DNA of 39,450 nucleotides from a virus, in the IMG/VR virus record IMGVR_UViG_3300021197_001667, positions 1 to 39,450 of that record; one strand, 5' to 3'. Below are positions 1 through 39,450 of the stretch, one piece after another (the stretch's first letter is position 1; every line of letters begins with the position of its first letter). The notes beneath the pieces were generated by a model. The model saw nothing but the letters and a program-made list of their open reading frames with translations. It was not told the origin of the DNA and ran no database searches. The translations under genes were made by a program, and so were the position numbers.

Positions 1-1203
1 GGCATCAAGCCTATTATTGGTATTGAAGCTTACTACACGGTAAATGATAAGAGCGCTCGTGAGAAGGACGAGGATGATCAGAAGTACTATCATGTTGTTC
101 TAAATGCTATGAACAATACTGGTCTTAAGAACCTTATTAAGCTATCTACAAAGGCTTATACAGATGGGATGTACTACAAGCCGCGCGCCGACACAGCACT
201 CTTACAAGAGTGTTCTGAAGGCATTATGGCTACCAGTGCATGTCTAGGTTCTAGGACTAGTAAGCTTATTGCATGGGGTCGACAGGATGAGGCAGAACGT
301 CTTATCCTTCACCATGCAGAGATCTTTAAGGACAGGTTCTTTATTGAGCTACAGCTACATGATGGTCTTCAGCAGCAGGTAAACAAGGGGCTAATGGCTA
401 TTGCCAAGAGGCATAGCCTTCCTATGATTTTGACTGCTGACTGTCATTACACAGAAGAGAATCATAAGCTAATGCATGAGCAGACTCTTTGTATGTCTAC
501 TAATGCTCTTATGTCTGATCCGCCTTGGGATCCAGAGCGTACTGCTGAAGAAGGTGGCGTTAAGAAGAAGACTCGTTTTTCTTTTGGCGACATCGATGTT
601 CACATGGCACACCATGATTGGATGTGGCGTGAAGCACAGAAGTACGGTATTCCCTATGAAGCTATTATCAACACTAAGCATTTTGCGGACATGGTTGAAG
701 ACAATTACTTTAGCGATCGAAAGAATCGCTATCCTAAGTGTCCGACTATTCCTGACGGGGAAACATCTTGGAGCGAGCTAGAGTATCGTGGAAAGATGGG
801 TCTGCAAAATAGATTTAACGGAAAGCGTCCACCGCAGAAATACATTGACCGTTTCTATGAAGAGTTTATTGTAATTAAGAAGATGGGATTCTCCCATTAC
901 TCTCTTATTGTACAGGACTACATTGATAACGCCAAAGAAAAGCGTAACGCTCTCGTTGGACCAGGTCGTGGATCTGGCGCTGGTAGCCTCATTTGTTGGG
1001 CTCTTGGTATTACTGAAGTCGATCCTATTCGATACGGGCTACTTTTTAGCCGGTGGTTGAATTATGGTCGCGCAGCAACACCAATGATTCTAGACGAAGT
1101 TACTAAGCTTAAAATTAAAAGACACATGTGCTCTTCCGAAACACATGTGCATTGCGATCATGGTCATGAGCATCACGAAGGATGTAACCACGATCATCAC
1201 TAA
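1..1203 (+). CDS. dnaE: DNA polymerase III alpha subunit, N-terminal fragment of a split dnaE (5' end outside window)
   Basis: This is the N-terminal half of the replicative polymerase. The frame is open from base 1 and begins inside the PHP domain (GIKPIIGIEAYYT), so only the first stretch of the gene lies outside the window. It continues through typical DnaE blocks (NLIKLSTKAYTDGMYYKPR, then SACLG) into the start of the palm (VGPGRGSGAGSL, DPIRYGLLFSRWLNYGR). In ordinary DnaE the catalytic P-D-x-D-x-D motif follows within a few residues. Here homology stops at codon 1069-1071 and a 43-residue tail follows, ending in a His/Cys-rich stretch (CDHGHEHHEGCNHDHH) that looks able to bind metal. 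The aspartates and the rest of the polymerase are in the separate gene starting at 10374. A terminator follows directly, so the stop at 1203 is a real gene end and not a sequencing frameshift. The function is firm; how the halves join is not known. Confidence 0.92.
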   Translation, partial: GIKPIIGIEAYYTVNDKSAREKDEDDQKYYHVVLNAMNNTGLKNLIKLSTKAYTDGMYYKPRADTALLQECSEGIMATSACLGSRTSKLIAWGRQDEAERLILHHAEIFKDRFFIELQLHDGLQQQVNKGLMAIAKRHSLPMILTADCHYTEENHKLMHEQTLCMSTNALMSDPPWDPERTAEEGGVKKKTRFSFGDIDVHMAHHDWMWREAQKYGIPYEAIINTKHFADMVEDNYFSDRKNRYPKCPTIPDGETSWSELEYRGKMGLQNRFNGKRPPQKYIDRFYEEFIVIKKMGFSHYSLIVQDYIDNAKEKRNALVGPGRGSGAGSLICWALGITEVDPIRYGLLFSRWLNYGRAATPMILDEVTKLKIKRHMCSSETHVHCDHGHEHHEGCNHDHH

Positions 1204-1208
1204 CAAAA

Positions 1209-1241
1209 GGGCAGGGGGCTTTTAGGCCCCCTGCCTTATCT
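1209..1241. terminator. Bidirectional rho-independent terminator
   Basis: A 10-bp GC-rich stem (1210-1219 paired with 1226-1235) with a TTTTAG loop is followed by a T-rich run on the + strand and by CTTTTGTT on the - strand. It lies between the convergent ends of the dnaE N-terminal fragment and the 334-residue virion gene and can stop transcription from both sides. Confidence 0.85.
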
Positions 1242-1244
1242 TAT

Positions 1245-2249
1245 TTAAGGAGTAGGAATAACTACTTTCTTAACAAGACGGTAATACGCTTTTGTATTAC
1301 TGTTGCCAGAAAAGTAACCCTTCATCTTGTATGTAGGGTTAGCAGCATGAGCTTGGTTAGCTGCAGACTGAGTAGCACGTAGATACTCTTGATCAGTTCC
1401 GTTATCAAACTGAACTGCATGAATATCCATAACCTGTACCTGGTCAATGCCATTCATAGTAATCATTCTTCCCTGAATAAGGAATACTGGATCGGCGCCA
1501 ACTGTGAAGTAGTTGATTCCAACTACTGTTGTCGGGTTGCCTGCTGCAATGCGCCTTGCGGTATCAAAGTAAGTGCCCCCAATTACACCATGTGCAGCAT
1601 TAGAAGTTTCTTCAATGCCGTAGATTGCTGCCTTACCTGCTGAATCTGGGTAAGCCACACCATCATTTTGAATCCAGATCTCAATACCAGAAAAATCACC
1701 ATTTTCCCAATCAATAGCAGCATTCGTATCGGGGTCTACAAAAGACCACTCATATTGAGCAAACTGCTGTGGAGCATTAGCAGTACCATGTGTTGCGCCA
1801 ACAAAAGCATTGTAGTCACCTGATGCACTAAAGCTTGTTGCAAGCGTATTAGGGTCAGAACCTGCAGTAGCATCTGCAGCTAGAAGTTGTTTCCACTTTG
1901 TGTAGCCTGGTTCAGCGCCAACAGAAATAAGGTGAACTGCACTAGCAACTACATTTGCACTTGCATCAAGAGCATTCAAAGTAATAGCGCCTGACTCTCC
2001 ACTGGTAGCACCACTAACAGAGTAAGGGCCTAGACCACTTCCACCAAGTGAAGCTGTGCCTAGGTTTGTTTCAATCGACGCACTATATGAGGCGATAATC
2101 GCATCACTATCTGTAAACGCACCAAAAGTTTTTGCGGACAAGCTTCCGTTATAAGCAACATGCTCTTCAGTTAGAGCAGGTGGCGTTACAGTAGAATCTC
2201 CAGCTGCCGTTTCCTCGGCACCAAAATCAAGATCAATAGGACCTGGCAT
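1245..2249 (-). CDS. Putative virion/tail fibre-associated protein (334 aa)
   Basis: No family is recognised with confidence. The protein is rich in Gly, Ala, Ser, Thr and Asn, with few Cys and no membrane segment, as is usual for beta-rich phage surface proteins. It starts with MPGPI, exactly as does the 222-residue protein two genes upstream, which suggests a shared attachment peptide. It is the last gene of the - strand cassette and follows the giant adhesin after a hairpin, so it may be expressed less than the genes before it. The ATG is preceded by an AAAGGAT ribosome binding site. A role as fibre tip, fibre accessory or adhesin partner is inferred from position only. Confidence 0.6.
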   Translation of the reverse strand: MPGPIDLDFGAEETAAGDSTVTPPALTEEHVAYNGSLSAKTFGAFTDSDAIIASYSASIETNLGTASLGGSGLGPYSVSGATSGESGAITLNALDASANVVASAVHLISVGAEPGYTKWKQLLAADATAGSDPNTLATSFSASGDYNAFVGATHGTANAPQQFAQYEWSFVDPDTNAAIDWENGDFSGIEIWIQNDGVAYPDSAGKAAIYGIEETSNAAHGVIGGTYFDTARRIAAGNPTTVVGINYFTVGADPVFLIQGRMITMNGIDQVQVMDIHAVQFDNGTDQEYLRATQSAANQAHAANPTYKMKGYFSGNSNTKAYYRLVKKVVIPTP

Positions 2250-2276
2250 AGAAAGTATCCTTTTTAGTAAGAGGCA

Positions 2277-2303
2277 AATGGAGGGGGATTGGACCCCTCC
2301 ATT
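2277..2303 (-). terminator. Intercistronic hairpin, possible attenuator or partial terminator
   Basis: A perfect 10-bp stem (2277-2286 with 2294-2303) with a 7-nt loop lies in the gap between the 2,294-residue adhesin gene and the 334-residue gene. On the - strand it is followed by a short, imperfect T-rich stretch, so termination may be partial, or the hairpin may protect the 3' end of the adhesin mRNA. Confidence 0.6.
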
Positions 2304-2316
2304 ATACCTTTAGTTA

Positions 2317-5300
2317 TTAAGTAAGACCAGGAATGCTTACAGTTTCAATATCATTATTGGACATACTGTTAAATTGTAGCTTTCCGTAGTTCTGGTCTGC
2401 ATGATATACATCATTCCTAATGCCATTAGCATAAGAATCAATATAACTATCTCCCATTAACCAGATTTGAGTAGTACCGTGACCGTTATTTACACTACTA
2501 TTTGCATAAGTCACATCACTAGAACCTTGACTACGTCTTACAGTTTGACCAATCCTATAATCATCTTCCCACTTTCTTGGGTCAGTTATCATAAGTTTAA
2601 CCTCAGCATCAGTAGGCATAGCTACACCAAGTCTTAATGTAGTGACAACCATGCTACCGATTTTACCGTGGAAGTTGCGGTTAGACCCGCGACCACCAAT
2701 AGTAAAGTCACCTGTAATACTCCTGTCCATACGTGCGCCAGTGCTATTCCAGTTTGAAGACGTAGAAAGGTTACTGCCTACAGAACTGAATGAGTCAGAA
2801 CTGCTCATGATTCGGATGTCGAACGCAGCAGCTAGATTAGTTGCATTAGCGTTGCCACCACTGTATCTTTGCCCCTTATGGGCGATGTAAACACCATACC
2901 AAGTAGAGCTGTTAATCGTACCAAGTGAACACTCATTGTAACCTGAACCCTCTCGGCCCCAAGCGAAAATCAATGCTCCCGAAGCACTTTGGCGCAAGAA
3001 GATGTTATCATTTCCAGTACTTGTGCCCTCACCCTCGTTCCAGATGTGCTGGTTTGAGGTGTGACGATCCGACTTGAATACAATAACAGTAGCCCATGGC
3101 ATAGCTAAAGAATCGTCAGAGGTTTTACTGGCATCAGTCGAGTGTGCTGAGACTGTATTTGAAGAATTATTCATCCTGAGAGGACGAGCATTACTACTTG
3201 AACCAACTTGCTTCAAGTGCTCGTTGCCACCACTAAAATCAACAGCTTTATCCCAATCTGTAAGAATGCTAGATGGTACAGGTACACTGATCTCAGAAAG
3301 AGCAGTCCAATCAATGTCATTTGCATCTGTCGTATCAGTACCTGATGTTGCATAACCCTGAGCCATAACATCAACAGTGCTGATGCCGTAGCCTTGATCA
3401 CCAGATTGTATCTTGGTGGTTGAACCCCAGTCTGCGTAAGCAACTGTGTTTGCACTATGAGTACTTGTTGCAGCATATCCAACACGGATGTTATTACCAG
3501 AAGCTGTGACTTCTATAAATGCATTGTAGTTAAGGAAGGCTGAAGGGCTCGAAAGAGTAGCACCAGGTAGGATCGTTGTGCTACTAGATGTATCGCCATT
3601 GTACCCATACATCTGAAAATTAGTAGCATTAACTCTATAAATGCTGATGCGCATACCGCCTTCGAATCCAGAAGGAACGACTGTGTCGACAGTGTTTGCC
3701 CAGCTCCCATCCTTTACACCGAAACTGATTATACTCGCATCAGCCATTGCGTCAGCAACATCAGAAAGGAATGCACCAGACAATACTAATCTTTGACCTG
3801 CTCCAAGTGGTTCGTCAATTGACAACCAACCGTGATCATTAGCATCAAAGAGGTTAGTACCAGTTTGGTTAGCAGATGGACCTTCTAATGTAATACCTGT
3901 AACACTAGCAGAGTAAGTTGAACCAGCAACAACAGGTGTTACATAGTAATCACTACCACCTGAAGTCCACTTAAACTTAACTGGTGGAACATCGCTTGGA
4001 ATTGCAAACTCAAGGTAAGAACCAAAGCTACCTGGAGTTCCTACGACAGTGACTCCAGTAGTGTAATCACTGTTGTCACTAACAAGGCAAATCCCTAGTG
4101 CGTCTGTAGACTCAATGCTGTCGCTGTGGAGCCAGAACTTGTAGGTTGTGCCAGCCGCAAGTGTAATGTCACCAGCCGGATCACCGTTAAATAGCGGGGC
4201 GCTAAAAGTGTCCTCCGTTACATCAAACTCGTTAGCCTTGCTAGGAGCAGTGATGACAGAAATACCTGTCTCAGATAGCTTAGCTCTAGTTTCAGTTTCC
4301 TTTGTAGCAAGCACAATACCAAGAGCACTAGTCCCAGTGGTGCTATGCGCTCCTGTCCAGGTCTGGGTTTGTCCAAATGTCCCGCCGACAGGCTCCGTCG
4401 TCAAAGACGGATCCGTGTCAGGAGATCTCATAGTAACAATGTCACCTTCGCGAGTGAACTCAATAGCCATGTTGTAATGGATATCAGTATCACTACTGCG
4501 ATTAATGTGCATTGCACTAGGTGAAGGACCAGCATAGTACTGCGTAATCTTTGTCAAGTTAGCAGTTTGATTCTCAGCACGATGCATTGCGTAAAAATCT
4601 TGCTCAACTACTTGAGTAAAGTCAGCAGCATTCTTTGGAATACCAAGGAAAACCTTGTTGTCTTCTCCAGAACTGCCATCAATAAATGGTAGTACATTAG
4701 TGTTCCACCATGCTTTTGTAACAATGAAACGCTGACCTGGAGAAACAGTAAAGTTGTCTAAGGTGACAGCAGCATCACCATTTAGCTTATCAGAGGTATC
4801 CATTGTGCCGCTTAAAAGAGTAAAGCCTGTCGGAGCAGTTGCTGCGTTTGCGGTGTGTGTGAATCCAGGGAGTTCTCCAAACTCTACAACGCCACCTGAA
4901 CCTGACTGAGAAGGCATAGCAAATGTAATTACAGGATTAGTGTAAGTAGTTGCACTGCTTCGGAAAAGAACACCATTTAGAGACAACTCAATTGTGCCAG
5001 CATTATTGTACAGCTTCCAAATGTCAGAAGCTGCATAAACTGGTCGAGTTGGAATTACCTGCGGGTTGGTATTGTCGTCCCATCCAATTGGAACTAAGCC
5101 AACTACAATTGAAGGTGTATAGTTGTTGCCAAAGTTCTGACCATTAGTGTTAGTTGGGGCACCCGTAATAGGTGCTAGCAAATCCCAATGGCTTGAGTTG
5201 TCTTGTGTTTGATCAATAATATCTGTGGTCTTATCCTGACCAGCAGATACAATTCCAAACCCGTAACTACCATCTTGATGGTACCACTCAATCTTATCAC

Positions 5301-8300
5301 CATCTTCTAAAGCAGATGGCAAGTCGTATACGACATGTCCTCCAGTAACTTGAAGGTAAATCTTACCAGCAGAGTTTGTAGCAGAAGATGCTATAACGCT
5401 TCCTGCATGAAGCGTTCCAGGTAAAGATGCAGGAGCAGTAAGGTTAGTTACCGTAACAGTTAAAGTGCCAGTGGAAGAACCATATGAGTTAGTCCTTACA
5501 ACCGTAACAGTGTAACTGTCTGAAGGGAAATTAACATTATCACCAGACACAACCGGAGCTGTTCCAGTAATGTTAGCATTACTAGTAGCCTGGCTAATCC
5601 AAGCTGGTCCTGACTGAATAGTTGTAGTGAACGTAGCACCTGCTGGATGAATCTGGAAGTTCAAAGAAGCAAGCTCATTAATGCTAATTGTTGCGTCAGA
5701 AAATGCTGTTGGAACAGCAGTACTGTCTGCGTTTTGTGCGATCTCATTCCAGATTACATTTGTTGAATTTCCAAAGACACCATGACCAGGTGCAGAAGAA
5801 CCATTAGTTACCATGCTTGTATTTGGACCATACCAGGTTGCACCAGTTGGTTCATCTGGGAATGAAAATCCTGTACTGTTTCCAGACCCACCCTCTAGAA
5901 GATCAATTGTTAGAGCATTGGCAGAATTGTTAAACAAAGGATAAGTAAATACACCGTCAGGGGACTCAATGTAATACCAAGTGCTAACGTTACTACCATT
6001 TTCAACAGCGTTAAGGTCGTACTTGTTTAGAACTGGAATACGCTCAATAGGCATTGCCTCTGCTGCGCCAAAGTAAACGTTAAAAGGATTTCCGTCTAGA
6101 GGTGCTGTAAGCGTAGCCATAAGCTCATTGTTTGTCTCGTGCCACATTTCAAGTGTGTTGTCAGACTTGTAGCGCCAAGAAATAAGACCTAGGTTTCCAC
6201 TGTTATCATAGCCAACATCGCTCTGATCCCCATTGGGATCATAGCTGTTTGATGCATTCAGATTCCAAGTCCAGTCACCACTTGACTCAATGCCCTTGAT
6301 AACCTCTTGGGTGTTGTAAAACAACTGCTTCTGAATAGTATCGTGAGCATTGTTTACACCTGTTGCTGCGCCAGTGTAACCAAACCCAATAACTTCAGCT
6401 CTGCCAAAGTAATTGAAGTTCATGGTAACCTTTTCGCCAGGACTAATTTCAATATTAGACTTGATGACACTATCGGTTTCCAAACCATTTGACCACTCGC
6501 TAGCTTCTGAACTATCGAAATCGTGTACAATAGTCCACCTGTCAGTACGCTCCTGCATTACAGGGAACTTAGCATTAGGTTGGTTTTCGCCAGCAAAGAA
6601 AATACTAACTGTGTCTCCAGTAAGAGTAGTATTAGAACGAGCTACAATAACCTCGTCACCGTTATTAATCTCTAGCAAGTAAAGATAGTTATCGTTACCA
6701 TAACGAATTGCCAGCACAGTGCTATTGTTGACAACATTGTAATAACCATTTTGGGTTACATTTGGTCTGTCGCCAGCGGTCCAACGAACGGCAAGGTCTA
6801 CACCAGTAGAGGCAGGGCCAGAAAAACGATGCTCAATCCCTACAAATCTAAACCCTACTTCCCAGTTTGCAGAGCTAAATACATTTGCTTCTGTTGTTGC
6901 TGATTCTGCACCAGACCAAACTCCAAGGGTATAGCTGCCATTTGCATCATGTGTAAATGTAAACTCATGTCCCTTCTCAAGAGCATTGCCATTATAAAAT
7001 GGTTGAACGTCCTTAACGTCAGCAACAACGTTAGCTGAAACAATCTGCTCATTAGCACGAGCGCCATAAGCAATGTACCAGTTGTCTGCTTGAGCAGGAA
7101 GAGTTTCTCCTGCGTTAACTCCAACTTCTGAAACCAAGAAGTCTTTGTATTCAGTTAGATCCATTTCAAAAGCAGCATTAACAGTGTTAGACATAGAGTT
7201 AATAGAGTTTCCAGCAGCAACTCCATTTACGTATACATTGCCTAGCGTTAGGCCACGAAGCTGAATCTTATTAGAGTTTCGCTGAATAATGTCAATGCCA
7301 TTTGCGTTTTCAACAGACTGAAGCTCGTTAGCCTTGTAAGTGTTGATTACGTTTCCGTTAACGTATTCCTTAAGGCTAATCATTTGCTTAAGAACATCTA
7401 CTTCAACATTTACAGAAGGAACGCTCATAACGTGATTGCTAAACGGAAGCTCTGAGTACATTCCAGCAGCAGGAGGCTTAACAGCAGAAACACCAATTGA
7501 CTGGTATGAGTTATCGCCTAGTGAAAGCCTAAGGTTGTTAAGATTTGCAGAACTAAGATCAATAGCATAGTCCTGACCAATAAAACCTACGTCATCAATC
7601 TTGATAATGTTCTTGTCATTATCAGGCAGACTGTTCATCGTATCAGAAATGTAAAAGCCAACCTTACTAGTGTTTGAACCTAACCCAGTGTAATGAACTT
7701 GAGTATCAAGAATTTCAGCAATAAAGTGATAACTATTGTTGTTTGCAGATACAATTGCATCTAGCTTATCATAAACGTCTCCAATGGCAATTGAAGCCAT
7801 TGCATCGCCGTTTTCTCCAGTTCCGTTATACTGTGAACGGTTGTTGTCGTAAAGGCCACAATCACGTAGAGTTGTGTTAGCTGCTGCCCAGGCATAGAAC
7901 CCTGCGTTCCAGTTACCAGAAACATCATTCTGACTAAACTTATTGTTAAGTCCACCAATAAGTAGAATGCCATTGTTGCTGTTGTAAGATGAAGAGTTCA
8001 TGCTTACAATTACATTCTGGCAACCAGAATGAGTAGAACCAGATGCTAAGTAAATACCTGATTCAATGTTCTGAGTAGAAACGTTACGAGTAATAAAGCC
8101 ATAGCCGCCAACACCACAGTCTTCGACACGAATTCCTCGAAAGTTATTCTTAAGGTAGTTTGCAATAACCTCTGCTTGAGTAATTTTTTCAAGACGCATA
8201 GCTCCACCATCAGAGGCGTTGCTACCTGCATAGAATGCTTGAAGATCTGCAGATGAACTATTGAAACCTAATGTGCCGCCAGACTCAGCAAGTACAGTAG

Positions 8301-9201
8301 AAAGACCAGCACCATTCCAGCCATTGTTTAAGAACTTACAATCTTCAATTACAACCTTTGCTGCAGACTTAATCTGGACGCCATAACCGCCAGCATTTTG
8401 AACAATGAGATTGTAAAAGTGGTACTCTTTAACAGAGGAAGTGTTAGACATGTAAAAGACGTTGCCATTTGCAGCGTCAAAACTGTTGTACTTGACAGCA
8501 GTACCTTCAACACCATGAAAGTAAAGTGTCTTGTCTGCAGGTAATAGAATGTCCGTAGTAATTACGAATGTTCCGTTAAGTAGAATGTGGTCGCCGTCAG
8601 AAGCGGCGTCCACAGCAGTCTGGATGTCAATGTAAGGATTAACAATAGAACCTGTACGAGCAGTACCTGTGTAGCCAGAGACTACATAAGCATTGTACTC
8701 GTCGATCATGTCGTTAGTCTTAAGAGCTACATCTTCAATCTTGTCCCAGCTTGGACCAGTTGTATTGTAGCGAATCTGATCGTTAACAGCATAGTCTACA
8801 CTGTCATAAGTGCCAGCCGTTGTGACCCAATACCAATCTCCGTTTTGCGGAGTAAGAGTAGCAAGGTCAGGTGAGTTAGCTGAAGCGTCCCAAACGCCCT
8901 TATAAGAAGCTGAAATAGGCGTACTAGCTACGTTGCCATTAACATTAATGTAGTCAATAGCCGCCTGACGATCAACAAATGCAACACCGTCTTTGTCTTC
9001 AAAGTCAGTAAAGGGTAGATTGAAAAACTCATAAACAGTTTCCGAACTGCCATTAGTTTTAATGTCATTAATAATATGAATGTTGTTTGCTTCTGTAGGA
9101 GAAGCAACAGCACTAAGACATGCATTCCAATAAACTGGGTTAGGTGAATTACGGAATTCAATACAGTTTCCGTCTTCATTACGAACAATGCGAATAGCCA
9201 T
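2317..9201 (-). CDS. Giant tail fibre/adhesin (2,294 aa) with parallel beta-helix, Ig-like and LamG-like regions
   Basis: This very long protein probably recognises the host surface. The N-terminal 90 residues look like a fibre attachment region. A GVWDAS...GDWYWV...AGTYDSVDYAVNDQI module typical of phage fibres follows. Residues about 170-560 have the repeating short-strand pattern of a right-handed parallel beta-helix (pectate-lyase-like), with turns such as IEDCKFLNN. A long set of beta-sandwich-like repeats follows, including a putative Ig-like segment (PAWISQ...TGTLTVTVTN), then a LamG/concanavalin-like region around residues 2000-2215. The last 45 residues begin with IWLMGDSYIDS, which resembles the nucleophile block of SGNH hydrolases, but the protein stops 42 residues after that Ser. 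The start has an AAAAGG binding site. The fibre assignment is strong by composition and architecture; binding target and enzymatic activity are unknown. Confidence 0.8.
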   Translation of the reverse strand: MAIRIVRNEDGNCIEFRNSPNPVYWNACLSAVASPTEANNIHIINDIKTNGSSETVYEFFNLPFTDFEDKDGVAFVDRQAAIDYINVNGNVASTPISASYKGVWDASANSPDLATLTPQNGDWYWVTTAGTYDSVDYAVNDQIRYNTTGPSWDKIEDVALKTNDMIDEYNAYVVSGYTGTARTGSIVNPYIDIQTAVDAASDGDHILLNGTFVITTDILLPADKTLYFHGVEGTAVKYNSFDAANGNVFYMSNTSSVKEYHFYNLIVQNAGGYGVQIKSAAKVVIEDCKFLNNGWNGAGLSTVLAESGGTLGFNSSSADLQAFYAGSNASDGGAMRLEKITQAEVIANYLKNNFRGIRVEDCGVGGYGFITRNVSTQNIESGIYLASGSTHSGCQNVIVSMNSSSYNSNNGILLIGGLNNKFSQNDVSGNWNAGFYAWAAANTTLRDCGLYDNNRSQYNGTGENGDAMASIAIGDVYDKLDAIVSANNNSYHFIAEILDTQVHYTGLGSNTSKVGFYISDTMNSLPDNDKNIIKIDDVGFIGQDYAIDLSSANLNNLRLSLGDNSYQSIGVSAVKPPAAGMYSELPFSNHVMSVPSVNVEVDVLKQMISLKEYVNGNVINTYKANELQSVENANGIDIIQRNSNKIQLRGLTLGNVYVNGVAAGNSINSMSNTVNAAFEMDLTEYKDFLVSEVGVNAGETLPAQADNWYIAYGARANEQIVSANVVADVKDVQPFYNGNALEKGHEFTFTHDANGSYTLGVWSGAESATTEANVFSSANWEVGFRFVGIEHRFSGPASTGVDLAVRWTAGDRPNVTQNGYYNVVNNSTVLAIRYGNDNYLYLLEINNGDEVIVARSNTTLTGDTVSIFFAGENQPNAKFPVMQERTDRWTIVHDFDSSEASEWSNGLETDSVIKSNIEISPGEKVTMNFNYFGRAEVIGFGYTGAATGVNNAHDTIQKQLFYNTQEVIKGIESSGDWTWNLNASNSYDPNGDQSDVGYDNSGNLGLISWRYKSDNTLEMWHETNNELMATLTAPLDGNPFNVYFGAAEAMPIERIPVLNKYDLNAVENGSNVSTWYYIESPDGVFTYPLFNNSANALTIDLLEGGSGNSTGFSFPDEPTGATWYGPNTSMVTNGSSAPGHGVFGNSTNVIWNEIAQNADSTAVPTAFSDATISINELASLNFQIHPAGATFTTTIQSGPAWISQATSNANITGTAPVVSGDNVNFPSDSYTVTVVRTNSYGSSTGTLTVTVTNLTAPASLPGTLHAGSVIASSATNSAGKIYLQVTGGHVVYDLPSALEDGDKIEWYHQDGSYGFGIVSAGQDKTTDIIDQTQDNSSHWDLLAPITGAPTNTNGQNFGNNYTPSIVVGLVPIGWDDNTNPQVIPTRPVYAASDIWKLYNNAGTIELSLNGVLFRSSATTYTNPVITFAMPSQSGSGGVVEFGELPGFTHTANAATAPTGFTLLSGTMDTSDKLNGDAAVTLDNFTVSPGQRFIVTKAWWNTNVLPFIDGSSGEDNKVFLGIPKNAADFTQVVEQDFYAMHRAENQTANLTKITQYYAGPSPSAMHINRSSDTDIHYNMAIEFTREGDIVTMRSPDTDPSLTTEPVGGTFGQTQTWTGAHSTTGTSALGIVLATKETETRAKLSETGISVITAPSKANEFDVTEDTFSAPLFNGDPAGDITLAAGTTYKFWLHSDSIESTDALGICLVSDNSDYTTGVTVVGTPGSFGSYLEFAIPSDVPPVKFKWTSGGSDYYVTPVVAGSTYSASVTGITLEGPSANQTGTNLFDANDHGWLSIDEPLGAGQRLVLSGAFLSDVADAMADASIISFGVKDGSWANTVDTVVPSGFEGGMRISIYRVNATNFQMYGYNGDTSSSTTILPGATLSSPSAFLNYNAFIEVTASGNNIRVGYAATSTHSANTVAYADWGSTTKIQSGDQGYGISTVDVMAQGYATSGTDTTDANDIDWTALSEISVPVPSSILTDWDKAVDFSGGNEHLKQVGSSSNARPLRMNNSSNTVSAHSTDASKTSDDSLAMPWATVIVFKSDRHTSNQHIWNEGEGTSTGNDNIFLRQSASGALIFAWGREGSGYNECSLGTINSSTWYGVYIAHKGQRYSGGNANATNLAAAFDIRIMSSSDSFSSVGSNLSTSSNWNSTGARMDRSITGDFTIGGRGSNRNFHGKIGSMVVTTLRLGVAMPTDAEVKLMITDPRKWEDDYRIGQTVRRSQGSSDVTYANSSVNNGHGTTQIWLMGDSYIDSYANGIRNDVYHADQNYGKLQFNSMSNNDIETVSIPGLT

Positions 9202-9218
9202 AGCTGATTACCTTTTAA

Positions 9219-9887
9219 CTAGCGATTGACTCTGACGAGACAGGAGATAGGTTCAATTAAAGAAGTTTGATCGACATAAACAGCTGGCAAAGCCAATGCG
9301 TTTTGGTCTAGTGCAGAAGCAATATAAAACGTTGTTTCAGATCGATACAACTGGCGAATACCAGCAGAGTTTGGTCCAAGATAAACTGGAACAGCAGGCA
9401 TTTCAAAAGCAAAGTCAATTGAATTATCTGTGTTACGAGTCTGGAACCAAATGCCATAAGTTACGGTAGTATTTTGCAAACTTGGCGTGACGTAGAAGTC
9501 AAAGCGAACTGTAACAGTATCGCCAATTTGTAATTGATCAGACATAATTGAGCCGATGTGTCCATCAGCATCATCACTGTTTGTAAAATCAAAAATCCTT
9601 GTGCAACCTTCAGGAAGATTGTCTCCTCCAAAAAGATCAATATCATTTGGAGCTGAAGCACCATTCCACCATGGCTGGTCTACGCTACGAGCTTTTGCAA
9701 GGCTTAAGTCAAAGCGGTACCAAGTGTTAAGATCAGCACCAGCAATTGTTACTGGATTATCACGAGCAGCAAAGCCGCCAGAGAAACTAAAGCCGCCTTC
9801 TGTATTTGCAAGAAGGCTGCTTAAGTCTCGGATGCTATTGGCTGATCCACCAGCATTACCTTTAAAATTACTAATTGGACCTGGCAT
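9219..9887 (-). CDS. Putative virion protein with MPGPI N-terminus (222 aa)
   Basis: I do not recognise a named family. The protein begins MPGPISNFKG and has a Gly/Ser-rich first 50 residues, then a likely beta-sandwich (WYRFDLSLAKA, DTVTVRFDFYV, TVTYGIWFQTR). It sits directly upstream of the giant adhesin, 17 nt away, in the same - strand cassette, and starts after an AAGGTGAC binding site. The N-terminal pentapeptide is shared with the 334-residue protein at the end of the cassette. A structural role near the fibre is inferred from context. Confidence 0.6.
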   Translation of the reverse strand: MPGPISNFKGNAGGSANSIRDLSSLLANTEGGFSFSGGFAARDNPVTIAGADLNTWYRFDLSLAKARSVDQPWWNGASAPNDIDLFGGDNLPEGCTRIFDFTNSDDADGHIGSIMSDQLQIGDTVTVRFDFYVTPSLQNTTVTYGIWFQTRNTDNSIDFAFEMPAVPVYLGPNSAGIRQLYRSETTFYIASALDQNALALPAVYVDQTSLIEPISCLVRVNR

Positions 9888-9898
9888 AAGTCACCTTT

Positions 9899-10288
9899 TT
9901 AAAAAACAATAATTGTAATAGGACCCGTGCCGGTAAGGGCTACGATTTCTAGTGAGTTAAGGCTTAGCCCTGGGGAAAGCTGAATAGCTGCACCAGTATT
10001 TTCAAAAGTAGTAGTGGTCTGCCAAACCTCAGTCTCTGTGGAACCGGCAATAGCATTTTTAATAGCATTGCCAACACCTGGAAGAGTGCTTAAGCTTCTG
10101 TACTTAACAAGATTGTTAATACGGTAGTCGACCTGAGCAGCAGCATCATCAGTATAGATTTGAACAGTATTTGCTGGCCAGCCAAGAATGCTAACAATAT
10201 CAAGTTTGTCGCCAGCACTAACACTGGTGATTTCTACAATGCGCTCGCCGCGCTTTGTAGTCTTAAGTGGTGTCGTGTACGTTGCCAT
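9899..10288 (-). CDS. Small putative virion protein, first gene of the fibre cassette (129 aa)
   Basis: The family is unknown. The sequence is Thr/Ile/Val-rich and beta-like, without membrane segment or cysteine, and ends with an unusually hydrophobic strand (GTGPITIIVF). It is the promoter-proximal gene of the - strand cassette, with a clear AGGAG eight bases before the ATG. The next gene starts 11 bases after its stop. A small capsid- or fibre-decorating or connector protein would fit, but nothing in the sequence decides this. Confidence 0.6.
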   Translation of the reverse strand: MATYTTPLKTTKRGERIVEITSVSAGDKLDIVSILGWPANTVQIYTDDAAAQVDYRINNLVKYRSLSTLPGVGNAIKNAIAGSTETEVWQTTTTFENTGAAIQLSPGLSLNSLEIVALTGTGPITIIVF

Positions 10289-10327
10289 GGAAAGACTCCT
10301 ATGTGTTACAAGAATGCGCGTCTATAA

Positions 10328-10357
10328 GTATTAACACCCGAAAAGACGTAAAGTCAA
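10328..10357 (-). promoter_or_regulatory. Putative sigma70-like promoter of the fibre cassette
   Basis: On the - strand, TTGACT (10357-10352) is separated by 18 bases from TAATAC (10333-10328), about 40 bases upstream of the ATG of the 129-residue gene. The divergent dnaE C-terminal gene starts at 10374, so this 85-base gap must also serve it; on that strand I see only a weak TATAAG -10-like box without a good -35. Confidence 0.4.
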
Positions 10358-10373
10358 TACGGAGAGTTAGAAA

Positions 10374-13300
10374 ATGGTTGAAGAAATTAAGAAGTATTAT
10401 CAAGAAGAAAGAGTAAATCAAATCGACCTAGATTTCCTTGAGTTCGAAGAAGAAAAAGCAACAGAAGAAGATCTAGAAATTGTTTTACATGCTATTCAGA
10501 ACAACTTTAGTTTACCAAATACCCATAACTCTTGCATGCTTTATGTAACAGGTTTGACAGATCAGTTTGATTTTGTCGAAGCCAGGTGTGATACAATCGG
10601 CGGCTCTCCTCCAGACCTAGATATTGACTGGGAGGCAAAAAAGCGCGATCTAATTGTTGAAGACATTGCCGAGCTATGGGGTAGAGATAAAGTCGCTAAC
10701 ATTATGGCTTTTGGCTCTTTGAAGCCAAAAAGCCTTACAAGGCGTTATTTTAAGATTACTGAACCTGCTCCGCCAGAGTTCTTTAACGACAATACAAGAA
10801 TTGCTTATCTTTCAAAGAAGAAGAAGCATTATGAACTTATGGATGAAGTATTGGCTTGTGTGCCGCCGCCTAAGGCTGGTAAGGAAGCTACACTTCACGA
10901 GATTATCTACGGCAACGAAAAGAAGGGTTACCCTGCTAATACTAAGCTTGTAGATAACAGTAAGTTTGCCGGTTGGCATTTGTTTGCCAACCACCTAGAG
11001 AACATGACCAGTCAGTTTGGTATTCATGCTGCTGGTGTAATTATTTCAGACAAGCCTATTTATGAAACAATTCCTATGTGGAAGAATGGCAAGTCAGAAC
11101 GTATTACTCAATTCGACATGCATGAGTGCGAGGAGTTAGGGTCCATTAAGTTTGACTTTTTGGTCATTAACAACCTAGACATTATTTCTGAAACCATTCG
11201 TTTGGTTAAGGAAAGAAAGGGTATTGAGTTTGGAAACATTTGGGATACTCCAGATGGTGACAAAAATGCATACTCTTTGTTTGCGCGCGGACTTCTTTGT
11301 GGCATCTTTCAGTTTGAAACAAGTGATGTTATCAAAGAGGCAGCTGTGCGTATGTTTCCTAGTCTAGTAGAGCAGCTGTCGGACCTGACAGCTCTTATTA
11401 GACCAGGACCATACAATGCAGGATTCTTGGACAGATATCTAAACGAAGACCCAGACTTTGGTATTCCTGAAAAGGTAAGAAAGCTTTGGGGCACTACACG
11501 AGGAGTTCTTGTCTATCAGGAACAGCTAATGGAAATGTTTGCTGTATTCTGTGGATGGGATCTACAAAAGTGTGATACTGTTCGCCGCGCTGTTGGTAAG
11601 AAAAAGGAAAAAGTGCTTAAGGCACTTTATCCTGAATTTGTAAATGACTTTACTAGTCATGGTGGCTTTAGTCAGATTCAAGCGGATTACATTTGGGAAG
11701 TAGTTCTCGGTTGTGCAGACTATCTCTTAACTAAGCTTGACTTTTCCTTTTAATCGTATTATCATTTTAACATAGCCTACAGTAAAGGATACTGTTAAAA
11801 TGCGATACGCCACCACAGCAGAACAAAACCAAGACATTGTTAGACTTTATCAGGCTGGTCACACCGGCTCTGAACTGGCAAAAATGTTTGGGTTTAAAAC
11901 TTCAAAATCAATTTACGACAGACTTAAAAAGGCTGGTATTAAGTTGCGCAGCAGCAAGGAAACAAAGCAGTTGCAAAAGACTTATAACCCTAGTTTTATG
12001 AATGTTGTAGATAGAGAATGGAAAGGATACTTTTTGGGTTTAATGTTAACCGATGGATGGGTTTCTAGCAGCAGTAATGCTGTAGCCTTAGATTTGGTTG
12101 ACGAAGACGCTATTCAGTATCTTTCTATTATGATTGGAAAGGACTACAAAACGTACAAGCATGAAGGTGGCGCAAATAGCCACCGCATTGTAATGTGCGA
12201 CAAAGTTCTTTTTGAATCTATGAATCATTTGGGTGTATGCGAGCATAAAACCTATAACTTTCAAAAGCCTAATCTTTCGCTAGAAGAAATGATTTATCTC
12301 AAGGACATTGTCCGAGGAATCATTGATGGCGATGGAACTTTTGCTTATGTCGGCGAAAACAGTATTTACTTGCGAATTACAAGCAAGACAGAAGATACTA
12401 TTCGTTGGTACGAGTGGGCCTTAAAGGTTTTAGGTTTAACAAACCTAAGAGTCAAAGAGTACACAGCACAAGATAATTCTTTGCAGTGGAAGCTTGAAAC
12501 AGGTTTGGCAGAAAACATTCAGATTCTAAAAGATTCGGTTTATCGTTCTGACTATGGTATGAAAAGAAAAAGAGCAAAGCTGTATAAGGAGCGTTGCTAG
12601 GTAACTAGCAAATGAAAACCCTATAAATTGCGGGAAACCCCTTAGAGACATAAATACCAAACCGACCGTGTAAGCGGTCGGCGGCTAGTCTAACTAACTA
12701 GGTATGGTAACAAGTTTATGTATTGGGCAATCCGCAGCCAAACCTCCTGGTAACAGGAGGGAGGTTCAGAGACTATAATTAGGGAATCCTCTTTAAAAGA
12801 GGATTATGGTATAGTCCAGACAGCAAGCCGAAAGGTGGCTAGGGAAACCTAGTGCTGTAGGTTAACAAGTCGCACAGTGTTGCTTACTCACTCATCACTT
12901 ATATCTGTGCTTATCTTAAGGCTAACTATACTGAAGAGTTTTTCTGTGCGCTTATGACTATCCGTTCTGATGTAATGGATGCACAAAGCTGGGCAGAAAA
13001 GGCACCTCAATATATTATGGAAGCTCGTGAACTAGGAGTCGTAATTGAAGCTCCGTCTGTAAATGGTAGTGACATTGGATTTACCATTAAGGGCGACACT
13101 GTATTCTTTGGACTCAATGCTATTCGTAACGTTGGTACCGGCGCCGCTAATAAGATTATTAAGGCCCGAGGAAACGTTAGATTTTCAAGTATTGAAAACT
13201 TTATTGAGAGAGTTGATACATCAAAGATCAACACCAAAGTCTTTGACGCTTTGGCAAAAGCTGGTGCCTTTGACCTTATGGGTTATAAGAGATCAGAGCT

Positions 13301-13985
13301 AATCGAAAAGACTAAAAAGTTCTACGAAGTAAAGAAGAAGACTGCAGAAGCTGCAGAAAGACTTCGAGAAATTGAGCAAAGAAAAGCTACAGATGCACAA
13401 AAGATCGCGCTTGTAGAAGAGCGTGATAATTTGCGTAAGATTGATAAAACCTTTAACAAAAAACGAAACCCAGGCCCCCCGCTGTCTATCGAAGAACGAT
13501 TCCGTCTAGATGAACTAGAAGAGATGAAGCTTCGTAAGCCAAGGCCGCTTAAACCAAAAACTATTCCCGATCCTGTAGAGATTGAGCGATTCAGAGAACT
13601 ACCAGTTTCTGTTGATGAACTAATTGAACAGGCGCATTACATTGGATGCTTCCTTGGGGAGCATCCATGTCGAGTACTTTATCCAGGTGCAGAAAGCATT
13701 TCTGCTATCTCTCAAGGATTTGAGTGTCGTGTTGCTGGTCAGATCTCAGAAATGAGAATCGTAAAAACCAAGCGAACAGGTGCGGAAATGGCCATCATGA
13801 ATATTAATGATGGCATTGATACATGTAAAGTTATTGTCTTTCCTCGTACATTTGATACATTAAGAGCCGTCGACCGTATTCCAAAATCAGGCGACATCGT
13901 TTGTATCAATGGCAAAACCCAAGTTGGACAAAGCGCTGCATTAGAAATCATCGCGAATAGTCTTGTTATCTATAGGAGTAAATAA
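10374..13985 (+). CDS. dnaE: DNA polymerase III alpha subunit, C-terminal fragment (exons 10374-11727 and 12862-13985)
   Basis: After intron removal this gene encodes 825 residues: the catalytic palm, fingers, helix-hairpin-helix region and C-terminal OB domain of DnaE. The aspartate motif GGSPPDLDID gives D81 and D83; the third catalytic Asp is D337 in SDLTALIRPGP. The exons join at codon 452 to restore YLFNKSHSVAYSLIT, one of the most conserved DnaE motifs. The C-terminal OB fold reads VAGQISEMRIV to KVIVFPRTFD. Residues 1-75 match nothing in ordinary DnaE and are acidic and helical; they must have been gained at the split. The gene has its own start and GGAGAG binding site. It cannot work without the PHP and palm part encoded at 1-1203. 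The next gene starts at its stop codon (TAATG). No proofreading exonuclease is visible nearby. Confidence 0.93.
11737..11765 (+). promoter_or_regulatory. Putative internal promoter of the intron-1 endonuclease
   Basis: TTGACT (11737-11742), a 17-base spacer and TATCAT (11760-11765) form a good sigma70-like promoter inside the intron. The expected transcription start, near 11772, lies just after the 5' arm of the start-codon hairpin. Confidence 0.5.
11764..11801 (+). promoter_or_regulatory. Hairpin sequestering the start codon of the intron-1 endonuclease
   Basis: ATTTTAACA (11764-11772) can pair with TGTTAAAAT (11793-11801), which includes the A and U of the AUG. Inside it, ACAGTA and TACTGT (11779-11784 and 11790-11795) can pair with AAGGA in the loop. 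Long transcripts through dnaE would carry the outer stem; transcripts from the internal promoter would lack its 5' arm. Confidence 0.5.
11800..12600 (+). CDS. LAGLIDADG homing endonuclease in the dnaE intron
   Basis: The 266-residue protein has an N-terminal helix-turn-helix-like region (IVRLYQAGHTGSELAKMFGF) and two LAGLIDADG motifs: LGLMLTDGW near residue 79 and VRGIIDGDGT near residue 171, each with the catalytic acidic residue. It therefore is expected to act as a monomer with two active centres and to cut intronless dnaE alleles near the FNKSHS codons, promoting spread of the intron. It lies wholly within the intron, in sense orientation. Its AAAGGA binding site and start codon sit in a hairpin, and a promoter-like element lies just upstream, pointing to expression controlled separately from dnaE. 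The target site is inferred from the intron position and not shown. Confidence 0.92.
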   Translation: MRYATTAEQNQDIVRLYQAGHTGSELAKMFGFKTSKSIYDRLKKAGIKLRSSKETKQLQKTYNPSFMNVVDREWKGYFLGLMLTDGWVSSSSNAVALDLVDEDAIQYLSIMIGKDYKTYKHEGGANSHRIVMCDKVLFESMNHLGVCEHKTYNFQKPNLSLEEMIYLKDIVRGIIDGDGTFAYVGENSIYLRITSKTEDTIRWYEWALKVLGLTNLRVKEYTAQDNSLQWKLETGLAENIQILKDSVYRSDYGMKRKRAKLYKERC

Positions 13986-15034
13986 TGTCAAAGAAGTGGA
14001 CTACCCATGAGGTACGTATTCTAGCCAATTGTATTAGCAAGGGCTGGAAGCCTAGTGTTGTTGAGAAGCATTTTCTTAACACATGGGGAATTAAGCGCTC
14101 AGCTTCTGCTATTCGCAAGAAGATTAAGCGTATGGCTAACTCATACGATGATGAGCCTGTTATCGAGCCGGCTATTGACCTAAGTGCTATCGACTACAAG
14201 GAGCGGTACGAAGAGTCACAGCGTGCGCTTGCAGCTATGCGCAATGAGGTTACTCATGTACCTCCTAGCGAGCAGACGCCTATGGACATTCTTGTTGTAG
14301 GTGATGCTCATGTTGAGCCAGACCAGGACCTCTCACGTTTTGAGATTCTTGGTAAGTTTGCTGTAGACCAGCGCCCATCAGTAATTGTTGTTATTGGTGA
14401 CTGGTTTGGACTTACTTCACTTTGTGCATACAACAGTCGTCTAGAAGTAGAAGGTGCTCGTGTTGTTGAGGACATTAAGGCTGGTAACGATGCTATCGAC
14501 ATTCTCGAAGCAGAGCTAGCTAAGGACCCAACTTACAAGCCCCGTAAGATCTACATTATGGGTAATCACGATCATCGTATTGATCGTGTTGCCGAAGAAG
14601 ATCCAAGGCTATTTGGTCTTGTCGGTACTCACTTGATGAACTGGAAGGAGAATGGATACGAGGTTTACCCGTTCCTAGCACCTTGCCGAATCAATGGGTT
14701 CCGTTTCCAGCATTACCTCTCTGCTCCTGGTGGTCGCCGTGCAATTGCAGGTGTATACCAGGGTCGTAAGCTTATGCAGGCTGTAAACTTTGAGGAGTCT
14801 GTTGTCGTTGGACATGGGCATGTTCTAGTTAACCGTGAGCTTGGACTTGCTTCTGGTAAGCGAATTCATGGCATTCAGGTTGGCAAGTTCTTCACTCATG
14901 AGGAAGAGTATGCAGGACCAGACAGCAACAATCGTTGGTGGACTGGCCTTGTTCTGTTGCGCGACTGTGTAGACAGTCAGTGTGACGTTGAGCCGTGGTC
15001 ATGGCCACGACTCGTTCGCAACTATTCAAACTGA
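13985..15034 (+). CDS. Calcineurin-like metallophosphoesterase with N-terminal DNA-binding-like region
   Basis: The protein carries the full metallophosphoesterase set: GDAH (D107, H109), GDW (D139), GNHD (193-196) and a later GHGH. These residues bind a two-metal centre that hydrolyses phosphoesters, in nucleic acids or nucleotides. Residues 1-50 (KKWTTHEVRILANCISKG then SASAIRKKIKRM) resemble a SANT/Myb or homeodomain-like helical fold, which is unusual for this family and suggests targeting to DNA. The ATG overlaps the dnaE stop (TAATG) after AGGAG, so translation is coupled to the polymerase. A DNA-processing role, perhaps repair or a nuclease supplying proofreading-like cleanup, is inference; the phosphoesterase fold is firm. 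Confidence 0.82.
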   Translation: MSKKWTTHEVRILANCISKGWKPSVVEKHFLNTWGIKRSASAIRKKIKRMANSYDDEPVIEPAIDLSAIDYKERYEESQRALAAMRNEVTHVPPSEQTPMDILVVGDAHVEPDQDLSRFEILGKFAVDQRPSVIVVIGDWFGLTSLCAYNSRLEVEGARVVEDIKAGNDAIDILEAELAKDPTYKPRKIYIMGNHDHRIDRVAEEDPRLFGLVGTHLMNWKENGYEVYPFLAPCRINGFRFQHYLSAPGGRRAIAGVYQGRKLMQAVNFEESVVVGHGHVLVNRELGLASGKRIHGIQVGKFFTHEEEYAGPDSNNRWWTGLVLLRDCVDSQCDVEPWSWPRLVRNYSN

Positions 15035-15048
15035 AAAGAGAGATAAAT

Positions 15049-15372
15049 ATGAGTAACCTACTAGGACCTAATGGTATGCCTGTTGCACCCTCAACGCGTC
15101 AGCTAACCGATCAGCAGATCGTTATGGCTCTTACGCAGCTTGAGAACATGACTAAGGGAATGATGCAGACTATCATTCAGCTTGGTCTTCACCATGAGTT
15201 CATTTACGATCGTCTAGCCCAGGCAACTGATGCCGAGGGTAAGCCGCTTGTAGAGATCGACATGACTGAGTTCCCTGCTTTTGCTGAGGAGCGTTACGCT
15301 CAGATGCAGGAGGAGCAGCAGCGTCTAATGAAGGAGCAGCAGACTCCTGAAGGTGTTGACTTTGCCGACTGA
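15049..15372 (+). CDS. Hypothetical protein, helical (107 aa)
   Basis: No family is recognised. The sequence is helical and Gln/Met/Glu-rich, with a coiled-coil-like C-terminal end (YAQMQEEQQRLMKEQQ). The ATG at 15049 after AAGAGAGAT is chosen over an upstream start at 14995 because the latter would overlap the phosphoesterase gene. The last 20 bases overlap the start of the Cas4-like nuclease gene, suggesting coupled translation. A role as small partner of the replication or recombination proteins around it is possible but not shown. Confidence 0.7.
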   Translation: MSNLLGPNGMPVAPSTRQLTDQQIVMALTQLENMTKGMMQTIIQLGLHHEFIYDRLAQATDAEGKPLVEIDMTEFPAFAEERYAQMQEEQQRLMKEQQTPEGVDFAD

Positions 15373-16579
15373 TAGACCTTGGAGCTTTTTCGAAACCGTC
15401 CTAGACGTTAGTAGAAAGAAGCGCCCTGGTGACGCAAGGTTCCCTACTCTTTGGCCTTCTGAAGCTGGTGTAGAAATCACAGCAGCTGACAACCAAAAAG
15501 AGTCTTTGGGTGCTTGTCGTCGTAAAGTATTTTTTAGGTATCTCCAGGCTGTTGTAGCCTGGGATCCAGATAAGGGAAAAGGATGGGAAAATCTTTTAGC
15601 TTCTCTAAAAGAAAACTATAAAGACGTAGACGATTACATGCGCTTTATCTGGGCGCAGGGTCAGTTGTACGAGGATTACCTAGGAGAGCAGGCTAAGCTC
15701 GCGGGTCTTTATCGTTCTGATCAGGCTCCAGTTTACATTAGAAGCCACAACGTATCAGGCAAGAGAGACATTGAAGTCCTCAATCCTGAAACAGGTAAGC
15801 AAGTAATTCTAGAGATTAAGTCTGTCTATGGGTATGGAGGAACCTTTACATTAGGTACTGATTCCGCTAGAGCCAAAGGGCAACTAGGCAAGCCAAGAGA
15901 TAGCAATCTAATGCAGATTGCTTTGTATCATTGGTGGGCTGCAAGCTGTGACGACAACTACGAAGAAAGCCGACTACTATACGGCGCTCGGGATAATGGT
16001 CGTTTTGCAGAGTACCAGGTCAAGACTGAACTCGATGAAGAGTCTGACCTAAATCGAATTTACTATCGTGGTGTTTTCCCTAACACCACAGCTTGGGTTG
16101 AAGCAGACTTTACTATTGAAGACATTCTAAGTAATTACGAGCATGTTCTAGATTGTGTTCAGGACAAAGTTGTTCCTGTTCGCGACTTTGACATGTCGTA
16201 TTCAGAAGAGCAAATGCAAAGGCTCTATGACTTAGGCAAGCTCGGTAAGACTGACGCTACTAAGTATGAAAAGATTCAGCTTAGAAAAAAGTTTAACGAG
16301 TGGGTTCTAACTATTAAAGACCTTGATGACGATTCTCTTTTGGATCAGTTGAAAAACTGGTTTGCAGAACTTACACCTACTCTTCAGAAGTTGGCTAAGA
16401 AGGCCAAGCTTTCTGAAGACGAAGCAAAGACTGCTCTTAAGAAGGCTCGTGCTTTAAACAAAAAGAAAGAACTTAAGCCATTAGAAAAAGGAGACTTTGC
16501 GTGTAATTACTGCTCTTATCAGTGGCATTGCTACAAGAGAGATGGTACACCCAAGGACTCCATAGGCTACTCACAGTAA
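15353..16579 (+). CDS. Cas4/RecB-like PD-(D/E)XK exonuclease with Fe-S cluster cysteines
   Basis: This 408-residue protein has the two hallmarks of Cas4/RecB-type nucleases. The catalytic block is intact: SGKRDIEVL gives the Asp and VILEIKSVYG the E-x-K. Four cysteines are placed as in Fe-S nucleases: C55 in ACRRKVFFRY, and C384, C387 and C393 in CNYCSYQWHC. Such enzymes degrade or resect DNA ends and act in recombination-dependent phage replication. No ATG exists before residue 90, so translation starts at GTG 15353 or a TTG just after it, with GAAGG overlapping and with coupling to the previous gene. A second related but degenerate protein is encoded at 23382. Confidence 0.85.
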   Translation: MLTLPTDRPWSFFETVLDVSRKKRPGDARFPTLWPSEAGVEITAADNQKESLGACRRKVFFRYLQAVVAWDPDKGKGWENLLASLKENYKDVDDYMRFIWAQGQLYEDYLGEQAKLAGLYRSDQAPVYIRSHNVSGKRDIEVLNPETGKQVILEIKSVYGYGGTFTLGTDSARAKGQLGKPRDSNLMQIALYHWWAASCDDNYEESRLLYGARDNGRFAEYQVKTELDEESDLNRIYYRGVFPNTTAWVEADFTIEDILSNYEHVLDCVQDKVVPVRDFDMSYSEEQMQRLYDLGKLGKTDATKYEKIQLRKKFNEWVLTIKDLDDDSLLDQLKNWFAELTPTLQKLAKKAKLSEDEAKTALKKARALNKKKELKPLEKGDFACNYCSYQWHCYKRDGTPKDSIGYSQ

Positions 16580-16591
16580 TAAGGAAAAATA

Positions 16592-16804
16592 ATGGACAGC
16601 TACTTTGTTGTTTCTCTTTACGTCGGCGATCGACTTATTAATAGATTTGGACCGTACCTAGACTTAGAGCAGGCAGCAGTTGTAGCTGACCGTTATGTAC
16701 ACGGTTGGACAAACCTTGTTACTTATGTTCTAGCAGTAGAAGAAGTGTACTACTACGACGGTAACGTCATAGTCCTAAATAAAAAGTACCAAGTTAAGGT
16801 GTAA
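16592..16804 (+). CDS. Hypothetical protein (70 aa)
   Basis: A small Tyr/Val-rich protein of unknown function, probably a compact alpha/beta fold (SYFVVSLYVGDRLINRFGP, then YYYDGNVIVLNKKYQVKV). It has no membrane segment and no cysteine. It starts 13 bases after the nuclease stop with AAGGA, and the next gene follows within 4 bases, so it belongs to the same operon. Confidence 0.75.
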   Translation: MDSYFVVSLYVGDRLINRFGPYLDLEQAAVVADRYVHGWTNLVTYVLAVEEVYYYDGNVIVLNKKYQVKV

Positions 16805-16807
16805 TAA

Positions 16808-17836
16808 ATGTTTAATCTGAAGAAGATGTACTCAGCTGATGACATTCAGCTAGTACCCACTTATGGAAAGCTGCGCAGTCGAAAGGATGCAGAACTTAAT
16901 CCTTTTATCTTTTGCTCACCAATGGATACTGTTGCAGGGTATGACCTTGTCAAGGCTCTATTGGAAGCAGGTGAATACGCGACTGTAGCAAGAAGGCTAC
17001 CAAGAGAAGAGTACATTCGTATTCTCAAGGACTTTGCTGGAAACCCGCATTGTTTCTTTTCAATTGGTGTTGGCCAGTCGTCTATCAAGGAGTTTGTTGA
17101 TCTACTCCTAGAGGCTGATGTAAAGGAACCTGTTTCAGTATGCGTTGATACAGCTCATGGGCACAGTGCTTACTGTGAAGGTACTATCAGGTATCTTCGT
17201 GCTCAAGAGTTTGTTGGACACATTATGTCTGGCAGCGTATGCACTCCTGAAGGTGCATACGATAGTTATACATGGGGCGCTAACTTTATCCGTGTGGGTA
17301 TTGGCAACGGTTCTGCTTGCAGTACTCGTCTTATGACAGGTGTTGGTGTGCCGCAGTTTTCTGCTATTGTTATGGTAAGGGAGTTTCTCTTTAATCATGA
17401 ACAGGTAGAGGATATGCCAGTCATTATTGCTGATGGTGGCATTCGAACTCCTGGTGATGTTTCTAAGTACCTCTGTGCTGGCGCAGATGCAGTCATGATG
17501 GGTAACGTACTTAGCAAGGCTCGTGAGGCCGCTGGATGGATTCCCAATGTAGATGGAGATCTTGTAAAGCGTTATCGTGGCCAGGCTAGTGCTTCTTATC
17601 AGAAGGACTTCCTTGGCAGGAAGCCTGACTGTGCTGAAGGTGTTACCTTCCCCGAAATGATGTGGGATGGAACAACTGCACTAGACATTGTCAAGAAGTA
17701 TCGAGGCGGAGTCTCTAGTACTATTTCTTATCTTGGGCTAACCTCCATGAATGAAATGGTTCCAGAAAATGTAATCTTTATTGAGGTTACTCGCTCGGGT
17801 GTTGTCGAGGCGAGTCCTCATGGTCTTAAGCGATAA
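16808..17836 (+). CDS. IMP dehydrogenase/GMP reductase family enzyme
   Basis: A 342-residue (beta/alpha)8-barrel purine enzyme acting in the cytosol. The catalytic loop reads GIGNGSACSTR with C171 as the thioimidate-forming Cys, followed by TGVGVPQFSA; the phosphate-binding blocks IADGGIRTPGDVSKYLCAGADAVMMG are also clear. There is no CBS domain between the strands, and the S-A-C-S-T-R loop is closer to GMP reductase (GMP to IMP, NADPH-dependent) than to IMP dehydrogenase, but the flap residues do not decide. It sits between a nuclease and the primase-helicase, so it probably tunes guanine nucleotide pools during phage replication. Binding site AAGGTG. Confidence 0.85.
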   Translation: MFNLKKMYSADDIQLVPTYGKLRSRKDAELNPFIFCSPMDTVAGYDLVKALLEAGEYATVARRLPREEYIRILKDFAGNPHCFFSIGVGQSSIKEFVDLLLEADVKEPVSVCVDTAHGHSAYCEGTIRYLRAQEFVGHIMSGSVCTPEGAYDSYTWGANFIRVGIGNGSACSTRLMTGVGVPQFSAIVMVREFLFNHEQVEDMPVIIADGGIRTPGDVSKYLCAGADAVMMGNVLSKAREAAGWIPNVDGDLVKRYRGQASASYQKDFLGRKPDCAEGVTFPEMMWDGTTALDIVKKYRGGVSSTISYLGLTSMNEMVPENVIFIEVTRSGVVEASPHGLKR

Positions 17837-17844
17837 GGAAGGAA

Positions 17845-20800
17845 ATGGCATACATTACTAATGCAGAAGAGCTAGTCGATAAACTAAAGGAAAAGTTACC
17901 AGAGTATTTGCAAATGATGCTTGGTAACGATACAGGAAACGTAAGTAAGAAGTTCCATTGTTTTGCTCATGAGGATTCAAATCCTAGTATGACTTACAAC
18001 CCGCACAATGGACACACAAGTGTTATGTGCTGGAGTGGTTGTGGCTCTTTTGATATTTTCAGGGCATGCAACGTTTTAGAAGGTATGCCTGATAAGGGTC
18101 CAGAGTGGATTACTTCTACTCTGCCCCATCTAGCAGAAAAGTTAGGTCTAGAAATTCAGCTTGGAGAAGTATCTGAGCATGAAAGAAATAGAGCTAATCT
18201 GTTTAGACTCAATAGTGACATTTCAAACATTCTAAAAGCTACTACTCTTAACGATGAATACATCGAAAGTCGTGGCTGGAAGAGTGACCATGTTACTATT
18301 GGTTCTATTGATGCTTCTGAGTTGGAAGCCAAGCTTCAAGAGCTTGGCTATCCACTTAAGTTTATTAGAGAGTATGGAGTTATTGGTCATGGTGCATGGT
18401 CTTACTTTGGTGAAGACCGAGTCACCTTTGCCATTAACGACTACAGAGGACGCACTGTAGGCTTTGTAGCGCGTTACATTCCTTATGAGAAGGGTAGCGC
18501 AGTACCAAAGTATATCAACTCCTCAGAGAGCATTGTGTACCGCAAGAGAGAGATTCTACTTGGTTTAGACTCAGCTCTTAAGTACGCGAAGAAGGATGGT
18601 CTTTATCTTGTAGAAGGTCCTGGTGATGTTGCTTCTATGCACGCACAGGGGATTCATAATGTCGCCGCTGTATGTGGCGTCTCTTTTACAGGTGAGCATC
18701 TTGCTCTACTAAAGATGCTTGGGGTTACCAAGCTGTTCCTATGTCTTGACTGGGACGAAGCCGGACAGAAGGCATCGCTCAAGATCATGAAGGAAGAGCT
18801 AAGGTTCGCTCCTGGCGTTACATGCTTTGTTGTAAATCCTCCTGAGGAAGGATTTACTGGCGATCCTGGAGAGTACTTAGAAAATAGCGGACCTGAAAGT
18901 TTCCGTAATCTTAGTATGACACCAGGCTTTGAGTGGACTCTTAAGTTTGCTGGTGAAGACCAGCCAAGAGATCAAGTATGTGATGAGCTTGTGCCTTTGA
19001 TTGCTTCAGAACATTCTGCTGTTCGTCGTGAGATCTTAATCAAGACCTTGTCAGACTTTACCGGCATTATGTTCCAGAGTATTGCTCAGGATGTAGAGTC
19101 TCTTCGAGATGGTAAGGCTGCAATTCGTCGTGAACGAATTGAAGCTGCTGTTCAAAAGTTTTCACGAGCAGGTGTATCTGATCCAGATAACGCATTGGCT
19201 CTAGTTGGCGCTTTTGAAAAGGACCTTGAAAGAATCGAAAGTGAGTTCAAGAGAAACGTTATTGGCGTAAGCTACCAAATGGATCGGTACGAAGCAGCAT
19301 TGCAGCTTAAGGAATCTGTCAGTACAGATTCCAACATGGCTGAATTTGTATTCGGACACCACAGAGATTTTGGTAAGGCTATGAGCGGAGGCATGAATGC
19401 TACTCGTGGTGTATTGGGTTATATTGGTGGTCGCGCTAACTCTGGCAAGACCGCAACAGTAATCTCTTTAGCCACTGATGTTGCATTGCATGACAAGGAC
19501 GCAATTGTCGTAACCCACTTTACCGATGACTCTTATACTCAGGTTGAGCCTAGGTTTATCGGTAATGTTGCAGCAATGATTAAGCAGCCTGGTGATCCAG
19601 ATCTTGAAATTGGAATGGCAGCAAACCCTGTTGTTAACATTAAGAATGATGCTCAGTCAGAAGTTTATAATAGAGCTACAGAAGTTCTAAGAAATCTTTT
19701 GAAGAACGAACGTCTTATTGTTATTGACAGTGAGGATGGAGCAACGCTAACAGCACTAGAGCGAAATCTTCGCTATGTAAGGCAGCGTTACCCTGACAAG
19801 AAGTTGCTAGTTGTATGTGATAAGTGTATTGTCACCTTTCTAGGGGGACCTAGAATGAAAAAGCCTGTAAATTGCTGGAAACCCCTAAAGCCTCATAAGC
19901 TACAATACTCTTTAGCAAGGGTATGAATGCTGCGAAAGCAGAAACAATTATGAGGATTCTTCAAGTTCAAAAGACTTATGAAGTATCTAATGGGCAATCA
20001 GCAGCCAAGCCACTAATAGTGGAAGGTTCAGAGACTATAATCAGGTCGTCTAGAACAGACGAAGGTATAGTCCAGCTCTAGGGGAAACCTTAGAGAAGAA
20101 CGCAAGCCTTATTGTACTTGCGTTCTAAATATACAGTAGCGTCATCATAAAGATACTTAATTAGTGCTTTATGACGATGTTCGGATCGATAAGAAAGGCA
20201 AATTCTAAAAATGTTTTTAGTGGGTCGCGGATTAGCACGGTGCTCAAAAGGCATTTGCTGTCCAGCCCAAAAAATAAACTCCTCTGTTCCTAGGATTACA
20301 AGAGCATTTGTTTTTGTAAAACAACCGTCTCCATCAATATAACCTCGCAAGAAATGTCGGGTTAAATGATTAGGAACTTGTTGTTCAGTTGGAGGTTTGA
20401 TTTGAAATGTTTTGCGAGGACCGCAACCCAAATTGATAAGGTCTTTTACCATTTGAGGACTTGGGATTCTTAATTGGCAAACTGGATTTTTGTAGTTGTA
20501 ATGTCCAACATTGTATTCGCTTTCCAAAGTCTTATTAAAGACCTCAAGATGGGCAGAATCTTTTTCAGATAAACAAATTTGCAAACTTGGTTGCTTAGAA
20601 TCACTAACGTTACCATCTGCATACAAAAAGCCAAGCCAATAAGCCTTGGCTTCTGAATCAATGCAAGAAAAGAAATCATGATTGCAACTCAATCGAGCAG
20701 CATCAAGAGATTCTTGATAAGTCCTTTTTAAACCTTTCTTATTCATAATTCGAGTTATAACTGTATGCGAAACTCCAAAAAGTTTGCCGATCTTATTTGC

Positions 20801-21475
20801 GCTTTTTCCAGAGAGATACAAATCAGTAATTTTATTGATTTGATCTTCTGTAAATGCTACTTTCTTAGCCATGTATATGCTCCTAACTTAATGGTTAGAG
20901 CATACAGAGCAAAAGAATTATCGTCAAGCTTTTTGAGTTTATTACTGAATACACACAATTACCATGACTATCCTGAGCTAGATCAGACTAGCAGGATGAG
21001 AATGATTAGTACGCAACAAAAAACTTTGACTTCAAAGTACCACTGTCACATTATGGCTACCGCAGAGTATCGCAAGACGCCTCTTGGTGACGGCAAGAAG
21101 ATGAAGCTTCCAGTCAACGATGATCTTGCTGATGCTCGTGCTTTAATCTATCGACCAAACTATATTGTTCATGTCTACAATGACTTGCACGATCGTGGTT
21201 CAGATTCTGAAATCTTTTGGGTTGATAAGGCAGAGCCAAATAAGCGTCAGCCACGTCTTATGTTGATCTTTGCAAAGAACAAGATTACAAGCTTTAAGAG
21301 TCCAGAAGACAAGCTAATGTTTGACCTAAACAAAAATACAGTTACCCTATCTAGTACAGATATTGAATCTGCAAGAGGGGAAAGCATTAGCTTTGCAGCG
21401 CAAAAAGAAAGTGGTAACGTTATTGTCGATGGTGACAATATTGTATACCGTGGAACAGAGTGGTCAGAAGAATAA
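17845..21475 (+). CDS. DNA primase-helicase (exons 17845-19821 and 20948-21475)
   Basis: After splicing this encodes 834 residues combining primase and replicative helicase, like T7 gp4. The zinc-binding domain uses C39, H42, C62 and C66. The Toprim domain has E257 in LVEGPGD and D302/D304 in LDWDEAG. A long helical linker leads to a RecA-type helicase with Walker A GRANSGKT (to T536) and Walker B LLVVCD ending at D659. The intron splits codons D659 and N660 (VCD/NTHNYHD). The gene starts after AAGGAAGG, 8 bases behind the purine enzyme. The product makes RNA primers and unwinds the fork for the split DnaE polymerase. The domain calls are firm; the exon junction is supported by the P1 pairing of the intron. 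Confidence 0.92.
20090..20872 (-). CDS. LAGLIDADG homing endonuclease, antisense in the primase-helicase intron
   Basis: The 260-residue protein starts with a helix-turn-helix-like region (ITDLYLSGKSANKIGKLFGV) and has two LAGLIDADG motifs, WLGFLYADGNV near residue 80 and LRGYIDGDGCF near residue 173, both with acidic residues kept. It is therefore likely active and expected to cut intronless primase-helicase genes near the Walker B codons. Orientation is opposite to the host gene and intron, so it cannot be translated from the operon mRNA and needs its own promoter; one is visible at 20899-20927. The Shine-Dalgarno AGGAG lies in a hairpin. The domain layout resembles the intron-1 enzyme, but the two are clearly diverged. 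Confidence 0.92.
   Translation of the reverse strand: MAKKVAFTEDQINKITDLYLSGKSANKIGKLFGVSHTVITRIMNKKGLKRTYQESLDAARLSCNHDFFSCIDSEAKAYWLGFLYADGNVSDSKQPSLQICLSEKDSAHLEVFNKTLESEYNVGHYNYKNPVCQLRIPSPQMVKDLINLGCGPRKTFQIKPPTEQQVPNHLTRHFLRGYIDGDGCFTKTNALVILGTEEFIFWAGQQMPFEHRANPRPTKNIFRICLSYRSEHRHKALIKYLYDDATVYLERKYNKACVLL
20873..20905 (-). promoter_or_regulatory. Hairpin sequestering the Shine-Dalgarno sequence of the antisense endonuclease
   Basis: On the - strand, GTATGCTCTAAC (20905-20894) can pair with GTTAGGAGCATATAC (20887-20873), allowing small bulges. The AGGAG (20884-20880), 8 bases before the ATG, is buried in the stem. Transcripts starting at the local promoter would begin near 20892 and lack the 5' arm, leaving the site free. 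Confidence 0.5.
20899..20927 (-). promoter_or_regulatory. Putative promoter of the antisense endonuclease
   Basis: TTGACG (20927-20922), a 17-base spacer and TATGCT (20904-20899) read on the - strand, 27 bases before the ATG of the endonuclease. The -10 lies in the 5' arm of the hairpin described above. The layout matches that of the sense endonuclease in the dnaE intron. Confidence 0.5.
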
Positions 21476-21487
21476 CCGAGGTCCTAA

Positions 21488-21586
21488 TTGAATTTTAAAG
21501 AGCAGATTCTAAAGCTCGCTTTGCAAAAACAAAACAAGCGAGAGCAGTTGGAAAAGCATAAAAAGAAATCAACTAGGACAAATTAA
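21488..21586 (+). CDS. Possible 32-residue basic peptide with TTG start
   Basis: The 122-base gap after the primase-helicase gene holds an open frame beginning TTG, with GAGG six bases upstream, ending TAA just before the next binding site. The peptide is very rich in Lys, Gln and Glu (LALQKQNKREQLEKHKKK) and would be a single charged helix. The placement and good spacing favour it; its short length and rare start count against it. Confidence 0.4.
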   Translation: MNFKEQILKLALQKQNKREQLEKHKKKSTRTN

Positions 21587-21597
21587 AAGGAAGCTAT

Positions 21598-21972
21598 ATG
21601 TCAAAGCAAGAAGAAACTATTGAGCTAGAAGATGTTATCGTTTGGGACGAAGACACTTGGATTAGCACGTTAGACCCTATCATTTATACTGGTAGCAATG
21701 GTACAATTGTTAACTATGGAAACGGAATGCACATTGGTCGCTTTGAAGGCGACCTAAGTTCAGGCCACTTGGACGTAACTTCTTACGTAAAGGTGGTTCC
21801 GCTTTCAGGTTCTATTGATGTAGTAGCCTCATTGCCAAAGATGCCTGACACAAAAGAAGAGCTTCGCCTAGAACCTTCAGAGTGCTGGATGCTTTCTCCT
21901 GGTATTGAGTTTGTTATGTCTTTTGAGAACGAAACAGATGTTCTTATTCAAGTACTAGACAGTCTGGAGTAA
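21598..21972 (+). CDS. Hypothetical acidic protein (124 aa)
   Basis: No family is recognised. The protein is acidic, especially at the N-terminus (EETIELEDVIVWDEDTW), with likely beta strands and a Gly/Asn turn segment (TGSNGTIVNYGNGMHIG). It has a single cysteine and no membrane segment. It starts after AAAGGAAGC and is followed two bases later by the next gene. Its position in the replication operon suggests an accessory role, which the sequence does not specify. Confidence 0.72.
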   Translation: MSKQEETIELEDVIVWDEDTWISTLDPIIYTGSNGTIVNYGNGMHIGRFEGDLSSGHLDVTSYVKVVPLSGSIDVVASLPKMPDTKEELRLEPSECWMLSPGIEFVMSFENETDVLIQVLDSLE

Positions 21973-21974
21973 AA

Positions 21975-22295
21975 ATGGCACCCAAAAACCCAAGACAGCT
22001 AAAGGGAATCTATGTAAAGGATCGCAAGACGTTCTTCTACCTAGAGACCGGCGGAAAGCCTTGTCGTAGCCCGCTAGATAAACTTCGTTCAGTATTGATG
22101 CAACGAGGTATTCTAGAGTATGACATGCAGGATGAGCGGCTTACTATTTACAATCAGCCATACAACATTATTAGCTATGCTGACGCTGAAGAAAAGCAGT
22201 ACGATGTTGAGGTTATCTACCTTAACCAACACGTAAAGAAGCTTATGACCGAGCAGAAGGTTGAGGAATCAGTCCAAAGCCCGTGGCGTAACTAA
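21975..22295 (+). CDS. Hypothetical protein (106 aa)
   Basis: The function is unknown. The sequence is mixed alpha/beta with a basic N-terminal part (KNPRQLKGIYVKDRKTFFYL) and a C-terminal helix, and lacks membrane segments. Its stop overlaps the ATG of the membrane protein gene behind it (TAATG), so the two are translationally coupled and may work together. Confidence 0.72.
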   Translation: MAPKNPRQLKGIYVKDRKTFFYLETGGKPCRSPLDKLRSVLMQRGILEYDMQDERLTIYNQPYNIISYADAEEKQYDVEVIYLNQHVKKLMTEQKVEESVQSPWRN

Positions 22296-23161
22296 TGTTT
22301 AAGCAGCGCACTTGGGTCGAGTATGCCATTCTGGTCCTAGTAATTATCCTAGGGTTTGGCGCAGGTGCGTTATTCCAAGACCTTACATCTACTACAGATG
22401 AACAGTTTTTTATTGATAACTGGAAGCTGTCACAGCATGAACACCTTTTAGTCGAAGCCAATAAAAAGGCGCGCGACCTAGAAGGTGCTCTTAAGAAAGC
22501 CAAGGGCGATAAGTCAGATCTTCTGGATCAGATTGTTCTTCTTAAACGAGAGAACAATAGACTCGCTGTACTATTGACTACAACTACCACCGTCTCCTCT
22601 GGGGGAGACGGAGGCACTCTTACGGTTACCAGTCCGGTAGACTGCGAGAGTCCCGAGCCTTATGAACATCTCTACAAGTACGAAAATGGACTTGTTGTTG
22701 GTGATTATAAGTTCGATGGTAAGCAACATGCTCATGCTCTATACGATTTAAAAGTTAAGAGCAGTGTTGTAGTGGGCGACAAAGACACTTCCGTTATCAT
22801 CAAAATGGCTACGGCTTACGACGAAAATACCTGGTTAGAACTTCCAGTAGAAGCAGACGTTGTGGTTATTAATGACCACGACCTAATTGCTCCTGAGATA
22901 TCTTTAGGTGCAGCTGTAATGGTACCTGTATTCGACGTTCAGCCTAGCCTCACTGTTTCCTGGTTGCATCCAACTAAGAGTACAGATGCTCTCAGCCCAA
23001 AATTTGGCGGGACAGCTAACTCTTATCATGCAGGTGTAGATGTATTGTCTTATCGTATAAGTGATCACCTTCCTGTAGTAACTGATTTGTGGTTATCAGC
23101 TGGTGCTGTTTACACACAGAACGGTGCTATGGGTACGATTACTTTAGGTTCAAAATTCTAG
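22295..23161 (+). CDS. Membrane-anchored coiled-coil protein with beta-rich C-terminal domain
   Basis: This 288-residue protein has an N-terminal membrane segment (about residues 8-27, WVEYAILVLVIILGFGAGAL), a charged coiled coil (about 38-92), a Thr/Ser/Gly linker (TTTTTVSSGGDGG) and a beta-rich domain of some 180 residues ending in alternating strands and a terminal Phe (SAGAVYTQNGAMGTITLGSKF). The last part resembles outer-membrane-type strands. An envelope-spanning protein is suggested, for instance a lysis (spanin-like) or envelope-modifying factor; classical spanins are smaller and lack such a domain, so this is uncertain. The gene overlaps its upstream neighbour by one base. The linker is encoded by a perfect 8-bp hairpin (22590-22611). 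Confidence 0.65.
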   Translation: MFKQRTWVEYAILVLVIILGFGAGALFQDLTSTTDEQFFIDNWKLSQHEHLLVEANKKARDLEGALKKAKGDKSDLLDQIVLLKRENNRLAVLLTTTTTVSSGGDGGTLTVTSPVDCESPEPYEHLYKYENGLVVGDYKFDGKQHAHALYDLKVKSSVVVGDKDTSVIIKMATAYDENTWLELPVEADVVVINDHDLIAPEISLGAAVMVPVFDVQPSLTVSWLHPTKSTDALSPKFGGTANSYHAGVDVLSYRISDHLPVVTDLWLSAGAVYTQNGAMGTITLGSKF

Positions 23162-23169
23162 GAGGGAAC

Positions 23170-23385
23170 ATGGGTTTCCGTACATTTGATTTCAAGTGTA
23201 ACAATAACGAGTGTGAGTTCTACAATGTAAAGGAAGAGCGTTTCATTCGTTATGTCGAGCTAGCTGAGCTTGACCTTAAGTGCGACGAGCAAACTTGTGA
23301 GGGATGCGACAGCAAGATGCAGAAGTGCATTAGCGCGCCTCCTACACATCTTAGCTGGAGCCTTTGGCGGGCCGGAATTGGATGA
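23170..23385 (+). CDS. Small zinc-ribbon-like protein (71 aa)
   Basis: Six cysteines in a short chain (FKCNNNECEF, LKCDEQTCEGCDSKMQKC) make a metal-binding ribbon likely. Many phages encode such small ribbons as regulators or adaptor subunits, but I recognise no named member. The ATG at 23170 follows AGGAGGG; an upstream in-frame start at 23089 lies inside the previous gene and lacks such a site. The stop overlaps the next ATG (ATGA). Confidence 0.75.
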   Translation: MGFRTFDFKCNNNECEFYNVKEERFIRYVELAELDLKCDEQTCEGCDSKMQKCISAPPTHLSWSLWRAGIG

Positions 23386-24122
23386 TTCCTAAGACTGCTG
23401 GTACAGTACTTTCCGAAAGTCAAGTAAGGGCTTTTCAGAAATGCAATCAGCTCTATGCTTTTGGTGGAGATGTTAAGTACAACCTTAACGCCTCTATCTT
23501 TAAAAGCACTATTGAGATGATGATTGTTGATGCGCTAAAAAAGCCTATCAATAATCCAAAGTTGTCTTTTCCTAAGTACCTTCAAAGGTCTATGGTAAAG
23601 CACAAAGTGCACGAAGATCTATTGTTCGGTCAGATACAAGACATGATGTCTACAATGTCTTACCGACTTACAGACTTTTGGGATGTGTTCAAAGCCGATA
23701 ACTTTATTCCAGTTATCGGTCCACGGCATTTTAGAACTATTGTATCTAAGACTCCAATTGATGTTTATGTGTCTTGTGTATTCATGCAAAAGCAAAACAA
23801 GACTTTAAACATTCTAGACTTTACGCCGCACTCTTCAGAGCATGCTCAAGTTAATGATGTAATGCTATACATTAAGATGAAAGCTATTGAAGCTTTTCAG
23901 CGTAAAGACAAAAGAATCACTCCAGTTAAGATTCATTCAGTTGGACTAACTGAGGGTGATGTCTTTTTGTATCGAAGTTTTACGTACAAAAATTTGCAAC
24001 AAGAACTTCTAGAAAGAACTACTAAGCTAGTAAAGGGTATAGAGATTGGTATGGATATGCCTTCCCTGCCTTGTAAGTTTTATAGTTGTCCTTATAGAAG
24101 TATGTGCAACCCGGAGGTATAA
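23382..24122 (+). CDS. Cas4-like protein with intact Fe-S cysteines but degenerate nuclease site
   Basis: The 246-residue product has the cysteine frame of Cas4/RecB-type nucleases: C21 in AFQKCNQLYAFGG and C231, C236 and C242 in CKFYSCPYRSMC. At the place of the catalytic D...(D/E)-x-K it reads PIDVYVS...LNILDFTPH, so the essential Lys is replaced by Thr. It may bind DNA or pair with the active relative encoded at 15353 rather than cut. It starts at ATG 23382 overlapping the previous stop and ends directly before the next ATG. The fold call rests on cysteine spacing and the D...D pattern; the loss of activity is inferred. Confidence 0.65.
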   Translation: MIPKTAGTVLSESQVRAFQKCNQLYAFGGDVKYNLNASIFKSTIEMMIVDALKKPINNPKLSFPKYLQRSMVKHKVHEDLLFGQIQDMMSTMSYRLTDFWDVFKADNFIPVIGPRHFRTIVSKTPIDVYVSCVFMQKQNKTLNILDFTPHSSEHAQVNDVMLYIKMKAIEAFQRKDKRITPVKIHSVGLTEGDVFLYRSFTYKNLQQELLERTTKLVKGIEIGMDMPSLPCKFYSCPYRSMCNPEV

Positions 24123-24428
24123 ATGGCAAAGCTAAGCTTTGCAATGCTCAACGATATTCGCCAACCTATGCAGTTCGGTACACTTCGAATTGCTGGCGGG
24201 CCGTTTGAGCATATGGCTAGCGTTAAAAGAAACTTTAATCGTGGCTCTAAAGAGTACTGCTGTTTCCGAGACCTATCTAGTGGTCATGTTTATCTTGAGG
24301 AAGTTGACCTGCATGACGGGCAGCTATTCAAAAAGATTGAAGACGACAAAGAATGGGCCGATCTTTATCGGTATCTTCAGGAATACGGTGTATTCGAAGC
24401 ATACGGAATGCAAAAGCGATCAGTATGA
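24123..24428 (+). CDS. Hypothetical protein (101 aa)
   Basis: No family is recognised. It has an N-terminal stretch with hydrophobic and Gly residues (FGTLRIAGGPFEHMASVKR), a central pair of cysteines (YCCFRDL) and an acidic C-terminal helix. It has a very strong binding site (CGGAGGT) and overlaps the following nuclease gene by four bases, so it is probably co-translated with it. Confidence 0.72.
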   Translation: MAKLSFAMLNDIRQPMQFGTLRIAGGPFEHMASVKRNFNRGSKEYCCFRDLSSGHVYLEEVDLHDGQLFKKIEDDKEWADLYRYLQEYGVFEAYGMQKRSV

Positions 24429-24838
24429 GTCGAGTAAACTGGAAAACGCAGTTTGACTTTATTGAGGCAAACTCAAAGTTTCACAACAAGGTTAGGGATA
24501 TCCTTAGAAGGGATATCCCTTTCCGTTTTATGAACTGCTTTCAGGAGATTCCAGTACACGAGCTATGTCCTGAGTATCATTCAAGAGCCCATCGTTATGA
24601 TTGGTTTATTGAAGATACAGGTCATGTTATCGAGCTTCATGGCGAACAACATTACAAGTTCACCAATAGAGGTAACATTGGCTATGAGGAAGCGCATAGA
24701 GCTTTTAAAAAAGGTCAAGCAAGAGATAGGCAGAAAAAAATAGCTGCCGTTCAAGCTGGTTTCGAGTATGTTGAAATATCGTATAAGTTTGCAAACAAGC
24801 TTAACGCTAAGCTCCTGAAACAACTAATATTTGGTTAA
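24425..24838 (+). CDS. Vsr/PD-(D/E)XK-like endonuclease
   Basis: The 137-residue protein has the core HRYDWFIEDTGHVIELHGEQHYKF, with Asp, then E-x-H-G-E-Q-H, the pattern seen in very-short-patch-repair-like and related restriction-fold nucleases (usually D...E-x-D/H-G-x-Q-H). Conserved Arg/Lys and a terminal beta strand (FEYVEISYKF) follow. It likely nicks or cuts DNA, either in repair or as a free-standing homing-type nuclease. The ATG at 24425 overlaps the preceding stop. A 10-bp perfect inverted repeat lies in its coding sequence at 24494-24520. Confidence 0.7.
   Translation: MSRVNWKTQFDFIEANSKFHNKVRDILRRDIPFRFMNCFQEIPVHELCPEYHSRAHRYDWFIEDTGHVIELHGEQHYKFTNRGNIGYEEAHRAFKKGQARDRQKKIAAVQAGFEYVEISYKFANKLNAKLLKQLIFG
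24494..24520. repeat. Perfect 10-bp inverted repeat inside the Vsr-like gene
   Basis: AGGGATATCC and GGATATCCCT are separated by 7 bases. It lacks a following T-run, so it is not a normal terminator. It is one of the three strongest of a dispersed set of intragenic hairpins in this window. Confidence 0.8.
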
Positions 24839-24840
24839 AC

Positions 24841-25488
24841 ATGTCAGACGATGCAGTTGCCGAAGAAGAATTGCTAACCTCTCTTGAAGAGGTTAGTGCT
24901 CCTATGCCTATTGAGGTATGGGGGCCAGATACTATTGCTTACTATGGTCCAACTACCAGAAGCATTTTGCTAACTGGTGAAGTAGACTCTGACTTGGCAA
25001 ACGCTATCTGTTCACAGCTAAAGCATTTGTCTGCTTTAGACTCTGAAGACATTATCACTTTGGTTATCAATACGCCTGGAGGAGATGTCGTACAAGCAAT
25101 GGCTATTTACGACACTATCCGTTCTATTGAGAATCCAGTTGTAACAATAGTTCAGGGGATGGCAGCTTCTGCCGGACTCTTACTATTGCAAGCAGGTGAT
25201 TTTAGAGTAGCAATGCCGAACTCTAAGATTTTTTATCATCAGCCAATTTCTGAAACCGCAGTAACCTCAGCTCATTCTATCGATGAGTTTCATGATGAAT
25301 ACATGTGGGCAAAGGATATGATTGATGGTATTATTAGAACGCGAGGTCGCATTACTAAGAAGAACTGGGTCAAGTACTTTGAGAAAAAGCCCGAGTCCTC
25401 TTGGTTTACAGCAGACCTTGCTGAAGAAATTAGGCTTGTTGACAAAGTCATTGACTATGCAGTCAAGCCTAAGATTAAGTTTGAGTAG
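24841..25488 (+). CDS. ClpP-like serine protease
   Basis: The 215-residue protein has the ClpP/crotonase fold: VINTPGGDVVQAMAIYDTI, the nucleophile block QGMAASAG with S110, and FYHQP with H133. The Asp of the usual triad, found in ClpP as ERDRFLSA, aligns here with PESSWFTA, so that position seems to be Ser and the third residue is unclear. Phage ClpP-like proteins act as prohead proteases or degrade host proteins; no capsid gene is near, so a regulatory or host-directed role is as likely. It starts 3 bases after the Vsr-like gene with no clear Shine-Dalgarno sequence, implying coupled translation. Confidence 0.82.
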   Translation: MSDDAVAEEELLTSLEEVSAPMPIEVWGPDTIAYYGPTTRSILLTGEVDSDLANAICSQLKHLSALDSEDIITLVINTPGGDVVQAMAIYDTIRSIENPVVTIVQGMAASAGLLLLQAGDFRVAMPNSKIFYHQPISETAVTSAHSIDEFHDEYMWAKDMIDGIIRTRGRITKKNWVKYFEKKPESSWFTADLAEEIRLVDKVIDYAVKPKIKFE

Positions 25489-25496
25489 GAGTACAA

Positions 25497-25877
25497 ATGG
25501 CTGGTAGAGGTGCGGGTGCCCGAAGAAAGGGACACCAGTTCGAAAGAGACATCGCTAATTATCTTACAGACAGTACAGGCTTTACGTGGAAGCGTGGGCT
25601 TGGACAGTCACGAGGTGGTGGTGGCGAGTGCGCCGATGTCGAACTCGAAGATTCAGATTACTCAGAAAAGGCTGCTGCAATTCACTTTGAATTAAAGCGG
25701 CACAAGCGGTGCAATATTAAGGGAGCCCTTAGGCAAGCCCTTGACGACAAGCGTGAGTCAGACTTTCCTGTTATCATAACCAAGGACGACAGAGAACCTG
25801 TTCTCGTCACCATGCTTATGGAAGATTGGATTGATTTCTTAAACGCTTATCTTAGAGACACCTCTACGGAAGAGTAA
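25497..25877 (+). CDS. Holliday junction resolvase-like PD-(D/E)XK nuclease
   Basis: This 126-residue protein resembles Hjc-type resolvases and related small nucleases: an N-terminal basic stretch with GHQFERDIANYL, then R-G-L-G-Q-S-R-G-G-G-G with the Asp of ECADVEL, then IHFELKRHKRC with the E-x-K, and a Gln-containing helix (GALRQALDD). All catalytic residues are present. It probably resolves branched DNA before packaging. It has a TAGGAG binding site and overlaps the next gene by one base. Confidence 0.78.
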   Translation: MAGRGAGARRKGHQFERDIANYLTDSTGFTWKRGLGQSRGGGGECADVELEDSDYSEKAAAIHFELKRHKRCNIKGALRQALDDKRESDFPVIITKDDREPVLVTMLMEDWIDFLNAYLRDTSTEE

Positions 25878-26539
25878 TGTATTTTCGCAGTGACTATACC
25901 AATGCCCAAATCATTAAGATAGATTGTGAATACGATCTATTCTATGATGAATGGCGTAAGTCATTGCGCAATCAAAACCTTGATTTTCTTTATCAAGTGC
26001 TAAGACCTTATATCCGCAACTGGGCAGAAATGCTAACCAGTGGCGACTCTAATAGAAACAGCTCTTTTTATTACCTATGTTATGCACTTAGCCAAAAGGA
26101 AGTAGATCCTGCTGCTAAGATAGAACTGTGGGTAAACAAAGCAAAGATGCAGGCTAGCCTAGTAGAAGAACTAGAGCTTATACTCATTAGCGCACTAAGG
26201 GCTCCTAAGTTTCTTGTTAGCACTATTGATGGACGCCGAGGAGCGTCCATCTTTGATAAGTATTTTACTTATTACCTAATCAATGATATGCTTAAAACAA
26301 ATAAAGAAGTTACTATAGGAAACAACGAGGTTAAACTTCTTTTAGCAGAAGATTGTTTTGCTGAGTCTGACTTTCAATTGTCTTTAGACATGATGGGTCT
26401 TTCACAGTGGGACAAGCATATTATTAATCTTGTAGTAAGTGAATACTCAGACAATCAAATTTCAAACCTATTTCATAAGCAAGTTCGCTTAATAGCGAAG
26501 GAGAAAAAAGAACTATGGCAAAGACTAAAGAAGATGTAA
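25877..26539 (+). CDS. Possible sigma-like transcription factor (220 aa)
   Basis: No close family is recognised. The middle (about 104-145) reads RGASIFDKYFTYYLINDMLK, similar in pattern to sigma region 2 (FDPxxG..F.TYa...I). The C-terminal 48 residues (LSQWDKHIINLVVSEYSDNQ, then ISNLFHKQVRLIAKEKKELW) resemble a region-4 helix-turn-helix with a trailing helix. Together they suggest a divergent phage sigma factor that could direct late transcription, but the match is by eye only. The segment at DGRRGASI is encoded by a 9-bp perfect hairpin (26228-26251). The ATG overlaps the previous stop; its end overlaps the next gene by 25 bases. Confidence 0.4.
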   Translation: MYFRSDYTNAQIIKIDCEYDLFYDEWRKSLRNQNLDFLYQVLRPYIRNWAEMLTSGDSNRNSSFYYLCYALSQKEVDPAAKIELWVNKAKMQASLVEELELILISALRAPKFLVSTIDGRRGASIFDKYFTYYLINDMLKTNKEVTIGNNEVKLLLAEDCFAESDFQLSLDMMGLSQWDKHIINLVVSEYSDNQISNLFHKQVRLIAKEKKELWQRLKKM

Positions 26540-27021
26540 TTCGTGAAGGCAGTGTCACGAATCAGCAGTCACTAGTAAAGAAGCTACTACCGTCTGCAAC
26601 AAAGACAGTGCGTTTTGACATTCCTGGTGGCAAGTACATGCTAGAGGAAATTGATCAAAGCACAATGGAAAGAACGGTATGGAACTGGCTAAAGTTCTGT
26701 CGTCACTTTGATGAGGCTACTCTATCCCTTACGAATGACGTAGAGTCACTTAAGACTCGCACAATTCGTCTAGTAGAGTTTGATCAGACTCGTAACGGTC
26801 AGCCCATTTGGGAAATGCACAAGGATCAGAAGCGATACTTGTCACGCCTTATTGCTGACGTTATCAACGAGCGCAAGTTTGTTGCAATTCGTGCAACTCG
26901 TGAAGCTCTATATCTTATCGAGGAAGAGGGTGATACCTTCGGCCCAGACTCTGACTCATGGGCTCCCTACTGGGAGTTCCGTCCACAGAAGCTAAGTCGT
27001 GGCGAATACTCAGCCTACTGA
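26515..27021 (+). CDS. Hypothetical protein (168 aa)
   Basis: No family is recognised. The protein is charged and mixed alpha/beta (TVRFDIPGGKYMLEEIDQST, then YWEFRPQKLSRGEYSAY), without cysteine-based metal sites or membrane segments. A strong AAGGAG binding site lies inside the preceding gene, whose end it overlaps. It is among the last genes of the + strand operon. Confidence 0.75.
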   Translation: MAKTKEDVIREGSVTNQQSLVKKLLPSATKTVRFDIPGGKYMLEEIDQSTMERTVWNWLKFCRHFDEATLSLTNDVESLKTRTIRLVEFDQTRNGQPIWEMHKDQKRYLSRLIADVINERKFVAIRATREALYLIEEEGDTFGPDSDSWAPYWEFRPQKLSRGEYSAY

Positions 27022-27172
27022 TAAGAAAAAGAAAAAGGAGGTTGTAGACATTTACAATCCTCCTCTTTCCGATAAGCAAAAGCTTATTCAGGATGCCTTA
27101 GCAAACAATGAAGAAGCTAAGGTTCCTGGTATGCTAGATTGCGAGTTAGCAAACGATCCGCTAACTTGGTGA
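26999..27172 (+). CDS. Small hypothetical protein with GTG start (57 aa)
   Basis: An in-frame stop at 26993-26995 leaves GTG 26999 as the only start in this frame; it overlaps the previous gene by 23 bases. The peptide begins Lys-rich (ANTQPTDKKKKKEVVDIYNP) and ends with an acidic helix and PLTW. It fills the space up to the terminator exactly and has ordinary codon use. No good Shine-Dalgarno sequence is seen, so coupling to the preceding gene is assumed. Confidence 0.5.
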   Translation: MANTQPTDKKKKKEVVDIYNPPLSDKQKLIQDALANNEEAKVPGMLDCELANDPLTW

Positions 27173-27176
27173 CTTA

Positions 27177-27206
27177 GGGGAGGCCCTTTCGGGGGCCTCC
27201 TCTTTT
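27177..27206 (+). terminator. Rho-independent terminator of the replication operon
   Basis: A GC-rich stem (27177-27186 with 27193-27202, one G-U pair) with loop TTTCGG is followed by TTTT. It closes the + strand operon and lies between convergent gene ends; on the - strand it lacks a T-run and so mainly serves the + strand. Confidence 0.88.
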
Positions 27207-27208
27207 GT

Positions 27209-27427
27209 TTAAAGAAGAGGTTCGCTTTCAATAGATGAAACCCTAGACTCTAGGGCAGTAGTCTTTGTGCGAAGATCTACTAGGTCTGTTTGAAGAAGCG
27301 TCACAAGCTCTGAAAGCTGGGTTAGTGAAGCCTTGCGATCTAGTGCAACGATGATATCGTTTGCAACATGCTCTAGCTTGGTAAGCCTAGAAAGAATTGT
27401 GTTGTACTGGTCGTCTGAAACTGCCAT
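27209..27427 (-). CDS. Small coiled-coil protein (72 aa)
   Basis: The chain is one long amphipathic helix with heptad spacing (TILSRLTKLEHVANDIIVAL, LVTLLQTDLVDLRTKTTALE), no cysteine and no membrane segment. It would form a multimer or bind another helix. It lies one base after its upstream partner, which also has a coiled coil. It could be a small virion or lysis-accessory protein; neither is proven. Confidence 0.7.
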   Translation of the reverse strand: MAVSDDQYNTILSRLTKLEHVANDIIVALDRKASLTQLSELVTLLQTDLVDLRTKTTALESRVSSIESEPLL

Positions 27428-27428
27428 G

Positions 27429-27758
27429 TTATTGTGCCTCTAAGAAAATCTTTAATGTCTCTGCTAAAGCCATAACCATAGCGCCGCCACCAGCACCATA
27501 ACCAAGCTTTTGAGCAATAGAGATACGAGTGTCAACAAGAGAGTTTTGGATGTCCTTTTGGTTATCCTTAAGCTCTTTAATGTCTGACCTGATTTGATCT
27601 TGTTCGACTCGAACAGATTCATGCTGCGTCTCAACACGAACTTGTCTTTCAGAAAGATTGTCGAACTTGTCGTTAAGAGTATCAATACTTTCTCGAACTC
27701 TTTGAAGTTCAAGAAGTACGTGTTTGCTCCAAACGCTCCAATCATTATCAGATGACAT
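27429..27758 (-). CDS. Coiled-coil protein with hydrophobic C-terminal end (109 aa)
   Basis: Residues 10-75 form a strong coiled coil (LLELQRVRESIDTLNDKFDN, then SVRVEQDQIRSDIKELKDNQ). The C-terminal 25 residues (LGYGAGGGAMVMALAETLKI) could be a weak membrane or amphipathic segment, a layout similar to XhlA-type phage proteins that help the holin. The start is set at ATG 27758 after GAGGTCG; an earlier TTG start at 27773 is possible. It ends one base before the next gene. Confidence 0.68.
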   Translation of the reverse strand: MSSDNDWSVWSKHVLLELQRVRESIDTLNDKFDNLSERQVRVETQHESVRVEQDQIRSDIKELKDNQKDIQNSLVDTRISIAQKLGYGAGGGAMVMALAETLKIFLEAQ

Positions 27759-27801
27759 AACGACCTCGTCCAAGTTAAAGGCTCGACAAGCTTAACACAG
27801 C

Positions 27802-29727
27802 CTATCTGTAAAAGTTAATAGTGCAAGTGGTAAAGCAGATTGCATCTGCATAAGTGTCTGAGCCACTAGTGCCAAAGCGATTGAGCCTTAGGTGCAAGGT
27901 TCCATCAGAAGAAGATAGAAGAACCTCTTCGTCAAAGTCAATAATTGCATACTTGGTAGGATCAACGTGAGCATTGTAAGTTTTAATACTTCCGCTTTTC
28001 CAGTTAGCGGTAATATCGTCTCCATCATTAACTACCTGATGGTCTGATCCAGTTGAGTTTGCAGATGTATAAAACCCAAACATAAATGCTGAACCAGCAG
28101 CAGCAGTTCCTCCAACTGGGTCTAGTAAAAACGTAGCCTTAAACTGAAGCCTTGACGGATAGTTTCCATCTTCGTCTTTTGGCATATTAATAGTCTTGTA
28201 GATGTATGAGTTTGCATTTTGAGCAAACTCATAAGTGTTCCAAATCATGTAATCGCTAACACCAGCACCCACATGCCTGTAGCCTCTTGTCGGTGAAATG
28301 CTTGTCGTGCCCCCTACAGCTCCAGTATGCAAATCAATCCAATCATGGGCACCGAGATTCATAGAAGCAACAAGTGGTTCTCTAACGATTCCATCACGAG
28401 TAATTTGTGCTACGTCCCCATTGCTATTAGTGCTAAACAACTCATCGTGCGCGCCACCAGTAGCGCTTGCCTTAGAGTGATTGCTAACTCCATCGGTTGG
28501 TGCGGCCGGGGAAGATGCGCTAACACCCATCGTATGAGACGTGTTGTTCTCTTGCTCAAACCCAGTGTTGCTAAAGGTGTACTTTAGTGCTCCAGTGTTA
28601 TCCTTCATTGCAAGGTACTGGTTAATTGCAGAACTAGGATCATCTAGGATTTCAATTGGACCCCTTGCATTGTCTAGTTCAATATTTCCAGCAGTAGCGC
28701 CAGCAACAGCATCATAGATGCCCTGCAAAGAGTGTGTGCCTACGTGAGTAGCAAGCTCTGCGTCAATGCCTGCTAGGTGAGCAGTAAGCTCTTGAGCACT
28801 GGTAACCTCAGAAGGAGTTACAGTTGGCGTATAAGCAGCCGGTGAGTAATCAATGTCTAGCTTGTCACCATCGATTTCATCGGCGCCACCTCTAATGTGG
28901 CGCGCTCCGTGACCACCAAGTGCATTGTCTAGATCAAACAGTGAACGCTCTAGGCTGCGACCATCAGTAAGAAGGTTAAGGGATCCGTAAGCGCTGTAAG
29001 TAGGTGAGCTATCAGTTGCACTGCTCATGCCTACAAAAGTTCTAATAGCAGTAAGGTGCGTAGAAAGGTCAGTGATAACTGACTGAGCTAGAGTTGTATC
29101 TAGTGTAATTGCTGAAAGAAGAACACTAAGGCTTAGAGCTGGGTAAGCTGAAGTGTATGAGCCTGCGCCAATATTAACGTAACCAGTAAAGTTTGCCCCT
29201 AGTGCATCAATAACCTGTGAGACAGCATAGGTGTTGTTAGCTGCGCCATCACCATCGAGGGTATATGCTGGACCAAAAGTATCTAGCTTAAGCTGGTCAA
29301 TGTCATTGTCGTTAGCAGTAATAAGTGCTCGAACTGCAGTGTCATCGTAAACAGTAGCAGTTGAAAGATTCTCAACTGCATTCTCTAGTTCAGAAATTTC
29401 AGTAAGGAGAGCATCAAAGCTCTCCTTTACAGTTTTTGCACGCGAGTTACCTGAGTCGTAGTAAACAGAACCACTACCAGAAGTTGCATTGACATCACTG
29501 AAAATTACATTGCCTGAAAGGCCAAAGTCTAATGCATTAAGACTAACAGTAGATGAAAGAGCACTGATAAGAGGTTTGTATACAGTGTTGATCTGGTAGA
29601 TAACGTTTGCTAGATCCGCACGAACATTAGAAGTGAAAGCACGACGTGAGCGCTGTGAGCTAAGGTCTGCGGTATTAGTACCTGTGCGCTGAACCAGAGC
29701 TGCAATTTCATCAGAAAGAAGTGGCAT
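27802..29727 (-). CDS. Tail fibre-like virion protein (641 aa)
   Basis: The protein is rich in Ala, Ser, Thr, Asp and Asn, with helical stretches near the N-terminus (SFDALLTEISELENAVENLS) and a GARHIRGGADEIDGDKLDID segment typical of phage fibre and collar proteins. The C-terminal 180 residues look like a beta-rich head domain. It starts with AGGGTGA, 8 bases after the gene before it. It probably forms an appendage at the tail or neck. A 9-bp perfect hairpin lies in its gene at 29404-29427. Confidence 0.75.
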   Translation of the reverse strand: MPLLSDEIAALVQRTGTNTADLSSQRSRRAFTSNVRADLANVIYQINTVYKPLISALSSTVSLNALDFGLSGNVIFSDVNATSGSGSVYYDSGNSRAKTVKESFDALLTEISELENAVENLSTATVYDDTAVRALITANDNDIDQLKLDTFGPAYTLDGDGAANNTYAVSQVIDALGANFTGYVNIGAGSYTSAYPALSLSVLLSAITLDTTLAQSVITDLSTHLTAIRTFVGMSSATDSSPTYSAYGSLNLLTDGRSLERSLFDLDNALGGHGARHIRGGADEIDGDKLDIDYSPAAYTPTVTPSEVTSAQELTAHLAGIDAELATHVGTHSLQGIYDAVAGATAGNIELDNARGPIEILDDPSSAINQYLAMKDNTGALKYTFSNTGFEQENNTSHTMGVSASSPAAPTDGVSNHSKASATGGAHDELFSTNSNGDVAQITRDGIVREPLVASMNLGAHDWIDLHTGAVGGTTSISPTRGYRHVGAGVSDYMIWNTYEFAQNANSYIYKTINMPKDEDGNYPSRLQFKATFLLDPVGGTAAAGSAFMFGFYTSANSTGSDHQVVNDGDDITANWKSGSIKTYNAHVDPTKYAIIDFDEEVLLSSSDGTLHLRLNRFGTSGSDTYADAICFTTCTINFYR

Positions 29728-29735
29728 CGTTCACC

Positions 29736-31754
29736 CTAAATGCACTGAATCTTGAAGTCTTCAATGTACGGAGTTAGATTTGGATTTGAACTAGAAAGAG
29801 TTGCTTTTACATATAGTGTATTAGTCGCTGAGGATTGCACTGTCCAGTCGTAAGAGTACCTTTCTTCTGGCCAAGTAGAATCTGCCTTGTTAACCTTTAC
29901 CTTAATGTAACCAACGCCTGTAAAATCCTCTACAGTAAAGCTATTGTAGTACAGATCATCTGTTACCTCAAGGCTAGAGAACACCTCTGGGGAAACATAC
30001 TCTAGCAACGAGCCAAAGTTTTCGCCTGCACCATTGTAAAGCTGCTCGCCAGTGAACGTACCAGGATATGTGTATCCACTAATTAGATAGCGCTGATTGT
30101 AAGGATAAAGAGGATCTGCAGCCTTTAGTGCTTCTACGGTTAGGATTGCACTGTCAATCTCTTCCCAAGCGTTATCAGGACATAGTACAGTACTGTAACC
30201 ATGTAGGAAGGTTACCTCATTGCTTTTAGCCTGTCCGTTTACAATAATTGGATATGGCCCAAAGTTAATAGTCTTGCCCTCAAGCGCATCAATGTAAACA
30301 ACCGTTTTGTAGTATCCCGTACTAGGGTCAAAGGACCAGCTGCTTGGTGCGCCCAGGGTCTCTTCTGTACGATCAGAACGGTAAATGTTACGCTTCATAA
30401 CAATAGATGTCAAAGGAACCTTTGCAAGATAAGCCTCTGTAATGTACACGTTTAAGGTTGCTTCGTTGTTCCAGTCAACGACCTCTTCGGGGAGGTCGTC
30501 TGACGATGTAATTGAACCAGCATTCAAAGTTGCATCTTGGAAGGCTTGAGAAAGACTTGCTGAAGAATCACCAAATGTAATAAAGTTTAGACCGTCATTA
30601 GAAGTGTTAACTGAAGTCCAGTTAGTGCCATCTTGTGACAGGTAAAAGCTAATAGATGTATCATCTGGCTCATAGATACAAGTCTCACACTTAGCCTTTG
30701 TGTAGTAGATAGGATTGTCTTCAGGATCTGTGACCTGGTAAGGACCCATTACAATCTGCGAGAACCCATCGGAACGGTACTGATCCTCATAAAGACTAAG
30801 TGAATCTAAAGCAAAGATGTACTGATGATTTCCATTACTGCGATTCTTTGTATCCGCTGCATCCTTGCTAAGAATTAGTTGGATTCGTTTTACGTTTTCC
30901 TTAGATACCTGAAAAACAGTTTCAGACTGGTTGATGACTTTTTCTACAGGCTCAATCTCTGTAAACGTTTCGTTATCTACAGAGTAAAAGACAGTACCCC
31001 TAAGTGACTTGTTTACAGCTAGCGGGCGACCAGAAAGCTTTAGCTCAGAAATATACTTAGGCTCATCAAGTTCAATGTTTAATACCAGGTTGACTCGACC
31101 TTGCTTATAGGTTGTTTCAACAACATACTCCCAGAAGGTACCGTCATTAGACTTAAGCGTTGAAATAGAACTAGAAGCAATAGAAGAGATAACACCTTTG
31201 TTAGACTGGGCAAAGCTACTAAGCTTTACAGAGTCTAGATTAATAGGTGTGTAACCTTTTCTGTTAAGGGTAACATAGCCGCCTTCAATGGCGGCTGTTG
31301 TCTGTGCATAGTCGACTTTGTCAAAGCTATCAAACGTTTCCTCAACAGCGTTTACAAAGTTAGATGCACCAGTGTTTGCAAGCAAAAGGCTATCAAGTCT
31401 ACGCTCTAGCTTAGTAAGAGTCTTAGAACTGTCATTAGAACTTGATACAAAACCTCGGAATGCCATCTCTAACTGCCGAGATAATGTATCAAGCCGATGG
31501 TTTACAGTGCTAACATCATCAATTAAAGCATTTCTGTTTGCATTCTCTACGTCAGCAGAAGAAGCTGAGGAGAAACCTGGAGCTTGTAGCTCGTAACCAG
31601 AAAGGCCAACAGTGTCAACTGTGCTGTACTTCTCGTACTCTGTCTTTAAAAGGTCTTGTAGTTCTACCTTTGTAGGAGAACGTCTGTTAGCTTTTACAAA
31701 GCTTTGCACCAGACGACGCTTAATAGTATTTTTGTAAGCCTTAGAAATAGCCAT
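29736..31754 (-). CDS. Putative baseplate/tail structural protein (672 aa)
   Basis: The start is the ATG at 31754 (MAISKAYKNTIKRRLVQSF), overlapping the preceding stop as TAATG with AGGA seven bases before; a longer frame from 31844 would overlap the upstream gene by 91 bases and lacks support. The N-terminal 150 residues are helical, followed by beta-sandwich regions. The part around KYISELKLSGRPLAVNKSLR has the look of an F5/8 type C (discoidin-like) module. Two more virion genes upstream have similar modules. A tail or baseplate role follows from order and composition. Confidence 0.72.
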   Translation of the reverse strand: MAISKAYKNTIKRRLVQSFVKANRRSPTKVELQDLLKTEYEKYSTVDTVGLSGYELQAPGFSSASSADVENANRNALIDDVSTVNHRLDTLSRQLEMAFRGFVSSSNDSSKTLTKLERRLDSLLLANTGASNFVNAVEETFDSFDKVDYAQTTAAIEGGYVTLNRKGYTPINLDSVKLSSFAQSNKGVISSIASSSISTLKSNDGTFWEYVVETTYKQGRVNLVLNIELDEPKYISELKLSGRPLAVNKSLRGTVFYSVDNETFTEIEPVEKVINQSETVFQVSKENVKRIQLILSKDAADTKNRSNGNHQYIFALDSLSLYEDQYRSDGFSQIVMGPYQVTDPEDNPIYYTKAKCETCIYEPDDTSISFYLSQDGTNWTSVNTSNDGLNFITFGDSSASLSQAFQDATLNAGSITSSDDLPEEVVDWNNEATLNVYITEAYLAKVPLTSIVMKRNIYRSDRTEETLGAPSSWSFDPSTGYYKTVVYIDALEGKTINFGPYPIIVNGQAKSNEVTFLHGYSTVLCPDNAWEEIDSAILTVEALKAADPLYPYNQRYLISGYTYPGTFTGEQLYNGAGENFGSLLEYVSPEVFSSLEVTDDLYYNSFTVEDFTGVGYIKVKVNKADSTWPEERYSYDWTVQSSATNTLYVKATLSSSNPNLTPYIEDFKIQCI

Positions 31755-34717
31755 TAGAACATCCTGAAAGCTAGTACTGAAACGAGTGGGCTGAAGAACT
31801 TCTTCATCTGCTTTGTCTTGGAGACCTCTGGGGTCTCCTCCCATACAATCTTAATCAAGTTGTTTACGCTGTGAAGTCTTTCTGTTCTAATTGATACAGA
31901 GTTTGTCTGCCTGCTGTACTTGTAAGTAGGCATTTCTTTAGCAATGTCATAAGAGATTGCGTAGTTAGCAGTCTTGTACTTCACTGTTGCGTTATTGTTT
32001 AGACTTGAGTTAGCATGAATATGCCCTTGATGGTAATCAATACTATACTTGTTTGAAGGATCAAAAGAAGGGTTTCTGTAGGAATAACTAATGTTAATGC
32101 CACCAGGAAGAGTGTTGCCTGTTCCAATGTAAACAGTCACGACACCTAGATCAGAAACATGATACTTGCCCGTACTGTTTACTGCACCAGCAGTAGTCTG
32201 AACTGTGGCAAAAACAATCTTGTTGCTAAAATCAATTCCACCTTCAACATATGCGGCTGCTCCAGCTGCAAGGTTGAAAGTAACGTTGTTGGAACCAGCT
32301 ACAGTCTGACTTGTTGTTTCATTTTCTACAGGAATAAGACCTAGGAATTCTGAAGTTCCATCTTTGAACTCAACTTCTTCAGGAGTAACAGTGCCCGCTA
32401 GGAGGTCACTAGATACCCTTACAGAGTTCTTTACGATATTCCCATAAGACAGGGTCTGTGAACGTGGAGAAAGCGCAAACGGGTTGCTACGACGCGCATA
32501 GAGCCCTGTTCCTGGGTTGATCACCTTTTCGTTTGGAGATCCACCTGAAGTAATGGTATCGGTATGAGTCTTAGCTTGGAAAGCATTTGGGTTAATGCGA
32601 ATGCCACCTGGCTTAATTCCATCGAACCAAATGCTGTATGCTTCTTTGCTTAGCTTGATAGGCGTGCTGTGCTGGAACATAGCACTTGCTACAGTGCTAT
32701 CAAGTTGCGCACCTAGCTGCACAATGCCATTAACATAGTCAACGTAATAGTCAGTCTTCAAAGACAAATCGGCTTTAGCTGTTCTTTCAGTAAATACTAC
32801 ATTAGGAGCAGTGATTTCAAAGCTATCACTGTTGATGTACTGATGGCCCAAGTAAATGATTGACTTGTCACGAGGCAAAAGAACTGTTGCTCGTCCAGCC
32901 TTCTTAGCTAAAGAGTAAATATCAATGTTGTCTTTGTCAGGGTCAAAAAGCATTTGCATTGTGTGGTAGTAACCATCAGACTGCTGCTCAAAGGTCATCT
33001 CTTCAGGATTGATAACCAGTGTTACCTCTGCACCAGTAGTAGAGCTGTTTACCTTTACCTCTCTGAAGTCATCAGTAAATCCCCATTGGCCAGTAGTAAG
33101 GCTATCAGAGTCAGAGTTGTAAGCAAATACAGCTTTGTTTACATATAGGTTCAAGTCTTCAGGCTCTACATTCTGCGCGATAGGATTGAATGGAAGCTCA
33201 AAGACTGTAGAAGTGCTAGTGATATCACCAAGCCTAATGGTATTGAAACGATCGCCACGACGACCAAGCTTAGGCTGCATGACAAAGACTTCATCATTAC
33301 GAGGCTGGTTAGACAATGGAATTGTAGCAGGTGATTGAAAACGACTTACAGTTCTTAGAACTGTATCAATAGACTTTACAGTTGTTTTGCTTTCTACAAA
33401 ATCAACAGCATTGTCAAGAGCAATGTCGTCTCGCCTTAAAGCGAGTCGCCATAGTACGCTAGTTTCAGTTCCATCAATTAAGAAATCTGAACCAAGGCCA
33501 TCATCGATGTTATCGTTGTTAGCCCATGTCTCTCCATTGTCAAAAGACAGTTCCAAGTGAGCATCAAAAAGATTTGGGCTGGGTGGCCAAACATCTGCAA
33601 AAGGTACACCAGCATATAGACCTGAGGGAATGTTTTCTAGAAGAGAACCAAGACCACCTTCTACAGAGAACTCATGACGCTTAATTTCTACTGACTTAAT
33701 TGCAATTGCAAATCGATCTACGTCAATTTCCCTATCGTCACTTGTAAGAACAGGAATGGCATACTTGTTTCGCTGGCTAAGCTTAAAGGTAATCGTTTTA
33801 GCAGTAGTAGGAACAAATGTAGCTGACCACTGGTTTGAAGTAGAGTTTGCCTTTACGGTGAAGAAGTCTTTGTTAAATCCGCCGGAAACTAAAGACTTGA
33901 TGGAAACAGAACTTTCGTCAGAAAAGATAATGTCATCAATTTCAAAACCATAAGACTCACCAATGTTAAGAGCCTCAAGTGAAACATGGTTTACGATTTC
34001 TGACTTAGGGAGTTCTAGAACGTAAGTAAGCTTGCAAGGTCCACGGTGCAAGCGCTCGTACTCAAACCAGTTATTACTGTCTCCGTTAATTCCAAATACA
34101 GGATTGATGTTATTGAACGTAATCTCAGTATCAGAGTTACCGGGCTGGCCATTAGAGCCAGCCCCTACATAAGCATTAGCAATGTTAATAGTTTCTGTAC
34201 GCTTAATAGGAAGGGTTACAACACCCTGGTCCGTGTCAACATTGCACTCTTCAAGTGAAACGTAAGTATTGTCTACACCATCAAGATTGAAAAATCGATC
34301 TCCAAAAACATACTTAGCGTTATCCGTACCCCATAGGTCTAGTACAGCTTGCTTTTGCTTTACGCGCTTAAGCTTTCCAGATAGTTCAAGTAACGCAATG
34401 TTCTGACTGTTAAAATGCTTTAGGAAAAGCTCAGCAAGCTTTTGCATTTTTGCATTACAAACACGAACCATAAAAGTGTATTCGTCATACACTTCTCCTA
34501 GCTCACGGGCAGAAGGCTTTTGCCCAGGCTGGACTTCTGGCAAATCAAATGTGAAGTCTAGTAGCTCGTTGATCTTTGCAATAGCAAGAGACTCAATGTA
34601 TAGACGCTCTTCTAGAGTAGAAGAGGAGCGCCAGCTAAAGATATAACTCTCTACTGTGCGAAGAACTGCTTGCACTTCTGGCAACCAGCTCTGATCAATT
34701 ACACCATTAAGACTCAT
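31754..34717 (-). CDS. Putative baseplate/tail structural protein (987 aa)
   Basis: A large, beta-rich virion protein with a helical N-terminal 130 residues (LPEVQAVLRTVESYIFSW, MQKLAELFLKHFNS). A region around residues 230-345 (TYVLELPKSEIVNHVSLEAL, then DRFAIAIKSVEIKRHEF) resembles a discoidin-like sandwich. Its start overlaps the end of the 721-residue gene by 11 bases and its stop overlaps the next start by one, so the three large genes are translationally coupled and probably made in fixed proportions for one assembly. Confidence 0.75.
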   Translation of the reverse strand: MSLNGVIDQSWLPEVQAVLRTVESYIFSWRSSSTLEERLYIESLAIAKINELLDFTFDLPEVQPGQKPSARELGEVYDEYTFMVRVCNAKMQKLAELFLKHFNSQNIALLELSGKLKRVKQKQAVLDLWGTDNAKYVFGDRFFNLDGVDNTYVSLEECNVDTDQGVVTLPIKRTETINIANAYVGAGSNGQPGNSDTEITFNNINPVFGINGDSNNWFEYERLHRGPCKLTYVLELPKSEIVNHVSLEALNIGESYGFEIDDIIFSDESSVSIKSLVSGGFNKDFFTVKANSTSNQWSATFVPTTAKTITFKLSQRNKYAIPVLTSDDREIDVDRFAIAIKSVEIKRHEFSVEGGLGSLLENIPSGLYAGVPFADVWPPSPNLFDAHLELSFDNGETWANNDNIDDGLGSDFLIDGTETSVLWRLALRRDDIALDNAVDFVESKTTVKSIDTVLRTVSRFQSPATIPLSNQPRNDEVFVMQPKLGRRGDRFNTIRLGDITSTSTVFELPFNPIAQNVEPEDLNLYVNKAVFAYNSDSDSLTTGQWGFTDDFREVKVNSSTTGAEVTLVINPEEMTFEQQSDGYYHTMQMLFDPDKDNIDIYSLAKKAGRATVLLPRDKSIIYLGHQYINSDSFEITAPNVVFTERTAKADLSLKTDYYVDYVNGIVQLGAQLDSTVASAMFQHSTPIKLSKEAYSIWFDGIKPGGIRINPNAFQAKTHTDTITSGGSPNEKVINPGTGLYARRSNPFALSPRSQTLSYGNIVKNSVRVSSDLLAGTVTPEEVEFKDGTSEFLGLIPVENETTSQTVAGSNNVTFNLAAGAAAYVEGGIDFSNKIVFATVQTTAGAVNSTGKYHVSDLGVVTVYIGTGNTLPGGINISYSYRNPSFDPSNKYSIDYHQGHIHANSSLNNNATVKYKTANYAISYDIAKEMPTYKYSRQTNSVSIRTERLHSVNNLIKIVWEETPEVSKTKQMKKFFSPLVSVLAFRMF

Positions 34718-36872
34718 AGCCTCTTACCTTTTTATCTGGTTCAAACTCTCTGATCTTCAGATTGTAGCTTCTTAGAACCGGTGTTGTGTAACGGTTATCG
34801 TTGTCACTTCTAATGATAATAACAGAAGTTAAACTGCCAACGTGGTCTTTGTAGACTTTGTCAAAAACAATTCTACCGTTACGTAGCTTAATGGTTTTGT
34901 CTGAAGAAAGCGCTTGGTTTCTTTGGACATTATAATCTACCCAGTACTGGGAGTTGTAGTCTGGATCAATTAGCTTGACCCTACAGTTTCCAGCAAGAGC
35001 ATCACGCTTTGCACTAGTTGCAGCAGTACCAGCAGGAAGCTCTGTTAGCCATGTAGCGCCCCCATCAATAGATAGGTGATACTCTGTTCCAAGAGTAAGC
35101 AAGGTCTGATGCTTGTACACGCTAAGAGGAGTGCTGACAGCACTCTGCTTGTAGAAGTAGATGAAAGGCAAGTTTGACTTAGTTAAAGTTGAGTCAGGTA
35201 CAGCTGCTTGGTCTTTAATCTTAATAGTAAACTGATTCGTTGTCGTTACTACATAAGATGTTGCAATACCATTGAACCCAGTCTCTGCTCCGCCGAATAC
35301 ACAAAGGTCGCCCAGAACAGTTGAAGCAGGGTCAACAGGTGTAAGCCCATGGCCTGCATCTACTACACAAGTCCACTCACCTGTTACAGCATTGTAAGTA
35401 GCTGTATCAATACGAGTCTTTGTTGCGCCATGCAAGAAATCAGGGAAAAGCTTTAAGCGAGACTCGTCACCAAAAACAGGCAACCACTCTCTTGTTGACA
35501 ATTCACCATCTACAACTGGAATAAGCTCTCGAATAGACTTTCCGTTGTCTCTATTCTTTAGATTTACTCCAATGTACTTCTCTACGAATGCAGTCCCTGG
35601 GGTGGGACTGCCTCCGTCCTCTCCTCCGGTTGCGTCTGTAACGCCATATAATCTGTTCTCACTAGTTACCGAAACAGTATCAGTCTTGTCCTTAAGCGCG
35701 ACTCCAATAGGTCCGTTTACAGGAACTGGCTTTGACTTGAAAAAGCCTAAGTTGTTGTAAGTCCTAAGACCAAACTTAACTCTTTCAAAGGAGAAGTCAA
35801 AAACTGTACCCTGTACGGTTTCACGCTTTTCATCAAGCAACTGACTAAACCCAGAGTTAGACAATACATCGTTAATGCGAGCTACTCGTGGATCACCAAA
35901 GGTGTAACTAGTGCTTGTGACAGGTGCATTCTGAACAAACTTAACCTTTACGAACCTAGTCCTAACTGGCTCAAACAATACCTTCTTTACTCGCTTACCT
36001 GTAATATCAATAGTTGAAAGTGTCTTTTCTTCCCCATTCTCTGTTACATACTTAATACTTTCGATTTCTACAGGAGAGCTGCCTACAGGCTTTACCATCA
36101 TCTGGTTTACAAGCTGTAGTGATGAAAGCTCAAACATAAGCGTGCACGTTGCAGCACGCTTAACGTAAAGCTTAGAGGTATCGTCATACTCACGATGAAT
36201 TACAACATGTCTAAAGATGCGCTTAGGCATAAGGATGTTGTTTGGATTGTTAGAAGCAATTGGTTTTGATGAGTCTCCAAAGTCTGTTTCTTCAGAAACA
36301 AGCATTGCAGATTTAACAGGTACAGCAATAGTTTCCATGACAGGAAGAGTTGCACCTACGTTACGAATAACATCTGCTTCGTTTTCAGGAACAAAATTAA
36401 GACCAGTCTTGTAGTCTAGGTTCCAGTGTTCATTAGTATAGGGAGCACGTCCGTCTCTGGGACGTGCAAACTCGTTGTGGTGTACTTCAGAGTAACCAGC
36501 AAACGTTTTAATCTCTTCCTCACGGATATCAGATTTGATTACCTCAATCTCTCGCTGCATATCGTCTAGCATAGAAAGATTAGATTCTGAAAGCTGATCA
36601 ATTTCGTTCTGAATGTAATTTGCTTGGCTCGCCAAAGAGCCAATAAAAAACTTAGAGTCTTTTAGAAAAGTACGAATGCTCTTAGAAGAAACAATGTTGC
36701 CTATGCCTACAGGCAGGCTAGTCTTTTTGTTGTTTGAGTTAATATAACTTCTAGCGCGAGCATCAACAGTTTCTGCATCGATGCTTTTAAAAGCTACGTC
36801 TGAGACTCTACGACGTGCAGCTTCAGCAAGAAACCTTTCTAAGTTCAGGTTCTTTTTAAAATCAGATGACAT
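34707..36872 (-). CDS. Putative baseplate/tail structural protein (721 aa)
   Basis: The N-terminal 130 residues are helical (LERFLAEAARRRVSDVAF, IDQLSESNLSMLDDMQREIE). A beta-sandwich follows, with TCTLMFELSSLQLVNQMMVK and KVLFEPVRTRFVKVKFVQNA, similar in plan to the two neighbouring genes. A Gly/Pro linker (TGGEDGGSPTPGTAF) leads to a C-terminal beta-rich half. The gene starts 5 bases after the preceding stop, with only a weak binding site. Strong hairpins lie in the coding region at 35590, 36137 and 36445. Confidence 0.75.
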   Translation of the reverse strand: MSSDFKKNLNLERFLAEAARRRVSDVAFKSIDAETVDARARSYINSNNKKTSLPVGIGNIVSSKSIRTFLKDSKFFIGSLASQANYIQNEIDQLSESNLSMLDDMQREIEVIKSDIREEEIKTFAGYSEVHHNEFARPRDGRAPYTNEHWNLDYKTGLNFVPENEADVIRNVGATLPVMETIAVPVKSAMLVSEETDFGDSSKPIASNNPNNILMPKRIFRHVVIHREYDDTSKLYVKRAATCTLMFELSSLQLVNQMMVKPVGSSPVEIESIKYVTENGEEKTLSTIDITGKRVKKVLFEPVRTRFVKVKFVQNAPVTSTSYTFGDPRVARINDVLSNSGFSQLLDEKRETVQGTVFDFSFERVKFGLRTYNNLGFFKSKPVPVNGPIGVALKDKTDTVSVTSENRLYGVTDATGGEDGGSPTPGTAFVEKYIGVNLKNRDNGKSIRELIPVVDGELSTREWLPVFGDESRLKLFPDFLHGATKTRIDTATYNAVTGEWTCVVDAGHGLTPVDPASTVLGDLCVFGGAETGFNGIATSYVVTTTNQFTIKIKDQAAVPDSTLTKSNLPFIYFYKQSAVSTPLSVYKHQTLLTLGTEYHLSIDGGATWLTELPAGTAATSAKRDALAGNCRVKLIDPDYNSQYWVDYNVQRNQALSSDKTIKLRNGRIVFDKVYKDHVGSLTSVIIIRSDNDNRYTTPVLRSYNLKIREFEPDKKVRGYES

Positions 36873-36876
36873 GGAT

Positions 36877-37338
36877 TTACTCTACTGCAACGTTTACATA
36901 AAAACGTCTTGCAGGAGCACCTGTAGGCTGCTCCATCTTAATGGTAAATGTAGTAGCGTCACCTGGCCCTAGCTCCTTAAAGGCAATCTTGCTGCTTACT
37001 GAGTGACCTGTTGTACGGTTAATGTAACCGGTAATATTTGGACCTGTAGTCTGAGGCACAGAAACATATACGCCACCCTGACTGGTTACACCATCAGTAG
37101 TGTCTTGACCCATTGTGATTAGATCTTGATAATCTGTTTCTGGTGAAGCCTCACCTGGATTGTCTACGTCGCCCAAGGTACTTGCAAAAGCAAGGTACAA
37201 ACCCAGAGAAGACAATGTGTCCTCTCCGCTGTTTGTCACCTGAATGGTTACATCAGTAGATGCTACCGTCTGAGGGTCGTAAATGTCATTGTAAGTGGCA
37301 CCATTATAATGCCTAAAGATTAGATCCTCTGCGCCCAT
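36877..37338 (-). CDS. Small beta-rich virion protein (153 aa)
   Basis: The sequence is mostly short strands with Thr/Gly/Asp turns (VTIQVTNSGEDTLSSLGLYL; KIAFKELGPGDATTFTIKME) and looks like an immunoglobulin-like sandwich of the kind that decorates tails or baseplates. It has an AAGAGGTG binding site, follows the upstream gene by 10 bases and precedes the 721-residue gene by 4. No named family is recognised. Confidence 0.68.
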   Translation of the reverse strand: MGAEDLIFRHYNGATYNDIYDPQTVASTDVTIQVTNSGEDTLSSLGLYLAFASTLGDVDNPGEASPETDYQDLITMGQDTTDGVTSQGGVYVSVPQTTGPNITGYINRTTGHSVSSKIAFKELGPGDATTFTIKMEQPTGAPARRFYVNVAVE

Positions 37339-37348
37339 TCAACACCTC

Positions 37349-39450
37349 TTATGGAGCCTTAACTGTCCTTACTGAAGAGTAGTATCCCTCGGGATACTCC
37401 ACTCCGTCAAGCGTAAGAGTTACTCGGTAGTAGTAAGTCTTGTCGTATGCTGCGGTAGTGTCCGTATAGGATATTGTACTGCGTGTTGAAGAGGATGTAA
37501 AGGAATGAATCTGCGTCCAAGCTTCAGCCTTCGTGTTCTTTCTGTAAAGCTTATAGGTAATGCTAGAGCCTTCCCAAGATAGATCGAGCTGTACATTGCC
37601 ATTGCTTAGCGGAATAAGATCAATATCTGCAGAGTGACCATACCACTCAATAAGAGGTAGTACTGAAGAATGAAGGTGCTGGGTAGCTAGCGTAATAGCC
37701 TTTTCTTTTGTAAGAGAGCCACCGTACTCTTCAAGAAGAGAGTACGGTAAACGCATATGCATAGTTGCTGCTTCTGGAAGCTCAAACCCATCAGGATTAT
37801 TCGTACCAATCTCTGAGAAAAGAAGGCGTTGGTTTGCGCGCAATGCAGCTGAGAACTTGTCGTCGTAAATCTTATTACCTGATCGACGAACATCGTAAAC
37901 AGTTTGATTCTCCTTAAGGCCAATGTCCATTACATTAACTTCTGCAAGAATTGCATATCCACGAGTGTTATTGTATCCCACAGTTGCCAGGTCAATAAAA
38001 CAAGCTGTTCCGTCATCAGTAATGTACTTGCGACCTACAACAGAATTAGAGTTGTATGCCCCGCCAGAACTTTTTAGCTGAAGGTTAGGATGCCCAAAGC
38101 CAAGATCTTGACTGCACTCAACAATAGTGCCTTCACGGTCAACAACAAGATGGTGAATAGCGTGGTCATCAGTTTCATCTACATCCGGTACAAGGTAGAA
38201 GACATACATGTAGTCTAGTACCTTCTTGTTGGTAAGAGGGTTTAGGTTTACACGAGTGTACTCGTAATCGTCAGCCTCGTAGAAGTATGAAGCTGATAGG
38301 CTCCATGAGGGATGAAGCTTTGTGTTAAGAGTAATGATGCCGCTCTTATTATCAAGCGATCCAATAACGTCTGTCTCATAAAAGACAGACGTATCACTAT
38401 AACGAGTTCCAGATAATGACTGATCTGTGCTAAACGCCCTAAGCAAAACACCTTCTACGTTGTAAGCCAAAATAGAACAATGCCTTCCTGCACTAGGATC
38501 AATAGCAAGATTCTTTCTTGTAGCAGCAAGAGCATGGTCGTTAACGTAGTTTAGTACATCATAAGGGCTAAACAAATAAGGCTTTGACGGAGCAAAAGGC
38601 TGCTGGTCAAACTCTGGTACAAAGTAACGCCTAGAAGAGCCATTAGTAACAGCGTCAATTTCACCAGCTGTAAACCTTAGATACCAAGCATCAGTAGGTT
38701 TCCTTCCTGCAGGAAGCCTTGGCTGAATCAAAGACTTAGCAATAGGCTTAACATACCAAGTATCACCAGTATTCATGTAAAAGGTATAACCACTAGAGTT
38801 ACGCTCTTTAGTGTATACAGGGTATGCCTTTGTAACCATGCCGGTAGTCAAATCAATGTCTTCCCAGGATGCTTCCTTCGCCACTGGTACAGGGGACAAT
38901 AGTGTGTGTGTTTGCGTGCCAGATGAGTCTGTTGAAAGAACGTAGAATAGCCTATAACCACCAGTGTTAAGGCTAAAGCGATTCTGATAGTTCGTGTAAA
39001 TAACATTCTGGCTCAAATCAATAGTGTAACCACTATCTACATCAACACCTTCACCTTTTGTGTAGACTCTAAGAGTAGCCTCGACAGTATTGGCAGGAAG
39101 GTCGTGGCGAAAGAAAAGAGGACGTGTAGTACCAAGCTCATCAATAAAAGTTTTGTTGGTAATAGAAACTTCACTGTACTCGGAAGTAACAGAAGATGAA
39201 GTAGTGACCAGCCATGGTGTGCGAAGCTCTAACTTAGCTTCGCTATTTGAAGGAATGCTGTAAGACCTGTTGACCATTACAATGTTTGCGCGGGAGTCAA
39301 TTTCCTTGTTTTCAATATAAGCTACAGGAACACTGCTATCCTGAATAAGATCCGTGTAGAGGAATGACTCTACTCGCTTATGAATGTGATTGACAACAGG
39401 CAATGAGTAGGTCTGTGGGCTTCCAGAGCCCACAGCCTCTTCAGCAATTA
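37349..39450 (-). CDS. Large virion protein with C-terminal fibronectin type III domain (5' end outside window)
   Basis: The frame is open to the window edge (IAEEAVGSGSPQTYSLP), so the true start is probably outside; GTG 39433 is the only start-like codon near the edge and has a binding site too close to be convincing. Visible are about 700 residues, beta-rich throughout. The last 85 residues (NVQLDLSWEGSSITYKLYR to YYYRVTLTLDGVEYPEGYYS) form a clear fibronectin type III domain, common in tail and baseplate proteins that touch the cell surface. Three strong inverted repeats lie in the coding region, at 37721, 38367 and 39413. Confidence 0.72.
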   Translation of the reverse strand, partial: IAEEAVGSGSPQTYSLPVVNHIHKRVESFLYTDLIQDSSVPVAYIENKEIDSRANIVMVNRSYSIPSNSEAKLELRTPWLVTTSSSVTSEYSEVSITNKTFIDELGTTRPLFFRHDLPANTVEATLRVYTKGEGVDVDSGYTIDLSQNVIYTNYQNRFSLNTGGYRLFYVLSTDSSGTQTHTLLSPVPVAKEASWEDIDLTTGMVTKAYPVYTKERNSSGYTFYMNTGDTWYVKPIAKSLIQPRLPAGRKPTDAWYLRFTAGEIDAVTNGSSRRYFVPEFDQQPFAPSKPYLFSPYDVLNYVNDHALAATRKNLAIDPSAGRHCSILAYNVEGVLLRAFSTDQSLSGTRYSDTSVFYETDVIGSLDNKSGIITLNTKLHPSWSLSASYFYEADDYEYTRVNLNPLTNKKVLDYMYVFYLVPDVDETDDHAIHHLVVDREGTIVECSQDLGFGHPNLQLKSSGGAYNSNSVVGRKYITDDGTACFIDLATVGYNNTRGYAILAEVNVMDIGLKENQTVYDVRRSGNKIYDDKFSAALRANQRLLFSEIGTNNPDGFELPEAATMHMRLPYSLLEEYGGSLTKEKAITLATQHLHSSVLPLIEWYGHSADIDLIPLSNGNVQLDLSWEGSSITYKLYRKNTKAEAWTQIHSFTSSSTRSTISYTDTTAAYDKTYYYRVTLTLDGVEYPEGYYSSVRTVKAP
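37721..37748. repeat. Perfect 10-bp inverted repeat in the FN3 virion gene
   Basis: ACCGTACTCT and AGAGTACGGT flank an 8-base loop within coding sequence. No T-run follows on either strand. It belongs to the dispersed set of intragenic hairpins. Confidence 0.8.
38367..38392. repeat. Perfect 10-bp inverted repeat in the FN3 virion gene
   Basis: ACGTCTGTCT and AGACAGACGT flank the loop CATAAA inside coding sequence. It has the same geometry as other members of the set (8-10 bp stem, usually a 5-8 base loop). Confidence 0.8.

Follow-up and report, generated by a model that had tools for sequence, protein, structure and literature searches.

A phage group I intron in a primase-helicase gene with a predicted LAGLIDADG homing endonuclease gene on the opposite strand

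How an intron-borne endonuclease gene can be expressed without harm to splicing is an old question. Phage T4 answers it with separate sense-strand promoters: the endonucleases of its td, nrdB, and nrdD introns (I-TevI/II/III) have dedicated middle or late promoters, which uncouple their expression from that of the host gene (PMC2988022). Reverse orientation is another answer, published so far, in the literature searched, only for eukaryotic rDNA. In the phage locus described here, part of a 39,450-base stretch of viral DNA analyzed as a whole (the window), the ribozyme lies on the plus strand and an intact LAGLIDADG open reading frame (ORF) on the minus strand of the same intron. We give a probability of roughly 85% to the reading that this element is a mobile phage group I intron, probably propagated by its minus-strand LAGLIDADG endonuclease.

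The interrupted gene encodes a DnaG/DnaB-type primase-helicase, and the group I intron (19822 to 20947, plus strand) sits directly 3' of the Walker B Asp codon. The 5' exon (17845 to 19821, plus strand) matches Pfam Toprim and DNAG_N as well as the PHROG primase and DnaB-like helicase profiles and is collinear with uninterrupted relatives. Joined to the 3' exon (20948 to 21475, plus strand), which such relatives also support, it gives an open spliced frame of 834 amino acids with 0 internal stops and the junction LLVVCD|NTHNYHDY. No close relatives of the endonuclease or of the whole helicase were found by single-sequence search of viral_contigs; an alignment query recovered 26 loci. The protein runs ungapped across the junction in 24 relatives' loci (e.g., MLVVCDGTHNYSDF; 39 to 50% identical at the protein level), a set biased toward uninterrupted loci, since one search pattern of two (VCD[NG]THN) spans the junction. 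Screening of helicase relatives for introns revealed a 286-nt, ORF-free intron in two other phages (G013 and G014) at the identical phase-0 site, ILVGLD|NLFNLRDYEKLDRSR, with P1 formed by GGAT/GTCC and an 8-bp P10 by AAAAGATT/AATCTTTT. Both intron-plus and intron-minus alleles of the helicase site exist, then, occupied in G013/G014, there by an endonuclease-free intron, and empty in the 24 loci, albeit at high divergence. The sense frame of exon 1 continues for about 35 codons into the intron (19822 to 19926) until a stop, and automatic annotation would therefore yield a chimeric 693-aa protein and a downstream 236-aa ORF starting inside the intron at 20765 (intronic part, 20765 to 20947).

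Rfam group I matches occur exactly twice in the window, both on the plus strand. The one in the helicase gene (RF00028, 19826 to 20094) scores 68 bits with an E value of 2.5e-15 (gathering score, 50) and contains a P-Q-R-S core with P3 to P9. P1 is formed by exon 1 GTGAT (19817 to 19821) and GTCAC (19831 to 19835), with U.G at the splice site, and P10 by GTGTATT (19824 to 19830) and AATACAC (20948 to 20954), the seven bases that open exon 2. This P10 is a perfect 7-bp pairing and places the 3' splice junction at 20947/20948 independently of any reading frame. The internal guide sequence (19824 to 19835, plus strand) is thus made of the P10 and P1 strands, and the G014 intron, inserted at the identical position, has a guide built alike. 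At the 3' end (20945 to 20947, plus strand), CU at 20945 to 20946 can pair with AG at 20074 to 20075 to form P9.0, followed by the terminal omega-G, G20947. A P9 hairpin is predicted by folding at 20076 to 20095 (plus strand). The P7.1/P7.2 helices of phage IA-type introns are absent between P3' and P7', where P8 alone is present; because of this absence, and because the compact form is common to about 20 viral contigs, the intron is not assigned to a subgroup. The same P7-P8 core also recurs in compact introns of 29 bacterial contigs (L194 to L222), mostly from candidate-phyla bacteria.

The endonuclease gene (20090 to 20872, minus strand; 260 aa) lies antisense to the ribozyme in the segment that separates P9 from the 3' splice site. 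Its TAA stop codon (20090 to 20092) falls within the 3' strand of P9 (20088 to 20095). The initial annotation had proposed this layout and the intron boundaries. The layout is borne out by the Pfam and PHROG matches of the gene, and the boundaries prove exact, with P1, P10, the spliced frame, and the 24 uninterrupted loci in agreement. The protein combines a helix-turn-helix at its N terminus with two LAGLIDADG motifs, both intact (AYWLGFLYADG and FLRGYIDGDG), and matches PF14528 (4.6e-8) and PHROG 4645 (1.9e-55). Its AlphaFold model (pLDDT, 81) finds I-Tsp061I, I-AniI, I-SceI, and I-DmoI in Foldseek searches. Judged by its motifs, with their catalytic acidic residues, and its modeled alpha-beta fold, the product is a LAGLIDADG homing endonuclease of PHROG 4645, presumably able to cut DNA.

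Candidate expression signals precede the gene on the minus strand: a good Shine-Dalgarno sequence, AGGAG (20880 to 20884), 7 nt before the ATG, and a candidate sigma-70 promoter, TTGACG-N17-TATGCT (20899 to 20927), which is wholly intronic. Taken alone this promoter is weak, no better than chance against shuffles (P = 0.135). The shuffle P values for five related intron endonuclease leaders are 0.135, 0.018, 0.184, 0.202, and 0.011, and their combination (Fisher, by hand) gives about 0.002. The motif GCTTGAC-N17/18-TATNNT occurs in the window only at the two endonuclease genes (0.06 expected); we rejected it as a dedicated endonuclease promoter, since it was chosen after the sites had been seen and the antisense promoter alone reaches only the value given above.

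From these features we infer the following course. The intron of this tailed phage would splice out of the plus-strand primase-helicase mRNA. The endonuclease gene would stand as an independent unit in the stretch from P9 to the 3' splice site. It would probably be expressed in antisense from its own promoter and ribosome-binding site and for this reason be independent of the helicase transcript and insertable in either orientation. The enzyme would presumably cut intron-free helicase alleles at ...GTATGTGAT|AATACACAC..., a putative target given that the empty-site relatives are only 39 to 50% identical, and repair of the cut allele would copy the intron in, completing homing. The intron lineage itself probably belongs to the helicase site across related phages.

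An antisense gene inside an intron could instead be a passive stowaway, a free-standing endonuclease gene that landed there by chance, plays no part in homing of this intron, and persists because it is shielded there. The endonuclease-free intron of G014 fits this view, as does the fact that the 3' end of the gene overlaps P9 only, and a late invasion would account for any orientation. We nevertheless consider it unlikely, because the gene in the helicase intron is intact in both motifs and because phages of Flavobacterium psychrophilum suggest joint movement of an intron and its antisense endonuclease, a member of the same family. In Fpv1, Fpv2, Fpv20, FpV21, and FPSV-*, a group I intron interrupts a JAB/MPN-like gene (gp56+gp54) and carries an antisense LAGLIDADG gene of the PHROG-4645 type 3' of its core. 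Fpv1 matches RF00028 at 43.4 bits, short of the gathering score (50), but with an E value of 1.9e-9 for the 1.3-kb stretch. Comparison of Fpv1 (L229, NC_031914.1) with the intron-free FpV4 (L235, KT876724.1) delimits an insert of 1,021 nt with exact ends (L229:2404-3424, minus strand), at which P1 pairs GGTCAT/GTGACC and P10 pairs GTGTAT/ATACAT. Apart from 16 differences, clustered within ~41 nt at the start of exon 2 and synonymous in every codon but one, the flanks are 99.9% identical. Such a footprint in the 3' exon is of the kind left by homing, suggesting that the intron and its antisense endonuclease gene moved together. The insert is identical in 22 records, and 7 records are intron-free. 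This phage group I intron resembles the helicase intron in its antisense gene of the PHROG-4645 type after the core and in its ends set by P1 and P10. It differs in lying in another host gene and in having a longer P7 region, and its endonuclease lacks the N-terminal helix-turn-helix and is only about 25% identical to that of the helicase intron. Fpv1 and FpV4 are a cultured, nearly identical intron-plus/intron-minus pair, which allows a direct test of homing by an antisense-encoded endonuclease. The Fpv1-type record annotates the endonuclease only and not the intron.

How widespread is this arrangement? Endonuclease-like ORFs near core-motif sites are mostly on the sense strand by our own reading of ORFs, and for PHROG-4645 relatives in annotated phages, 13 of the 14 loci whose flanks are annotated are sense as well; the surveys were partial, with redundancy among their records, and the counts should not be read as frequencies. 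The view that antisense endonucleases are uncommon in phage introns thus holds for the loci examined. Antisense HNH_3 genes lie within the introns of apparent capsid genes in two other phages (L132 and L141, host genes assigned by eye), 34% identical to each other, with a copy in L145. From the sequences, the antisense layout appears to be a minority form in phages with at least three apparent origins. Other candidates were rejected. The antisense ORFs of L031 and L052 (LAGLIDADG) and of L138 (GIY-YIG) fall outside the host gene, beyond its end or ahead of its start, and the large antisense ORFs in L009/L080 and L073 either face a long sense ORF or resemble separate genes. It is tempting to generalize that phage group I introns repeatedly gain promoter-bearing reverse endonuclease units between P9 and the 3' splice site, which would form a stable, homing-competent class with expression separated from splicing and possibly antisense control of splicing, but we hold this generalization to be doubtful.

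The same arrangement is known from Didymium nuclear rDNA, where the introns Dir.S956-2 (I-DirII) and Dsq.L2066 (I-DsqI) encode their endonucleases antisense to the ribozyme; that of Dsq.L2066 lies in the P9 region (P9.2), and an internal promoter has been proposed for I-DirII (PMC9548176, PMC3679873, PMC3073962). These are group I introns with antisense endonuclease genes like the helicase intron, in Dsq.L2066 also at P9, but they reside in eukaryotic rRNA genes, belong to IC1/IE, and encode His-Cys box enzymes from genes with spliceosomal introns, whereas the helicase intron interrupts a phage protein gene and encodes a LAGLIDADG enzyme. The T4 td, nrdB, and nrdD introns are phage group I introns too, but carry GIY-YIG or HNH genes on the sense strand. 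PHROG 4645 members are found in group I introns or split genes of Staphylococcus phage Romulus (recA) and Alicyclobacillus phage KKP_3916 and in the polymerase introns of G012 and G001; all of these, unlike the gene in the helicase intron, are sense, and those of G012 and G001 further differ in lying before P2, near the 5' splice site. A survey of Bastillevirinae introns does not contain the word "antisense" (PMC11878797). In the open-licence full texts searched, we found no report of antisense endonucleases in phage introns, only the rDNA cases and the free-standing T4 segD, although an earlier report may exist. The antisense layout is uncommon in phages but not unique, and of a kind known from rDNA, differing here in the phage gene and the LAGLIDADG enzyme.

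The second group I intron of the window interrupts the DNA polymerase III alpha gene (11728 to 12861, plus strand; RF00028 match, 65 bits, core at 12531 to 12841), and its splicing restores ADYLFNKSHSVAYS / CADYLFNKSHSVAYS. Its endonuclease gene (11800 to 12600) is sense and located upstream of P2, after the 5' splice site, in accord with the initial annotation, which had placed it in the P1 loop. That annotation had further proposed that one intron lineage spread within this genome. On this reading the two introns would be sisters: in this phage lineage the polymerase intron would have been copied into the helicase gene, and each copy would then have captured an endonuclease gene of its own. 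Both introns are compact, and their cores are indeed similar (score, 153.6), as had been noted, but what they share is general: viral contigs contain the core motif GCAGCCAA..AGGTTCARAGACTA in at least 120 stretches, and the compact form recurs in the ~20 viral and 29 bacterial contigs mentioned above. Each of them scores higher with the same-gene intron of another phage, the helicase intron with that of G014 (182.6) and the polymerase intron with the second polymerase intron of G012 (234.4). In the intron tree, which is built on 186 alignment columns and has modest support, the polymerase intron groups with G012 (94/96) and the helicase intron with G014 (79/73). Forcing the two window introns together costs 13.35 log units and is not formally rejected (AU test, P = 0.124). 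Because of these scores and this tree, the introns seem to group by gene and not by genome. We regard a sister relationship as improbable, and the proposed spread within the genome is not upheld. The endonuclease phylogeny suggested with that annotation instead supports its other claim, the independent acquisition of the two endonuclease genes: the polymerase-intron endonuclease is sister to that of the second G012 intron (100/99), and a tree with the two window endonucleases as sisters is rejected (AU test, P = 0.0005). The difference between the helicase intron and its endonuclease-free counterpart reflects either a gain of the endonuclease gene in this phage or its loss from the relative.

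The window polymerase intron and its closest relative in G012 (L187:4367-5493) are inserted 19 nt apart within one conserved polymerase motif, ADYxFNKSHSV. They have sister endonucleases and are closely related introns at neighboring sites. In G012, one polymerase gene contains two group I introns (L187:3100-5500), each with a sense PHROG-4645 endonuclease gene before P2.

We detected no strong terminator where the antisense gene ends, and the antisense transcript could therefore read into the ribozyme core. A 10- to 11-bp hairpin predicted over the last endonuclease codons (20097 to 20126; fold z, -4.7 to -5.4 on either strand) may be a peripheral helix of the intron RNA and/or a weak terminator for this transcript. 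That the transcript also acts as a regulator, annealing to the intron and reducing helicase splicing until it is shut off, would fit the lack of a clear terminator and the overlap of the last codons with P9, but is very improbable, as the stable hairpin may end or protect the transcript.

Within the same endonuclease family, a relative of PHROG 4645 in a 484-kb uncultured phage is directly preceded by a sub-threshold match to HEARO RNA (L234:2232-2453; 68.9 bits; gathering score, 83).
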